Below, in pieces: positions 1-64,000 of a stretch of DNA of 64,000 nt. A model generated the notes under the pieces. That model had not been told where the DNA came from. It saw only the letters and a list, made by a program, of their open reading frames with translations, and made no database searches. How positions within the stretch are numbered: the stretch's first letter is position 1; each line of letters begins with the position of its first letter. Made by a program: the position numbers and the translations under genes. Origin of the DNA: Pseudacidovorax sp. RU35E (GTDB lineage: Bacteria; Pseudomonadota; Gammaproteobacteria; Burkholderiales; Burkholderiaceae_C); the NCBI RefSeq assembly GCF_900156165.1, contig NZ_FTMY01000002.1, forward strand, positions 434,001-498,000. The letters are read 5' to 3'.

Positions 1-344
1 TCGGCGCCGCAGTGCGTGTCGCTGCAGGCGCTGGAGGCCATGGACGACGTGCAGCGCCTGGAAGCGCTGCTGCCCACCGAAGCGCTCGTCGGCGGCCATG
101 TGCCCGTCACGTTGGGCACGGAGGATGCTGGTCGCTTCCTGTCCGGCATGCGCCGGCGCGGCCACTGGGCCGACGCCGAGGCGGTGGCGGTCTTCGGCGC
201 ACAGCCGGAAGCCTTCCTGGGTAGTGCCCATGTGAAGGCCGGCGAACTGATTCCCGGGCGACTGCTGAGCCCGCTCGAAATCCAGCAGACCCTATTGCAA
301 ACCCATTCAAAGTCACTTGAGCCCTCGCAGGAGGTAACGACACC

Positions 345-348
<4 letters not shown>
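1..348 (+). CDS. truB: tRNA pseudouridine-55 synthase TruB, C-terminal part (5' end outside window)
   Basis: Open from base 1 in frame 1 to a TGA at 346-348, giving the last 115 residues. TruB converts U55 of the tRNA T-loop to pseudouridine in the cytoplasm. The visible part is the C-terminal region of bacterial TruB: an alternating hydrophobic segment around [10 protein letters not shown], then AFLG and the family tail [16 protein letters not shown]. The catalytic aspartate lies upstream of the window. The stop overlaps the typA start (ATGA), so the two are probably co-transcribed and translationally coupled. About 15 residues after the conserved tail look unconserved. Identification rests on the C-terminal signature only. 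Confidence 0.85.
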
Positions 349-2171
<1,823 letters not shown>

Positions 2172-3102
2172 TCCTGCGCGCTCGGCGCGGCACGGCCTCA
2201 CGCATGGCCGTGCCGTCGCCCTGATGGTGCTGGTCACGCTCATGTGGGCGACGGCCGGCGTCGTCACCCGCCAGCTGGAGCGGGCGGCCAGCTTCGAGGT
2301 CACCTTCTGGCGCAGCGTGTTCACGCTGCTGGCCATGGTGCTGATCCTCGGTGCATGGCGCGGCCTGGGGCTGTGGCGCAGTCTGCGCGACGGCGGACGT
2401 CACCTCTGGATCTCCGGCGCGTGCTGGAGCGTGATGTTCACCGCCTTCATGGTGGCACTCACGCTGACCACGACGGCCAATGTGCTCGTCACGCTGGCCA
2501 CCGGGCCGCTGCTCGCGGCCCTGGCGGCGCGCTTCTTCATCGGCCACCGCCTGCCGGCGCGCACCTGGGCGGCCATTGCCGTGGCGGGCGCGGGCATCGC
2601 CTGGATGTATGGCGCGCAGATTGGTGATGACGGCGCGCTGGCGGGCACGCTGGTCGCCCTGTGCGTGCCCATCGCCGGGGCTTGCCACTGGACCAACGTG
2701 CAGCAGGCCCATGCCAGCGGGGGCGACGTCGATCTGCTGCCGGCCGTGCTCATCGGAGCCGCCGTGTCGGCCGCCTGCACGTTGCCTCTGGCGTTGCCCT
2801 TCACGGCCAGCGGCCGCGATCTGGCGCTGCTGGGCTTTCTGGGCGTATTCCAGCTAGCCATTCCCTGCATGTTGTCGATGCTGGTGGCAGGGGTCCTGAA
2901 AGCGCCCGAGGTGGCGTTGCTGGCCCTGCTGGAAGTGCTCTTCGGCATCGCCCTGGCCTGGGTCGGTGCAGGCGAGGTGCCGGCGCCGACGGTGTTCAGC
3001 GGCGGCCTGCTGGTGATCGGCGCGCTGGCGGTCAACGAATGGCTGGGCTGGCGCGCGGCGCGTATGTCGCGCTGAGCACTTCGGACCGCGCTGGCGCAAT
3101 GC

Positions 3103-3129
3103 AAAAGAAAAGGGGGCATGTGCCCCCTT
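3103..3129 (-). terminator. Rho-independent terminator of the lipoprotein gene
   Basis: A perfect 9-bp stem (3110-3118 with 3121-3129, core GGGGGCA/TGCCCCC) is followed on the minus strand by a T-rich run complementary to 3101-3109. It lies 58 bases past the stop of the minus-strand lipoprotein gene and 28 bases past the convergent EamA gene. It probably ends the minus transcript and may partly stop the plus one. Confidence 0.7.
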
Positions 3130-3186
3130 CGTGCCTTTGGCGCCTTTCCGCCCGTCGAGCGGACCGCGGCGCCTGTCAGCGGCGTC

Positions 3187-3588
3187 TCAGGGGCGGGCCA
3201 CCTTCCACGCGCCGTTGAGCATGCCTTCGCCGGTGCGGTCGCCCGGCTTGGCGTCCTTGGACCAGTAGTAGAGCGGCCAGCCGTTGTAGGCCCACTGCTT
3301 GCTGCCGTCGTCACGCATCACGATGGAGTAGCCGCCCATCGGCTTCGGGTCGGCGGGGGCCATCAGAGGCGGCCAGTTGGTGGCGCATTGGCCGTTGCAC
3401 ATCGACTTGCCGCTGTTCTGCGCGTCGCGGGCGAATGTGTAGAGCGTCTTGCCGCTCGGACCGATCAACACGCCGTCGACGGTGCGGGTGGGCGTGTCAG
3501 GCGCGGGGGTGGTGGCACAGCCGGCCAGCAGTGCTGCCAGTGCGAGGGCGGGGGCGCCGAACAGGGTGGTCTTTTTCATGGCGATCAT
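3187..3588 (-). CDS. COG4315-type secreted-repeat lipoprotein
   Basis: 133 residues. A short signal peptide ends in a lipobox (LLAGC, Cys24), so the product is probably an outer- or periplasm-facing lipoprotein. The body carries the repeat of the lipoprotein_15/COG4315 family: GKTLYTFARD with the CNGQC-NWPPL element, then KQWAYNGWPLYYW...KPGDRTGEG. Function is not established; members are often encoded beside ECF sigma factors, as here. The start at 3588 is chosen because AGGAG lies six bases upstream. A longer open frame extends to 3678 but lacks signal-peptide character. It follows the sigma/anti-sigma pair on the same strand with a gap of about 90 bases. Confidence 0.85.
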   Translation of the reverse strand: MIAMKKTTLFGAPALALAALLAGCATTPAPDTPTRTVDGVLIGPSGKTLYTFARDAQNSGKSMCNGQCATNWPPLMAPADPKPMGGYSIVMRDDGSKQWAYNGWPLYYWSKDAKPGDRTGEGMLNGAWKVARP

Positions 3589-3681
3589 GCATTTCTCCTG
3601 GTTGAACGAAAGACAGCGGAAAGAGTTTAGGAAGAGGCCCGGTGCCAGGCACGTAGGCGCAGGGCGAATTCGGTGCATGAC

Positions 3682-4410
3682 TCATAGTTGCCCATGGACG
3701 GAACGCGCAAGCGCCAGGAGGCGGTCGCGGTCGAGTGGAGCGCTCAAGGCATAGCCGAAGCCGTCTTCCACCCAGTAGAACGTCGAGAGCTGGGGGCCTG
3801 CCTCGAAGCTGAAGGCAGCGCCATTCGCCTCGGGTTTGTCGGCTTCCAGCTGGCCGAGGTAGAGCGTCAGGCGATGTCCCTCGGCGTTCTGGTACATGAA
3901 CTGCGCTCGTGCACCGGCCGAGCCTGGCAGCAGCCGCCCGCCGACCAGGGCGTAGCCTTGCGATGCCAGATCCGGGAGCTTGAGCGGCCGATCGAGTCGA
4001 CGCGACAGCCACTGCACCAGGTGCTGCTCTTCCGCAGCCCCGACTTCGACGGGGTGGCGCTTCTCGGGCGTGTAGAGGCTGTATGCCACCTTTGCCTCGC
4101 GCACGAAGCCGTGCAGTGGCGGTGGCTGGGTCCGGGCCACCACTGCTCGTGCGCCGCTTTGCAGGCCACTGGCCCACCAGCCCGATCCAAAAGCCAGAAC
4201 GATGGCGGCGGCCATGCCCGCCCAACGCAGGGTGCGTGCCTGTCGGCGCGCGCGCGCAATGGTCGCTTCGAGCGCCACGCCGGCCGCGTGGAGCCCGGCC
4301 GGTGGCGTCTCTTCGAGCACCTGTCCATGCAACTGCCGTAACTGGCTGCGCAGGCGATCCCAATCATCGTCGGATGAATGGTGCGGCGATGGCGGGTCGT
4401 GGCGATTCAT
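3682..4410 (-). CDS. Putative anti-sigma factor (single-pass membrane protein)
   Basis: 242 residues from the ATG at 4410, 16 bases after the sigma-factor stop. The layout is a hydrophilic cytoplasmic N-terminus (1-60, with DDDWDRLRSQLRQL), one membrane helix (about 62-82, GMAAAIVLAFGSGWW) and a long periplasmic domain. This matches the membrane-bound anti-sigma factors that hold a cognate ECF sigma factor until a signal arrives. No zinc-binding HxxxCxxC motif is visible, so it is not of the ZAS type. Assignment rests on topology and position more than on strong motifs. A longer frame to 4458 would overlap the sigma gene. Confidence 0.75.
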   Translation of the reverse strand: MNRHDPPSPHHSSDDDWDRLRSQLRQLHGQVLEETPPAGLHAAGVALEATIARARRQARTLRWAGMAAAIVLAFGSGWWASGLQSGARAVVARTQPPPLHGFVREAKVAYSLYTPEKRHPVEVGAAEEQHLVQWLSRRLDRPLKLPDLASQGYALVGGRLLPGSAGARAQFMYQNAEGHRLTLYLGQLEADKPEANGAAFSFEAGPQLSTFYWVEDGFGYALSAPLDRDRLLALARSVHGQL

Positions 4411-4426
4411 GGCACGTCTCGGGAGC

Positions 4427-4960
4427 TCACTTGAGTCGGCGCAGGGCAGGGCGGCCAATCGGGCCGGCTTCGCTGCGTTCGGGCGGACTGCCGTCCATCA
4501 GCCGACGCAGCCGCTCCCGTGCGCGCGAAAGGCGCGACATCACCGTGCCCACCGGCACACCGAGTACACGGCCGATCTCCGCATAGGAGAGGTCTTCCAA
4601 CGCGGCCAGCAGCAGAACCGCGCGCTGGTCTTCGGGCAAAAGCAGCAGGCAGCGCTGCAGGTCGAGCGGTCCATCGAGCGTGGCCGGCAAGGCGGCAGGT
4701 TCGGTTCCCAGCGCGTCGATGTCCATGGTCTGCACGGCTGTGCGCCGCACCTGGCTGGCGTGCAGGTTGTGCATGAGGGTGAACAGCCACGCGCGAAGGT
4801 CGGTGCCTGGCGTCCAGAGCGACCACTTGTGGCATGCGCGCTCCAGCGTGTCCTGCACGAGGTCGTCAGCGGCCCAGGCGTCGCCCGTCAGGGCGCGGGC
4901 GTAGCGCCGAAGGGCGGGTATCTGACCAACGATGGCGTGGGGCGCGCTCATTGACTGCAT
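4427..4960 (-). CDS. ECF-type RNA polymerase sigma factor
   Basis: 177 residues, typical ECF (group 4 sigma-70) length. Region 2 is seen in DDLVQDTLERACHK (32-45) followed by LRAWLFTLMHNLHASQVRR. Region 4 helix-turn-helix is seen in LSYAEIGRVLGVPVGTVMSRLSRARERLRR, with QRAVLLLAALE just before it. It would direct transcription of stress or envelope genes when released by the anti-sigma factor encoded immediately downstream. An alternative ATG at 4951 removes three residues. The sequence GGGAATAAAC upstream could be an autoregulatory -35 element. Confidence 0.93.
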   Translation of the reverse strand: MQSMSAPHAIVGQIPALRRYARALTGDAWAADDLVQDTLERACHKWSLWTPGTDLRAWLFTLMHNLHASQVRRTAVQTMDIDALGTEPAALPATLDGPLDLQRCLLLLPEDQRAVLLLAALEDLSYAEIGRVLGVPVGTVMSRLSRARERLRRLMDGSPPERSEAGPIGRPALRRLK

Positions 4961-4978
4961 GAACGCTGCCCGAGTCGC

Positions 4979-4988
4979 GTTTATTCCC
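4979..4988 (-). promoter_or_regulatory. Candidate ECF-type -35 element upstream of the sigma gene
   Basis: GGGAATAAAC read on the minus strand, 18 bases before the upstream ATG of the ECF sigma gene. GGAA...AAC-like boxes are common -35 elements for ECF sigma factors, and such genes are often autoregulated. No convincing -10 was identified; one at usual spacing would lie near the start codon and favour the ATG at 4951. This is an inference from one short match. Confidence 0.25.
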
Positions 4989-5081
4989 TGCAGGTCGAAA
5001 AAATTCGCAGGCTACCGGGCCCGCGCGCGCACTGCGCCATGATGAAGCGTGCTCGCGTCGGTCGAGGCCGGATTGCCGCGC

Positions 5082-5561
5082 TCAGCGGTTGTGCGTCTTG
5101 AGCGCCCGCTCCACCTCGCGCTTGCCTTCGCGATCCTTGATGGTGTCGCGCTTGTCGTGCTCGGCCTTGCCCTTGGCCAGCGCGATGTCGCATTTGACCT
5201 TGCCCGCCTTCCAGTGCAGGTTGAGCGGCACCAGCGTGTAGCCCTTCTGCTCGACCTTGCCGGTGAGGCGCCGGATCTCTTCCTTGTGCAGAAGCAGTTT
5301 CTTGGTGCGGATGGCGTCAGGGTTGACGTGGGTGGACGCGCTCTTGAGCGGGTTGATCTGGCAGCCCACGATGAACATCTCGCCATCGCGGATCAGCACG
5401 TAGCCGTCGGTCAACTGCACCTTGCCTTCGCGCAGCGCCTTGACCTCCCAGCCCTCGAGCACCATGCCGGCCTCATAGCGCTCCTCGAAGAAGTAGTTGT
5501 ACGCCGCCTTCTTGTTGTCGGCGATACGGGGATTGGTGTTGTCCTGCTTTTTGTTGGCCAT
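5082..5561 (-). CDS. smpB: SsrA-binding protein SmpB
   Basis: 159 residues, standard SmpB length. SmpB binds tmRNA and delivers it to stalled ribosomes for trans-translation. Family features are clear: [20 protein letters not shown] near the N-terminus, [35 protein letters not shown], and the basic tail [21 protein letters not shown] that folds in the decoding centre. No tmRNA gene is seen in the window. The gene is divergent from ratA, an arrangement common in proteobacteria. Confidence 0.97.
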
Positions 5562-5623
5562 GTGGATTCCATTTGGGGGCGCATGGCATTCCTACAATCG
5601 GCTCGCACACACGTGCAGATTCT

Positions 5624-6082
5624 ATGAAAAGTGTCCATAAGTCCGTCCTGATCTGGTACAGCGCTGCTGAGATGTACGACCTGGTGACCGATGTCGCCCG
5701 ATACCCGGAATTTTTGCCGTGGTGCGACCGGGCCCAGGTCATCGAACAGGACGCCGCCGGCATGACCGCGGAAGTGGGCTTGGCGTTTGGGGGCATCCGG
5801 CAAAGTTTCACGACACGCAATACCCATATCCCCGGCCGTGAGGTTCAACTCAAACTGGTGAAGGGGCCGTTCTCCCAACTCGAAGGCATCTGGAAGTTCG
5901 CGCCGGTGGGCCAGGAGGGCGAGCGGGCCTGCCGCGTCACGCTCGACCTGAACTATGGCTTCGACAATTTCGCCCTTCAGGCGCTCGTCGGTCCCGTGTT
6001 CGACAAGATTGCGTCGACCTTGGTCGAGGCTTTCGTCAAGCGTGCCGAACAGGTCTATGGCGAAGGCGGACCCGCTGCATGA
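5624..6082 (+). CDS. ratA: RatA/COQ10-type START-domain protein
   Basis: 152 residues forming one SRPBCC/START (polyketide cyclase) domain. Typical segments are MYDLVTDVARYPEFLPWC, IRQSFTTRNTH, LKLVKGPFSQLEGIWKF and a C-terminal helix FDKIASTLVEAFVKRAEQVYG. Family members are annotated either as RatA (reported to block 70S assembly in E. coli) or as a ubiquinone-binding COQ10 homologue; the sequence cannot decide between these. The ATG at 5624 follows a good -10 (TACAAT, 5593-5598). The stop overlaps the next start (ATGA), so ratA and the RnfH gene are coupled. Confidence 0.9.
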   Translation: MKSVHKSVLIWYSAAEMYDLVTDVARYPEFLPWCDRAQVIEQDAAGMTAEVGLAFGGIRQSFTTRNTHIPGREVQLKLVKGPFSQLEGIWKFAPVGQEGERACRVTLDLNYGFDNFALQALVGPVFDKIASTLVEAFVKRAEQVYGEGGPAA

Positions 6083-6408
6083 TCGAGGTGGTCGTCAGTT
6101 GGTCGGCTGCGGAACGTCAGGTGGGCGAGCAGGTGCTTCGACTCGCTGAAGGCACCACGCTGCGACAGGCGGTCGCGGCCAGTGAAATTGCATATCGATG
6201 GCCCGCCTGGGCGCATGAGGCGAGTCCTGGGCTCTGGGGAAGGGCGGCGGCTTGGGACACCTGCCTGCGCGATGGTGACAGGGTCGAACTCTGCCGCCCG
6301 TTGCAGGCTGACCCGAAGGTGGCGCGACGGCAGCGCTTCCAGCGACAGGGCTCCCGGGCTGCTGGGCTGTTTGCCAAGCGTCGACAGGGGTCCAAGGCAG
6401 GTTATTGA
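6079..6408 (+). CDS. rnfH: RnfH-family ubiquitin-like protein
   Basis: 109 residues of the RnfH (UPF0125) family, a beta-grasp protein of unknown precise role. Visible family features are the start MIEVVVSW, EGTTLRQAV, WGRAAAWDTCLRDGDRVELCRPLQADPK and a basic C-terminal tail (RRQRFQRQGSR). It overlaps ratA by four bases, the ratA-rnfH pair found in most beta- and gammaproteobacteria. In some species rnfH is linked to the Rnf electron-transport cluster, which is not in this window apart from an RnfB-like protein at 28.7 kb. Confidence 0.92.
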   Translation: MIEVVVSWSAAERQVGEQVLRLAEGTTLRQAVAASEIAYRWPAWAHEASPGLWGRAAAWDTCLRDGDRVELCRPLQADPKVARRQRFQRQGSRAAGLFAKRRQGSKAGY

Positions 6409-6478
6409 CCGTCGCCCGACGGCTCGCCTGGTCGGTCCCCGATCTGTCCGCGGGTTCGCGCTGAGAAAGGAACCGGCC

Positions 6479-8487
<2,009 letters not shown>

Positions 8488-8501
8488 TCCAGCTGCGTGC
8501 T

Positions 8502-8532
8502 AAAAGGGCCAGATTTTTCTGGCCCTTTTTTC
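8502..8532 (+). terminator. Rho-independent terminator of guaB
   Basis: A perfect 12-bp stem (8502-8513 with 8518-8529, core AGGGCCAGA/TCTGGCCCT) with a TTTT loop ends in a run of T. It starts 15 bases after the guaB stop. Confidence 0.93.
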
Positions 8533-8583
8533 TTTGCTGGTTAGAATATGGTCCGAATTTCCCATAGACGGGCCAGATTCGAC

Positions 8584-8928
8584 ATGCACACCGTCCCGAT
8601 TCACCAAGCCAAAAGCCAGCTTTCCGAACTGATCCGCACTGTCGAGAGCGGTGAGGAGGTCGTGCTGACGCGCCACGGCAAGCGGGTGATCCGGCTGATC
8701 AAGGAGCCCGAGTCGGTGCAGCCCAGCATTGAGGCGCGTCGGCAGGCGATCGTGGCGGAACTGCAGGCACTTCGCGCCAAGGTGGCCGCGACGGCTTCGG
8801 AACAGGGCGCCGGATTCGACCTGCTGTGGCAGCAGCACGAGGCCGCCCAGTCAGCGCGCACGGGGTCATGGGTCAAGAGCGACCTTCCCACGGCCGGGCA
8901 GCCGAAGGACGACGATGCTGGTCATTGA
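8584..8928 (+). CDS. Phd/YefM-type antitoxin
   Basis: 114 residues. The N-terminal part shows the Phd/YefM fold: VPIHQAKSQLSELIRTVESGEEVVLTRHGKRVIRLI, a DNA-binding domain that usually also autoregulates its operon. The C-terminal part (about 50-114) is helical then disordered and would bind the toxin. The start at 8584 is chosen because the family begins M-x-T/V-V just before HQAK; a longer frame from 8548 adds an unrelated basic stretch. It overlaps the PIN-domain toxin gene by 14 bases, the usual antitoxin-first order. Confidence 0.9.
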   Translation: MHTVPIHQAKSQLSELIRTVESGEEVVLTRHGKRVIRLIKEPESVQPSIEARRQAIVAELQALRAKVAATASEQGAGFDLLWQQHEAAQSARTGSWVKSDLPTAGQPKDDDAGH

Positions 8929-9331
8929 TGCCTCGGCTTTCACCCGCTGGGCCTTCCCGTCCGAAGGCAGCGACCGTGTGTCGCAGGCGCTGATCCGTGT
9001 CATGACCGAGGAAGAGAGCGCGACCAGCGCCGCCACCTTCCCGCTGGACGTGCTCCAGGCCACCGGCTGCGCACTCGCCACGGGTAGATTCACGACCGCT
9101 GTCCATCAGCACGTGCTGCGGTTGCTGAGCCGGCTGCCGGTGGCGCTGGCGCCCATGCGCATCTCGCCGCTGGAGTTCTGGACCTGGGCAGAGTCGATGC
9201 AGCTCGGTCCTCACGATGCGGCCTATCTCAAGCTGGCCGTCGACCTCAAGGCGCCCCTGGTCACCATGGCGCCTGCGCTTCATCGTGCCTGCCTTCAACT
9301 GGACCATCCCGTCATCACCGACCTGACCTGA
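8915..9331 (+). CDS. VapC-like PIN-domain toxin with an altered active site
   Basis: 138 residues, normal for VapC ribonucleases. The start [14 protein letters not shown] holds the first acidic residue (Asp5). A second acidic position is present as Asp45, and the third as Asp101 ([11 protein letters not shown]). In the final motif, usually LLTxD, the sequence reads LVTMAPAL with Ala119 where the fourth acidic residue normally sits. PIN nucleases use these residues to hold Mg2+, so activity may be weakened or lost; many VapCs tolerate changes here, so this is not proof. It overlaps the antitoxin gene by 14 bases and ends 44 bases before guaA. Confidence 0.85.
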
Positions 9332-9375
9332 TGCGGCGCCGAACGGCCCGCGTCTCCCTTCTTTCGGAGCCCACC

Positions 9376-10995
9376 ATGCAACACGACAAGATCCTCATCC
9401 TCGACTTCGGCTCGCAGGTCACGCAGCTGATCGCCCGCCGCGTGCGCGAAGCCCATGTGCTGAGCGAAGTGCATCCCTGCGACGTGACCGACGAATGGGT
9501 GCGCCAATACGCGGCCGATGGTTCGCTCAAGGGCGTGATCCTGTCGGGCAGCCATGCCAGCGTGTACGAAGAGAGCACCGACAAGGCGCCCCAGGCCGTG
9601 TTCGAGCTGGGCGTGCCGGTGCTGGGCATCTGCTACGGCATGCAGACCATGGCGCACCAGCTGGGTGGCAAGGTCGAAGGCGGCCACAAGCGCGAGTTCG
9701 GTTTCGCGGCCGTGAGGGCCCGCGGCCACACCGAACTGCTGCGCGACATCGCCGATTTCACCACCGACGAGGGCCACGGCATGCTCAACGTCTGGATGAG
9801 CCACGGCGACAAGGTGAGCGAACTGCCACCCGGCTTCAAGCTGATGGCCAGCACCGACAGCTGCCCCATCGCCGGCATGGCCGACGAGGCCCGCAAGTTC
9901 TACGCGGTGCAGTTCCATCCCGAGGTCACCCACACGCAGCAGGGCAAGGCCATCCTGGAGCGCTTTGTGCTCGGCATCTGCCAGGCCCAGCCCGACTGGG
10001 TCATGAAGGACCACATCGCCGAGGCGGTGGAGGCCATCCGCCAGCAGGTGGGCGATGAAGAGGTGATCCTCGGCCTGTCGGGCGGAGTCGATTCGTCCGT
10101 CGCCGCAGCGCTGATCCACCGCGCCATCGGCGACCAGCTGACCTGCGTCTTCGTCGACCACGGCCTGCTGCGCCTGGACGAGGGCAAGATGGTGATGGAG
10201 ATGTTCGCCGGCAAGCTGCATGCGCGCGTGATCCACGTCGATGCCAGCGAACAGTTCCTGGGTCATCTGCAGGGCGTGAGCGACCCGGAGCAGAAGCGCA
10301 AGATCATCGGCCGCGAGTTCGTGGAGGTGTTCAAGGCCGAGGCCGCCAAGCTGAAGGCCGGCACCGGCGGCCACAAGGGCGCGACCTTCCTGGCCCAGGG
10401 CACCATCTATCCGGACGTGATCGAGTCCGGCGGCGCCAATAGCAAGAAGGCCGTCACCATCAAAAGCCATCACAACGTCGGTGGCCTGCCCGAACAGCTG
10501 GGCCTGAAGCTGCTGGAGCCACTGCGCGACCTGTTCAAGGACGAGGTGCGCGAGCTGGGCGTGGCTCTGGGCCTGCCGCCCGAGATGGTGTACCGCCATC
10601 CCTTCCCGGGCCCCGGCCTGGGCGTGCGCATCCTGGGCGAGGTTAAGAAGGAATACGCCGACCTGCTGCGCCGCGCGGACGCGATCTTCATCGAAGAGCT
10701 GCGCAACTTCCGCGATGAGGCCACGGGCAAGAGCTGGTATGACCTCACCAGCCAAGCTTTCACTGTCTTCCTGCCGGTCAAGAGCGTGGGCGTGATGGGC
10801 GATGGCCGCACCTACGACTACGTCGTGGCCCTGCGCGCCGTGCAGACCAGCGACTTCATGACCGCCGACTGGGCCGAACTGCCCTATGCGCTGCTGAAGA
10901 AGGTGTCGAGCCGCATCATCAACGAGGTGCGAGGGATCAATCGGGTGACTTACGACGTGTCGAGCAAGCCGCCGGCGACGATCGAATGGGAGTGA
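9376..10995 (+). CDS. guaA: GMP synthase (glutamine-hydrolysing)
   Basis: 539 residues. GuaA aminates XMP to GMP using glutamine and ATP. The class-I amidotransferase domain carries GICYGMQ with nucleophile Cys86 and the FHPEVTHT histidine-glutamate pair. The ATP-pyrophosphatase domain has the PP-loop [11 protein letters not shown] (from about 234). The C-terminal dimerisation domain ends [16 protein letters not shown], as in other GuaA proteins. The start at 9376 fits the family ([14 protein letters not shown]) and follows GGAG. Its promoter must lie within or before the toxin-antitoxin pair. Confidence 0.98.
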
Positions 10996-11245
10996 GCCTT
11001 TCCTGAACGGATGCAGCCAGTGGGGGTGTTGAGTTCGGTGAGGCGGCATCCGCGCCCACCCTCGGCCACGGTCGGGAGCATCGGCCGCCTCCGGCACTCC
11101 TGGAATCATGCACCGGGTTGCGCTCCGGCATGACCTGCGGTTTCTCCTCATCTCTTTAGAGGGGCCATGCCACCGAAACGGCGAGAAATGTCGCTAAAGT
11201 GACCCAGCCGGCAAGGAAGCCGGATCAACCAAGGAAAGCACAGGA

Positions 11246-11983
11246 ATGAGCAAGAAAGTCGCTTACGTCACCGGTGGCATGGGGGGCATCGGAACCGCCA
11301 TCTGCCGCCGTCTGTACCAGGATGGATTCACGGTGATCGCCGGTTGCGGGCCGACCCGCGATTTCAGCAAGTGGCTTGCAGAGCAGAAGGAAGAAGGTTT
11401 CGAATTCCACGCGTCTGTGGGCAACGTCGGCGCATGGGAGTCGACGGTCGAAGCTTTCTCCAAGGCCAAGGCCGAGCACGGCAGCATCGACGTGCTGGTC
11501 AACAATGCGGGGATCACGCGCGACCGCATGTTCGTGAAGATGACGCCGGACGACTGGAATGCGGTCATCGAAACCAATCTGAACAGCATGTTCAACGTCA
11601 CCAAGCAGGTGGTGGGCGACATGGTCGAAAAGGGCTGGGGCCGCATCATCAACATCAGTTCGGTCAACGGTGCCAAGGGACAGGCAGGCCAGACCAACTA
11701 CTCGGCTGCCAAGGCCGGCATGCACGGCTTCACCATGGCCCTGGCGCAGGAACTGGCCACCAAGGGCGTGACGGTCAACACCGTGAGCCCGGGCTACATC
11801 GGCACCGACATGGTCAAGGCCATTCGCCAGGAAGTGCTGGACAAGATTGTCGGCACGATCCCGGTCAAGCGCCTGGGCGAGCCGAGCGAGATCGCCTCGA
11901 TCATCTCCTGGCTGGCATCCAGCGAAGGTGGCTATTCCACCGGTGCCGACTTCCCCGTCAACGGCGGCCTGCACATGCACTGA
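11246..11983 (+). CDS. phaB: Acetoacetyl-CoA reductase (NADPH)
   Basis: 245 residues, short-chain dehydrogenase. PhaB reduces acetoacetyl-CoA to (R)-3-hydroxybutyryl-CoA for polyhydroxyalkanoate synthesis. The coenzyme loop TGGMGGIG (9-16) and catalytic Ser139-Tyr152-Lys156 are present. The segment AGCGPTRDF (32-40), the NAGITRD motif and the end GADFPVNGGLHMH are typical of PhaB and separate it from the related FabG. AGGAA precedes the ATG. No phaC or phaA is adjacent, but a PHA depolymerase is encoded at 29.4 kb. The 250 bases upstream, after guaA, show no gene. Confidence 0.93.
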   Translation: MSKKVAYVTGGMGGIGTAICRRLYQDGFTVIAGCGPTRDFSKWLAEQKEEGFEFHASVGNVGAWESTVEAFSKAKAEHGSIDVLVNNAGITRDRMFVKMTPDDWNAVIETNLNSMFNVTKQVVGDMVEKGWGRIINISSVNGAKGQAGQTNYSAAKAGMHGFTMALAQELATKGVTVNTVSPGYIGTDMVKAIRQEVLDKIVGTIPVKRLGEPSEIASIISWLASSEGGYSTGADFPVNGGLHMH

Positions 11984-12002
11984 CGCAGGGCTTGTCGCCC
12001 CT

Positions 12003-12052
12003 CAGTCCAACGCCCGTTGGACTGTCACGAAGCCCGCCCCCGCGCGGGTTTC
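12003..12052 (+). terminator. Tandem hairpins after phaB, probable terminator
   Basis: A perfect 10-bp stem with a 2-base loop (12003-12012 with 12015-12024, CAGTCCAACG/CGTTGGACTG) lies 19 bases after the phaB stop. A second GC-rich hairpin (about 12033-12050, CCCGC/GCGGG) follows and leads into a modest T-rich stretch. Termination before the antiporter gene is likely but the T-run is weak. Confidence 0.55.
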
Positions 12053-12119
12053 GCGCTTTATGGGTCATGCAAAGGCCGTCAGTCCGGGCCGTCGGGACCG
12101 GGTCCTGCAAAATGGGCCG

Positions 12120-13838
12120 ATGCACCATGGCGCTTCCCTCATCAGCACGATCGCAGCCGCCCTGGGGCTGGCACTGGCCTTCGGATTCATCGCAGCACGC
12201 CTGAGACTGCCGGCGCTTGTGGGCTATCTGCTCGCGGGCGTGATCATCGGGCCCTTCACGCCCGGCTTCGTGGCCGATGCCGACATCGCCTCCCAACTGG
12301 CCGAGATCGGCGTGATGTTGCTGATGTTCGGCGTAGGGCTGCATTTCTCCCTGGACGACCTGCTGCAGGTGCGGCGCATCGCCCTCCCGGGCGCGCTGGT
12401 GCAGATCGTGGCGGCCACCTGCATGGGGGGCCTTCTGGCCTTGTGGTGGGGGTGGAGCATCGGCGCCGCGCTGGTGTTCGGGCTGGCGCTTTCGGTGGCC
12501 AGCACGGTCGTGCTGCTGCGCGCATTGGAGAGCCTCGGCATCCTTGACACGCACACGGGGCGCATCGCCGTTGGCTGGCTGGTGGTGGAGGACCTCGCGA
12601 TGGTGCTGGTGCTCGTTCTGCTGCCGCCGCTGGCCCACGTGCTGGGCGGGCGCCCGGAAGACGGCAGCGATGGGTCGATGGCCTCGCTCGGCCGCACCCT
12701 GGGCGTGACGCTGCTGCAGGTCGGTGGCTTCGTGGCCCTGATGCTCATCGTCGGCCGTCGCGTCTTTCCGTGGCTGCTGTGGCAGGTCACGCGCACCGGT
12801 TCGCGGGAGCTGTTCACCCTGTGCGTCGTCGCGGCCGCGGTCAGCATCGCCTTCGCGTCGGCCGCCTTGTTCGGCGTGTCGTTCGCGCTGGGTGCCTTTT
12901 TCGCCGGCATGGTGATGCGCGAATCCGAGTTCAGCCATCGGGCCGCGGAAGAGTCGCTGCCGCTGCGCGACGCCTTCGCCGTGCTGTTCTTCGTGTCGGT
13001 GGGCATGCTCTTCGACCCGGCCGTGCTGATCAGCCGGCCGCTGCAGGTGCTCGCCGTGGTGCTGGTGATCGTCGTGGGCAAGTCGGTGGCGGCCTGCCTG
13101 CTGGTGCTCGCCTTCCGGTATCCGCTGGCAACGGCGCTGACCGTGAGCGCGAGCCTGGCGCAGATCGGCGAGTTCTCGTTCATCCTCATGGCGCTTGGGC
13201 TGCGGATGGAACTCCTCCCGCCAGAGGCGCAGAGCCTGGTCCTCGCCGGCGCGCTGGTGTCGATCGCCACCAACCCGCTCTGGTTCAGCGCCATCCAGCC
13301 CATCCTGAACTGGCTGCGCGTCCATTCCTCGCTGGCCCGACGCCTCGAAGCCAGGGACGACCCTTTGGCTGAACTTCCAGCGAGCACGGCCGAGCGCTAT
13401 TTGTCCAGACAGGTCGTCTTGGTGGGCTATGGGCGGGTGGGCCGGCGCATTGCAGCGCAACTGCGCGCCAATGACATTCCCTTTGTGGTCGCCGACCAGA
13501 ATCGGGAGCTGATCGAGCGTTTGCGGGAGGAGGGGGGCGCCGCGGTGTGGGGTGACGCGGCAGAGCCCTCGGTGCTCATCCAGGCCCACATTGCGCGGGC
13601 GCGGGTGCTGGTGGTGGCCATTGCCGACCCGCTGAACGTGCGACAGATGATCGATACGGCGCGGGCGCTCAATCCCGATGTCGAGGTCGTGCTGCGTAGC
13701 CACAACGAGGATGAAGCGCAGCTGTTGCGGCAGGAACTGGCGGCCACGGTCTATCTTGGCGAGCAAGAACTCGCCCAGGCCATGGCCGGCGATGTGCTCA
13801 GCCGGGCGATGCCAAGGGTTCCCGTCGTCGCGTCATAA
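12120..13838 (+). CDS. CPA2-family cation:proton antiporter (KefB/YbaL type)
   Basis: 572 residues. The first 390 or so form the multi-helix CPA2 membrane domain, starting IAAALGLALAFGFIAARLRLPALVGYLLAGVIIGP and containing FGVGLHFSLDDL and FFVSVGMLFDP. A cytoplasmic RCK/TrkA-N domain begins near 430 with the NAD-binding GYGRVGRR. This matches YbaL/KefB-type K+ or Na+/H+ antiporters of the inner membrane. The exact ion is not predictable. The ATG at 12120 is preferred; the frame stays open far upstream without meaningful sequence. The 3' end overlaps the convergent unknown gene by six bases. Confidence 0.9.
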   Translation: MHHGASLISTIAAALGLALAFGFIAARLRLPALVGYLLAGVIIGPFTPGFVADADIASQLAEIGVMLLMFGVGLHFSLDDLLQVRRIALPGALVQIVAATCMGGLLALWWGWSIGAALVFGLALSVASTVVLLRALESLGILDTHTGRIAVGWLVVEDLAMVLVLVLLPPLAHVLGGRPEDGSDGSMASLGRTLGVTLLQVGGFVALMLIVGRRVFPWLLWQVTRTGSRELFTLCVVAAAVSIAFASAALFGVSFALGAFFAGMVMRESEFSHRAAEESLPLRDAFAVLFFVSVGMLFDPAVLISRPLQVLAVVLVIVVGKSVAACLLVLAFRYPLATALTVSASLAQIGEFSFILMALGLRMELLPPEAQSLVLAGALVSIATNPLWFSAIQPILNWLRVHSSLARRLEARDDPLAELPASTAERYLSRQVVLVGYGRVGRRIAAQLRANDIPFVVADQNRELIERLREEGGAAVWGDAAEPSVLIQAHIARARVLVVAIADPLNVRQMIDTARALNPDVEVVLRSHNEDEAQLLRQELAATVYLGEQELAQAMAGDVLSRAMPRVPVVAS

Positions 13839-14237
13839 ATCTTCGATGACCAGCGTGCGGTAGCGCTGGCCCATGGCGGGTGGCTTGTCGCGCAGCAGGG
13901 TGCGAAGTCGCTCCATCTCCTCGTCGGTTTCGGTGCGAACCAGCAGACCGGCGTGCCCTTCCTGCGCCAGCCTGACGTACGCCCGCACGGTGGCACCCTC
14001 GGTTCCGGGCGACGGCAAGGGGTTGTCGGCGTCGGAGGTTGTCGGGCCGATCTGGTTCGTGATCGCCTCAGGCGACACGAATGCCACGTCGTCACCGGGC
14101 ACGCCACCCTCGGCGAGTGCCTGCGCAGCCCGACGAGCGGCAGCTTCATCGGCAAAGATCAACATCGTGTGGCCGGTGGGATAGAACGTCTTCCCGAGGG
14201 TCGACAGCATGTCTGGGGTCAGGGCGAAAGGCTTCAT
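13833..14237 (-). CDS. Hypothetical soluble protein
   Basis: 134 residues, not recognised. There is no signal peptide or membrane helix. It opens MKPFALTPDMLSTLGKTFYPTGHTMLIFADEAAARRAAQAL and alternates short hydrophobic strands with acidic helices (TDEEMERLRTLL), suggesting a small alpha/beta fold. The codon pattern is like its neighbours and the reading frame ends neatly at a six-base overlap with the convergent antiporter gene, which supports a real gene. A stress-related role could be guessed from similarly organised small proteins, but nothing in the sequence proves it. Confidence 0.65.
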   Translation of the reverse strand: MKPFALTPDMLSTLGKTFYPTGHTMLIFADEAAARRAAQALAEGGVPGDDVAFVSPEAITNQIGPTTSDADNPLPSPGTEGATVRAYVRLAQEGHAGLLVRTETDEEMERLRTLLRDKPPAMGQRYRTLVIEDL

Positions 14238-14450
14238 GGCGTCTCCAGCTTTGAGGCCGGCAACCGCATACGCGAGAGCAGGTGGACTGCCGGCCCAAGC
14301 AACCTAGGCATGCCCATCCCGTGGTCCTGTAGGAGCCAATGCCTGCAGACCGCCAGAATTTGTTAGCAAGCTCCTCCACATTGCGAAATATGTTTCTAAT
14401 TGTGAATTTTTCGATACCTTTGAAGTGGAAGTGACGCCTAGGATGGCGGC

Positions 14451-15038
14451 ATGAAAAGCGGTGTAGCGTTTCGATGGCTTCCTTACGTCGGTTTTGCCGG
14501 CCTCCTGGGCGGTGCTGCGGCGGCGTTCTGGATCGCCCCGCCGCGAACCTCCGCCGAATGGGCGGCATGGATTCAGGCGGCGTCCGTATTGCTGGCGTTG
14601 TGCCTGGCGCTGCGCCTGCAATACGCCGCGGGTCGGCAGGCGGCGCGTCAGGCCGATCAGGTGGCCACGCTCTTTGCAGCCAACATGCACTGGGTGTTCC
14701 GTGAGCTCAGCGATGCCTGCATCAAGCGAGCCTGGGCCGACTTTGCCGTCCATCGGCGCGTGCTGCAGGAGGTGCTGGCCCAGGGGCGCGAGGTGAGCCT
14801 CCAGCAGATCGATGGCTCGGGCCTGGCAATGGTGACCAGCCTGCGGGCGATGGCGGTCGAAGGCCTGGAGATGGTGGCCAGCCACACCCCTCAGGGCGAC
14901 TGGCACCAGCTGCATCGCTATTTCGAAAAGCGGTTGCCCAGCATTGCGGGCTGGCTCGCGCTGTACGGGCATCCGCCAGAGAACAGCGGGCCGACCGACT
15001 ACCAAGGGCTTCGGACGTCCTTCGGCCAGTTCGGTTGA
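14451..15038 (+). CDS. Hypothetical membrane-anchored protein
   Basis: 195 residues, not recognised. Two hydrophobic segments near the N-terminus (about 8-30 and 40-58, with ASVLLALCLALRLQYAA) suggest a hairpin anchor in the inner membrane. An Ala/Arg/Gln-rich helix and a cytoplasmic helical domain of about 120 residues follow. The upstream 213-base gap is locally AT-rich (about 14370-14420), unlike the surroundings, and could hold the promoter; no convincing -35/-10 pair was chosen. It reads away from the other unknown gene at 13.8 kb. Confidence 0.6.
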   Translation: MKSGVAFRWLPYVGFAGLLGGAAAAFWIAPPRTSAEWAAWIQAASVLLALCLALRLQYAAGRQAARQADQVATLFAANMHWVFRELSDACIKRAWADFAVHRRVLQEVLAQGREVSLQQIDGSGLAMVTSLRAMAVEGLEMVASHTPQGDWHQLHRYFEKRLPSIAGWLALYGHPPENSGPTDYQGLRTSFGQFG

Positions 15039-15075
15039 TCCTGTCCGACGCCGCCGCATCGGCGGGCGCTGGCGC

Positions 15076-16601
15076 TCAGTGCGGAATCTCGGCAGGACCG
15101 TCGGCGGCCTTCTTGGGTCTTCGGATGAGCACGAGTAGCGGGATGGTGACGGCCGTGAGCACCATCATGATCCAGAAGTCGTCCAGGTAGGCCACGAGGG
15201 TTGCATGGCGGGTGACCTCGGCGTTCAGTACGGCCAACCCGGTCGCGGTGTCGAGGTTCATGGCTGAAGGCAAGGCGAGCAGGCCTTGGTTGCCCGGCGA
15301 CACGAGCGCGGCAAGATTCGCGTGAGCGCGTCCCGAGCCCTCGGTCAGCAGCGTCTGCACCACGGAGATGCCCACGCTGCTGCCGATGTGCGCATGAGGC
15401 TGAAGATCGGTGTGCCCTGGTTGCGCAGCCGCGCCGGCAACGTGGCGAAGGTGGCCGTCGAAAGCGGCACGAAGGTGAAGCCGATGCCCAGCCCCTGGAT
15501 GAAGCCCGAGATGACGATCAGCGTGCTGTCCATGTCCGGCGTGAAGCGCGTCATCTGCCACAGCGAGAAGGCCGACATGCCGAAGCCGACCGCCATGATG
15601 GCGCGCACGTCGACGCGCTGGACGAGCCTGCCGACGACGATCATGGCGATCATCGTCCCGACGCCACGCGGCGCCGTGATCGCACCGGTGTAGACCACGG
15701 GGTAACCCATGAGTCCCTGCAGGAAGTTCGGCAGCAGCGAGGTGGTCGCGAACAGGATGATGCCGACGATGAAGGCGAAGAACTGGCCAGTGACGAAGTT
15801 GCGGTCCTTCAGCAGGTCGCGGTTGAGAAAGCTCACCCCCTGGACGGTCCAGGTGTGGACGGCGAAGAAGGCGAGGGCGACCACGGCGCCGATCGCCTCC
15901 AGGCGGATCTCCCACGAATCGAACCAGTCCAGCTGTTCCCCGCGGTCCAGAAAGAGCTGCAGCAAGCCGATGCCCAGGCTGAGCGTCGCGAAGCCGAACA
16001 CGTCGAGCTTCTCGGACTTCGGTCGGCTTTCGGGCAGGTAGCGGGCGATGCCCCAGAAGGCCACGATGCCCACCGGCAGGTTGATGAAGAAGACCCAGCG
16101 CCAGTCGAGCTGATCAGTCAGCCATCCGCCCAGCAGCGGGCCCAGGATGGGGCCGATCATGATGCCCGCGCCCCAGATGGCCATGGCCTGGCCCACCTTC
16201 TCGCGCGGGTTGATGTCGAGCAGCACGGCCTGCGACAGCGGCACCAGCGCGGCGCCGAAGACGCCCTGCAGCAGCCGCGCGCCGACGATCTCGACCAGCG
16301 AACCGGCGATGCCGCACAGCGCCGACGCGACCGTGAAGCCCACCACCGACACCAGAAAGACGCGCCGCCGGCCCCACCGGCCGCAGAACCAGCCGGTCAG
16401 CGGCAGGGTGATGGCCGCCGCGACGATGTACGAGGTCAGCACCCAGGTGATCTGGTCCTGCGATGCCTGCAAGCTGCCCTGCATGTGGGGCAGGGCGACG
16501 TTGGCAATGGTGGTGTCCAGCGCCTGCATGATCGTCGCCAGCATGATCGAGACGGTGATCATGCCGCGGTGGGGCACGGGGTTCTGGGGGGTGGGGGTCA
16601 T
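15076..16601 (-). pseudogene. DHA2-family (EmrB/QacA-like) multidrug efflux transporter, frameshifted
   Basis: The N-terminal 400 or so residues read from 16601 and show a DHA2/EmrB drug-H+ antiporter: MQALDTTIANVALPHMQG, the WVLTSYIVAAAITLPLTGW helix and GRRRVFL loop. The frame then breaks near 15389 and a premature stop follows at 15345. The rest continues in another frame (IGSSVGISVVQTLLTEG to RPKKAADGPAEIPH, ending 15076). At the junction the family expects SLMRNIGSSVG; one base is missing in the Asn-Ile codons. Either a recent inactivating deletion or a sequencing error fits. It overlaps the MarR gene by four bases (ATGA), so both formed one operon. Confidence 0.85.
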
Positions 16602-17110
16602 GGGGCGTTCTCTTCGAGGCCGCGGGTCGCGTCGCCATCGTGCAGCGCAGCCGGCGTCGACTCCGTTTGCCAGGCCAGCAGGCCTTCACGGGCCTTGGCC
16701 AGCAGAGCCAGAAGCTGGGCTTGCTCGTCGGCGCTGAGCGTCACGAGACCGTGCGCCAGCACCTCGTCGCTGATCGCCAGCGCCTCGTCCATGGCCTCAA
16801 GGGCGCGGGGCGTCGCGTGGATCAGCTTGACGCGGCGGTCGTGGGGCGAGGGCTCGCGCCGGATCCAGCCGCCGGTCTCCATGCGGTCGCAGAGGGTGGC
16901 GACGGCCATGGCGCTGGTTTCCAGGCGTTGGGCCAGGGCGGCCTGCGACAACGGTTCTGGCTGTTCGGGATGCGCCAGCGCCCAGAGCAACCGGCATTGC
17001 GCGAGGGACAGACCCATTCGCTCGCGGGCCAGCCGGTCGAAGTGGGCGCCGTGCAGCTTGGCCACCTGGTTCACCAGAAAGCTGAAGCGCTTGGAGGGAT
17101 CGATTTTCAT
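16598..17110 (-). CDS. MarR-family transcriptional regulator
   Basis: 170 residues from the ATG at 17110 (a GTG two codons earlier is possible). The winged helix-turn-helix is clear: LSLAQCRLLWAL, LSQAALAQRLETSAMAVATLCDRMETGGWIRR and the wing SPHDRRVKLIHATPRAL. MarR proteins repress adjacent efflux genes and release DNA on binding drugs or phenolics. The stop overlaps the start of the DHA2 efflux gene, so the regulator and pump are co-transcribed and the regulator probably controls its own operon. The C-terminal 25 residues are poorly conserved. Confidence 0.9.
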   Translation of the reverse strand: MKIDPSKRFSFLVNQVAKLHGAHFDRLARERMGLSLAQCRLLWALAHPEQPEPLSQAALAQRLETSAMAVATLCDRMETGGWIRREPSPHDRRVKLIHATPRALEAMDEALAISDEVLAHGLVTLSADEQAQLLALLAKAREGLLAWQTESTPAALHDGDATRGLEENAP

Positions 17111-17135
17111 AAACACTTATATCGTAAGCATGTTT
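17111..17135. promoter_or_regulatory. Candidate MarR operator
   Basis: An AT-rich imperfect palindrome directly before the MarR start: outer arms AAACA/TGTTT and inner arms TTA/TAA around TATCG. MarR operators are typically imperfect palindromes of 16-20 bases overlapping the promoter. The inner and outer symmetry centres differ by one base, so the match is imperfect. Confidence 0.35.
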
Positions 17136-17361
17136 ATTAAACGAGGCTGACTGGCCGACGCCACACTTGGGCCGCGGTTCGGGGCCGCCGCCAGGGCTGG
17201 CTTTGCCGCGCGTATCGCTGGGACCTGGGAAAATGCCGACCTTTCGCCGCCCCGGGCGACCTTGCGCGGCGCGACTTCATGTTTTTCTTCCCCGCGAAAC
17301 GAGCGTCAACGCCGACGCTATTCGCCGGCCTCACGCCCGACCGGCACCTCTGCCCCAGTTC

Positions 17362-18375
17362 ATGAACGACAAGGACCTTTCCTCATCCCCGCAGGCGTCG
17401 CTGCCCGTCGGCCGCCTGTCCGTTGCCCCGATGTTGGACTGGACGGAGCGCCACTGTCGCTACTTCCACCGCCTGCTCAGCCGCCATGCGTTGCTGTACA
17501 CCGAGATGGTGAACACCGGCGCCATCCTGCACGGCGATGTCGCCCGACACCTGCGCTTCGACGAGACCGAGCACCCCGTCGCGCTGCAACTGGGCGGCAG
17601 CGAGCCCGCCGACCTGGCGGCCAGCGCGCGGCTGGGCGAGCAGTGGGGTTACGACGAGATCAACCTCAACTGCGGCTGCCCCAGCGAGCGGGTGCAGCGC
17701 GGTGCCTTCGGCGCCTGCCTGATGGCGGAGCCGGCGCTGGTGGCCGATGGCGTGAAGGCGATGCTGGACGCCGTGAGCGTGCCTGTGACCGTCAAGCACC
17801 GCATCGGCATCGATCGGGTGGAGAGCTACGACTTCGTGCGCGACTTCGTCGGCACCGTGGCCGACGCCGGTTGTCGCCACTTCATCGTGCATGCGCGCAA
17901 TGCGTGGCTCAAGGGCCTGAGCCCCAAGCAGAACCGGGAGATCCCGCCGCTGCGCTACGAGCTGGTGCACCGGCTCAAACACGACTTTCCTCAGCTGTTC
18001 ATCGCCATCAACGGCGGCATCCAGACCGAAGAGCAGGTGCACGCGCAATTGCGCCTGCTCGACGGCGTGATGGTGGGCCGCGAGGCCTACCACAACCCCT
18101 GGTGGCTTTCGCAGTGGGACAGCGCCTTCTTCGGCGATGCGCCGCGTGAGATGACGCGCGAGGAGGTGGAGGTGCAGATGTGCGACTACATGCGTCGCGA
18201 GAAGCAGGCGCACGGCACGTCGTGGCAGTCGATCGCGCGGCACATGCTGGGGCTGCGCAATGGCCTGCCGGGGGCGCGTCGGTGGCGGCAGGTGTGGAGC
18301 GACCATCGCCTGCGCGAGCTGGATCCGCACGAGGTCATGGCGCGGGCGCACGCGAGCGCCACGGCCGAGGCCTGA
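17362..18375 (+). CDS. dusA: tRNA-dihydrouridine(20/20a) synthase DusA
   Basis: 337 residues, a flavoenzyme that reduces uridine in the tRNA D-loop. The TIM-barrel features are present: SVAPMLDWTERHCRYFHRLL, YTEMVNTGAILHGD, INLNCGCPSERVQRGAFGACLM with the catalytic cysteine region, HARNAWLKGLSPKQNREIPPL and INGGI. The GLSPKxNREIPPLRYE segment is specific to DusA rather than DusB or DusC. The ATG at 17362 fits the family length; upstream frame is not conserved in style. It stands alone between the MarR operon and the propionate block. Confidence 0.93.
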   Translation: MNDKDLSSSPQASLPVGRLSVAPMLDWTERHCRYFHRLLSRHALLYTEMVNTGAILHGDVARHLRFDETEHPVALQLGGSEPADLAASARLGEQWGYDEINLNCGCPSERVQRGAFGACLMAEPALVADGVKAMLDAVSVPVTVKHRIGIDRVESYDFVRDFVGTVADAGCRHFIVHARNAWLKGLSPKQNREIPPLRYELVHRLKHDFPQLFIAINGGIQTEEQVHAQLRLLDGVMVGREAYHNPWWLSQWDSAFFGDAPREMTREEVEVQMCDYMRREKQAHGTSWQSIARHMLGLRNGLPGARRWRQVWSDHRLRELDPHEVMARAHASATAEA

Positions 18376-18476
18376 GCGCACAGGGCGGCGCCGGCCCGGC
18401 TACGGGCGGGCGGTCGGCCCATTGGCACGGCCTTGCGCCGCGCCGCGTTGCAGTCCAAGCGGCGGCGCGCGCCGAC

Positions 18477-19124
18477 TCAGGATGCCGCGTCGAGTCCGTT
18501 CACGAAGTGCTCGCGCATGCGCGCCTCGGCCGCCTGCGCGTCCCGAGCCTCGATGGCAGCCACCAGAGCGCGGTGCTCCGCCAGCGATTCCTCGATGCGC
18601 CCCGCCTTCAGCAGCGAGTTGTGGCGGTTGAGCTTCATCACCTTGCGCAGGTCCGCCACCATCTGGTCGCGCCAGCGGTTGTCGCCAATGGCCAGCAGCC
18701 GCATGTGGAAGCGCTCATTGACGGCGAAGAAGTGCTCCCGGTCCACCTGGCCGGGGCGGGCGGCGGCCTCCAGTTCGTCGTGAAGGGCGCGCAGCTCGGC
18801 GATCTGGGCCTCGGTGGCGCGCGTGGCAACCACGCCGGCCGCGTCGCTTTCCAGCAGGCCGAGCAGGTGGTACACGTCGGCCAGGTCGCGGTCGGACACC
18901 TCGGTCACATAGGCGCCGCGGCGCAGCTTCATCGTCACCAGGCCTTCGGCGGCCAGCACCTTCAGCGCCTCGCGCAGCGGCGTGCGGCTGATGCCCAGTT
19001 CTTCCGCGATGCGCAGTTCGTCGATCCAGCTGCCGGGCTCCAGTTCGCGGCGGAAGATGCGCTGGCGCAGCAGCTCCGCCACCTCTTCATAGAGGGCGCG
19101 CGGGGTGAAGGTCAGGGCAGACAT
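18477..19124 (-). CDS. GntR/FadR-family transcriptional regulator
   Basis: 215 residues. An N-terminal winged helix (ALYEEVAELLRQRIFRRELEPGSWIDELRIAEELGISRTPLREAL, then LVTMKLRRGAYV) is followed by an FCD ligand-binding domain (about 85-210) with Asp/His metal-site positions, for example in HNSLLKAGRIEESLAEHRALVAAI. Such regulators respond to small carboxylates or acyl-CoAs. It is divergent from scpA across a 139-base gap that holds a 7-bp-arm palindrome, so it is the likely regulator of the propionyl-CoA/methylmalonyl-CoA operon. The ligand is an inference. Confidence 0.9.
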   Translation of the reverse strand: MSALTFTPRALYEEVAELLRQRIFRRELEPGSWIDELRIAEELGISRTPLREALKVLAAEGLVTMKLRRGAYVTEVSDRDLADVYHLLGLLESDAAGVVATRATEAQIAELRALHDELEAAARPGQVDREHFFAVNERFHMRLLAIGDNRWRDQMVADLRKVMKLNRHNSLLKAGRIEESLAEHRALVAAIEARDAQAAEARMREHFVNGLDAAS

Positions 19125-19153
19125 GGGCGCGACTGTATCGCAGAAGAAGCCCC

Positions 19154-19171
19154 TAATTCATAATTGAATTA
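19154..19171. promoter_or_regulatory. Candidate operator in the GntR-scpA divergent promoter region
   Basis: TAATTCA-TAAT-TGAATTA, perfect 7-bp arms with a 4-base spacer, lies in an AT-rich island (19150-19180) within a GC-rich region. Size and position suit a dimeric GntR-family regulator controlling both directions. Confidence 0.5.
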
Positions 19172-19263
19172 ATAATTACAGACAGCTAGACTTGCGGGAT
19201 TCCCCGGGGTCGGCAAGCGTGGCCGCACTTCCGGCACCAGAGGTCAAGCGAGAGAGACGAAGC

Positions 19264-21417
19264 ATGGCGGATTCCGAATTCAAGCCCTCCACCCTCGAAG
19301 ACTGGGCGCGCGCCGCGGCCAAGTCGGCCCCCGGCGGCGACGTCTCGGCGCTGAACTGGGTGACGCCCGACGGCATCACCGTCAAGCCGCTCTACACGGC
19401 CGCCGACCTGCAGGGCCTGCGCCACAGCGACACGCTGCCCGGCTTCGAGCCCTACATCCGCGGCCCGCAGGCGACGATGTACGCCGTGCGACCCTGGACC
19501 ATCCGCCAGTACGCCGGCTTCTCCACCGCGGAGGAATCGAATGCCTTCTACCGCAAGGCGCTGGCCGCGGGCGGGCAGGGCGTGTCGGTGGCCTTCGACC
19601 TGGCAACCCATCGCGGCTACGACAGCGACCATCCGCGCGTGACCGGCGACGTCGGCAAGGCCGGTGTGGCCATCGATTCGGTGGAGGACATGAAGATCCT
19701 GTTCGACGGCATCCCGCTCGACAAGGTCAGCGTGTCGATGACCATGAACGGCGCCGTGCTGCCCGTGCTGGCCGGCTACGTGGTGGCGGCGGAAGAGCAG
19801 GGCGTGTCGCAGGACAAGCTCAGCGGGACCATCCAGAACGACATCCTCAAGGAGTTCATGGTCCGCAACACGTACATCTATCCGCCCGAGCCGAGCATGC
19901 GGATCATCGGCGACATCATCGAGTACACGGCCAAGAACATGCCGAAGTTCAACTCGATCTCGATCTCCGGCTACCACATGCAGGAAGCCGGCGCCAACCA
20001 GGCGCTGGAGCTGGCCTTCACGCTGGCCGACGGCAAGGAATACGTGAAGACCGCCATCGCCAAGGGCATGGACGTGGACGACTTCGCCGGGCGCCTGAGC
20101 TTCTTCTGGGCCATCGGCATGAACTTCTACCTGGAAGTCGCCAAGATGCGAGCCGCCCGCCTGCTGTGGTGCCGGATCATGAAGGCCACGGGAGCCAAGA
20201 ACCCCAAGAGCCTGATGCTGCGCACGCACTGCCAGACCTCGGGCTGGTCGCTTACCGAGCAGGACCCCTACAACAACGTGGTGCGCACCACCATCGAGGC
20301 CATGGCCGCAGTCTTCGGCGGCACGCAGTCGCTGCACACCAATGCGCTGGACGAGGCCATCGCGCTGCCGACCGAGTTCAGCGCCCGCATCGCCCGCAAC
20401 ACGCAGCTGATCATCCAGGAAGAGACGCACATCACCAACGTCATCGACCCCTGGGCTGGCAGCTACATGATGGAGAAGCTCACCCAGGACATGGCCGATG
20501 CCGCCTGGGCCATCATCGAGGAGGTCGAGGCCATGGGCGGCATGACCAGGGCGGTCGACAGCGGCTGGGCCAAGCTCAAGATCGAGGCCGCGGCGGCCGA
20601 GAAGCAGGCGCGCATCGACTCGGGCCGCGACGTCATCGTCGGCGTTAACAAGTACAAGCTCAAGAACGAGGACCCGGTCGAGATCCTCGCCATCGACAAC
20701 ATGAAGGTGCGCGACCAGCAGGTGGCGCGCCTGCAGAACATCCGCGCCGCGCGCGATGGCGCCAAGGTGCAGGCGGCACTCGACGCACTCACGGCCGCGG
20801 CCGAGAAGAACGAGGGCAACCTGCTCGACCTCAGCATCCAGGCCATCCGCCTGCGCGCCACGGTGGGCGAGGTGTCGGACGCGCTGGAAAAGGCCTTCGG
20901 CCGCCACCGCGCCGACACGCAGAAGGTGACTGGCGTCTACGCCGCTGCCTACGACTCGGCCGAAGGCTGGGAGGCGCTCAAGAAAGAGATCGACGCCTTC
21001 GCCGAGCACCAGGGCCGCCGGCCGCGCGTGATGATCTCCAAGCTGGGCCAGGACGGCCACGACCGCGGCGCCAAGGTGGTGGCTACGGCCTTCGCCGACC
21101 TGGGCTTCGACGTGGACATGGGGCCGCTCTTCCAGACCCCCGAGGAATGCGCCCGCCAGGCCATCGAGAACGACGTGCATGCCGTGGGCGTGAGCACGCT
21201 GGCGGCGGGCCACAAGACGCTGGTGCCGGCCATCATCGAAGAACTGAAGAAGCAGGGCGCGGACGACATCATCGTGTTCGTGGGCGGCGTCATCCCGCGG
21301 CAGGACTATGAGTTCCTGTACGAGGCGGGCGTGAAGGGCATCTATGGGCCCGGCACGCCGATTCCGGCGAGTGCGAAGGATGTGCTGGAGCAGATCCGGG
21401 CGGCTGTCGCCGCTTGA
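19264..21417 (+). CDS. scpA: Methylmalonyl-CoA mutase, single-chain
   Basis: 717 residues. This adenosylcobalamin enzyme interconverts (R)-methylmalonyl-CoA and succinyl-CoA. The catalytic barrel covers about 1-560 ([56 protein letters not shown]). The C-terminal B12-binding domain has DGHDRG at 597-602 with the cobalt-ligand histidine, and [14 protein letters not shown]. Both domains on one chain resemble E. coli ScpA and the large MCM subunit rather than split ICM. The ATG at 19264 follows a GAGAGA-rich leader. It heads a plus-strand cluster with meaB, pccB and pccA. Confidence 0.96.
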
Positions 21418-21474
21418 GGCTGGTCTGTGCCTGTCCTCTGTAGCTCCGCCGCCGATCCCTTGCAGCCCTTTCCA

Positions 21475-21502
21475 CCGTTCAGGCTGAGCTTGTCGAAGCC
21501 CT
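21475..21502 (+). repeat. REP-like repeat copy 1 (upstream of the GIY-YIG gene)
   Basis: Reads CCGTTC-AGGCTGAGCTTGTCGAAGCC-CT. The same GAGCTTGTCGAAG core recurs at 21859-21885 and inverted at 21916-21941. It ends 13 bases before the GTG start of the GIY-YIG gene. The other copies lie inside that gene's 3' part, so the repeats bracket the nuclease domain. Confidence 0.75.
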
Positions 21503-21515
21503 ATCTTCCAATCGC

Positions 21516-22079
21516 GTGAAGCCTTTTTCCGTCTATCTGCTCCGTTGCGCGGACGGCTCCTACTACGCAGGCCACACCGACGACCTGGATGCGCGCCTGC
21601 AGCAGCATGTCGCCGGCCGGATCGGCTACACCGCCACGCGCAAGCCGTTCACGCTGTCGTGGCAGGGTGAGTTCGAGACGCGTGAAGCTGCGCTGGCCTT
21701 CGAACTGCGGATCAAGGGATGGTCGCGGGCGAAGAAAGAGGCGCTTGCGCGGGGGGATTGGATAGCGATCCAACAGGTGGCGCGCTCGCGAACGCAAGGA
21801 AGTGCTGATTGCGGTCCGTGTCAGACGGCGAACCCGGATCCCGGCCCGAGCCCTCAATCCGTTCGCCCTGAGCTTGTCGAAGGGCAGAACAGCGCGCAGG
21901 CGGAGGTCGTGCCCCGGCTTCGACAGGCTCAGCCCGAACGGACTTGGGGCGGCCATTCACGGCAAGCTCAGCCCGAACGGATTGGGGGCGACCAGTCAGG
22001 GCGAGCTCAGCCAGAACGGACTGGGGACGTCGATGCGGCCACGCATCCGACAAACTCGTCAGCCGAGACAGCCCCATGA
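21516..22079 (+). CDS. GIY-YIG nuclease-domain protein with repeat-derived C-terminal tail
   Basis: 187 residues from a GTG start. Residues 1-85 form a small GIY-YIG domain: VYLLRCADGSYYAGHT supplies Tyr7 and Tyr17, with Arg27 and Glu63 at the catalytic positions and a basic RIKGWSRAKKEAL helix. The fold cleaves DNA in homing and repair enzymes; stand-alone members like this have no settled role. From about residue 90 the protein is not nuclease-like. It is encoded by REP-like repeats, including three in-frame 13-residue units around RQAQPER. The frame runs to an ATGA overlap with meaB, so the unit sits inside the scpA-meaB operon. The natural C-terminus may have been shorter before repeats were added. 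Confidence 0.82.
   Translation: MKPFSVYLLRCADGSYYAGHTDDLDARLQQHVAGRIGYTATRKPFTLSWQGEFETREAALAFELRIKGWSRAKKEALARGDWIAIQQVARSRTQGSADCGPCQTANPDPGPSPQSVRPELVEGQNSAQAEVVPRLRQAQPERTWGGHSRQAQPERIGGDQSGRAQPERTGDVDAATHPTNSSAETAP
21859..21885 (+). repeat. REP-like repeat copy 2
   Basis: CCGTTCGCCCTGAGCTTGTC followed by GAAGGGC, same orientation as copy 1. GCCCT and AGGGC within it can pair as a short stem. With the inverted copy 30 bases downstream it could form a long imperfect hairpin. Confidence 0.75.
21916..21941 (-). repeat. REP-like repeat copy 3, inverted
   Basis: Read on the minus strand it is CCGTTCGGGCTGAGCCTGTC followed by GAAGCC, matching copy 2 at all but about five positions. Copies 2 and 3 therefore form a convergent pair separated by 30 bases, the arrangement typical of REP/BIME elements. 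Confidence 0.75.
21924..22040 (+). repeat. Three tandem 39-bp units grown from the repeat
   Basis: Units start at 21924, 21963 and 22002, each exactly 39 bases long. Units 1 and 2 share (A/G)GCTCAGCCCGAACGGA plus a variable TTGGGG(C/G) part; unit 3 is decaying at its end. As 39 is divisible by three, the reading frame of the GIY-YIG protein is kept, giving RQAQPERTWGGHS, RQAQPERIGGDQS and GRAQPERTGDVDA. The units derive from the inverted repeat copy 3. Confidence 0.8.
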
Positions 22080-23185
22080 CCCAGGCGCGTCCTCTGCACC
22101 TTGACGCCATCCTGCACGGCGCCACGCCGATGGCTCAGCGCCGCGCCATGGCCAAGGCCATCACGCTGCTCGAATCGACCCGGGCCGACCACCGCGCCCA
22201 GGCCGACGAACTTCTCACGGCGCTGCTGCCGCACACCGGCCACAGCTTCCGCCTCGGCATCTCGGGCGTCCCCGGCGTCGGCAAGTCCACCTTCATCGAG
22301 GCCCTAGGCCTGCACCTGATCGACCAGGGTCACCGCGTGGCAGTGCTCACCATCGACCCGTCGTCTACCGTGTCCGGCGGCTCCATCCTGGGCGACAAGA
22401 CGCGCATGGAGCGCCTGTCGGTGCACGAGCAGGCGTACATCCGCCCCAGCCCATCGTCGGGCACGCTCGGCGGCGTGGCGGAGAAGACGCGTGAGGCCAT
22501 GCTGGTCTGCGAAGCTGCCGGCTACGACGTGGTGATCGTCGAGACCGTTGGCGTGGGCCAGAGCGAGACGGCCGTGGCCGGCATGACCGACATGTTCGTG
22601 CTGCTGCAACTGCCCAACGCCGGCGACGACCTGCAGGCCATCAAGAAGGGCGTGATGGAGATCGCCGACCTGGTCGTCATCAACAAGGCCGACATCGACG
22701 CCGATGCCGCCACCCGGGCCCAGGCGCAGATCACCTCGGCCCTGCGGCTCTTCGGCCACCACGGCAATCCGCAGCATGCGCAGGCCCTGCACGACGCCCA
22801 CACCGGCGCCGAAGTGCGCCACTGGTTGCCACGAGTGATGCAGCTCAGCGCGCTGACGGGCGCGGGCGTGGACCGCTTCTGGGCCGCCGTGACCGAGTTT
22901 CGCCAGCTGCAATCCGCCAATGGCCGAATGGCCGCCCGCCGCGAGAAGCAGGCCCTGGCCTGGATGTGGGAGCGCATCGAGGCCGGCCTGCGCCAGGCCT
23001 TCCGCCAGCATCCGCAGGTGCGCGACAAGCTGACCGGCGTGTCCGCCGAGGTGGCCGCCGGCCAAGTGGCTGCATCCACCGCCGCGCGCCAGCTGCTCGC
23101 CCTGGCCGCGGAGCCCCCATCCCCCCAATCCCGGACGGCGAACGATGCGCCGCCCGCCTCATCCCCAACCGACAGGACACCATGA
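22076..23185 (+). CDS. meaB: Methylmalonyl-CoA mutase-associated GTPase MeaB
   Basis: 369 residues. MeaB (ArgK family) is a G3E-type GTPase that loads and protects adenosylcobalamin on methylmalonyl-CoA mutase. Walker A is GVPGVGKST (64-72), with [21 protein letters not shown] and NKAD as further family motifs. The ATG at 22076 overlaps the GIY-YIG stop and fits the family start. The open frame upstream is only the repeat region. The stop overlaps pccB (ATGA). Its pairing with scpA is the expected functional partnership. Confidence 0.95.
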
Positions 23186-24714
23186 AGGACATCCTCGAAG
23201 AACTCGAACGCCGCCGTGCGCAGGCGCACCAGGGCGGCGGCCAGAAGCGCATCGACGCGCAACATGCCAAGGGCAAGCTCACGGCGCGCGAGCGCATCGA
23301 ACTGCTGCTGGACGACGGCACCTTCGAAGAATGGGACATGTTCGTCGAGCACCGCTGCACCGACTTCGGCATGGCGGACAACAAGATCCCCGGCGATGGC
23401 GTGGTCACCGGCTACGGCATGATCAACGGCCGCCTCGTGTTCGTCTTCAGCCAGGACTTCACCGTCTTCGGCGGCGCGCTGTCCGAAGCCCATGCCGAGA
23501 AGATCTGCAAGGTGATGGACCAGGCGATGAAGGTGGGCGCGCCCGTCATCGGCCTGAACGACTCGGGCGGCGCGCGCATCCAGGAAGGCGTGGCCTCGCT
23601 CGGCGGCTATGCCGAAGTGTTCCAGCGCAATGTGATGGCCTCGGGCGTGGTGCCGCAGATCAGCCTGGTGATGGGCCCCTGTGCCGGTGGGGCGGTGTAC
23701 TCGCCCGCCATGACCGACTTCATCTTCATGGTGAAGGACTCCAGCTACATGTTCGTCACCGGTCCCGAGGTGGTGAAGACGGTGACGCATGAGAACGTGA
23801 CGGCCGAGGAGCTGGGCGGCGCCATCACCCATACCACCAAGAGCGGTGTGGCCGACCTGGCCTTCGAGAACGACGTGGAGGCGCTGATGATGCTGCGCCG
23901 CCTCTACAACTACCTGCCGCTTTCCAACCGCGAGAAGCCGCCGGTTCGCCCCAGCGGTGACCCAGCCGACCGCGCCGACCGGTCGCTGGACACGCTGGTG
24001 CCCGACAACCCCAACAAGCCCTACGACATGAAGGAGCTGATCCTCAAGGTCGTGGACGACGGTGACTTCTTTGAGCTGCAGCCCGACTATGCCAAGAACA
24101 TCGTGATCGGCTTCGCCCGCATGGAAGGCCAGAGCGTGGGCATCGTCGCCAACCAGCCGCTGGTGCTGGCCGGTTGCCTGGACATCAAGAGCTCGATCAA
24201 GGCCGCGCGCTTCGTGCGCTTCTGCGATGCCTTCAACATCCCGGTCGTCACCTTCGTGGACGTGCCCGGCTTCATGCCCGGCACCAGCCAGGAGTACGGG
24301 GGCATCATCAAGCACGGTGCCAAGCTGCTGTACGCCTACGCCGAATGCACGGTGCCGAAGATTACCGTCATCACGCGCAAGGCCTACGGCGGTGCCTACG
24401 ACGTGATGGCGTCCAAGCACCTGCGGGGCGATGTCAACCTGGCCTGGCCGCGCGCCGAGATCGCGGTGATGGGCGCCAAGGGCGCGGTGGAGATCATCTT
24501 CCGCGAGGAGAAGAAGGACCCGGAAAAGCTGGCAGCCCGCGAGGCCGAGTACAAGGCCCGATTTGCCAACCCCTTCGTCGCTAGCGCACGCGGCTACATC
24601 GACGATGTGATCCTGCCGCACGAGACCCGCAAGCGCATCTGCCGCAGTCTGGTGATGCTGCGCGAGAAGAAGCTGGAGAACCCGTGGCGCAAGCACGGGA
24701 ACATTCCTCTCTGA
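23182..24714 (+). CDS. pccB: Propionyl-CoA carboxylase beta chain (carboxyltransferase)
   Basis: 510 residues, the normal length of PccB. It transfers the carboxyl group from biotin to propionyl-CoA, giving methylmalonyl-CoA. Seen are [21 protein letters not shown], the first crotonase-like half with [20 protein letters not shown], and the second half with [30 protein letters not shown] and [11 protein letters not shown]. The operon context of mutase and alpha subunit supports propionyl-CoA over acetyl-CoA or methylcrotonyl-CoA as substrate. It overlaps meaB by four bases. Confidence 0.95.
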
Positions 24715-24739
24715 CCGCGATGCAAACGAGGAGCACACC

Positions 24740-25357
24740 ATGACCCTCAGCCTCTACTACCACCCGTACTCGCGGGCCGCAGGCACCCTCTGGGCGCTGG
24801 AGGAAGCCGGCGTCGACTACGACCTGAAGGTCGTCGACATCATGAAGGGCGAGCAGAAGGGCCCCGAGCTGATGGCGAAGAATCCCATGGGCAAGCTGCC
24901 CACGCTGGTGGACGGCGATGTCGTCGTCACCGAAGCGGCCGCGATTGCGCTCTACCTGGCCGACCGACATGCACCACATCTGGCGCCTGCACTGGACGAT
25001 CCGCAGCGCGGCACCTATCTGCGCTGGTCGCTCTTCGCGCCCAGCGTGATCGAGCCCGCCGTGATGGCCAAGCACTCGGGCTGGACCGTCAAGGAGATGT
25101 CGGCCGGCTGGGGCAGCTTCGAGGCCATGCTCAGCGCGGCGGAGGGCGCCATCGCAGGCAAGGACTTCGTGCTGGGCGAGCGCTTTTCCATGGCCGACGT
25201 CGTGTTCGGCGGCACGCTGCGCTTCATGATCGCCTTCAAGCAGATCGAGCCGACGCCCGTGTTCGCCGACTACGTGCGGCGCCTGGACGCCCGGCCCGCC
25301 TTCCAGCGCGCCGAGGCAAAGAACGCGGCCATGCGCCAGTCGCTGGGTCTGCAGTGA
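24740..25357 (+). CDS. Glutathione S-transferase family protein
   Basis: 205 residues. The N-terminal thioredoxin-like domain has LYYHPYSRAAGTLWALEEAG, the cis-proline motif GKLPTLVDGD and the EAAAIALYLAD helix. The C-terminal all-helical domain includes GERFSMADVVFGGTL, the conserved N-capping/Asp motif of GSTs. Substrate is unknown. It sits between pccB and pccA on the same strand, 25 bases after pccB, and its stop overlaps a possible upstream GTG of pccA. It may detoxify a reactive by-product, but this is only suggested by position. Confidence 0.9.
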   Translation: MTLSLYYHPYSRAAGTLWALEEAGVDYDLKVVDIMKGEQKGPELMAKNPMGKLPTLVDGDVVVTEAAAIALYLADRHAPHLAPALDDPQRGTYLRWSLFAPSVIEPAVMAKHSGWTVKEMSAGWGSFEAMLSAAEGAIAGKDFVLGERFSMADVVFGGTLRFMIAFKQIEPTPVFADYVRRLDARPAFQRAEAKNAAMRQSLGLQ

Positions 25358-25395
25358 GCAGTGCCCCATCGCAACGCCAATACAACGGAGCAGCA

Positions 25396-27450
25396 GTGTT
25401 CAAGAAAATCCTGATCGCCAACCGCGGCGAAATCGCGTGCCGCGTCATCAAGACGGCCCGCAAGATGGGCATCAAGACCGTGGCCGTGTACTCGGACGCG
25501 GACCGTGACGCGCGCCATGTGGAACTGGCCGACGAGGCCGTGCACATCGGCGCCGCGCCCTCGCGCGAGTCCTACCTGATGGCCGACCGCATCATCGAGG
25601 CCTGCCAGAAGACCGGTGCCGAGGCCGTGCATCCGGGCTACGGCTTCCTGTCGGAGAACGAGTCCTTCGCCAAGCGCGTGGAAGAAGAGGGCATCGTCTT
25701 CATCGGCCCCAAGCACCATTCCATCGCGGCGATGGGCGACAAGATCGCCTCCAAGAAGCTCGCGAACGAGGCCAAGGTCAACACCATCCCGGGCTACAAC
25801 GACGCCATCGACACGGCCGAGCAGGCGGTGGAAATCGCCAAGGGCATCGGCTATCCGGTGATGATCAAGGCCAGTGCCGGTGGCGGTGGCAAGGGGCTGC
25901 GCGTCGCCTTCAACGACAAGGAGGCGCTGGAGGGCTTCACCTCCTGCCGCAATGAGGCGCGCAATTCCTTCGGCGACGACCGCATCTTCATCGAGAAGTT
26001 CGTGGAGCAGCCGCGGCACATCGAGATCCAGGTGCTGGGCGACAGCCAGGGCCATGTGATCTACCTGAACGAGCGCGAATGCTCCATCCAGCGGCGCCAC
26101 CAGAAGGTGATCGAGGAGGCGCCGTCGCCCTTCATCAGCGATGCGACGCGCAAGGCCATGGGCGAGCAGGCCGTGGCGCTGGCCAAGGCGGTCAACTACC
26201 AGTCGGCCGGCACGGTGGAGTTCGTGGTCGGCAAGGACCAGGACTTCTATTTCCTGGAGATGAACACGCGCCTGCAGGTGGAGCATCCGGTGACGGAGTG
26301 CATCACCGGGCTGGACCTGGTGGAGCTGATGATCCGCGTCGCGGCCGGCGAGCCGCTGCCGCTGACGCAGGCCGACGTGAAGCGCGACGGCTGGGCCATC
26401 GAATGCCGCATCAACGCGGAAGACCCGTTCCGCAACTTCCTGCCGTCCACGGGCCGGCTGGTGAAGTTCCAGCCGCCGGCCGAGTCGCTGTCGGCCTCCG
26501 AGCCGAACGCGCCCGATGCCTATGGCGTGCGCGTGGATACGGGGGTGTACGAGGGCGGCGAGATCCCCATGTACTACGACTCGATGATCGCCAAGCTCAT
26601 CGTGCACGGGCGGGACCGGGCGCATGCCATCGCGCTGATGCGCGAGGCGCTCAACGGCTTCGCGATCCGCGGCATCCACAGCAACATTCCCTTCCAGGCG
26701 GCGCTGCTGGCGCACCCCAAGTTCGTCAGCGGCGACTTCAACACCGGCTTCATCGCCGAGCACTACGGCCATGGCTTCCGAGCCGAGGACGTGCCGCATG
26801 ACGACCCCGACTTCCTGGTCGCGCTGGCGGCCTACGCGCACCGGCGCTACCGTGCACGTGCTTCGGGCATCAGCGGTCAGCTGGCGGGCCATGGCGTGAA
26901 GGTGGGCGAGCAGTTCGTGGTCGTCACGCTCGGGGCGGATGGCGAACATCGCCACACGCCGGTGAGCGTCACCGACTTCCAGGGTGCGACGGGCGCGAGC
27001 GCCGTGCAGGTCGGTAGCCGCAGCTACCAGCTCGAAAGCCGCTCGCCGCTGGGCGGCATCCGTGTCGAGGGGCGCGTCAATGGCCAGCCCTTCACCGCGC
27101 AGGTGGAGCGAGGCGCAGGCAAGAACCCGCTGGCCCTGCGCGTGCAGCACAACGGCACGCAGATCGAGGCCATGGTGCTGTCGCCGCTGGGTGCGCGGCT
27201 GCAGTCGCTGATGCCCTACAAGGCGCCGCCGGACATGAGCAAGTTCCTGCTCTCGCCTATGCCCGGCTTGCTTGTGGACGTCGCCGTCAAGGAAGGCCAG
27301 CAGGTGCAGGCTGGCGAGAAGCTCGCCGTCATCGAAGCCATGAAGATGGAGAACGTGCTCTTCGCGGCCCAGGACGGCGTGGTGGGCAAGATCGCCGCGG
27401 CAAAGGGCGAATCGCTGGCAGTGGACCAGGTGATCCTGGAGTTCAACTGA
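25396..27450 (+). CDS. pccA: Propionyl-CoA carboxylase alpha chain (biotin carboxylase + BCCP)
   Basis: 684 residues from the GTG at 25396. The biotin carboxylase domain (1-450) starts [20 protein letters not shown] and has the ATP-grasp glycine loop [12 protein letters not shown] and [15 protein letters not shown] connecting domain follows, then a C-terminal biotinyl domain with EAMKMEN and the biotin-accepting Lys650. This start is chosen because GGAG lies five bases upstream and the family begins at MFKK. A GTG at 25354 would add 14 poorly conserved residues. With PccB it forms the ATP-dependent propionyl-CoA carboxylase. Confidence 0.95.
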
Positions 27451-27485
27451 GCCGGCGGCGCGTCGGTCCACCAAGGAATATGCCA

Positions 27486-27980
27486 ATGAACAAGGAACGT
27501 CCGTTCAAGGTGCTGGGCGTCCAGCAGATCGCCATCGGCGGTGCCGACAAGCAACGCCTGGCCACCCTGTGGGTCGACATGCTGGGGCTGGAGGTGACTG
27601 GCACCTTCCGCAGCGAGCGCGAGAACGTCGATGAAGACATCTGCGCCATCGGCAGCGGCCCTTTCAAGGTTGAGGTCGACTTGATGCAGCCGCTGGACCC
27701 CGAGAAGAAGCCGGCCGTGCACGCGACGCCGCTCAACCACGTGGGGCTGTGGATCGACGACCTGCCGCGCGCGGTGGAATGGCTGACGGCGCAGGGCGTG
27801 CGCTTCGCGCCCGGCGGGATCCGCCGCGGTGCGGCCGGTTTCGACATCTGCTTCCTGCATCCGAAGGGCAGCGACGAGTTCCCCGTCTCAGGGGAAGGCG
27901 TGCTCATCGAATTGGTGCAGGCGCCGCCCGAGGTGGTCAACGCCTTCGGCGCGATGGCGGCGGCTGCGACGGGCGACTGA
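27486..27980 (+). CDS. VOC-superfamily protein, probable methylmalonyl-CoA epimerase
   Basis: 164 residues, two glyoxalase/VOC half-domains. The start at 27486 is preferred since AAGGA lies eight bases upstream; the ATG at 27480 is too close. Half one is [29 protein letters not shown] and half two [18 protein letters not shown] with GVLIELVQ. In classical epimerases the first metal ligand is His; here Gln14 stands in that position, and the second position may be Asp rather than Gln/Glu. The His in LNHVG and the final Glu remain. The step between carboxylase and mutase is otherwise unassigned in this cluster, which is the main reason for the call; a lactoylglutathione-lyase relative is the alternative. 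Confidence 0.7.
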
Positions 27981-28028
27981 GCGGCGTCGGCTTCGCCGGC
28001 ACGCCGGTGAGCGCGGCCTGGGCCGACT

Positions 28029-28664
28029 TCAGGTGCCCGGGCGACGTCCCAGGGCCAGCACGCCTGCCAGCAGCCACATGCCCCCGCCGCAACCGCGGTT
28101 GAGCCATCGCAGGCTGCGCTGGGACATCCACCGCACCGCCTGCGTACCGGCACCGGCGTAGGCGAGCATCAGCAGCAGGTCGATACCGATGAAGATGCCG
28201 CCCAGGAGGGCGTACTGCGGCACCTGTGATTGGCGCACGTCGACGAACTGGGGGAGGAAGGCGGCAAAAAAGAAGACGGCCTTGGGGTTCGAAAGTGCCA
28301 CGGCCAGGCTTCTCAAAAGGGCGAGGCCGCGCTGCGCATCGTCCTGGGGCGTGCGTGCCAGCGCAGTGCGCAGATCGGGCGTCGGCGCGCGCCACATCCT
28401 CAAGCCCAACCACGCCAGGTAGAGCACGCCGGCCACGCGCAGCCCTTCGAACAGCCAATGGGAGGCCGCCAGCAGGGAACCCAGTCCCAGTGCGACCACG
28501 GCGATGACCGTTGCGCTGCCGAGGCAGGCGCCCGCGATCCCCCAGGCCGCCCGACGCATGCCGCCGAGCATGCCGTTGGACAGGGCCAGCAACATCGTCG
28601 GGCCTGGTGTGGCCGCAATGGCCACGCAGGCCAGGGCGTAGAGGATCAGGGTTTGCGCAGTCAT
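28029..28664 (-). CDS. LysE/RhtB-family amino-acid exporter
   Basis: 211 residues with about six hydrophobic segments. Family hallmarks are ATPGPTMLLALSNGM near the N-terminus, GLRVAGVLYLAWLGLRMWR, and ALSNPKAVFFFAAFLPQFVD in the middle. LysE proteins export amino acids and related compounds across the inner membrane; the substrate is not predictable. Its ATG overlaps the stop of the RnfB-like gene by four bases, so the pair is co-transcribed. It converges on the propionate block. Confidence 0.93.
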   Translation of the reverse strand: MTAQTLILYALACVAIAATPGPTMLLALSNGMLGGMRRAAWGIAGACLGSATVIAVVALGLGSLLAASHWLFEGLRVAGVLYLAWLGLRMWRAPTPDLRTALARTPQDDAQRGLALLRSLAVALSNPKAVFFFAAFLPQFVDVRQSQVPQYALLGGIFIGIDLLLMLAYAGAGTQAVRWMSQRSLRWLNRGCGGGMWLLAGVLALGRRPGT

Positions 28665-29341
28665 GGTTCGTCAGCCGTGGGAGACCTCGGCTGGTCTCGC
28701 GCCGCCCGCGCCCTTGCGAGCGCTGCTTCGACGATCCGGCGCTTTCGCGCGTCGGCGGCTTCGGACATCTGGGCTGCAGCCGGCGATGTGTCGGCGCAGG
28801 TCGCTGCTGCGACCTCCGCGGCCGCCGGCTGGACTTTGGCACGGGCTTCAAGGCGACTCAGTCGTGCGGCGTAGCGTCGCCGGGCATGATCGGCCTGCTC
28901 CTGCGACCACGCAGCCCAGCCGCCAGTGCCGGGCGTGACCACCTCCAGACCGATGCAATCGACAGGGCAGACCGGCACGCACAATTCGCAGCCCGTGCAA
29001 TGGACCTCGATGACGGTGTGCATGCGCTTGTGGAAGCCGAGGATGGCATCCGTAGGGCACACCTCCAGACAACGCGTGCAGCCGATGCACCACGCTTCAT
29101 CGATCACGGCCAGGCTCCGCGGACCTTCCTCGCCGCATGCCGGGTTCAGCGGTCGTTCTTCACGCCCGAGCAGTCCCGCCAGACGCCGCATGCCCTCGAC
29201 GCCCCCTGGCGGGCAGCGGTCTATGTCCGCGCTGCCGTCTGCCAGCGCGGCCGCATAGCCGGCACAGTCCGGATAGCTGCACCGGGTGCACTGCGTCTGG
29301 GGCAGGGCGTCGAGCAGGCGGTCGGCGAGTGAAACGGCCAT
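28661..29341 (-). CDS. RnfB/RsxB-like iron-sulfur electron-transfer protein
   Basis: 226 residues. The N-terminal cluster domain has LPQTQCTRCSYPDCAGYAAA with a later RCPPGG. Two 4Fe-4S ferredoxin motifs follow, CIGCTRCLEVCP and CTGCELCVPVCP, as in RnfB/RsxB. The membrane anchor of classical RnfB is absent, and no rnfA, C, D, G or E is nearby, so this is a stand-alone soluble form, common in Burkholderiales. The C-terminal 90 residues are helical and charged. The ATG at 29341 is chosen over a TTG at 29347. Its electron partner is unknown. Confidence 0.88.
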   Translation of the reverse strand: MAVSLADRLLDALPQTQCTRCSYPDCAGYAAALADGSADIDRCPPGGVEGMRRLAGLLGREERPLNPACGEEGPRSLAVIDEAWCIGCTRCLEVCPTDAILGFHKRMHTVIEVHCTGCELCVPVCPVDCIGLEVVTPGTGGWAAWSQEQADHARRRYAARLSRLEARAKVQPAAAEVAAATCADTSPAAAQMSEAADARKRRIVEAALARARAARDQPRSPTADEP

Positions 29342-29358
29342 CCGCAAAGGAGTCCCGC

Positions 29359-30903
29359 TCAGGCCTTTGTCGCCCGACGCGGCGCGGACTTGCGGGCAGG
29401 CGCGGCCGCCACAGTCTCGGCGGGCGCCGCCTTGGCAGCCTTGCGCGCCGGGGTCGGCGATGTCGCCGCCTTGCGTGCCACGGCCGTTCGCGGCGCAGCG
29501 GGTGCCCGCGTCGGTGCGGACGCCGGTACCGCGACGTGTTTGGCGGACACCGGTGCAACGGGTTCTGCACGCGCTGGCGTCGCAACGGCATTGCTACGGC
29601 GCACGTCTTCGGCCGCCAGCGGCGTGTCGTCGCGCTTCTGCGGCGCATCGTGGGTGGCGATGAAGGCGCGCACCTTCGGATAGACCATGTCGCGCCAGCG
29701 GCGGCCGCTGAAGATGCCGTAGTGGCCGGCACCCTGCACTTCGAAATGCTCGCGGTGCTCGGCGGGGATCTGTGTGCACAGGTCGTGCGCAGCGCGCGTC
29801 TGGCCCGAGCCCGAGATGTCGTCCAGTTCACCCTCGACCGTCAGCAGAGCCGTGGTTCGGATGTCCTGCGGACGCACGCGCTCGATGGCGCCGTCCTCGT
29901 TGCGAACGTCCCAGGTGCCGTCGACCAGCTTGAACTCCTGGAAGACCGTGCGGATGGTTTCAAGGTAGTAGTCCGCATCCATGTCGAGCACCGCGTTGTA
30001 CTCGTCGTAGAACTTGCGGTGGGCCTCGGCGCTGGCGTCGTCGCCCTTCACCAGGTCCTTGAAGTAGTCGTAATGGCTGGTGGCGTGGCGGTCGGGGTTC
30101 ATCGCCACGAAGCCGGTGTGCTGCAGAAAGCCGGGGTACACCCGCCGGCCTTCGCCTGGAAAGCCCTGAGGCACGCGATAGATGACGTTGTTCTCGAACC
30201 ACTCGAAGCTCTTGTTCATCGCCAGGTTGTTCACGGCGGTCGGCGAGCGGCGTGCGTCGATGGGCCCACCCATCATCGTCATCGTGAGCGGCGTGGTTTC
30301 GCCGCGGCTGGCCATCAGAGAGATCGCAGCCAGCACGGGCACGGTGGGCTGGCAGACACTCATGACGTGGCAGTTGCCGTATTCGGCCTGCACGTGGCGG
30401 ATGAATTGCTCCACGTCGTTGATGTAGTCGTCGAGATGGAATTCGCCCTCCGACAGTGGGACCGTGCGCGCGTTCTTCCAGTCGGTGATGTAGACCTTGT
30501 GGCCCTGCAGCATCGTGCGCACCGTGTCGCGCAGCAGCGTCGCGTAATGGCCAGACAGGGGGGCCACGATCAACACGACGGGCTGATTCTTGAGCGTGTT
30601 CAGCACCTCCGGGTCGTCGGTGTAGCGCTTGAAGCGGCGCAACTGGCAGAAGGGCTTGTCGACTTCGACGATTTCGTGGATGACCACCTCGGCGCCGTCC
30701 ACCTGGACGGATTGGATGCCGAACTCCGGCTTCTCGTAATCCTTGCCGAGACGGTAGATGAGGTCGTATCCCGCGGCCACACGCTGGGCCATGGGCAACT
30801 GGCTGAACATGGAGCCGTTGCCGTAGAGTTTGGACACAGCACGCGCGAAGTCCGCGAAGGGCTCCATCAACGAGCGCTGGGCTTCATAGAGGTGATACAG
30901 CAT
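29359..30903 (-). CDS. phaZ: Intracellular polyhydroxyalkanoate depolymerase with a basic C-terminal tail
   Basis: 514 residues. Residues 1-420 match the PhaZ1-type intracellular depolymerases that mobilise PHB granules. The nucleophile is Cys184 (MSVCQPTVPVLAAI), with Asp361 or 362 in GELDDISGSGQT and His394 in GAGHYGIFSG. From about 425 a tail of 90 residues follows, rich in Ala, Pro, Arg and Lys (TPARKAAKAAPAE, APARKSAPRRATKA), like the DNA-binding tails of histone-H1-type or PhaF proteins. The characterised Ralstonia enzyme stops near where this tail begins. The gene pairs functionally with phaB at 11.2 kb. Confidence 0.93.
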   Translation of the reverse strand: MLYHLYEAQRSLMEPFADFARAVSKLYGNGSMFSQLPMAQRVAAGYDLIYRLGKDYEKPEFGIQSVQVDGAEVVIHEIVEVDKPFCQLRRFKRYTDDPEVLNTLKNQPVVLIVAPLSGHYATLLRDTVRTMLQGHKVYITDWKNARTVPLSEGEFHLDDYINDVEQFIRHVQAEYGNCHVMSVCQPTVPVLAAISLMASRGETTPLTMTMMGGPIDARRSPTAVNNLAMNKSFEWFENNVIYRVPQGFPGEGRRVYPGFLQHTGFVAMNPDRHATSHYDYFKDLVKGDDASAEAHRKFYDEYNAVLDMDADYYLETIRTVFQEFKLVDGTWDVRNEDGAIERVRPQDIRTTALLTVEGELDDISGSGQTRAAHDLCTQIPAEHREHFEVQGAGHYGIFSGRRWRDMVYPKVRAFIATHDAPQKRDDTPLAAEDVRRSNAVATPARAEPVAPVSAKHVAVPASAPTRAPAAPRTAVARKAATSPTPARKAAKAAPAETVAAAPARKSAPRRATKA

Positions 30904-31066
30904 GATGTTGAGAGGCGCAAGTTTCGCTGCGCCGCAATATAGCAGCGGGTCCTGACGCGAAGGTGGGGCACTGCCCGCGGCTGCGCTCGTGCCGTGCGAC
31001 GCAAGTCGCAGAAGGCAGGGTAAAGCGCAGGTGCGGGCGGTCGCGTCTGTCAGGGCGCCAAGGCGC

Positions 31067-31690
31067 TCAGCTTCCGACGTAGCGCCCGGGGCGATGATTG
31101 ACCCAGAGAAAGCCGCCCATCACCACGGCGCCCAGGATGGACGAGCCGACGCGGGAGGGAGCGACCACGAACAGCGCGGCCATTAGCACGGCGCAATCGA
31201 TGACCAGTTGCACCTTGCCGGCGCGCCAGCCTCGACGCTCCTGAAAGTAGAGCGAGACGATGGTGGCGCCCCCGAGGCTGGCCCGGTGCCGGGCCAAAAA
31301 CAGGCAGCCCGTCCCCAGCAACAAGCCCCCAAAGACCGCGGCAAATGCAGGATGCAGGGCCTGGATCGACACGAATCGCGGCGCGAACTCGGTGAGGACG
31401 GACAGCAGAAGCACCGCGGCAAAGGTCTTGAAGGTGAATTCACCGCCCATCCGCTTCCAGGCGAAGCCGTAGAACGGCAGGTTCAGCAGAAAAAAGGTCT
31501 GGCCCAGTCCCATCCCGGTGGCGTAGTGGAGCAGGAACGCGGCACCGGCAGTGCCGCCGGTGAGCAGGCCCGCCTGCCCAAACAGCACCAGCGCCATGGC
31601 GACGAACAACGTGCCGGCGCACAGGGCCTGGAAGTCTTCGAAGCGGGAATGGCGCAAGGACGTCGAGTAATGGGGACTGGGGATGTCCAT
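31067..31690 (-). CDS. YitT-family membrane protein
   Basis: 207 residues with about five or six membrane helices. The family pattern is visible in LVLFGQAGLLTGGTAGAAFLLHYATG, FFLLNLPFYGFAWKRMG, FTFKTFAAVLLLSVLTEF and the GGATIVSLYFQERRGWRAGKVQLVIDCAVL segment. YitT proteins have no established function. The gene stands alone; 163 bases separate it from the depolymerase start at 30903, and a 702-base stretch lies upstream of it. Confidence 0.85.
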   Translation of the reverse strand: MDIPSPHYSTSLRHSRFEDFQALCAGTLFVAMALVLFGQAGLLTGGTAGAAFLLHYATGMGLGQTFFLLNLPFYGFAWKRMGGEFTFKTFAAVLLLSVLTEFAPRFVSIQALHPAFAAVFGGLLLGTGCLFLARHRASLGGATIVSLYFQERRGWRAGKVQLVIDCAVLMAALFVVAPSRVGSSILGAVVMGGFLWVNHRPGRYVGS

Positions 31691-31977
31691 ATCCCAATGC
31701 TACGCAAGAAGCAGGCCGCGCCGCAGACAACCGCGGGCGCAGTTTCCATAGAGGGGTGTGTGCGTATGTATGCGGTGCGTCACGCCGTGACAGACACGGC
31801 CTTCAAGACCCTGGGCGGTCACGCCGCGAGGGATGGCCCGTCGCGCTGACAGCCATTGGGGCTTCATTCCTGGGCATAGCGGCACGGACCGCGAGAACAC
31901 TGGGTGCATTCCTGCTCAAGAGTGCCTTGTGGCACTGCCTACCCAGGTGACCGACTACTGCCGCAAGGAGTCTGACC
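31691..31977. other. Region upstream of YitT without a convincing gene
   Basis: No frame here has good start context, family resemblance or consistent codon use. Short frames on both strands (for example 31756-31950 plus, 31803-32138 minus) look like chance openings. It probably contains the YitT promoter, but no clear -35/-10 pair was recognised. Confidence 0.4.
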
Positions 31978-32193
31978 GTGATGCTGCAAGCCTCTGCCCG
32001 CTTATCGATGATGAGTACCCCGCCCGCTGATCCCGCGGAAATGCCAGTGCAGCCGGACCGTGGTACCCCGCCCACTCCGGGCCAGCAACCGCCGTCTCCG
32101 GTACTCCCGGCCATGCGTGGAAGGGTGTCGCTGCGCATGCGTGTTCACCACTCCTTCATGCGGGCCGCAGCGTTTCGCTGGCGCACGCTTTAA
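31978..32193 (+). CDS. Possible small Pro-rich protein
   Basis: A 71-codon frame starting GTG (31978) or ATG (31981). AAGGAG at 31965-31970, seven bases before the GTG, is one of the best ribosome binding sites in the window. The product opens LQASARLSMMSTPPADPAE, has a proline-rich middle (PPTPGQQPPSPVLP) and a basic C-terminus (RGRVSLRMRVHHSFMRAAAFRWRTL). It resembles no family I know. A GC-rich hairpin lies about 20 bases past the stop. It could be a real small gene or leader peptide, or chance. Confidence 0.3.
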   Translation: MMLQASARLSMMSTPPADPAEMPVQPDRGTPPTPGQQPPSPVLPAMRGRVSLRMRVHHSFMRAAAFRWRTL

Positions 32194-32212
32194 CGATCGC
32201 CCAGAAGTAGCA

Positions 32213-32253
32213 GGGGGCGGCAGCCCTATCAGCTGCCCCGCCCTAAGGCAAGC
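32213..32253 (+). other. GC-rich hairpin after the small frame
   Basis: GGGGGCGGCAGC and GCTGCCCCGCCC can pair with two mismatches. No T-run follows, so it is not a clean Rho-independent terminator; it may be an RNA structure or a chance palindrome. The rest of the interval up to 32392 shows only the leader of the DUF883 gene. Confidence 0.3.
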
Positions 32254-32392
32254 GTGCCGCCTATTGCCGACCAGATGCCTGTCAGCCCGAGGACCGGCGA
32301 GCGTGCGGCATTAATATCCTTCCCATCCCGCCGTGAGGCGGATGTCGTTGTCGGCACGTTGCCGATGTCCTGAATACGAGGGAAGGTATTCC

Positions 32393-32704
32393 ATGTCCGT
32401 TACCCAAAACCTTGAAGCTGCGGCCAACGCAGTGGTCGAAGACCTTGCCAGCGATGTCCGGGGCGTCCTGTCCAACAAGGATCTTGAAGCGGTGCCGCAG
32501 CTCAAGGCGCTGAAGCAGCGTGTGGACACCAAGCTCGCCATTGCGCGTGAGCTTGCCGCCGAAAAAAGCAAGGTCGCCGCCAAAAAGGCCAAGGAAGCTG
32601 CGCAGACGGCCAATGCCTATGCCCACGACGAGCCGTGGCAGATTGCCGGTGCTGCCCTCGCGGTCGGCGTTCTGGTGGGTCTGCTGATCGGCAACCGCCG
32701 CTGA
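32393..32704 (+). CDS. DUF883 (ElaB/YqjD/CsbD-like) membrane-anchored protein
   Basis: 103 residues. A helical, Lys/Ala-rich N-terminal part (LKQRVDTKLAIARELAAEKSKVAAKKAKEAA) is followed by YAHDEPWQIAGAALAVGVLVGLLIGNRR, the C-terminal membrane anchor with the GLLIGxRR end typical of DUF883. E. coli relatives YqjD and ElaB bind ribosomes at the inner membrane in stationary phase. The ATG at 32393 follows GGGAAGG. The next gene is a YqjE-like protein, the same neighbour order as E. coli yqjD-yqjE. Confidence 0.9.
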   Translation: MSVTQNLEAAANAVVEDLASDVRGVLSNKDLEAVPQLKALKQRVDTKLAIARELAAEKSKVAAKKAKEAAQTANAYAHDEPWQIAGAALAVGVLVGLLIGNRR

Positions 32705-32752
32705 TGTCGCACTTCGTGTGTCGCCGGCTTGGCCGGGCAGAAAAGCGCGCGT

Positions 32753-33454
32753 ATGAGCCGGCTCCTTGAGATGCTGGGGCTGGGGCCCCGGCTGCGGCGT
32801 TGGAAGGCGGCTGGCGCTGAGGCTGCCCTGGGTGTCCACCACCGCGCACAGCTCGCCGGCATCGCATGGCACGAGGCACGCACGCCGCTCGCCCAATCCG
32901 CATTCCTGTCGGTCGTGCTGGCACTCGTCAGCGTCATCGCCGGTGTCGTGCTGTCCGGCGCAGTGGTGGTGCACTACTGGGACGGGCCTTTACGCGTTCG
33001 CGCGGCGTGGTGGGTGGCGATTGCCTGGGCTGTGGTCTGGGCTGCGCTTCTCGCCTTGCTTCTGGCACGCGTCCGGCGCACCACGCAGGCCGTCCTGCCG
33101 CTGACGCAGGAGTTGCGGCGTGACCTTTCGGGCACCGACGCGCAGGCGTCTTCGACGATGCCCGGTCCTGTCGAGATGGCGACGATGCGGGAAGAAGTGC
33201 TGGCGCGCATCGCCGAGCAGCGGGCCCGGCGTGCGTTGGTGCAAGAGCGCCGAGCGGCAGCGCAGGCCGAAGCGGCCGCACGCGCCTCCGCCCGGCCACC
33301 AAGCCAGCCTCTGTCCGCGACTGCCGTGCGGATTGCACGTGAGCATCCCTTGGCCACCGGCGCCGCGGCGGCTACCGTCGTGGCCGTGCTGGGGCCACGG
33401 CGGCTGCTGCGCTGGGCGGGATGGGCGCTGCCCCTGCTTTGGAAGTTGCGCTGA
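32753..33454 (+). CDS. YqjE-like (phage holin III family) membrane protein with YqjK-like tail
   Basis: 233 residues from the ATG at 32753. Two membrane helices at about 52-77 and 90-108 (LSVVLALVSVIAGVVLSGAVVV; WWVAIAWAVVWAALLALLLA) form the YqjE part. A charged helical stretch (EMATMREEVLARIAEQRARRALVQERRAAAQAEAAAR) follows, then an end similar in layout to YqjK (AREHPLATGAAAATVVAVLGPRRLLRWAGWALPLLWKL). In E. coli yqjD, yqjE and yqjK are separate genes; here the last two may be fused. Function unknown, probably membrane-associated stress physiology with the DUF883 partner. Confidence 0.75.
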   Translation: MSRLLEMLGLGPRLRRWKAAGAEAALGVHHRAQLAGIAWHEARTPLAQSAFLSVVLALVSVIAGVVLSGAVVVHYWDGPLRVRAAWWVAIAWAVVWAALLALLLARVRRTTQAVLPLTQELRRDLSGTDAQASSTMPGPVEMATMREEVLARIAEQRARRALVQERRAAAQAEAAARASARPPSQPLSATAVRIAREHPLATGAAAATVVAVLGPRRLLRWAGWALPLLWKLR

Positions 33455-33508
33455 TCGGCGCCGGCGCTGGGCCTGGCGCCGATCCGAGGCGCCCTGGCCC
33501 AAACCGGG

Positions 33509-34570
33509 TCAGCGGCTCTTGCGCAACGCGGTGGCCACTTCCGTGACCAGCGAGGGGCCTCGGTAGATCAGTCCCGTGTACATCTGCACGACGTCCGCAC
33601 CCGCTGCGAGTTTGGCCTGGGCGTCGTTGCCATTGAGGACGCCGCCGACACCAATGATCGGAAAGCCCGGGCCGAGCGCGGCCCGCAGCTGGCGGATCAC
33701 GCGATTGCTGGCGTCGCGGACGGGTGCCCCCGAAAGCCCACCAGCTTCCTGCCCGTACGGCAGGCCTGCCACGGCATCGCGTGCGAGCGTGGTGTTGGTG
33801 GCGATCACGCCATCCATGCCCTGGCGCCTGAGCGTGTCGGCAATGACGGCCACCTGGGCCTCATCGAGATCGGGCGCGATCTTGAGAAAGATCGGGGTGC
33901 GTTTGCCTGTGCGTTGATGCAACTGGACGCGCCGCTCGGACAGGGTACCCAGCAGTGCGTCCAGCGCCTCGTCACTCTGCAGGCTGCGCAGATTGGCCGT
34001 GTTGGGGCTGGAGATGTTCACGGCCACATAGTCCGCCTGCGCATAGACGCCGTCCAGGCAGGCCAGGTAATCGTCGGCCGCCCGCTCGATCGAGGTGCTT
34101 GCGTTCTTGCCGATGTTGAGCCCGAGCAGCATCGGGAGGCTGTCCGCGCGCTGGCGGAATCGCGCCCGCTGCACGTTGGTCAGGAAGCTGTCGAGCCCCT
34201 CATTGTTGAAACCGAGTCGGTTGATGAGCGCCTCGGCCGCCGGCAGACGAAAGATCCGGGGACGCGCGTTGCCAGGCTGCGGCCGGGGCGTGACAGTACC
34301 CACTTCCACGAAGCCGAAGCCCATGGCGGCGAAAGCGTCGATGCAGCGGGCGTTCTTGTCCAGGCCAGCCGCCAGGCCGACTCGGTTGGGAAAGCGCAGG
34401 CCCGCCAGTTCGACCGGGTCGTCGACACGCCGCACGGTGTAGAGCGCAGCCAGCGGCGTGTTCTGCGTGCGGGCCAGTTGTCCCAGCGTCAGCTCGTGGG
34501 CCGCTTCCGCGTCCATGCGGAACAGAAGGGGGCGGGCGAGGCCGTAGAGGCCGGTGGCGGGAGCGGGCAT
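33509..34570 (-). CDS. pyrD: Dihydroorotate dehydrogenase (quinone), class 2
   Basis: 353 residues. PyrD oxidises dihydroorotate to orotate at the inner membrane, passing electrons to quinone. Family motifs are [22 protein letters not shown] (the class 2 membrane-associating helix), [58 protein letters not shown] with the catalytic Ser region, and [31 protein letters not shown]. The ATG at 34570 fits the family N-terminus; the open frame further upstream is the antisense of rpiA. It is divergent from rpiA across 43 bases. Confidence 0.96.
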
Positions 34571-34613
34571 CTGATAATTCGCGTTTTTCTCGGACAACCC
34601 AGGATTCTCCCCG

Positions 34614-35300
34614 ATGCCCAATGCCGCCATGACCCAGGATGAACTCAAGGCCCAGGTGGGCCGCGCCGCCCTCGCGCATGTGGTGCGCGGTGAGATCGTG
34701 GGCGTGGGCACCGGCTCCACGGTGAACAAGTTCATTGAGGCGCTGGCGACGATCCGCGACGAGATCAAGGGGGCGGTGTCCAGCTCGGAAGCCTCCACCG
34801 AACGCCTCAAGGCCCTGGGCATTCCGGTGTTCGACAGCAACGAGGTCGATGAACTCGCGGTCTATATCGATGGCGCGGACGAGATCGACGGGCGTGGTTA
34901 CATGGTCAAGGGTGGTGGCGCCGCCCTCACGCGCGAGAAGATCGTCGCCGCGCAGTCGCGCCGCTTCGTCTGCATCGCCGATGCGTCCAAGCGCGTGGAC
35001 GTGCTCGGCCGCTTTCCGTTGCCGGTCGAGGTGATCCCGATGGCAGTCCGGCGCATCTCGCGGCAGTTCGCCGCCCAGGGTGGGACGGCGTCGCTGCGCA
35101 TGAAGGATGGCCGGCCGCTGGTGACGGACAACGGTCAGCACATCCTGGATGTGACCGGCCTGTCGATCCGCGAGCCCCTGGCTTTCGAATCCGAGGTGAA
35201 CCAGTGGCCGGGCGTGGTGACGGTGGGCATCTTTGCGCACCAGAAGGCCAGCCTTTGCCTGCTCGCCACATCCGACGGCGTGCAGACGCTGAGCTACTGA
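34614..35300 (+). CDS. rpiA: Ribose-5-phosphate isomerase A
   Basis: 228 residues. RpiA interconverts ribose-5-phosphate and ribulose-5-phosphate in the pentose phosphate pathway, feeding nucleotide synthesis. Family motifs are [61 protein letters not shown] and DNGQHILDV. The catalytic acid region (DGADE) and Lys (VKGGG) are present. AGGA lies nine bases before the chosen ATG. An in-frame ATG five codons later is possible. Divergent with pyrD. Confidence 0.97.
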
Positions 35301-35325
35301 GACGCTTGGCGCTGCGCGCAGCCGC

Positions 35326-35970
35326 TCAAAAGCGAATACCGGCGGGATTGGATGGCGTCGGTCCCGTGGCTGGCGGCTCGACCCGCGCGGGCGCCGGTGC
35401 TGTGGCGGCGGGCGGGGGCGCCGGCCCGGCCAGGGGGCGCGCGGCCGGCGGGCTGTAGCCGGGCGGCAGCCCATTGCTCCTGGGATAGCCGGCGGCATTC
35501 AGGTATTGCGACCAGTCCCCGTCGGCGAAGCCGCGAAGTTGCTGGGCGCCGATCGTCAGCAGCGGCAGCCCCGTCTGGCCGCTGAGCTGCTGGAGCGCCT
35601 CGATGTCGCGGCTTCCGTCCACCGTGCGTTCCCTGAATGGAACACCACGGGCACGCAGCATCGAGCGGCCTTCGTCGCACGGTGCACAGTTGCGTTGCGT
35701 GTACAGGGTCACCGGGTAGCGCTGCACCACCTGCCTGAGTTCGAAGGGCAGGCCGTCCGCCCCCGTGTCGACTTCGTTGGTGGGCGGTGCTTCCACTGGA
35801 CGTGCCGCGGTGGAGGGGGGCTTGTCCGAGAAGGTCACGCGGCCTTGCGCGTCGACCGAGCGATAAAGCGTCTGAGTGGCCACCGTCGCCGACCACCCCG
35901 CCACGGACAATGCGGCAGCGACGGTCAGGGCGACCCTGCTCGGCACGCAGGCGGCGCGCAGCGCGTTCAC
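35326..35970 (-). CDS. DUF4124-glutaredoxin fusion, exported
   Basis: 214 residues from a GTG whose last two bases are part of the prlC stop (GTGA). A signal peptide (ALTVAAALSVAGWSATVATQ) leads into a DUF4124 domain (LYRSVDAQGRVTFSDKPP). A glutaredoxin-like domain follows with VTLYTQRNCAPCDEGRSMLRARGVPFRERTVDG and the cis-Pro motif GLPLLTI. The CAPC motif suggests redox activity in the periplasm. A Pro/Ala tail follows. The translational coupling to prlC is notable but the functional link is unknown. Confidence 0.8.
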   Translation of the reverse strand: MNALRAACVPSRVALTVAAALSVAGWSATVATQTLYRSVDAQGRVTFSDKPPSTAARPVEAPPTNEVDTGADGLPFELRQVVQRYPVTLYTQRNCAPCDEGRSMLRARGVPFRERTVDGSRDIEALQQLSGQTGLPLLTIGAQQLRGFADGDWSQYLNAAGYPRSNGLPPGYSPPAARPLAGPAPPPAATAPAPARVEPPATGPTPSNPAGIRF

Positions 35971-38042
35971 GCCAGGGCTTCCTCGGCGAGCGGCTCGCTC
36001 ATGCCCTGGTGGCGCAGCAGCGCGTCGATGCTGGGCTCCCGTCCGCGGAAGGCCTTGAACGATTCCATCGCGCTGCGGCTGCCACCCGCTTCGAGGATGG
36101 CCTCGCGGTAGCGACGCCCGGTCTCCACGCTGGGCAGGCCCTGCGCGTCCACGGTCTCCTCGAACGCGGCATAGGCGTCGGCCGACAGCACCTCGGCCCA
36201 CTTGTAGCTGTAGTAGCCCGCCGCGTAGCCGCCAGAGAAGATGTGCGTGAAGGTCATGGGCGTGCGGCTGAATTCCGGCGAGGGCAGGACGGCGACTTCG
36301 GTCCGCACTTCGTTCAGCAGCGCCATCACGGCATCGGGCTTGGCTTGGCTCGCGTCCAACTGCGTATGCAGCAGCATGTCGAACAGCGAGAACTCGATCT
36401 GGCGCAGCGTCTGCATGCCGCTCTGGAAGTTCTTCGCCGCGATCATCTTGTCGTACAGCGCCCGGGGCAGGGGAGCGCCGGTGTCCACATGGGCCGTCAT
36501 GTTCTGCAGCACGTCCCATTCCCAGCAGAAGTTTTCCATGAACTGGCTGGGTAGCTCCACGGCATCCCACTCCACGCCGCTGATGCCCGAGACGTCATGC
36601 TCGTTCACCTGCGTGAGCATGTGGTGAAGGCCGTGGCCGAACTCGTGGAAGAGGGTGATGACATCGTCGTGCGTGAGCAGCGGCGGCTTGCCGTCCACGC
36701 CCTCGGCGAAATTGCAGACAAGGTGAGCCACCGGTGTCTGCAGCCGCTGGTCATCCGGGCGCAGCCAGCGGGCGCGTACGTCATCCATCCATGCGCCACC
36801 GCGCTTGGCGGCACGGGCGGAAGGATCCAGATAGAACTGACCCACCTTCTGCACGCCCTGCGGCGTCTGCCGCTCGATGCGGTAGAAGACCACGCTGGGG
36901 TGCCACACCGGCGCCTCGTCGCGGCGGATCTGCACCTCGAACAGGTTCTGCACGATCTTGAACAGCCCGTCGAGCACCTTGGGCGCCGGGAAGTAGGGCT
37001 TGACCTCCTGCTCGCTGAATGCGTAGCGGGCTTCCTTGAGCTTCTCGCCGATGTAGCTCCAGTCCCAGGGTTGCGGATCGGCGATGCCGAGTTCGCGGCT
37101 GGCGAAGTCGCGCAGCTGCACCACGTCGCGCTGGCCGTAGGGCTTGGCCTTGGCCGCCAGGTCGCGCAGGAAGCCGATCACCTGCTCGGGCGATTCGGCC
37201 ATCTTGGGCACGACCGACAGTTCGCCGAAGTTGCGGTAGCCGAGCAACTGCGCCTCTTCCTGGCGCAGCTTGAGGATCTCGAGAATGAGCGGGGTGTTGT
37301 CGAAGGCTGCATCGCCGAACTCGCTGGCGCGGGTGACGTAGGCGCGGTACAGACGCTCGCGCAGTCCGCTGCTGCGGGCGAACTGCATCACCGGGAGGTA
37401 GCAGGGCATCTTGAGCGTGAGCTTGTAGCCGGCCTTGCCTTCGGCTTGCGCCGCGGCGCGCGCGGCGGCGATCACATCAGCGGGGACACCGTCCAGCTCC
37501 GACAGCTCGGCGTAGTACGCAAAGGCGTCCGTGGCGTCCAGCGCGTGCTCGCTGAACTTCTGGCTCAGCTCGGCCTGGCGTTCCTGGATCTCGGCATAGC
37601 GGTCCCGCGCGGCGCCCCGCAGTTCGGCACCGCCGAGCACGAAGTTGCGCATGGCATTCGCGTGGGCCTGGCGCTGTTCGCCATTGAGCGTGGCCACGTC
37701 GATCGCCTTGTACTTGGCATAGAGGCGCTCGTCGGCGCCCAGGCGCGTCCAGAAGGCAGTGACGCGCGGCATGGCCTCGTTGTATGCGGCACGCAGCTCG
37801 GGCGTGTCGGCGACGGCGTTCAGATGGCCGACGGCGCCCCAGGCGCGGCCCAGACGCTCGGTGGCCACATCGAGCACGCGGGCGATGGCGCCCCATTCGG
37901 CAGGAAAGTCGGGCGCCGTGACTTGCTCCAACGCCGACTCGGCCTGCTGGAGCAGATCGTCGATGGCGGGCGCCACATGTTCGGGCCGGATGCGGTCGAA
38001 CAGAGGCAGGTCGGAGAAGTCGAGCAGCGGATTGGAGGTCAT
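35967..38042 (-). CDS. prlC: Oligopeptidase A (M3 metallopeptidase)
   Basis: 691 residues. A cytoplasmic zinc endopeptidase that degrades short peptides and signal-peptide remnants. The active-site HEFGHGLHHMLTQVNE contains HExxH, followed by SGVEWDAVELPSQFMENFCWE with the third ligand region. The N-terminus NPLLDFSDLPLFDRIRPEHVAPAI is typical of PrlC/OpdA, as is the length. The gene lies 96 bases downstream of folD on the same strand and its stop overlaps the glutaredoxin-like gene. Confidence 0.95.
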   Translation of the reverse strand: MTSNPLLDFSDLPLFDRIRPEHVAPAIDDLLQQAESALEQVTAPDFPAEWGAIARVLDVATERLGRAWGAVGHLNAVADTPELRAAYNEAMPRVTAFWTRLGADERLYAKYKAIDVATLNGEQRQAHANAMRNFVLGGAELRGAARDRYAEIQERQAELSQKFSEHALDATDAFAYYAELSELDGVPADVIAAARAAAQAEGKAGYKLTLKMPCYLPVMQFARSSGLRERLYRAYVTRASEFGDAAFDNTPLILEILKLRQEEAQLLGYRNFGELSVVPKMAESPEQVIGFLRDLAAKAKPYGQRDVVQLRDFASRELGIADPQPWDWSYIGEKLKEARYAFSEQEVKPYFPAPKVLDGLFKIVQNLFEVQIRRDEAPVWHPSVVFYRIERQTPQGVQKVGQFYLDPSARAAKRGGAWMDDVRARWLRPDDQRLQTPVAHLVCNFAEGVDGKPPLLTHDDVITLFHEFGHGLHHMLTQVNEHDVSGISGVEWDAVELPSQFMENFCWEWDVLQNMTAHVDTGAPLPRALYDKMIAAKNFQSGMQTLRQIEFSLFDMLLHTQLDASQAKPDAVMALLNEVRTEVAVLPSPEFSRTPMTFTHIFSGGYAAGYYSYKWAEVLSADAYAAFEETVDAQGLPSVETGRRYREAILEAGGSRSAMESFKAFRGREPSIDALLRHQGMSEPLAEEALA

Positions 38043-38138
38043 GCTGCTGATTTTGAGGCAAAGCCCGGGGCTTCAAGCGCCGGACCTCGCCATGGCCGCG
38101 ATGAAGGCCGGCTATTGAGCGCCGACCTCAGCGTCCTG

Positions 38139-38993
38139 TCAGGCTGCGGCGGCGCGCTCGGCCGACTCGACGGTGTTGACCAGCAGCATGGTCACCGTCA
38201 TGGGGCCTACACCACCGGGCACCGGCGTGATCCAGCCGGCCACCTCCTTGACTGCGGCGAAGTCCACGTCGCCGCAGAGCTTGCCCTGCTCGTTGCGGTT
38301 CATGCCCACGTCGATGACGATGGCGCCGGGCTTGACCATGTCGGCCGTCACCGTGTTGCGGCGGCCCACGGCGGCGACCACGATGTCGGCCTGGCGCACA
38401 TGGTGCGACAGGTCGGCCGTGGCGCTGTGGCAGATGGTGACGGTGGCGTTCTTGGCCAGCAGCATCAGCGCCATCGGCTTGCCCACGTTGTTGCTGCGGC
38501 CGATGACCACCGCGTGCTTCCCCTTGATCGGCACGCCGGTGCTCTCCAGCAGCTTGATGCAGCCATAGGGCGTACAGGACCAGAAGCCCGGCAGGCCGGT
38601 CATCAGCGCGCCGGCGCTGGCGACGTGGAAGCCGTCCACATCCTTTTCGGCCGCGATGGTCTCAATGACCTTGTCGGCATCGATGTGCTTGGGCAGTGGC
38701 AACTGCACCAGGATGCCGTGGATGGACGGATCGGCGTTGAGGGCCCGCACCCGTTCCAGCAGGTCCGCTTCCGTCATCGTGGGCTCGTAGCGCTCCAGCA
38801 CCGAGTGCATGCCCGCCTGCTGGCAGGCCTCGACCTTCTTGCCCACGTACACCTGGCTGGCCGGGTCCTCGCCGACCAGGATCACCGCCAGCCCCGGCGT
38901 GATGCCACGTGCCTTGAGAGCGGCGGTGCGCTCGGCCACTTCGGCGCGGATCGTGCGGGCCACGGCATTGCCGTCGATGAGTTGTGCAGTCAT
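38139..38993 (-). CDS. folD: Methylenetetrahydrofolate dehydrogenase / cyclohydrolase
   Basis: 284 residues. FolD converts methylene-THF to formyl-THF in two steps, supplying one-carbon units for purines. Motifs: [18 protein letters not shown] with Tyr49 and Lys53, [17 protein letters not shown], the NADP loop [17 protein letters not shown] and [18 protein letters not shown]. The length and start are standard. It is followed, on the same strand, by prlC. The terminator of the response-regulator gene lies just upstream. Confidence 0.97.
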
Positions 38994-39017
38994 GGGTGCA
39001 GGCAGGGAAGGGGAATG

Positions 39018-39049
39018 AAAAACGCCCGCGGCCAGGGCCGAACGGGCGT
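39018..39049 (-). terminator. Rho-independent terminator of the response-regulator gene
   Basis: On the minus strand an ACGCCCG/CGGGCGT stem (39043-39049 with 39022-39028), with an inner GGCC/GGCC element, is followed by a TTTTT run (39018-39022). It lies about 30 bases after the response-regulator stop and upstream of folD. Confidence 0.8.
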
Positions 39050-39080
39050 GACGAGGGAGCGGTGGGGCGTTGCGGCGGCG

Positions 39081-39704
39081 TCAGGCCTTGGCGGTCTGGC
39101 CCAGGGCGATCTTCAGCAGATCGGCCACCGTGTTGGCGTTGAGCTTTTCCATGATGTTGGCGCGGTGCGCCTCCACCGTCTTGATGCTGATGCCCAGGTC
39201 GTCGGCTATCTGCTTGTTGAGACGGCCCGCGACGATGCGTTCGAGCACCTGCGATTCGCGGCCGGTGAGCTTTGACAGGAGCGCGTCGCGGCTGGCGGAT
39301 TGCTGGTACTGCGCGAAGGCGGTGCGGGCATGTTCGAGCATGCGCTCGACCAGCGAGACCAGGGCTTCGTCGTTGAAGGGCTTCTGGATGAAGTCCATCG
39401 CACCCTTCTTCATCGAATCGACCGCCATCGGCACGTCGCCGTGACCGGTGATGACCACGATGGGCAGGGGCGACTTGCGCTCGATGAGCTTGTCCTGAAG
39501 CTCCAGGCCCGACATGCCGGCCATCCGGATGTCGACGATCAGGCAGGCCACCTCACGCGGGTCGTAGCGGGCCAGGAAGGACTCGGCAGATTCGAAGCAG
39601 CGGACCCGGTAGTCCTTGCCTTCAAGCAACCACTGGAGCGAGTCGCGGACGGCCTCGTCGTCGTCCACCACATAGACCGTGCCCTTCTTGGGGATCAAAC
39701 TCAT
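39081..39704 (-). CDS. FixJ/NarL-type two-component response regulator
   Basis: 207 residues. The receiver domain has acidic pocket VVDDDEAVRD, phospho-acceptor Asp58 (CLIVDIRMAG), Thr86 in VITGHGD and Lys108 in FIQKPF. A LuxR-type helix-turn-helix lies at about 140-200 (LTGRESQVLERIVAGRLNKQIADDLGISIKTVEAHRANIMEKL). The FixJ/TodT-like pattern predicts a transcription activator when phosphorylated by the sensor kinase encoded 17 bases upstream. The ATG at 39704 is chosen; the open frame beyond it overlaps the kinase gene. Confidence 0.93.
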   Translation of the reverse strand: MSLIPKKGTVYVVDDDEAVRDSLQWLLEGKDYRVRCFESAESFLARYDPREVACLIVDIRMAGMSGLELQDKLIERKSPLPIVVITGHGDVPMAVDSMKKGAMDFIQKPFNDEALVSLVERMLEHARTAFAQYQQSASRDALLSKLTGRESQVLERIVAGRLNKQIADDLGISIKTVEAHRANIMEKLNANTVADLLKIALGQTAKA

Positions 39705-39721
39705 GCGCTTACCTTTGCCTC

Positions 39722-42316
39722 TCAGGAAATCGAGGAGCCTGCGCCGGCCTTGCCTGCCGCAGTGGGCGGTTGGCCGGAGGCGGTCCAGTCGGGGGAACGG
39801 TCGTCGCTTGCTACGGAATCCGGAGCGCCGTTCACTGGAATCCAGAAGGAGAAACGGCAGCCGACGACCTCCGATCCATTGTAGAGGTTCTCCGCCTGCA
39901 TCCGGCCGCGGTGCGACTCCACGATGCTGCGGCACAGGTTGAGGCCGATGCCCATGCCTTCGGCCTTGGTGGAGAAGAAGGCTTCATAGAGCCGTTCCAT
40001 CACCTCCGGCGCCAGGCCCTTGCCCGTGTCCTGCACCGCGAACTCGATGGCTTGCTGGCCCTCGACTTTGCGGGGTACCACCCGCAATTCGACGGTGCGG
40101 CGCGCCGGCGGGCGCTGCGCCATGTCGATCGATTCGGCGGCGTTTTTCATCAGGTTCACCAGCACCTGCTCGATCAGGATCCGGTCGACGTGCACCGTGG
40201 GCAGGCGTGCCGCGACGTAGTGGTTGAGTCGCACGTTGCGACGCTTGAGCTCGATGCCCGCCAGTTCCACCGCCTCGCCGACCATGGTGGCAACCTCGGA
40301 CGGCGTGCGATTGGGCTCGCTGCGCTTCACGAAGGACCGGATGCGCTGGATGATCTGGCCGGCCCGCTGCGCCTGCTTGACCGTTTTTTCCAGTGCGCCC
40401 AACAGGGCCTCGGTGTCGATCTGCTGGCCGCGGATGCGCGACATCATGCCGTTGCAGTAGTTGCTGATGGCGGCGAGCGGCTGGTTCAGCTCGTGCGCCA
40501 CGCTCGATGCCATCTCGCCCATGGTGATGAGGCGGCTGGCGGACTGGGCCCGGTCGGCCTGCTGCGCCGCCTGTTCCTCGGCATCGCGGCGCGCGGTGAT
40601 GTCGGTGGCGATCACCAGCTGCGCGAGCCGGCCATCCACCCAGGTCAGGTAGCGCGACCGCACTTCGAGCCACTTGTTGAGATGGGGCACGAAGATCTCG
40701 TTGTTGGCGGGCTGTGCGGCCGTCAGCGCATCGGTGGGCAGTCCGGCCAGCGGGTCGACGTCGTCCAGGTCGTTGGCATGGCTGGGTGAGGGCGCGGCTC
40801 CGGCCTGGGCCACCATGCCCAGGTGCCCCACGGTGTCGGAGCCGAACCAGGCGCGGTACATCTTGTTGGCGAACAGCAGTTCCTCGCTGCCCAGGGGTGC
40901 CACCGACACCGAGGCGTCGAGCGCCTCCAGCACGGTGGTGAAGCGCTCATGCGACGCCGACAGCTGCTCGCGGATGCGCGTCGGCTCGGTGATGTCGGTC
41001 ATCGACGTCATCCAGCCTGTCTGGTGACCGTGGGCGTCGACCAGGGGCGACACATAGAGCCGCGCCGGGAAGATGGAGCCGTTCTTGCGCCGTACCCGCA
41101 CCTGGAAACCGCCCGGCAGCGCGCGGCCGTGGATCTCTTCCTCCAACCGTTCGTTCATCAGCTCGGTGTCGCTTTCGAGCCAATACGGGAAGGGTGGCTT
41201 GCGGCCGACCAGCTCCTCCTCGCTCCAGCCGGTCATCGTGCAGAAGGCGGCATTGACATAACTGATGCTGCCGTCCAGATCGAGCACCCGCATGCCGGTG
41301 AGCATGGAGTTTTCCATCGCACGCCGGAAGTTGGTTTCGGCCTGCAGCGCCTGCTGCGCCGCCATTCGCCGGCGGGTGTGGCGCCAGGTGCCAACCAGAA
41401 GGCCGCTGGTCAGGACCGACAGCGCCGTCACGAGCCAGAACAGCCCGTTGCCGACCAGTCCGAGCGACGTGCGCCAGGCCTGCGCCCGCAACACCAGACT
41501 GTTTCCGACGGGCGAAACCGGGACTTCGTACTCGTTCGTCGGTTCGGCCCAGGGCAGCGGCCGGTATTCTGCGGGGCTGCGGCTGTTGGTCGTGGTGCCG
41601 GCCAGCAGCTTGCCGGTACCGTCCAGCAGCGAGACGGCGTATTTGGCCGAGACCTCTGGCGGAATGCCATAGCGCAGCAGGCCGTCGACCGAAAACTCTC
41701 CGAGGACCGTGCCCGCAAACAGGCCCTGGTCGAACAGCGGAATGTGCAACTGCAGCGCAGCGGTTCGGCCGTCCACGGCCGTGGGCTGCGAATAGACGGG
41801 CTGGGCCAGTTCGCGCGCCAGCGCGTAGTGGGTCTCGATGTCGCCGGGCCGAAGCAGGTCGCCGGCCATGTGCTGTTGAGAAGGGGAAACGCTCGGCGAG
41901 GCATAAGTCGCGCGCCAGACGCGCCGGTCATCGATCCAACTGATCGCCTGCAGTTCTGGAAACTGGCTGACCAGCGACTCTGCGCGGCTGGTGAATTCGA
42001 TCGGATCGACTTCGTGATTGCTCGCGTCGCGCGCGAGGCGCATCAACTGTTCCTGCCGTTCCAGCAGCCGCAGTCTCAGCCGCTGCTGCGCGTATTCGAC
42101 GTCGCGGCGCACGGACTCGCGCTCGCGCTCCAGCTCCTCCGCCCGCAGATACCAGAAGGCCGCCACGATGGCGGCCAGGAACAGCAGTACGGCCGCCATC
42201 GGCACCAGCATGGCCACGCTGTCCTGCAGCGGGGGTGTCTGGCGTTTCCACCAGCGCTGCCACCACGACACGAGCGGGAGAGGATGGCCCGCGGTGGGCT
42301 CGGGACGAGAACGCAT
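39722..42316 (-). CDS. PAS-domain sensor histidine kinase (DctB/FixL-like)
   Basis: 864 residues. Two membrane helices (about 35-57 and 285-306) frame a periplasmic domain of 225 residues, probably a double-Cache-type sensor. Two PAS regions follow, the first with VLDLDGSISYVNAAFCTMTGWSEEELVG and RVRRKNGSIFPARLY. HisKA has His608 in SSVAHELNQPLAAISNYCNGM, and the ATPase domain shows NLMKNAAES, DTGKGLAPE and FFSTKAEGMGIGLNLC. It is paired with the response regulator downstream. The signal may be a carboxylate, by analogy with DctB; this is inferred. It is divergent from aceE. Confidence 0.92.
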   Translation of the reverse strand: MRSRPEPTAGHPLPLVSWWQRWWKRQTPPLQDSVAMLVPMAAVLLFLAAIVAAFWYLRAEELERERESVRRDVEYAQQRLRLRLLERQEQLMRLARDASNHEVDPIEFTSRAESLVSQFPELQAISWIDDRRVWRATYASPSVSPSQQHMAGDLLRPGDIETHYALARELAQPVYSQPTAVDGRTAALQLHIPLFDQGLFAGTVLGEFSVDGLLRYGIPPEVSAKYAVSLLDGTGKLLAGTTTNSRSPAEYRPLPWAEPTNEYEVPVSPVGNSLVLRAQAWRTSLGLVGNGLFWLVTALSVLTSGLLVGTWRHTRRRMAAQQALQAETNFRRAMENSMLTGMRVLDLDGSISYVNAAFCTMTGWSEEELVGRKPPFPYWLESDTELMNERLEEEIHGRALPGGFQVRVRRKNGSIFPARLYVSPLVDAHGHQTGWMTSMTDITEPTRIREQLSASHERFTTVLEALDASVSVAPLGSEELLFANKMYRAWFGSDTVGHLGMVAQAGAAPSPSHANDLDDVDPLAGLPTDALTAAQPANNEIFVPHLNKWLEVRSRYLTWVDGRLAQLVIATDITARRDAEEQAAQQADRAQSASRLITMGEMASSVAHELNQPLAAISNYCNGMMSRIRGQQIDTEALLGALEKTVKQAQRAGQIIQRIRSFVKRSEPNRTPSEVATMVGEAVELAGIELKRRNVRLNHYVAARLPTVHVDRILIEQVLVNLMKNAAESIDMAQRPPARRTVELRVVPRKVEGQQAIEFAVQDTGKGLAPEVMERLYEAFFSTKAEGMGIGLNLCRSIVESHRGRMQAENLYNGSEVVGCRFSFWIPVNGAPDSVASDDRSPDWTASGQPPTAAGKAGAGSSIS

Positions 42317-42340
42317 GGCGCGAGTTTAGAAGAGCGCGTC

Positions 42341-42378
42341 TTTGCAAATTTCCCTGCAATATGGCCTGTGAAATTTCA
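42341..42378. promoter_or_regulatory. Two palindromes between the sensor kinase gene and aceE
   Basis: TTTGCAAA (42341-42348) is a perfect 8-bp palindrome and, extended, gives TTGCA-N8-TGCAA (42342-42359). TGAAATTTCA (42369-42378) is a perfect 10-bp palindrome. Both lie 25-62 bases from the kinase start and 131-168 bases from aceE, in an AT-rich gap. They are good candidates for operators controlling one or both genes. Confidence 0.4.
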
Positions 42379-42508
42379 TATAAAGAAATCTCATGGCACC
42401 ATTTGGAATATCCACTTTTTATGAGACACTGCGCCGCCCGCGCGATGCGGCCTTTCTTCCTCTCTCAATTAACGTACGCCACGTACACACCGATTCAAGG
42501 AGACCCGG

Positions 42509-45223
42509 ATGTCGGCCAACCCCGAGAAACCCACTGGCGCCGCAGCGAACGAAGCTGACGTGCAAGAGATGCAGGAATGGAAGGACGCGTTGTCGGCCAT
42601 CATTCAGAACGAAGGCGCCGACCGCGCGCACGCCCTGCTGGAAGAACTGCTCGAGCACGCCCGCCAGAACACGGTGGACATGCCCTTCTCGGCCAACACC
42701 GGCTACGTGAACACCATCGAGCCCAGCCAGGAAGCCCGCAGCCCCGGCAACCTGGAGATCGAACAGCGCCTGCGCGCCTACATGCGCTGGAACGCCATGG
42801 CGATGGTGGTCAAGGCCAACCGCCACCATCCGCCCGAAGGCGGCGACCTGGGCGGTCACATCGGCTCCTTCGCCTCGCTGGCCAGCATGTTTGGCGCCGG
42901 CTTCAACCACTTCTGGCATGCCGAGAGCGAGAACCATGGCGGTGACCTGCTCTACATCCAGGGCCACGTCTCGCCCGGCATCTACGCCCGCGCCTACCTC
43001 GAAGGCCGCCTGAGCGAAGAGCAACTGCTCAACTTCCGCCAGGAAGTCGACGGCAAGGGCCTGTCGAGCTATCCGCACCCCAAGCTGATGCCCGAGTTCT
43101 GGCAGTTCCCGACGGTGTCCATGGGCCTGGGCCCGCTGATGGCCATCTACCAGGCGCGCTTCCTCAAGTACCTGCATGCCCGCGGCATCGCCGACACCGC
43201 CAACCGCAAGGTCTGGGTCTTCTGCGGCGACGGTGAAATGGACGAGGTCGAGTCGCTGGGCGCCATCGGCCTGGCTGCGCGCGAGAACCTGGACAACCTG
43301 ATCTTCGTCATCAACTGCAACCTGCAGCGCCTGGACGGCCCGGTGCGTGGCAACGGCAAGATCATCCAGGAACTCGAAGGCGAATTCCGCGGCGCCAACT
43401 GGAACGTCATCAAGCTCATCTGGGGCAAGGGCTGGGACGCCCTGCTCGCCAAGGACCACGACGGTGCCCTGCGCGAGCTGATGATGAAGACCAACGACGG
43501 CGACTATCAGGCCATGAAGGCCAACGACGGCGCGTACGTCCGCAAGCACTTCTTCGGGCGCGATCCGCGCACGGCCAAGATGGTCGAGAACATGACCGAC
43601 GACGAGATCTGGAACTTGCAGCGCGGTGGCCACGACTCGCAGAAGGTCTATGCCGCCTTCCATGCCGCCCAGAACCACACCGGCCAGCCCACCGTGCTGC
43701 TGGTCAAGACGGTCAAGGGCTTCGGCATGGGCAAGATCGGCGAAGGCAAGAACACGGTCCACCAGACCAAGAAGCTTGGCGACGAGGACATCAAGGCCTT
43801 CCGCGACCGCTTCAACATTCCGGTCCCCGACAGTCAGCTGGCCGAGCTGCCCTTCTACAAGCCGGCCGACGACACGCCGGAGATGAAGTACCTTCATGAG
43901 CGCCGCAAGGCCCTGGGCGGTTACCTGCCGCACCGCCGCGTCAAGGCCGACGAGAGCTTCACCGTGCCGTCGCTCGACACCTTCAAGGCCGTGCTCGAGC
44001 CCACGGCCGAAGGCCGCGAGATCTCGACCACGCAGGCCTACGTGCGCTTCCTGACGCAGCTGCTGCGCGACAAGGCCCTGGGCCCGCGCGTGGTGCCCAT
44101 CCTGGTGGACGAGGCCCGCACCTTCGGCATGGAAGGCCTGTTCCGCCAGGTGGGCATCTACAACCCGCATGGACAGCAGTACACCCCAGTCGACAAGGAC
44201 CAGGTCATGTACTACAAGGAAGACAAGGCCGGTCAGATCCTGCAGGAAGGCATCAACGAGGCCGGCGGCATGTCCAGCTGGATCGCCGCCGCCACCTCGT
44301 ACAGCACGAACAACCGCATCATGGTGCCGTTCTACGTGTACTACTCGATGTTCGGCTTCCAGCGCATCGGCGACCTGGCCTGGGCGGCCGGCGACATGCA
44401 AGCCCGCGGCTTCCTGCTGGGCGGCACGTCGGGGCGCACCACGCTGAACGGCGAAGGCCTGCAGCACGAGGACGGCCACAGCCACATCCTGGCCAACACC
44501 ATCCCCAACTGCGTCAGCTACGACCCGACCTTCGCCCATGAAGTGGCGGTGATCCTGCACCACGGCCTCAAGCGCATGGTCGAGAAGCAGGACAACGTCT
44601 ACTACTACCTGACCCTGCTCAACGAGAACTATGCGATGCCCGGCCTGCAGCCCGGCACCGAAGAGCAGATCATCAAGGGCATGTACATGGTCAAGCAGGC
44701 GCCGGCCCTGGACAGCAAGGCGCCCACGGCGCAGCTGCTGGGCAGCGGCACCATCCTGCGCGAGTCCTTCTTCGCCCAGGAACTGCTGGAGAAGGACTGG
44801 GGCGTCGCCGCATCGGTCTGGAGCTGCCCGAGCTTCAACGAGCTGACCCGCGACGGCCAGGACGCCGACCGCTGGAACCTGCTGCACCCGACCGAGACGG
44901 CCCGCGTGCCCTTCGTCGCGGAGCAACTGGGCAAGACCACGGGCCCGGTGGTCGCCTCCACCGACTACATGAAGGCTTATGCCGAGCAGATCCGTCCCTT
45001 CATCCCGAAGGGCCGCAACTACAAGGTGCTGGGCACCGACGGCTTCGGCCGCTCGGACTTCCGCAGCAAGCTGCGCGAGCACTTCGAGGTGAACCGCCAC
45101 TACATCGTGGTCGCGACGCTCAAGGCACTGGCCGAAGACGGTGCGGTGCCGGCGGCCAAGGTGGCCGAGGCCATCAAGAAGTACGGCATCAACGCCGACA
45201 AGATCAACCCGCTCTACGCGTAA
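42509..45223 (+). CDS. aceE: Pyruvate dehydrogenase E1 component, homodimeric type
   Basis: 904 residues, the normal length for the single-chain E1 of proteobacteria. It decarboxylates pyruvate with thiamine diphosphate and acetylates the E2 lipoyl group. Typical segments are MRWNAMAMVVKANRH, GGHIGSFASLASMFGAGFNHF, the ThDP motif GDGEMDEVESLGAIGLAARENLDNLIFVINCNLQRLDGPVRGNGKI, and EGLQHEDGHSH. AGGAG lies upstream of the ATG. It heads the aceE-aceF-lpdA operon and is divergent from a two-component system that may regulate it. Confidence 0.98.
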   Translation: MSANPEKPTGAAANEADVQEMQEWKDALSAIIQNEGADRAHALLEELLEHARQNTVDMPFSANTGYVNTIEPSQEARSPGNLEIEQRLRAYMRWNAMAMVVKANRHHPPEGGDLGGHIGSFASLASMFGAGFNHFWHAESENHGGDLLYIQGHVSPGIYARAYLEGRLSEEQLLNFRQEVDGKGLSSYPHPKLMPEFWQFPTVSMGLGPLMAIYQARFLKYLHARGIADTANRKVWVFCGDGEMDEVESLGAIGLAARENLDNLIFVINCNLQRLDGPVRGNGKIIQELEGEFRGANWNVIKLIWGKGWDALLAKDHDGALRELMMKTNDGDYQAMKANDGAYVRKHFFGRDPRTAKMVENMTDDEIWNLQRGGHDSQKVYAAFHAAQNHTGQPTVLLVKTVKGFGMGKIGEGKNTVHQTKKLGDEDIKAFRDRFNIPVPDSQLAELPFYKPADDTPEMKYLHERRKALGGYLPHRRVKADESFTVPSLDTFKAVLEPTAEGREISTTQAYVRFLTQLLRDKALGPRVVPILVDEARTFGMEGLFRQVGIYNPHGQQYTPVDKDQVMYYKEDKAGQILQEGINEAGGMSSWIAAATSYSTNNRIMVPFYVYYSMFGFQRIGDLAWAAGDMQARGFLLGGTSGRTTLNGEGLQHEDGHSHILANTIPNCVSYDPTFAHEVAVILHHGLKRMVEKQDNVYYYLTLLNENYAMPGLQPGTEEQIIKGMYMVKQAPALDSKAPTAQLLGSGTILRESFFAQELLEKDWGVAASVWSCPSFNELTRDGQDADRWNLLHPTETARVPFVAEQLGKTTGPVVASTDYMKAYAEQIRPFIPKGRNYKVLGTDGFGRSDFRSKLREHFEVNRHYIVVATLKALAEDGAVPAAKVAEAIKKYGINADKINPLYA

Positions 45224-45268
45224 TCCACCCCCCGGAACTGAAACGCCTCGAAGGCGGGAGACACGAAC

Positions 45269-46948
45269 ATGGCAGCAGTGGAAGTGAAAGTGCCCGACAT
45301 CGGCGACTTCGATGAAGTCGCGGTGATCGAAGTGCTGGTCAAGCCCGGCGACACGGTCAAGGCCGAGCAGTCGCTGATCACGGTCGAATCGGACAAGGCC
45401 TCGATGGAGATTCCGTCGTCGGCCGCCGGCGTGGTCAAGGAGGTCAAGGTGAATGTGGGCGACAAGGTCAAGGAAGGCTCGATCGTCCTGATCCTGGAAG
45501 GTGAGGGCGCTGGCGCCCCGGCCGCCGCGGCACCGGCACCTGCCGAGGCCGCCGCGCCTGCTCCGGCTTCGCAAGCCGCACCCGCGCCGGCACCCGCCGC
45601 CGCAGCGCCGGCCGCGTCGGGTCCGGTCGAGATCAAGGTGCCCGATATCGGCGACTTCAAGGACGTCGCTGTCATCGAGGTGCTGGTCAAGCCCGGCGAC
45701 ACGGTCAAGGCCGAGCAGTCGCTGATCACGGTCGAATCGGACAAGGCCTCGATGGAGATCCCGTCGCCGGCCGCCGGCACGATCAAGGAGCTCAAGGTCA
45801 AGGTGGGTGACACGGTCAACATCGGTGACCTGATCGGTCTGATGGAAGGCGCGGCCGGTTCCGCCCCCGCCGCCAGCCCGGCCGCGCCCGCGCCGGCATC
45901 GGCGCCGGCTCAGGCCGCTGCCACCCCTGCACCTGCCCAGGCAGCAGCTGCGTCCGCCGCCGCGGCCACGAGCGTGCCCGCGCACGACCCGACCAAGACG
46001 CCGGCCACCGGCCTGCCGCATGCCTCGCCTTCGGTGCGCAAGTTCGCCCGAGAGCTGGGCGTGCCGCTGGAAGAGGTCAAGGGCAGCGGTCCCAAGGGCC
46101 GCATCACCCAGGAAGACGTCCAGGGCTTCACCAAGTCCGTGATGGCCGGTGCCACGCAGACCAAGGCGCAGGCAGCCAAGGCCCCGGCCGGCGGCGGCGG
46201 CGCTGACGGCGCGGCCCTGGGCCTGCTGCCCTGGCCCAAGGTCGATTTCGCGAAGTTCGGCGCCGTCGATCGCAAGGACCTGTCGCGCATCAAGAAGATC
46301 AGCGGCGCCAACCTGCATCGCAACTGGGTCATGATCCCGCACGTCACCAACAACGACGAAGCGGACATCACCGAACTGGAAGCCTTCCGCGTCTCCACCA
46401 ACAAGGAGAACGAGAAGTCGGGCGTGAAGGTCACGATGCTGGCCTTCGTCATCAAGGCCGTGGTCGCGGCCCTGAAGAAGTTCCCCGAGTTCAACACCAG
46501 TCTGGATGGCGACACCCTGGTCTACAAGCAGTACTTCAACATCGGCTTCGCGGCGGACACGCCGAACGGCCTGGTGGTGCCGGTGCTCAAGGAGGCCGAC
46601 AAGAAGGGCATCGTGCAGATCAGCCAGGAGATGGGCGAACTCGCCAAGAAGGCGCGCGACGGCAAGCTCGGCGCGGCCGACATGCAGGGCGGCTGCATGT
46701 CGATCAGCTCGCTCGGCGGCATCGGCGGCACGCATTTCACCCCCATCGTCAATGCGCCCGAAGTGGCCATCCTGGGCCTCTCCAAGGGCCAGATGAAGCC
46801 GGTGTGGGACGGCAAGCAGTTCGTGCCGCGCCTGATGCTGCCGCTGTCGCTGTCGTACGACCATCGCGTCATCGACGGTGCCGCCGCGGCCCGCTTCAAT
46901 GCCTTCCTGGGCCAGCTGCTGGCGGACTACCGCCGCATCGTGCTGTAA
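45269..46948 (+). CDS. aceF: Dihydrolipoamide acetyltransferase, PDH E2, two lipoyl domains
   Basis: 559 residues. Two lipoyl domains carry [11 protein letters not shown] with lipoylated Lys43 and Lys159, joined by Ala/Pro linkers. A peripheral subunit-binding domain ([33 protein letters not shown]) and the catalytic domain with the His of [15 protein letters not shown] follow. It transfers acetyl groups to CoA and forms the core of the PDH complex. The two lipoyl domains are so recent a duplicate that 80 bases are identical. It lies 45 bases after aceE. Confidence 0.97.
45332..45759 (+). repeat. Direct repeat within aceF: two identical 80-bp copies
   Basis: Bases 45332-45411 and 45680-45759 are identical, 348 bases apart (116 codons). 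They encode the core of the two lipoyl domains, from [13 protein letters not shown] through SDKASME. Flanking parts of the two domains differ, so only the core is preserved or has been homogenised by gene conversion. Confidence 0.9.
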
Positions 46949-46960
46949 GGAGACCATGGC

Positions 46961-48790
46961 ATGAGCGAACAACAGGTCAAGGTTCCGGACATCGGCGACT
47001 TCAGCGAAGTGGCCGTGATCGAGGTGCTGGTCAAGCCGGGCGACACCATCAAGGTCGAGCAGTCGCTGATCACCGTCGAATCCGACAAGGCATCGATGGA
47101 GATTCCCTCCAGCCACGCCGGCGTGGTCAAGTCGGTGGCCGTGAAGGTGGGCGACAAGGTGAGCGAAGGCTCGGTGGTGCTGACCATCGACGCGGTCGAT
47201 GCGGCTACGGCGGCGCCTGCACCGGCCGAATCGCCGGCGCCCGCTGCGGCGGCGCCCAAGGCGGCACCTGCGCCCGCACCGGCAGCGCCGGCCGCGGCGC
47301 CTGCGCCCGCTGGCAGCTACAGCGGCCAGGTCGACATCGAGTGCGACACCCTCGTGCTCGGCGCTGGCCCGGGCGGCTATTCCGCCGCCTTCCGCAGTGC
47401 CGACCTCGGCATGAAGACGGTGCTGGTCGAGCGTTACGCCACCCTGGGCGGTGTGTGCCTCAACGTGGGCTGTATTCCTTCCAAGGCGCTGCTGCACGTC
47501 GCCGCCGTGATGGACGAGGTCAAGCACTTCGTCGACCTTGGCGTGGACTTCGGCGCGCCCAAGGTCGACCGCGCCAAGCTGCTGGCCCACAAGAACAAGG
47601 TGGTGGGCAAGCTCACCGGCGGCCTCACGGCCATGGCCAAGATGCGCAAGGTCACGACCGTGCGTGGCGTCGGCAGCTTCCTGGACCCCTATCACCTCGA
47701 AGTGGACGAGAGCACCGGCGAAGGCCGGGCCACCACCGGCAAGAAGCAGGTCATCCGCTTCCGCCACTGCATCATCGCCGCCGGCTCGCAGGCGGTGCAC
47801 CTGCCCTTCATGCCCAAGGACGATCCGCGCGTGGTGGACTCCACCGGCGCGCTGTCGCTGGCGACCGAGCCCAAGCGCATGCTGATCCTGGGCGGCGGCA
47901 TCATCGGCCTGGAGATGGGCACGGTGTATTCGTCGCTGGGCGCACGCCTGGACGTGGTCGAGATGATGGACGGCCTGATGCAGGGCGCCGACCGCGATCT
48001 GGTCAAGGTGTGGCAGAAGATGAACGCGCCGCGCTTCGACAACATCATGCTCAAGACCAAGACCGTGGGCGCCGAGGCGACGAAGGACGGCATCAAGGTC
48101 ATGTTCGAAGGCGAGGGCGCGCCCAAGGAGCCGCAGGTCTACGACTTGGTGCTGCAGGCGGTGGGCCGCACGCCCAACGGCAAGAAGATCGGCGCCGAGA
48201 AGGCCGGCGTCTCGGTGACCGACCGCGGCTTCATCCCGGTCGACATCCAGATGCGCACCAACGTGCCGAACATCTTCGCCATCGGCGACATCGTCGGGCA
48301 GCCCATGCTGGCCCACAAGGCGGTGCACGAGGCGCATGTGGCGGCCGAAGTCATTGCCGGCGAGCAGAAGGGCGACAAGGAACTGGCAAGCGCCGCGTTC
48401 AACGCCCGCGTGATCCCGAGCGTGGCCTACACCGACCCGGAGGTCGCGTGGGTGGGCCTGACCGAGGACCAGGCCAAGGTGCAGGGCGTCAAGGTCAAGA
48501 AGGGCCTGTTCCCGTGGACGGCCTCCGGCCGCGCCATCGCCAACGGCCGCGACGAAGGCTTCACCAAACTGCTGTTCGACGCCGAGACGCACCGCATCCT
48601 GGGCGGCGGCATCGTCGGCACCCATGCGGGCGACATGATCGGCGAGGTGGCCCTGGCCATCGAGATGGGTGCAGACGAGATCGACATCGGCAAGACCATC
48701 CATCCGCACCCCACGCTGGGCGAGAGCATCGGCATGGCGGCGGAAGTGGCGCACGGCACCTGCACCGACCTGCCACCGCAGAAGCGCTGA
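46961..48790 (+). CDS. lpdA: Dihydrolipoamide dehydrogenase with N-terminal lipoyl domain (PDH E3)
   Basis: 609 residues, about 130 longer than plain E3. An N-terminal lipoyl domain (Lys43 in [11 protein letters not shown]) and an Ala/Pro linker precede the flavoprotein part. The E3 part has GAGPGGYSAAFRSADLG, the redox disulfide [13 protein letters not shown], the NAD-binding GGGIIGLEMG and the C-terminal His-Glu region HPHPTLGESIGMAAE. E3 reoxidises lipoyl groups with NAD+. The fused lipoyl domain is known from some beta- and gammaproteobacterial PDH clusters. It lies 12 bases after aceF and ends the operon. Confidence 0.96.
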   Translation: MSEQQVKVPDIGDFSEVAVIEVLVKPGDTIKVEQSLITVESDKASMEIPSSHAGVVKSVAVKVGDKVSEGSVVLTIDAVDAATAAPAPAESPAPAAAAPKAAPAPAPAAPAAAPAPAGSYSGQVDIECDTLVLGAGPGGYSAAFRSADLGMKTVLVERYATLGGVCLNVGCIPSKALLHVAAVMDEVKHFVDLGVDFGAPKVDRAKLLAHKNKVVGKLTGGLTAMAKMRKVTTVRGVGSFLDPYHLEVDESTGEGRATTGKKQVIRFRHCIIAAGSQAVHLPFMPKDDPRVVDSTGALSLATEPKRMLILGGGIIGLEMGTVYSSLGARLDVVEMMDGLMQGADRDLVKVWQKMNAPRFDNIMLKTKTVGAEATKDGIKVMFEGEGAPKEPQVYDLVLQAVGRTPNGKKIGAEKAGVSVTDRGFIPVDIQMRTNVPNIFAIGDIVGQPMLAHKAVHEAHVAAEVIAGEQKGDKELASAAFNARVIPSVAYTDPEVAWVGLTEDQAKVQGVKVKKGLFPWTASGRAIANGRDEGFTKLLFDAETHRILGGGIVGTHAGDMIGEVALAIEMGADEIDIGKTIHPHPTLGESIGMAAEVAHGTCTDLPPQKR

Positions 48791-48828
48791 TCGCCAGCCC
48801 CTAAGCGCAGCTTCGCGGCTGCATTCAG

Positions 48829-48873
48829 CGGCCCGGCCGGGCGACCTTTGGGTCGTCCTGCCGGGCCGTTTTG
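48829..48873 (+). terminator. Terminator of the aceE-aceF-lpdA operon
   Basis: CGGCCCGGC pairs with GCCGGGCCG (48829-48837 and 48860-48868), with an imperfect inner extension, and TTTT follows. It lies 39 bases after the lpdA stop. Confidence 0.75.
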
Positions 48874-48971
48874 CCACGGGGGGCGGGCCGCAGCCGGGCG
48901 GTGGGGCTTGAAATCAGGGACGCCTTGACGACGGCCCAGCGCCCGGGTTCGACAGCCAGGATGAGGCGGCC

Positions 48972-48998
48972 AAAAAAAAGCCCGCTCAACGAGCGGGC
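48972..48998 (-). terminator. Rho-independent terminator of the NlpC/P60 gene
   Basis: On the minus strand GCCCGCTC/GAGCGGGC, an 8-bp stem with a 3-base loop, is followed by eight T. It lies about 30 bases after the stop of the minus-strand peptidase gene. Confidence 0.92.
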
Positions 48999-49028
48999 CT
49001 TGCTTCGAGACGGCGATGGTCGCTCGGC

Positions 49029-49571
49029 TTACTCGCCAGCCGATTCCGAAAGAACGCGCCGGGCGCCGTTGAAGCGATTCAGCCAGTAGCTCTGGTTCAT
49101 GTCTTCCACGCGCACTTCGGACCCAGAGCGGGGCGAGTGGATGAACTTGCCGTCGCCCACGTAGATGCCCACATGGCTGAAGGCACGGCGCATGGTGTTG
49201 AAGAAGACCAGGTCGCCCGGCTTGAGTTCGCTGCGGTCGATCTTTTCGGTGGCAGCGGCCTGCTCCTCGGCGCGGCGGGGGAGGACCATGCCGATGGTCT
49301 GGTTGTACATGGCGCGGACGAAACCGCTGCAGTCGAAGCCGGTTTCGGCGTTATTGCCGCCGCGGCGGTACGGGACACCCAGGAAGCTCATCGCGCTGAC
49401 CACGAGGTCCGAGGTCTTGTCGGCCACGGCCTGACGTGCATGTTCGACGCGGCCCAGGAGGCCTTTGTCGGCGAGAAGCTTGTCCATCTCCGTGGACCGG
49501 TCGGTTGCGGGGGCAGCGTGGGCTGCGGTGGCAAGGAGCAGGGCCAGGGCGGGGAGGACGAAAATTCGCAT
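49029..49571 (-). CDS. NlpC/P60-family cell-wall peptidase
   Basis: 180 residues with a signal peptide (MRIFVLPALALLLATAAHA). The catalytic domain has MSFLGVPYRRGGNNAETGFDCSGFV with Cys81, and His133 (FSHVGIYVG) and His145 (FIHSP). Such enzymes hydrolyse gamma-D-Glu-diamino acid bonds in peptidoglycan peptides in the periplasm. The ATG at 49571 matches the signal-peptide start. A GTG eight codons upstream is less likely. It has its own terminator and is divergent from the sugar dehydrogenase gene. Confidence 0.93.
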   Translation of the reverse strand: MRIFVLPALALLLATAAHAAPATDRSTEMDKLLADKGLLGRVEHARQAVADKTSDLVVSAMSFLGVPYRRGGNNAETGFDCSGFVRAMYNQTIGMVLPRRAEEQAAATEKIDRSELKPGDLVFFNTMRRAFSHVGIYVGDGKFIHSPRSGSEVRVEDMNQSYWLNRFNGARRVLSESAGE

Positions 49572-49787
49572 GGGCCCGTAGGATATGGACGACACCCCAA
49601 TGTGTCAACCAGTTTTGCTAATTGTAAGTCTGCTTCAAGTTATTGATTTCATTCAAATTTCAGTAATGGCTGAAAAGCGTGGTTGTAACAGCCGCAGTTT
49701 TCATTGCAGCCGGTAGGTTGAACCCAGGCAGTGCTTCTTCGCTCATCGTGGATGGGTCCAAAAATTCTTCACGATGCAGGAGTCGTT

Positions 49788-50912
49788 ATGCATATCGCCA
49801 TTTCCCTCGGACTGACCGCAGCCACGGTCGTTGCTGCTTCGACAGCCGTTTCGAGCGCCGCTCAGGAACTGCCGCAGCCCAGGCCGCAGACGGTGGCGGC
49901 GGGCCTCTCCCATCCATGGGGCCTGGCCTTCCTGCCGGATGGCCGTTTCCTGGTGACGGAGCGCCCTGGGCGGCTGCGGGTCATTGAGAAGGATGGCCGC
50001 ATTGGTGCGCCGGTCGAGGGTCTCCCGCCGCTGGCGGCCCAGGGGCAGGGCGGTCTGCTGGATATCGCGCTGGATGCCGGCTTCAAGACGAACCGTACGC
50101 TCTATTTCTGTTTCTCGGAGCCGGGTGCGGGCGGCACCAACAGCACGGCGTTGGCCCGCGCCGTGCTGGCGCCCGACGAAAGGCGGCTCGAGCAGGTCCG
50201 GGTGATCTTCAGCCAGCAGCCCAAGGTCGCAAGCCGCGCGCATTTCGGCTGCCGGATCGCGCAGACCGCAGACGGCAAGCTCTTCCTGACGATGGGGGAT
50301 CGCTTCTCGCGCAGCGCAGATGCACAGCGGCTGGACAACCACCTGGGCAAGGTGGTGCGCATCGACACGGACGGCAAAGCACCCGCCGACAACCCGTTTG
50401 TGAACCGGGCCGGCGCGCTGCCTGAGATCTGGAGCTATGGCCACCGCAACATGCAGGGCGCGACCATCGGGCCGGACGGGCGCCTCTGGACGCACGAGCA
50501 TGGTGCCCAGGGCGGGGACGAGATCAACATCGCCCAGGCCGGCCGCAACTATGGCTGGCCGGTCATCACGCACGGCGTGAACTACGGCGGCGCTCCCATC
50601 GGGGAGGGCATCAAGGCCAAGGAGGGCATGGAGCAGCCGCTGCACCAGTGGACGCCGTCCATCGCACCTTCCGGGATGACCTTTTTGAACAGCGACCGCT
50701 ATGGAGCGGCGTGGAAGGGCAGCCTGCTGGTCGGCTCGCTCAAGTTCGGCTACCTTGACCGTATCGACATCCGGGACGGCAAGGTGGTGGGCGAGCAGAA
50801 ATTGCTCGCCGCGGCACGCGAGCGCATCCGCGACGTGCGGCAAGGTCCGGACGGGCTCATCTACGTGCTGACGGACGAGGACGAGGGCAAGCTCATCCGG
50901 CTGGAGCCTTGA
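49788..50912 (+). CDS. PQQ-dependent aldose sugar dehydrogenase (YliI type)
   Basis: 374 residues with a signal peptide (residues 1-24). The soluble glucose/sorbosone dehydrogenase beta-propeller shows GLSHPWGLAFLPDGRFLVTERPGRLRV, GQGGLLDIALD, AHFGCRI, a GDRFSRSADAQRLDNHLGKVVRI segment and YGHRNMQGATIGPDGRLWTHEHGAQGGDEIN. It would oxidise aldoses in the periplasm with PQQ. No PQQ synthesis genes are in the window. AGGAG lies five bases before the ATG at 49788. Confidence 0.92.
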   Translation: MHIAISLGLTAATVVAASTAVSSAAQELPQPRPQTVAAGLSHPWGLAFLPDGRFLVTERPGRLRVIEKDGRIGAPVEGLPPLAAQGQGGLLDIALDAGFKTNRTLYFCFSEPGAGGTNSTALARAVLAPDERRLEQVRVIFSQQPKVASRAHFGCRIAQTADGKLFLTMGDRFSRSADAQRLDNHLGKVVRIDTDGKAPADNPFVNRAGALPEIWSYGHRNMQGATIGPDGRLWTHEHGAQGGDEINIAQAGRNYGWPVITHGVNYGGAPIGEGIKAKEGMEQPLHQWTPSIAPSGMTFLNSDRYGAAWKGSLLVGSLKFGYLDRIDIRDGKVVGEQKLLAAARERIRDVRQGPDGLIYVLTDEDEGKLIRLEP

Positions 50913-50967
50913 CGGCGGGAGGGTGCCGGCCGGGCGGCCGGCGGTCCAGCCTGACGAGGCGACGAGT

Positions 50968-51750
50968 TCAGGGGCGCGGGCCCGTACAGCGGGGCAGCGG
51001 TGCCTCTGCCAGCAGGCGCTGCCAGAGCGGGCGCCAGGCGGGCCAATCGTGGCCGCCCGCGACGGTCAGCACGTGCTGCGGCGGCAGCGCAGGTGCGAGC
51101 ACCCGGTGCGTGGGCGCCAGGCGATCGTCCACGCCGAAGGCGAGGTACAGCGGCGCTCGGGCGGCGGAAGGCCCGACGTAGCGTTTCAGGCAGGTCCACG
51201 CCCGTACGCCAATCGCGTCGTCGGTCTCCGCTGGCGGCCGCCAGCGTTCCACCCCGCCTTGGGCCGCGACATCGGCAGCGGTCTGCGGCTCGCCGAGGTA
51301 AGGGGCGATGAGGAGCAGGCCGTCGATCTCGTCCGGATGCTCATCGGCGTACAGCAGCGCACCCAGCCCACCCAGGGAGATGCCGGCCAGCCAGATATGC
51401 CGGTACCCCTGTGCCCGGGCGGGATCGATCACGTCAGCACGGAGCCGATCGACCACGCTGCGATCTTTGTAGTAGCCCATGTGCGCGTCCGCGCGAACCA
51501 GGTCGGCCCGCAGGCCAGCTGCGCGGAAGGTGTCGATGAAGCCCTCGGTTGACAACTCGCCCAGCAGCATGCCGCGTCCGGGCAGCAGCACGATCAGCGT
51601 GTCGGTGGGACCGCAGGCGCTGGCGTCGCGGTCCACGGGCATGGGCACGATTGCCGATCTTGGCAGCCAGCCGCAGCCCGGCAACCCAGATGCAGCGAGG
51701 GCCGCGACGGCCCAGGCCATGGCGCTTCGGCGCCGGACGCTTCTACTCAT
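50968..51750 (-). CDS. Alpha/beta-hydrolase lipoprotein
   Basis: 260 residues from the ATG at 51750, with GGGAG upstream. The N-terminus is basic then hydrophobic and ends in a lipobox-like GLPGC. The hydrolase part has an oxyanion region LIVLLPGRGMLLGEL, nucleophile elbow GISLGG (a Gly-Ile-Ser-Leu-Gly-Gly box), an acid near GVDDRLAP and the histidine in GGHDWPAW. The substrate is unknown; esterase or thioesterase are possible. It is convergent with the sugar dehydrogenase gene and divergent from the next. Confidence 0.8.
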   Translation of the reverse strand: MSRSVRRRSAMAWAVAALAASGLPGCGWLPRSAIVPMPVDRDASACGPTDTLIVLLPGRGMLLGELSTEGFIDTFRAAGLRADLVRADAHMGYYKDRSVVDRLRADVIDPARAQGYRHIWLAGISLGGLGALLYADEHPDEIDGLLLIAPYLGEPQTAADVAAQGGVERWRPPAETDDAIGVRAWTCLKRYVGPSAARAPLYLAFGVDDRLAPTHRVLAPALPPQHVLTVAGGHDWPAWRPLWQRLLAEAPLPRCTGPRP

Positions 51751-51907
51751 CTCGCCGCTCCCGGGTCCTCGGCGATGCGGGCCATGGCGTGCGCGGCGGT
51801 CGGGCACGGAGCGACGGGCAGGGACGGGGAGGGACAATGGCCGGCATGCGGCTGCATTGTGGCCGTCCCGTGCTTTTCCCTGTTGCTTCTCTCTTTCTTC
51901 GCGCCTC

Positions 51908-52510
51908 ATGCTCCTCGACGCCGACCAATCCCAACTCGTGCTCATCGATTACCAGCCCCGGCTCATGCCTGCCATCCACGAGGGTGAGGCGATCCTGGCC
52001 AATGCGCGGCGGCTCGCGCAGATGGCTCGCCTGGCGGATGTGCCGGTGTTCGGCACCGAGCAGAACCCGTCCCGGCTCGGTCAGATGCCCGCCGAACTGC
52101 GCGACCCGTGCCGCCGGGTGATGGCCAAGATGCAGTTCAGTGCCGTGGCCGAAGGTTTCAGCGAATGGCTGCGCCCGCCCGCCCGCCCGCCGCAGGGCAA
52201 CGCGCGGAGCCTGCCGCGCCACCTGCAGAAGCCGCAGGCCGCGGAGCCCGAGCGTGGCAGCATCGTCATCGCCGGCTGCGAGGCCCATGTCTGCGTGCTG
52301 CAGACGGCGCTGGAGCTGCTGGAGGACGAGTTCGAGGTCTGGGTGGTGACCGATGCATGCGGCTCGCGCACCGAGCGCAACCGCGACGCAGCCTTCGACC
52401 GCCTAGCCGGCGCCGGTGCCGAACTGGTGACCACCGAGATGGTCGGCTTCGAGTGGCTGCGCAGCGCAGAGCATCCGGCTTTCAAGGAACTGCAGGCCCT
52501 GATCCGCTGA
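51908..52510 (+). CDS. Isochorismatase-like cysteine hydrolase
   Basis: 200 residues of the isochorismatase/nicotinamidase superfamily. The catalytic triad is visible as Asp14 (LVLIDYQPRLMPAI), the Lys in MAKMQFSA and the Cys of GCEAHVCVLQTAL. A charged loop of 20 or more residues (PPARPPQGNARSLPRHLQKPQ) is inserted between the Lys and Cys strands and is unusual. The substrate is unknown. The ATG at 51908 fits the family start; the open frame upstream is antisense to the hydrolase gene. Confidence 0.88.
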   Translation: MLLDADQSQLVLIDYQPRLMPAIHEGEAILANARRLAQMARLADVPVFGTEQNPSRLGQMPAELRDPCRRVMAKMQFSAVAEGFSEWLRPPARPPQGNARSLPRHLQKPQAAEPERGSIVIAGCEAHVCVLQTALELLEDEFEVWVVTDACGSRTERNRDAAFDRLAGAGAELVTTEMVGFEWLRSAEHPAFKELQALIR

Positions 52511-52661
52511 TCGGCCGCGGCGCCCGGGGAGGCGCACGAGGGTGCACCCTGTCAGCCTGCCGCAAGGCCGTCTCCAATAATCACGCGGCGGTCGTCGCCC
52601 ATTCAGGTCGGCCGTCCACAAGGCGCAACTTCGACGCCAGCGACCAGGAGACAACAAGGCC

Positions 52662-54563
52662 ATGAGCAGCTATCAGGAGTTCTATCGTCGTTCCATCGAC
52701 GCGCCCGAAGCCTTCTGGGCCGAACAGGCGCAGCTGATCGACTGGCATCAGGCACCGACCACGGTTCTGGACCGCAGCCGGTTGCCGTTCACCACCTGGT
52801 TCGGCGGCGGCACCACCAATCTGTGCCACAACGCCATCGACCGCCATCTGCCGCAGCGGCAGGATGCGCCGGCAGTGATCGCCGTGTCGACCGAAACCGG
52901 CACCGAGCGCACCTACACCTACGGCGAACTGCACCGCGAGGTGCAGCAGATGGCCTCGATGCTTCGGAGCCTGGGCGTGGGCCGGGGCGACCGGGTGCTG
53001 ATCTACATGCCCATGATCGCGCCCGCGGTGTTCGCCATGCTGGCCTGCGCACGGCTGGGCGCCATTCACAGCGTGGTCTTCGGTGGCTTCGCCAGTGCGT
53101 CGCTCGCGTCGCGCATCGACGATGCGCAGCCGAAGGTGATCGTCAGTGCCGACGCCGGCTCGCGCGGCGGCAAGGTACTGGCGTACAAGCCGCTGCTGGA
53201 CGAGGCGATCCGGCTTGCCGCGCACAAGCCGTCGGCCGTGCTGCTGGCCGACCGCGGCCTGGCGCCCATGGATCTGGTTGCGGGCCGCGACCACCGGATG
53301 GATGAACTGGCGCCGGCCCATGCCCAGGCCGAGGTGCCCTGCGAATGGATGGGCGCGGCGGACGTCAGCTACACGCTCTACACCAGCGGCACCACAGGCC
53401 GGCCCAAGGGCGTGCAGCGGGACGTGGGCGGCTACGCCGTGGCGCTGGCCGCCAGCATGCGACACATTTTCCAGGCCAGCCCGGGCGAGACGTACTTCTG
53501 CACCAGCGACATCGGCTGGGTGGTCGGCCACTGCTACATCGTCTACGGGCCGCTGATCGCGGGCATGGCGACCATCGTCTACGAAGGTGTGCCCACGCAG
53601 GGGCTGGACGGCCAGCCGGACGGTGCCATCTGGTGGCGGCTGGTCGAGAAGTACAAGGTGAACGTGATGTTCTCGGCGCCCACGGCGGTGCGGGTGCTGA
53701 AGAAGCAGGATCCTGCGCTGCTGCGCAAGCACGACGTCTCCAGCCTGCGGGCGCTGTTCCTGGCGGGCGAGCCGCTGGACGAGCCGACCGCCCGCTGGAT
53801 CAGCGAGGGGCTGGGCGTGCCGATCATCGACAACTACTGGCAGACCGAGTCGGGCTGGCCGATCCTGACCGTGGCCCATGGCGTGGAAAAGCAGCCCACC
53901 AAATTCGGCAGCCCGGGCGTGCCGATGTACGGCTTCAAGGTCAAGCTGGTGCACGAATCCACCGGCGAGGACCTCACGACGCCGGGCCAGAAGGGCGTGG
54001 TCGTGATCGAGTCGCCGACGCCGCCCGGTTTCATGCAGACCGTCTGGCGAGACGACGAGCGATTCATCAACACCTATTGGCGAAGCATTCCAGGCATCGA
54101 GGTCTATTCCACTTTCGACTGGGGCATCCGCGATGCCGACGGCTACTTCTATATCCTGGGCCGAACCGACGACGTGATCAACGTCGCCGGACATCGACTC
54201 GGCACCCGCGAGATCGAGGAGGCCATTTCAGCGCACCCAGCCGTCGCCGAGGTGGCGGTCGTGGGCGTGGCCGATGCGCTCAAGGGCCAGGTCGCGGTCG
54301 CCTTCGTGGTGCCACGGGCAGGCGTGGGCGATGACGCTGCCGCGTTGAAACTGGAGGGTGAGGTCATGAAGACCGTGGCCGACAGCCTGGGCGCACTCGC
54401 GCGTCCAGCGCGCGTGTATTCGGTTGCCGCGCTGCCCAAGACGCGCAGCGGCAAGCTGCTGCGGCGCGCATTGCAGGCGGTGTGCGAACGGCGCGATCCG
54501 GGCGACCTCACCACGATCGACGACCCGAGCAGCCTGCAGGCCATCCAGCGCCTGATCGGCTGA
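52662..54563 (+). CDS. prpE: Propionyl-CoA synthetase
   Basis: 633 residues, AMP-forming acyl-CoA synthetase. The P-loop is YTSGTTGRPKGVQRDVGGY, followed by PTAVRVLKK, YWQTESGWPI, DWGIRDADGYFYILGRTDDVINVAGHRLGTREIEE and the C-terminal KTRSGKLLRRAL with the catalytic lysine. The VQRDxGGYAVAL pattern and length suit PrpE rather than Acs. It activates propionate for the carboxylase at 23-27 kb, although it is 25 kb away. AGGAG lies upstream of the ATG. Confidence 0.94.
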   Translation: MSSYQEFYRRSIDAPEAFWAEQAQLIDWHQAPTTVLDRSRLPFTTWFGGGTTNLCHNAIDRHLPQRQDAPAVIAVSTETGTERTYTYGELHREVQQMASMLRSLGVGRGDRVLIYMPMIAPAVFAMLACARLGAIHSVVFGGFASASLASRIDDAQPKVIVSADAGSRGGKVLAYKPLLDEAIRLAAHKPSAVLLADRGLAPMDLVAGRDHRMDELAPAHAQAEVPCEWMGAADVSYTLYTSGTTGRPKGVQRDVGGYAVALAASMRHIFQASPGETYFCTSDIGWVVGHCYIVYGPLIAGMATIVYEGVPTQGLDGQPDGAIWWRLVEKYKVNVMFSAPTAVRVLKKQDPALLRKHDVSSLRALFLAGEPLDEPTARWISEGLGVPIIDNYWQTESGWPILTVAHGVEKQPTKFGSPGVPMYGFKVKLVHESTGEDLTTPGQKGVVVIESPTPPGFMQTVWRDDERFINTYWRSIPGIEVYSTFDWGIRDADGYFYILGRTDDVINVAGHRLGTREIEEAISAHPAVAEVAVVGVADALKGQVAVAFVVPRAGVGDDAAALKLEGEVMKTVADSLGALARPARVYSVAALPKTRSGKLLRRALQAVCERRDPGDLTTIDDPSSLQAIQRLIG

Positions 54564-54771
54564 ACTCGCCGCGTCCGCTGTTGTCAGATTGGGGGCGCAC
54601 AATGGTGCGTTCGAATCACCGCGGCAGTGCGCGCGTGCGACGTGGCACAATCCTGGGTGTACTCAGGCCCTTCCCCAGCCACAGTCGCATCCGCCATCCG
54701 GTTCAGCCGTGTCGCGGAAGGTTTTCTTAACCAGCTAATGCTTCCCCAAGGGAAGCGGAGGTCAGCGGAAC

Positions 54772-57645
<2,874 letters not shown>

Positions 57646-57656
57646 GTCCCCGCCAC

Positions 57657-57683
57657 GGAGGCCGGCGCGTTGCGCCGGCCTCC
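57657..57683 (+). other. Perfect 12-bp hairpin between odhA and odhB
   Basis: GGAGGCCGGCGC and GCGCCGGCCTCC pair perfectly with a 3-base loop, 12 bases after the odhA stop. No T-run directly follows; a run of eight T lies about 20 bases later. It could be a partial terminator, or an RNA-stability element that sets the odhA:odhB ratio. Confidence 0.7.
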
Positions 57684-57753
57684 CGTTCTTGCGCGCCCCA
57701 TTTTTTTTGTCGTTCGCGGGCGTGTTTCCCTCGAATAAGCAGAGTTCATAAAA

Positions 57754-59022
57754 ATGTCCATCGTTGAAGTCAAGGTTCCCCAGTTGTCCGAGTCCGTGGC
57801 CGAAGCCACGATGCTGCAGTGGAAGAAGAAGGCCGGCGAAGCCGTCACGGCCGATGAAATCCTGATCGAGATCGAAACCGACAAGGTCGTGCTCGAAGTG
57901 CCGGCGCCCGCGTCCGGCGTGCTGGCCGAGATCGTCCAGGCCGATGGCGCCACCGTCGTCGCCGACCAGTTGATCGCCAAGATCGACACCGAAGGCAAGG
58001 CCGGCGCCGCTGCCCCCGCACCGGCTGCCGCCGCTGCTGCGCCCGCCGCATCGGCCCCTGCTGCCGCGGCGCCCGCCGCCACCGGTGGTGCCAAGTCCGA
58101 CGTGGCCATGCCCGCCGCCGCCAAGCTGCTGGCCGACAACGGCCTGAAGACCAGCGACGTCGCCGGCTCCGGCAAGGACGGCCGCGTGACCAAGGGCGAC
58201 GTGCTGTCGGCCGTCGCTGGTGGCGCCACCGCCGCCAAGGCACCCGCCGTGCAGATCCCGACCGGCGCGCCCAAGACCTCGCTGCCGCAGGTCGCCGCGC
58301 CCACCGCCGCCAACCTGGGCGACCGACCCGAAGAGCGCGTGCCGATGAGCCGCCTGCGCGCCCGCATCGCCGAGCGCCTGCTGCAGTCGCAGTCCACCAA
58401 CGCCATCCTGACCACCTTCAACGAGGTGAACATGGCCCCGGTGATGGACCTGCGCAAGAAGTTCCAGGACGCCTTCACCAAGGAGCACGGCACCAAGCTG
58501 GGCTTCATGAGCTTCTTCGTCAAGGCGGCCGTGCACGCCCTCAAGAAGTACCCGGTGCTCAACGCCTCGGTCGACGGCAACGACATCATCTATCACGGCT
58601 ACTTCGACATCGGCATCGCCGTCGGCTCGCCGCGCGGTCTGGTGGTGCCGATCCTGCGCAACGCCGACCAGATGAGCTTTGCCGACATCGAGAAGAAGAT
58701 CGCCGAGTTCGGCAAGAAGGCCCAGGAAGGCAAGCTGTCGATCGACGACATGACCGGCGGCACCTTTTCGATCTCCAACGGTGGCACCTTCGGCTCCATG
58801 CTGTCGACGCCCATCATCAACCCGCCCCAGTCGGCCATCCTCGGCGTGCACGCCACCAAGGACCGTGCCGTGGTCGAGAACGGCCAGATCGTGGTGCGTC
58901 CGATGAACTACCTGGCGATGAGCTACGACCACCGCATCATCGACGGCCGCGAAGCCGTGCTGGGCTTGGTCGCGATGAAGGAAGCGCTGGAAGATCCCTC
59001 GCGCCTGCTGTTCGATATTTGA
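57754..59022 (+). CDS. odhB: Dihydrolipoamide succinyltransferase (2-OGDH E2)
   Basis: 422 residues. One lipoyl domain with Lys44 ([14 protein letters not shown]), an Ala-rich linker, a peripheral subunit-binding domain ([32 protein letters not shown]) and the catalytic domain ending [30 protein letters not shown]. The DKVVLEV lipoyl signature separates it from the PDH E2. It transfers succinyl groups to CoA. The ATG follows the hairpin and T-rich leader. Confidence 0.97.
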
Positions 59023-59050
59023 TCCACCCCCGTTTCTTGCTCACTGCGTG

Positions 59051-59132
59051 TAGCGGAATCCCCCCTTGAGGGGCGCACCCGGCGGCCCGGCAAAGCCGGT
59101 TCCGCGGGTGCACGTGAACGGGCTTCGCTGCG
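59051..59132 (+). repeat. Putative intergenic palindromic element between odhB and lpd
   Basis: An imperfect hairpin at 59075-59111 (GCACCC...CCGGC-AAA-GCCGG...GGGTGC) is preceded by CCCCTTGAGGGG. The 159-base gap interrupts an otherwise tight operon, and the sequence style resembles dispersed Comamonadaceae intergenic palindromes as I recall them; no second copy was found in this window. Confidence 0.4.
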
Positions 59133-59181
59133 CTTGCCTTTGCATGCCAGCCTCGTGGTGAGCCGACTCAAGCAAAAAATC

Positions 59182-60609
59182 ATGTCCAAGCAATTCGACG
59201 TCATCGTCATCGGCGGTGGCCCCGGCGGCTACATCGCTGCCATCCGCGCGGCCCAGCTGGGCTTCAACACCGCTTGTATCGACGAGTGGAAGAACGGCAA
59301 GGGCGGCCCGGCACCGGGCGGCACCTGCACCAACGTGGGCTGCATCCCCTCCAAGGCGCTGCTGCAGTCGTCCGAGCATTTCGAGCACGCCAACAAGCAT
59401 TTCGCCGAGCACGGCATCACCGCCACCGACGTCAAGATGGACGTGGCCAAGATGCTGGCCCGCAAGGACGGCGTGGTGAAGCAGAACAACGACGGCATCC
59501 TGTACCTGTTCAAGAAGAACAAGGTCAGCTTTTTCCACGGCCGCGGCTCCTTCGTGAAGGCAGCCGAAGGCGGTTACGAGATCAAGGTTGCCGGCGCCGC
59601 TGAAGAAACCCTGGTCGGCAAGCACATCATCCTGGCCACGGGCTCCAATGCCCGCCAGCTGCCGGGCGTGCCCTTCGACGAAGAGACCGTGCTGTCCAAC
59701 GACGGCGCGTTGCGCGTCGGTGCCGTGCCCAAGAAGCTGGCCCTGATCGGCTCCGGCGTGATCGGTCTGGAAATGGGTTCGGTGTGGCGCCGCCTGGGTG
59801 CGGACGTCACCATCCTCGAAGGTTTGCCGACCTTCCTGGGCGCCGTGGACGAGCAGATCGCCAAGGAAGCCAAGAAAGCCTTCGACAAGCAGGGCCTGAA
59901 GGTCGAGCTGGGCGTGAAGGTGGGCGAGGTCGCCAAGACCCAGGCCGGCGTCACCATCGACTACACCGACGCCAAGGGCGAAGCCAAGAAGCTGGAAGCC
60001 GACAAGCTGATCGTCTCCATCGGCCGCGTGCCCAACACCATCGGCCTGAATGCCGAGGCCGTCGGCCTGAAGCTGGACGACCGCGGTGCCATCGTCGTGG
60101 ACGACGAGTGCAAGACCAGCCTGCATAACGTGTGGGCCGTGGGCGACGTGGTGCGCGGCCCGATGCTGGCGCACAAGGCGGAAGAAGAGGGCGTGGCCGT
60201 GGCCGAGCGCATCGCCGGCCAGCATGGACACGTCAACTTCAACACCATCCCCTGGGTGATCTACACCAGCCCTGAGATCGCCTGGGTCGGCCGCACCGAG
60301 CAGCAGCTCAAGGCCGACGGCGTGAAGTACAAGGCTGGCACCTTCCCGTTCCTGGCCAACGGTCGCGCACGCGCGCTGGGCGACACCACGGGCATGGTCA
60401 AGTTCCTCGCCGATGCCACGACCGACGAGATCCTGGGCGTGCACATCGTGGGCCCGATGGCCAGCGAGCTGATCTCCGAAGCCGTCGTCGCGATGGAGTT
60501 CAAGGCCTCGGCCGAGGACATCGCCCGCATCTGCCACGCGCATCCGTCGCTGTCCGAAGCGACCAAGGAAGCCGCGCTGGCCGTCGACAAGCGCACGCTG
60601 AACTTCTGA
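59182..60609 (+). CDS. lpd: Dihydrolipoamide dehydrogenase (2-OGDH E3)
   Basis: 475 residues, without a lipoyl domain. FAD site [18 protein letters not shown], redox disulfide [16 protein letters not shown]-binding site [16 protein letters not shown], and C-terminal [16 protein letters not shown] with the active-site histidine. It is the second E3 in the window and the one linked to 2-oxoglutarate dehydrogenase. The ATG at 59182 fits the family start [13 protein letters not shown]. Confidence 0.97.
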
Positions 60610-60610
60610 G

Positions 60611-61717
60611 TTGGCCCTCCCATCCGTCAAGGAGGCCTACGAGGCCGAACTCAAGGGCCGCGGCTACACCGCCGATCCCGCGCAGCTGCGCGCGGTCGAC
60701 GCGCTGGACCGCTGCGCCCGCGAGTGGGCCGAGTACAAGGCCCAGCGTTCCAACGCCTTCAAGAAGCTGATCCACCGCCCGGCCGTGCCGCGCGGTGTCT
60801 ACATGTACGGCGGCGTCGGGCGCGGCAAAAGCTTCCTGATGGAATGCTTCTTCAATGCGGTGCCCATCAACCGCAAGACGCGCCTGCACTTCCATGAGTT
60901 CATGCGCGAGGTGCACCGCGAACTGGCCGACCTGCAGGGCATCCAGAACCCGCTCGACGAGCTCGGCAAGCGCATCGCCAAGCGCTTCAAGCTGATCTGC
61001 TTCGACGAATTCCACGTCGCCGACATCACCGACGCGATGATCCTGCATCGCCTCCTGGTGGCTATGTTCGACAACGGGGTGGGCTTCGTGACCACCTCCA
61101 ATTTCAAGCCCGACGACCTGTATCCGGACGGGCTGCACCGCGACCGCATCCTGCCGGCGATCGACCTGCTGAACGCCAGGCTCGAGGTCATCAACGTGGA
61201 CAACGGCACCGACTACCGGCGCCGCACGCTGGAGCAGGTTCGCCTGTACATCACGCCCAACGACAGCGGCTCCGAGAAGGAACTGCGCAAGATCTTCGAC
61301 AAGCTGGCGGAGAAGGGCGACGACAACCCGGTGCTCAACATCGAGCAGCGCGAGATCCGCGCCCGCCGCCGCGCAGGTGGGGTGGTGTGGTTCGACTTCC
61401 GCACGCTGTGCGGCGGGCCGCGCTCGATGAACGACTACCTCGAGATCGCGAGCCAGTTCCACACCGTGCTGCTGTCCGACGTGCCCGAGATGCCCGTGCG
61501 CATGGCCTCGGAGGCGCGGCGTTTCACCTGGCTGGTGGACGTGTTTTACGATCGACGGGTGAAGCTCGTGCTCTCGGCCGCGGTGCCGCCGGAGCAGCTC
61601 TACACCGAAGGGCCGCTGGCGCACGAGTTTCCACGCACCGTCTCGCGGCTGAACGAAATGCAGTCGGCCGAGTTCCTGGCGCTCGAGCGCCGCACAGTGG
61701 ACACCCGCCTCACATGA
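60611..61717 (+). CDS. zapE: ZapE/AFG1-type cell-division ATPase
   Basis: 368 residues from a TTG directly after the lpd stop; no ATG is available before the conserved region. Walker A is GGVGRGKS (67-74) and Walker B LICFDEFHVAD. Further AFG1 features are FHEFMREVHREL, TTSNFKPDDLYPDGLHRDRILPAI and SQFHTVLLSDVP. In E. coli ZapE binds the Z-ring under low oxygen or heat stress. Here it is the fourth gene of the odh operon, an arrangement common in Burkholderiales. It overlaps the next gene by ATGA. Confidence 0.94.
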   Translation: MALPSVKEAYEAELKGRGYTADPAQLRAVDALDRCAREWAEYKAQRSNAFKKLIHRPAVPRGVYMYGGVGRGKSFLMECFFNAVPINRKTRLHFHEFMREVHRELADLQGIQNPLDELGKRIAKRFKLICFDEFHVADITDAMILHRLLVAMFDNGVGFVTTSNFKPDDLYPDGLHRDRILPAIDLLNARLEVINVDNGTDYRRRTLEQVRLYITPNDSGSEKELRKIFDKLAEKGDDNPVLNIEQREIRARRRAGGVVWFDFRTLCGGPRSMNDYLEIASQFHTVLLSDVPEMPVRMASEARRFTWLVDVFYDRRVKLVLSAAVPPEQLYTEGPLAHEFPRTVSRLNEMQSAEFLALERRTVDTRLT

Positions 61718-62385
61718 GCTTTTGCCTTCGCCTTGCTGCGCTGACGCTGGCTGCCATGCCTGCGTGCGCTGTGCTCGCCCAGTCGCCAGCGCCCACGGCT
61801 GCGTCCGGCACCGCGCAGGGTTCCGATGAACGCGAGCGCATCGGCGTCGAGCGCAAGGCGGAAGAGCTGCGCTACTCGGCCAGCCGGGCGCAGTGCTACC
61901 AGCGCTTCGCGGTGGAGGATTGCCTGACCGGTGAGAGCCGCCTGCACCGCGAGACGCTGGACTCGCTCAAGCGCCGGGAGGCCGCAGTCAACGACGCCGA
62001 GCGCCGTCAGCGCGGCGAGGAGGCGCTGCGCCGCATCCAGGACAAGCAGGCCGCACCGCCGGCGCGCGACCTGCCGCAGGAGCGGGAACGCAACCGCCAG
62101 GCCCAGCAGGACCGCGAGCAGCGCAGCGCCGACCATGCGGCCAGCCGCGCCGCCACGGCCGCACAGGCGCCGCAGCGTCGTCAGCAGTTCGAGGATCGCC
62201 AGAGGGCGCAGGCGCAGAAGGCCGCCGAACGCGCCCAGCGTCGCAGCCAGGACGCCGCGGAACGCGAGCGCTACGACCGGCGCCAGGCCGATGCCGAGCA
62301 GCGGCGCGCAGATGCGCAGCGCCGCGATGCCCAGCGCGCCAAGCCGCCCGCTGCGCCGCTGCCGGATCCGTCTGCCAAGCCCTGA
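61714..62385 (+). CDS. Exported charged coiled-coil protein, unknown function
   Basis: 223 residues. A signal peptide (LRLAALTLAAMPACAVLAQ) is followed by a mature part extremely rich in Arg, Gln, Glu and Ala, with long heptad-like runs (DRQRAQAQKAAERAQRRSQ), and a Pro-rich end. Two cysteines (QCYQRFAVEDC, about 55-65) could form a disulfide. I do not recognise the family with certainty; similar proteins are common in Burkholderiales. It overlaps zapE by four bases, so it is probably in the same operon. Confidence 0.7.
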   Translation: MSFCLRLAALTLAAMPACAVLAQSPAPTAASGTAQGSDERERIGVERKAEELRYSASRAQCYQRFAVEDCLTGESRLHRETLDSLKRREAAVNDAERRQRGEEALRRIQDKQAAPPARDLPQERERNRQAQQDREQRSADHAASRAATAAQAPQRRQQFEDRQRAQAQKAAERAQRRSQDAAERERYDRRQADAEQRRADAQRRDAQRAKPPAAPLPDPSAKP

Positions 62386-62482
62386 GCCGTACCGGCCCAG
62401 CCGCGCGGACGCCTTTGACCGCGCTCTCGCACGCCGCGGTGGGCAGCGGCGGGTCCAAAGCCGCAAGCGCGTGGCAGGGCCT

Positions 62483-63310
62483 TCAGCGCTGGGGCGTGCT
62501 GTTCAGGAAGGCGTCGAGCGGCGTGGCCGGGGGTGTGGGCGCCTTGGCCGGCAGTTCATCCACCTTCACCAGGATCAGCGACAGGTTGTCGCCGGCACCG
62601 CCGGACCGGCGTCGCGCTTCGTTGATCAGCATCTCGGCCGCGGCCCGGGCGGGGTAGCGCGCGATGACGGCACCGAACTCTTCGGCGGTGAAGTAGTGCC
62701 AGAGCCCATCCGAGCAGGCCATCAACGCGTCACCGGGCTGCACGCCGTCGATGGGCTGGAGGTCCATCGGGGGCAGGGTGGACTGCATCCCCAGGCACCC
62801 CACGAGGATGTTGGCCTTGGGGTGCCGCAGGGCCTCCTCCTCATCCAGCTCGCCGCGTTGCACCAGCACCTCGACATAGGAATGGTCACGTGTGCGGCGC
62901 ACCATCCGGCCGCGGCGGAAGAGGTAGATGCGCGAATCGCCGGCATGGATCCACGCGCCCCGTCCATCGGGGTCGAGCAGGAAGGCGGCCACCGTGCTGT
63001 GCGGCTCCTGCTCGCTCGACAGTGCCGTCAGCCGGATCACGGTATGGGCTTCGTCCACCAGCTGGCGCAGCAGGCGTCCCGGCTCGTCATTGCCCGGCGA
63101 GTAGCGCGCAAACAGCTGCTGGGCCGTCATGATCACCTGCTCGGATGCCTTGCGACCCCCGCTGCGTCCGCCCATGCCGTCAGCCACCACCGCCAACAGG
63201 CAGCCCGGACGTTGCGGATGTCCGATCAGGGCCACCTGATCTTGTTGGTAGGGCCGGTCTCCTTGGTGGAGACCTGTGGCAGCGGACAATCGGAAACCGG
63301 TTTGAGGCAT
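62483..63310 (-). CDS. PP2C-family serine/threonine protein phosphatase
   Basis: 275 residues. The PPM/PP2C metal-binding motifs are present: DRPYQQDQV near the N-terminus, VVADGMGGRSGG, HAGDSRIYLFR, ACSDGLWHYF and GAGDNLSLILVKV. Such Stp1-like enzymes remove phosphate from Ser/Thr of proteins in the cytoplasm with Mn2+. No partner kinase is in the window. It is divergent from the helicase gene. Confidence 0.93.
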   Translation of the reverse strand: MPQTGFRLSAATGLHQGDRPYQQDQVALIGHPQRPGCLLAVVADGMGGRSGGRKASEQVIMTAQQLFARYSPGNDEPGRLLRQLVDEAHTVIRLTALSSEQEPHSTVAAFLLDPDGRGAWIHAGDSRIYLFRRGRMVRRTRDHSYVEVLVQRGELDEEEALRHPKANILVGCLGMQSTLPPMDLQPIDGVQPGDALMACSDGLWHYFTAEEFGAVIARYPARAAAEMLINEARRRSGGAGDNLSLILVKVDELPAKAPTPPATPLDAFLNSTPQR

Positions 63311-63482
63311 TGGCGCGGTCGGCGCCGCGGCGCGCCAACGAGAAGGCTATGTGGCTGTCTGGCACCTATTATCGAGCGATCCAGTGACACCGTTACTCAC
63401 AATTCACAGTTTCTTTGCCCTTGACGGCACGTGTCGGCTGGCTGCGACGCCCTGCCTCGACCATACGGGGGAGGCCGGCTAG

Positions 63483-64000
63483 ATGGCACTCGAAGATGAG
63501 GTGCTAGACGTCTTCGCGGAGGGCGGTGCGCTGGCCGATGCGGCCGACCATTTCCGCGTGCGTGAAGGGCAGACCCACATGGCCGTGGCCATCGCGCGCA
63601 CGGTGTCCGAAGGCGGGCAACTGGTGGTCGAGGCGGGCACGGGCGTGGGCAAGACCTTCTCGTACCTCGTGCCGGCGCTGCTCAGCGGCGAGCGGGTGCT
63701 GCTGTCCACCGCCACCAAGGCGCTGCAGGATCAGCTCTTCGGCCGCGACCTGCCGCGCCTGTTGGAGGCGTTGAACCTGCCGCTGCGCACGGCGCTGCTC
63801 AAGGGACGGGGCAGCTACCTCTGCCTGCATCGCATGGGACAGGCCCGGCACGACGCGGGCGCGGAGCGCGGCGTGGCCCATGCGCTGGCCAAGGTCGAGC
63901 GTTGGGCGCTGACGACGCGCACTGGCGACCTCGCCGAGCTTCCGGGCCTGGATGAGCGGTCGCCGGTCATTCCGCTGGTGACCTCCACGCGCGACAACTG
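63483..64000 (+). CDS. DinG/YoaA-family ATP-dependent helicase, N-terminal part (3' end outside window)
   Basis: 172 residues are visible and the frame is open to the window edge. It begins MALEDEVLDVFAEGGAL, with the Q-motif-like region FRVREGQTHMAVAIARTV and Walker A EAGTGVGKTFSYLVPALL, then TATKALQDQLF. The RGSYLCLHRMG segment carries the first cysteine expected of the Fe-S cluster in XPD/DinG helicases. It resembles YoaA/DinG, which unwind damaged or forked DNA. The remaining Fe-S cysteines and the second RecA domain lie outside. Confidence 0.88.
   Translation, partial: MALEDEVLDVFAEGGALADAADHFRVREGQTHMAVAIARTVSEGGQLVVEAGTGVGKTFSYLVPALLSGERVLLSTATKALQDQLFGRDLPRLLEALNLPLRTALLKGRGSYLCLHRMGQARHDAGAERGVAHALAKVERWALTTRTGDLAELPGLDERSPVIPLVTSTRDN

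Follow-up and report, generated by a model that had tools for sequence, protein, structure and literature searches.

A basic-tipped, alanine/proline-rich tail on the intracellular PHB depolymerase of Comamonadaceae and its possible contact with the nucleoid

Several granule-associated proteins carry a basic C-terminal tail, and the following is taken from the accessible parts of the sources cited. According to a 2025 review, polyhydroxybutyrate (PHB) granules are placed on the nucleoid by PhaM, PhaF, and PhaH (PMC13052382), and the lysines of the PAKKA motifs of PhaM are held responsible for this attachment (PMC9049629). The KPAA-type tails of PhaF and AlgP have been associated with DNA binding or granule spacing (PMC9239181, PMC13052382, PMC5658603). 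The charge of the whole protein was given as +35 for PhaF and +55 for AlgP, and an electrostatic contact to polyphosphate was discussed for AlgP (PMC9239181). In Ralstonia eutropha, the depolymerase PhaZ does not degrade PHB devoid of phasins (PMC5658603). Within the searchable text of the 2025 review, the terms "PhaZ" and "depolymerase" occurred once each, in the reference list only (PMC13052382). No basic-tailed depolymerase was found among the literature matches listed, which were mostly the top part of longer lists and covered subscription journals thinly. Here we describe a known enzyme joined to a known type of granule-protein tail, a combination that appears new in that no earlier description was among those matches.

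The window, that is, the whole stretch of 64,000 nucleotides from Pseudacidovorax sp. RU35E analysed here, encodes this enzyme on its reverse strand. The gene and the parts of its catalytic core are located as follows.

29359..30903, (-) strand: phaZ, intracellular PHB depolymerase of 514 aa (open reading frame; TIGR01849), with the stop codon at 29359-29361
29656..30903, (-) strand: PhaZ catalytic core, residues 1-416 (profile matches and alignment)
30352-30354, (-) strand: Cys184, invariant in the alignment
29818-29823, (-) strand: Asp361/Asp362, invariant in the alignment; catalytic candidates, either Asp
29722-29724, (-) strand: His394, invariant in the alignment

The NCBIfam profile TIGR01849 (PHB_depoly_PhaZ) matched residues 2-417 with 560 bits against a cut-off of 300.75 and was covered from position 1 to 405 of 406. 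Pfam PHB_depo_C matched residues 212-418, and the Pfam search of the window PhaZ at E ≤ 1 returned nothing besides this family. No sequence relatives were found in the PDB at E ≤ 0.01. Cys184, Asp361, Asp362, and His394 did not vary among 43 aligned rows; we take Cys184, one of Asp361/Asp362, and His394 to be the active-site candidates, and the fold of the core is presumably of the α/β-hydrolase type. Over the best segments, the identity was 95% with the protein of one Pseudacidovorax metagenome-assembled genome (MAG) and 91% with that of P. intermedius NS331. By its profile matches, the open reading frame is a complete intracellular PHB depolymerase, for which activity on granules is predicted.

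The core is followed by a tail, in which three features were delimited.

29362..29655, (-) strand: Ala/Pro/Arg/Lys-rich tail, residues 417-514 (by composition; net charge +11, no Gly)
29362..29406, (-) strand: basic C-terminal tip, the last 15 residues, net charge +5; the part of the tail with the most regular charge across the family
29437..29451, (-) strand: PARKA, residues 485-489, a variant of the PAKKA motif of PhaM (found by the PA[KR][KR]A scan)

The original prediction was of about 90 residues rich in Ala, Pro, Lys, and Arg behind a complete catalytic domain. This description proved accurate, since TIGR01849 spans residues 2-417 and the tail measures 98 aa; its position had been given correctly to within two residues. 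The 98 residues comprise 32 Ala, 14 Pro, 11 Arg, 9 Thr, 8 Val, 7 Lys, 5 Ser, and 7 Asp and Glu taken together. The charge climbs toward the C-terminus, with consecutive 14-residue blocks carrying -1, 0, +1, +2, +2, +2, and +5, and the tail of +11 sits on a core of -13, which leaves the whole enzyme at -2. When the tail alone was searched against Pfam, no family was matched, and to judge by its composition it is presumably disordered. A match of a valine-tRNA ligase profile to residues 434-512 (E 0.0054) was discarded as a low-complexity match to the tail. Scanning the tail for known motifs gave no KPAA, AKP, SPKK, or PAKKA and the single PARKA listed above. The tripeptide AED occurs at the start of the tail (residues 431-433) and in several rows of Variovorax and Xenophilus, in each case ahead of the basic part.

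We compared the protein with the described systems. It shares the whole catalytic core, including the invariant Cys, Asp, and His, with PhaZ enzymes of the R. eutropha PhaZa1 type (TIGR01849), and it differs from most sampled relatives in other families by the tail, as 20 of the 27 sampled loci there are without a tail of 15 aa. PhaM of R. eutropha (NF043076) is granule-linked and has an Ala/Pro/Lys-rich C-terminal tail like that of PhaZ; it is a phasin-like synthase activator, and no domain in common with the window PhaZ was found. The NF043076 profile did not match the window PhaZ at E ≤ 0.01, a separate phaM gene exists, and the window tail holds one PARKA in place of PAKKA. PhaF and AlgP of Pseudomonas likewise carry a Lys/Ala/Pro tail on a granule protein; they differ from PhaZ in their higher charge, their long regular repeats, and the lack of a depolymerase domain. 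The likeness to PhaF-type tails that had been proposed holds in part: the composition is similar and KPAA is enriched across the PhaZ tails as a group, but the window tail itself has no KPAA, and neither the N-terminal phasin-type domain of PhaF and AlgP nor any other phasin family was matched in the window PhaZ (Pfam, E ≤ 1). The proposed likeness to histone H1 was not borne out, as Pfam found no linker-histone globular domain in the tail alone or in the whole protein and the window tail contains no SPKK. Homology to histone H1 or to phasins was rejected on the absence of profile matches in protein and tail. An HU protein with a Lys/Ala/Pro tail resembles the PhaZ tail in composition; HU has its own DNA-binding fold, whereas none was recognised in PhaZ. 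Among the tailed proteins compared within the same genome, the nearest counterpart of the PhaZ tail is PhaM.

The occurrence of the tail was investigated in two samples. In the first, the best 80 of at least 574 confirmed relatives were fetched from genome contigs, so that this sample leans to close kin; the paralogue from the same genome (L002), a gene that looks frameshifted (L021), and one open at a contig end (L041) were dropped, giving 79 rows including the window. Tails of 30 aa or longer were present in 75 of the 79 rows; the net charge was positive in 75 and at least +5 in 64. The second sample comprised genomes of the same GTDB family (f1), which we judged by the named loci among the best 80 of at least 574 to be Comamonadaceae and their nearest relatives, and genomes of other families of the order. 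A PhaZ match at E ≤ 0.001 was obtained in 59 of 60 family genomes and 36 of 100 order genomes, some of these being a second paralogue or fragments only. The 58 family loci came from 56 of the 59 other family genomes plus two from the order sample; G107 was left out for want of a match, and G139 and G145 because no locus of the main orthologue was fetched. The 27 loci of other families are those with a locus in the order sample; seven further loci were read as paralogues, and weaker matches were left out.

The survey of Comamonadaceae-type PhaZ that the original prediction had called for supported a widespread tail: the main orthologue carried at least 15 aa in 56 of the 58 family loci, with a net charge of at least +2 in 51 of the 58. 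Tail length in the family ranged from 16 to 248 aa, besides two rows with 4 aa, and in 5 of the 58 orthologues the tail as a whole was neutral or acidic with a tip that was still basic. Among the 27 loci from the order's other families, 7 had at least 15 aa, and a single one combined at least 25 aa with a net charge of at least +5. For instance, the homologue of Cupriavidus oxalaticus (L295) is 413 aa long and tail-less, and that of Paraburkholderia sp. PGU19 (L296; 445 aa) is extended by a stretch of other composition. A second PhaZ paralogue, 42-47% identical, had a tail of at least 15 aa in none of 22 loci (15 from f1 and seven from other families). In strain RU35E this paralogue (L002, G000:C4:32457-33926) is 408 aa long, has no such tail, and lies about 18 kb from L264 (G000:C4:51870-52367), the sole match to PhaC_N in the genome search; the tailed PhaZ is encoded on a different contig.

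A quick FastTree tree was built from the core only (108 rows; 41 of 105 inner branches with support below 80). All f1 orthologues formed one clade (support 96), and the lineage of the window was joined with L096 at a support of 84 and with L086/L087 at 98. On this tree, presence of the tail required five changes in all. We interpret them as a single gain basal to f1 and its nearest outgroups, two losses (L147 and L149), and two gains of short tails elsewhere, a history which the core tree would fit.

Tail statistics were calculated for those 114 of 137 genes whose tails reach 30 aa (75 from the best-80 set including the window and 39 from the family set; 23 shorter ones were omitted), and a species may be represented in both sets. 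Lys accounted for 11.7% of the residues versus 2.8% ± 0.2 after shuffling of the tail nucleotides, and Gly for 2.6% versus 9.1% ± 0.3. With rising GC3, the fraction K/(K+R) dropped (Spearman -0.56) and the net charge per residue hardly changed (Spearman -0.17, p 0.06), both over the 114 tails and with no kinship correction. Thus, tail Lys is replaced by Arg at higher GC, and the charge density is nearly independent of GC3. The last 15 residues carried +0.29 per residue versus +0.09 in the remainder of the tail and 0.149 ± 0.010 in shuffles. The net charge of this tip was at least +2 in 109 of the 114 tails, the neutral and acidic ones included (within the family set, 53 of 56), leaving five tails without a basic tip; it was at least +3 in 106 of the 114, versus 94 of 647 background genes of the same genome. 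In 34 of 35 close pairs, which share lineages, the pN/pS of the tail was below 1, with a median of 0.40 as compared with 0.076 for the core; the window and L003 were 55% identical in the tail and 95% in the core. KPAA occurred 36 times, in 31 of the 114 tails, versus 10.2 ± 3.6 in within-tail shuffles (3.5-fold), and PA[KR][KR]A 10 times versus 2.7 ± 1.8; SPKK was not enriched (5 in 114 tails versus 4.5 ± 2.0). These results revealed that the PhaZ tail is real, bears signs of selection on charge and composition, and is neither a product of chance nor of GC drift.

Three short motifs recurred among the 114 tails: AED in 19, KTxW in 13 (L027-L029, L033, L037, L040, L044, L049, L052, L053, L057, L062, and L079), and TRW in 4 (L031, L043, L068, and L075). 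Many of the KTxW and TRW rows were Limnohabitans- or Acidovorax-like. The Trp motif could be a docking peptide.

Similar tails were then sought in an own-genome background of 864 kb, made up of 400 kb each of contigs C13 and C16 and the window (about 15% of the genome). A simple GC-frame caller gave 708 genes, 647 of them with at least 130 aa; as it missed PhaM, the set is no census. PhaZ was the only one of the 647 whose last 80 residues reached both 55% A+P+K+R and a net charge of +8. A looser scan of 4231 stop-to-stop open reading frames in the same 864 kb, again no census because PhaM was lost, apparently to the Gly limit, yielded 18 candidates, and at least 70% A+P+K+R in the tested stretch was found solely in HU and PhaZ. 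The HU protein (L244:7182-7550) matched PF00216 over residues 1-89 and continued in a Lys/Ala/Pro tail of about 33 residues with a net charge of +10. The PhaM of the same genome matched NF043076 (PHA_gran_PhaM), and its tail, AKPAGRKAPAKKASARKTAARKKP..., was plain on direct reading. From these results, the proteins found to bear a long tail of this kind are a DNA-binding protein, a member of the granule/nucleoid tether family, and PhaZ. This company is not exclusive, as shorter basic C-termini are found on some further genes. Six of the 647 called genes, not including PhaZ, had a net charge of at least +6 and at least 60% A+P+K+R in the last 25 residues; about 27 basic, A/P/R/K-rich residues close a TfoX_N protein (L224:18373-18921, (-) strand; PF04993, 102.1 bits), and a methyltransferase likewise has a short basic C-terminus. 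No tail of the PhaZ kind is present in PhaC, whose last residues are ...GRYVKAKA, and the two phasins end in ...AAKTATKTATAKR and ...AQGMDAHKKR.

PhaM was present in 60 of 60 family genomes, and its last 40 residues had a net charge of at least +5 in 55 of 59 closed copies. The PhaZ tail as a stand-in for an absent PhaM was therefore rejected. The tail charges of the two proteins were weakly correlated (rho 0.26, p 0.05; no kinship correction). In G128 the PhaZ tail is lost (L147) and the shortest closed PhaM is found (L265). Strict co-loss of the two tails, which this genome fits, was rejected, since it is contradicted by G132, with the PhaZ tail lost (L149) and the basic end of PhaM kept (L194), and by G114, with a PhaM devoid of a basic end (L281) and a PhaZ tail of +13 (L129).

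Considering the signs of selection on the tail, its charged tip, and the long tails on HU and PhaM, the best-supported reading, drawn by analogy, is nucleoid tethering; we propose tentatively that the tip makes a weak, sequence-independent electrostatic contact with the nucleoid. PhaZ would act on granules as a depolymerase whose disordered, Ala/Pro-rich tether ends in a basic tip. By touching DNA, the tip may act as a fuzzy electrostatic tether between the granule-acting enzyme and the nucleoid. This would be the physical principle of the C-terminal tails of PhaM, PhaF, and AlgP, here placed on the degrading enzyme. Such a contact might keep the depolymerase on the granule faces beside the DNA, or PhaZ might share the granule-nucleoid interface with PhaM. 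Several observations speak against this reading or against a strong tether. The tail contributes +11 next to a core of -13, far short of the values for whole PhaF and AlgP, PhaM is already present with a nucleoid role by analogy, and, within f1, two of 58 tails are lost and five are neutral or acidic, in addition to the five of 114 that have no basic tip. The wider statement that in Comamonadaceae and their nearest relatives the main depolymerase, besides PhaM, is attached to the nucleoid by its own tail is somewhat doubtful and follows from the same analogy. If it is true, both synthesis and breakdown of PHB would take place at the granule-DNA interface, and the state of the nucleoid or competing polyanions could set the speed at which the PHB store is used. 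A basic tail on the main depolymerase in nearly all family loci offers a testable handle of about 15 residues. Because the tail sits outside the catalytic core, it may also matter for the engineering of PHB production.

The main rival explanation is that the basic tip binds another polyanion or an acidic partner, such as the phasin-coated granule surface, RNA, polyphosphate, or PhaM/PhaC, and thereby docks the enzyme on granules. Depolymerases must find a protein-coated granule, which accords with the undegraded state of phasin-free PHB in the presence of R. eutropha PhaZ, as far as the accessible text of PMC5658603 goes, and the contact of AlgP with polyphosphate discussed in the accessible part of PMC9239181 provides a parallel. 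Docking would also suit a charge that is low for a DNA tether and located at the extreme tip, as well as the recurring AED, KTxW, and TRW motifs, which are docking-peptide-like. On the other hand, the second paralogue, which has no such tail, and the main orthologue in other families, which mostly has none, presumably act on granules too. We regard docking on such a partner as possible, though on the doubtful side.

It is unlikely that the tail lacks a specific target and serves general solubility or as an entropic bristle, or that it is a disordered extension left to drift with a loose preference for Ala/Pro and positive charge. The strong drift in sequence and length, with 16 to 248 aa in f1 besides the two 4-aa rows, agrees with this explanation, as do a tail pN/pS about five times that of the core, the two losses, and the short basic ends on unrelated genes. 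It is opposed by the rarity of long tails of such composition in the 864 kb sampled, by a charge that is maintained through Lys/Arg exchange across GC and concentrated at the tip, and by the apparent single origin, long retention, and absence from the second paralogue. Least probable by far is an artefact, that is, a frameshift or GC-rich out-of-frame reading mimicking a basic tail: both alternative frames of this DNA (+1 and +2) are Arg-rich too and the MAG locus L021 looks frameshifted in its tail, but the tail of at least 30 aa is open in the frame of the core in 75 of the 79 rows of the best-80 set including the window, and the explanation was rejected on frame composition (out-of-frame Arg 22.3 and 15.6% and Lys 5.6 and 2.2%, versus Arg 6.5% and Lys 11.7% in the real tails) and on the synonymous excess in 34 of 35 pairs.

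The gene neighbourhood of phaZ was also conserved, with the following gene directly downstream.

28661..29347, (-) strand: rnfB/rsxB-like ferredoxin gene (TIGR01944, 175.5 bits, cut-off 68.7)

Among the best 80 of at least 574 loci, 78 had an rnfB gene downstream of phaZ on the same strand; the two exceptions were L025, in which a basic tail is also lacking, and L041, which lies at the end of a contig. The distance from the phaZ stop to the start of the rnfB match was -9 to 135 bases, L021 apart; in this Variovorax MAG, the phaZ frame apparently shifts within the tail and continues over rnfB. An rnfB match lay within the phaZ locus of about 4 kb in 30 of 31 loci from f1 and in 8 of 27 from other families. 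Since rnfB is near phaZ in other families too, the phaZ-rnfB pair seems to be older than the tail. Further along the window, at 25354-27980 on the (+) strand, an open reading frame of 698 aa resembles a biotin-dependent carboxylase by eye, with AMKMEN near its end, and one of 166 aa in the same region resembles methylmalonyl-CoA epimerase, likewise by eye.
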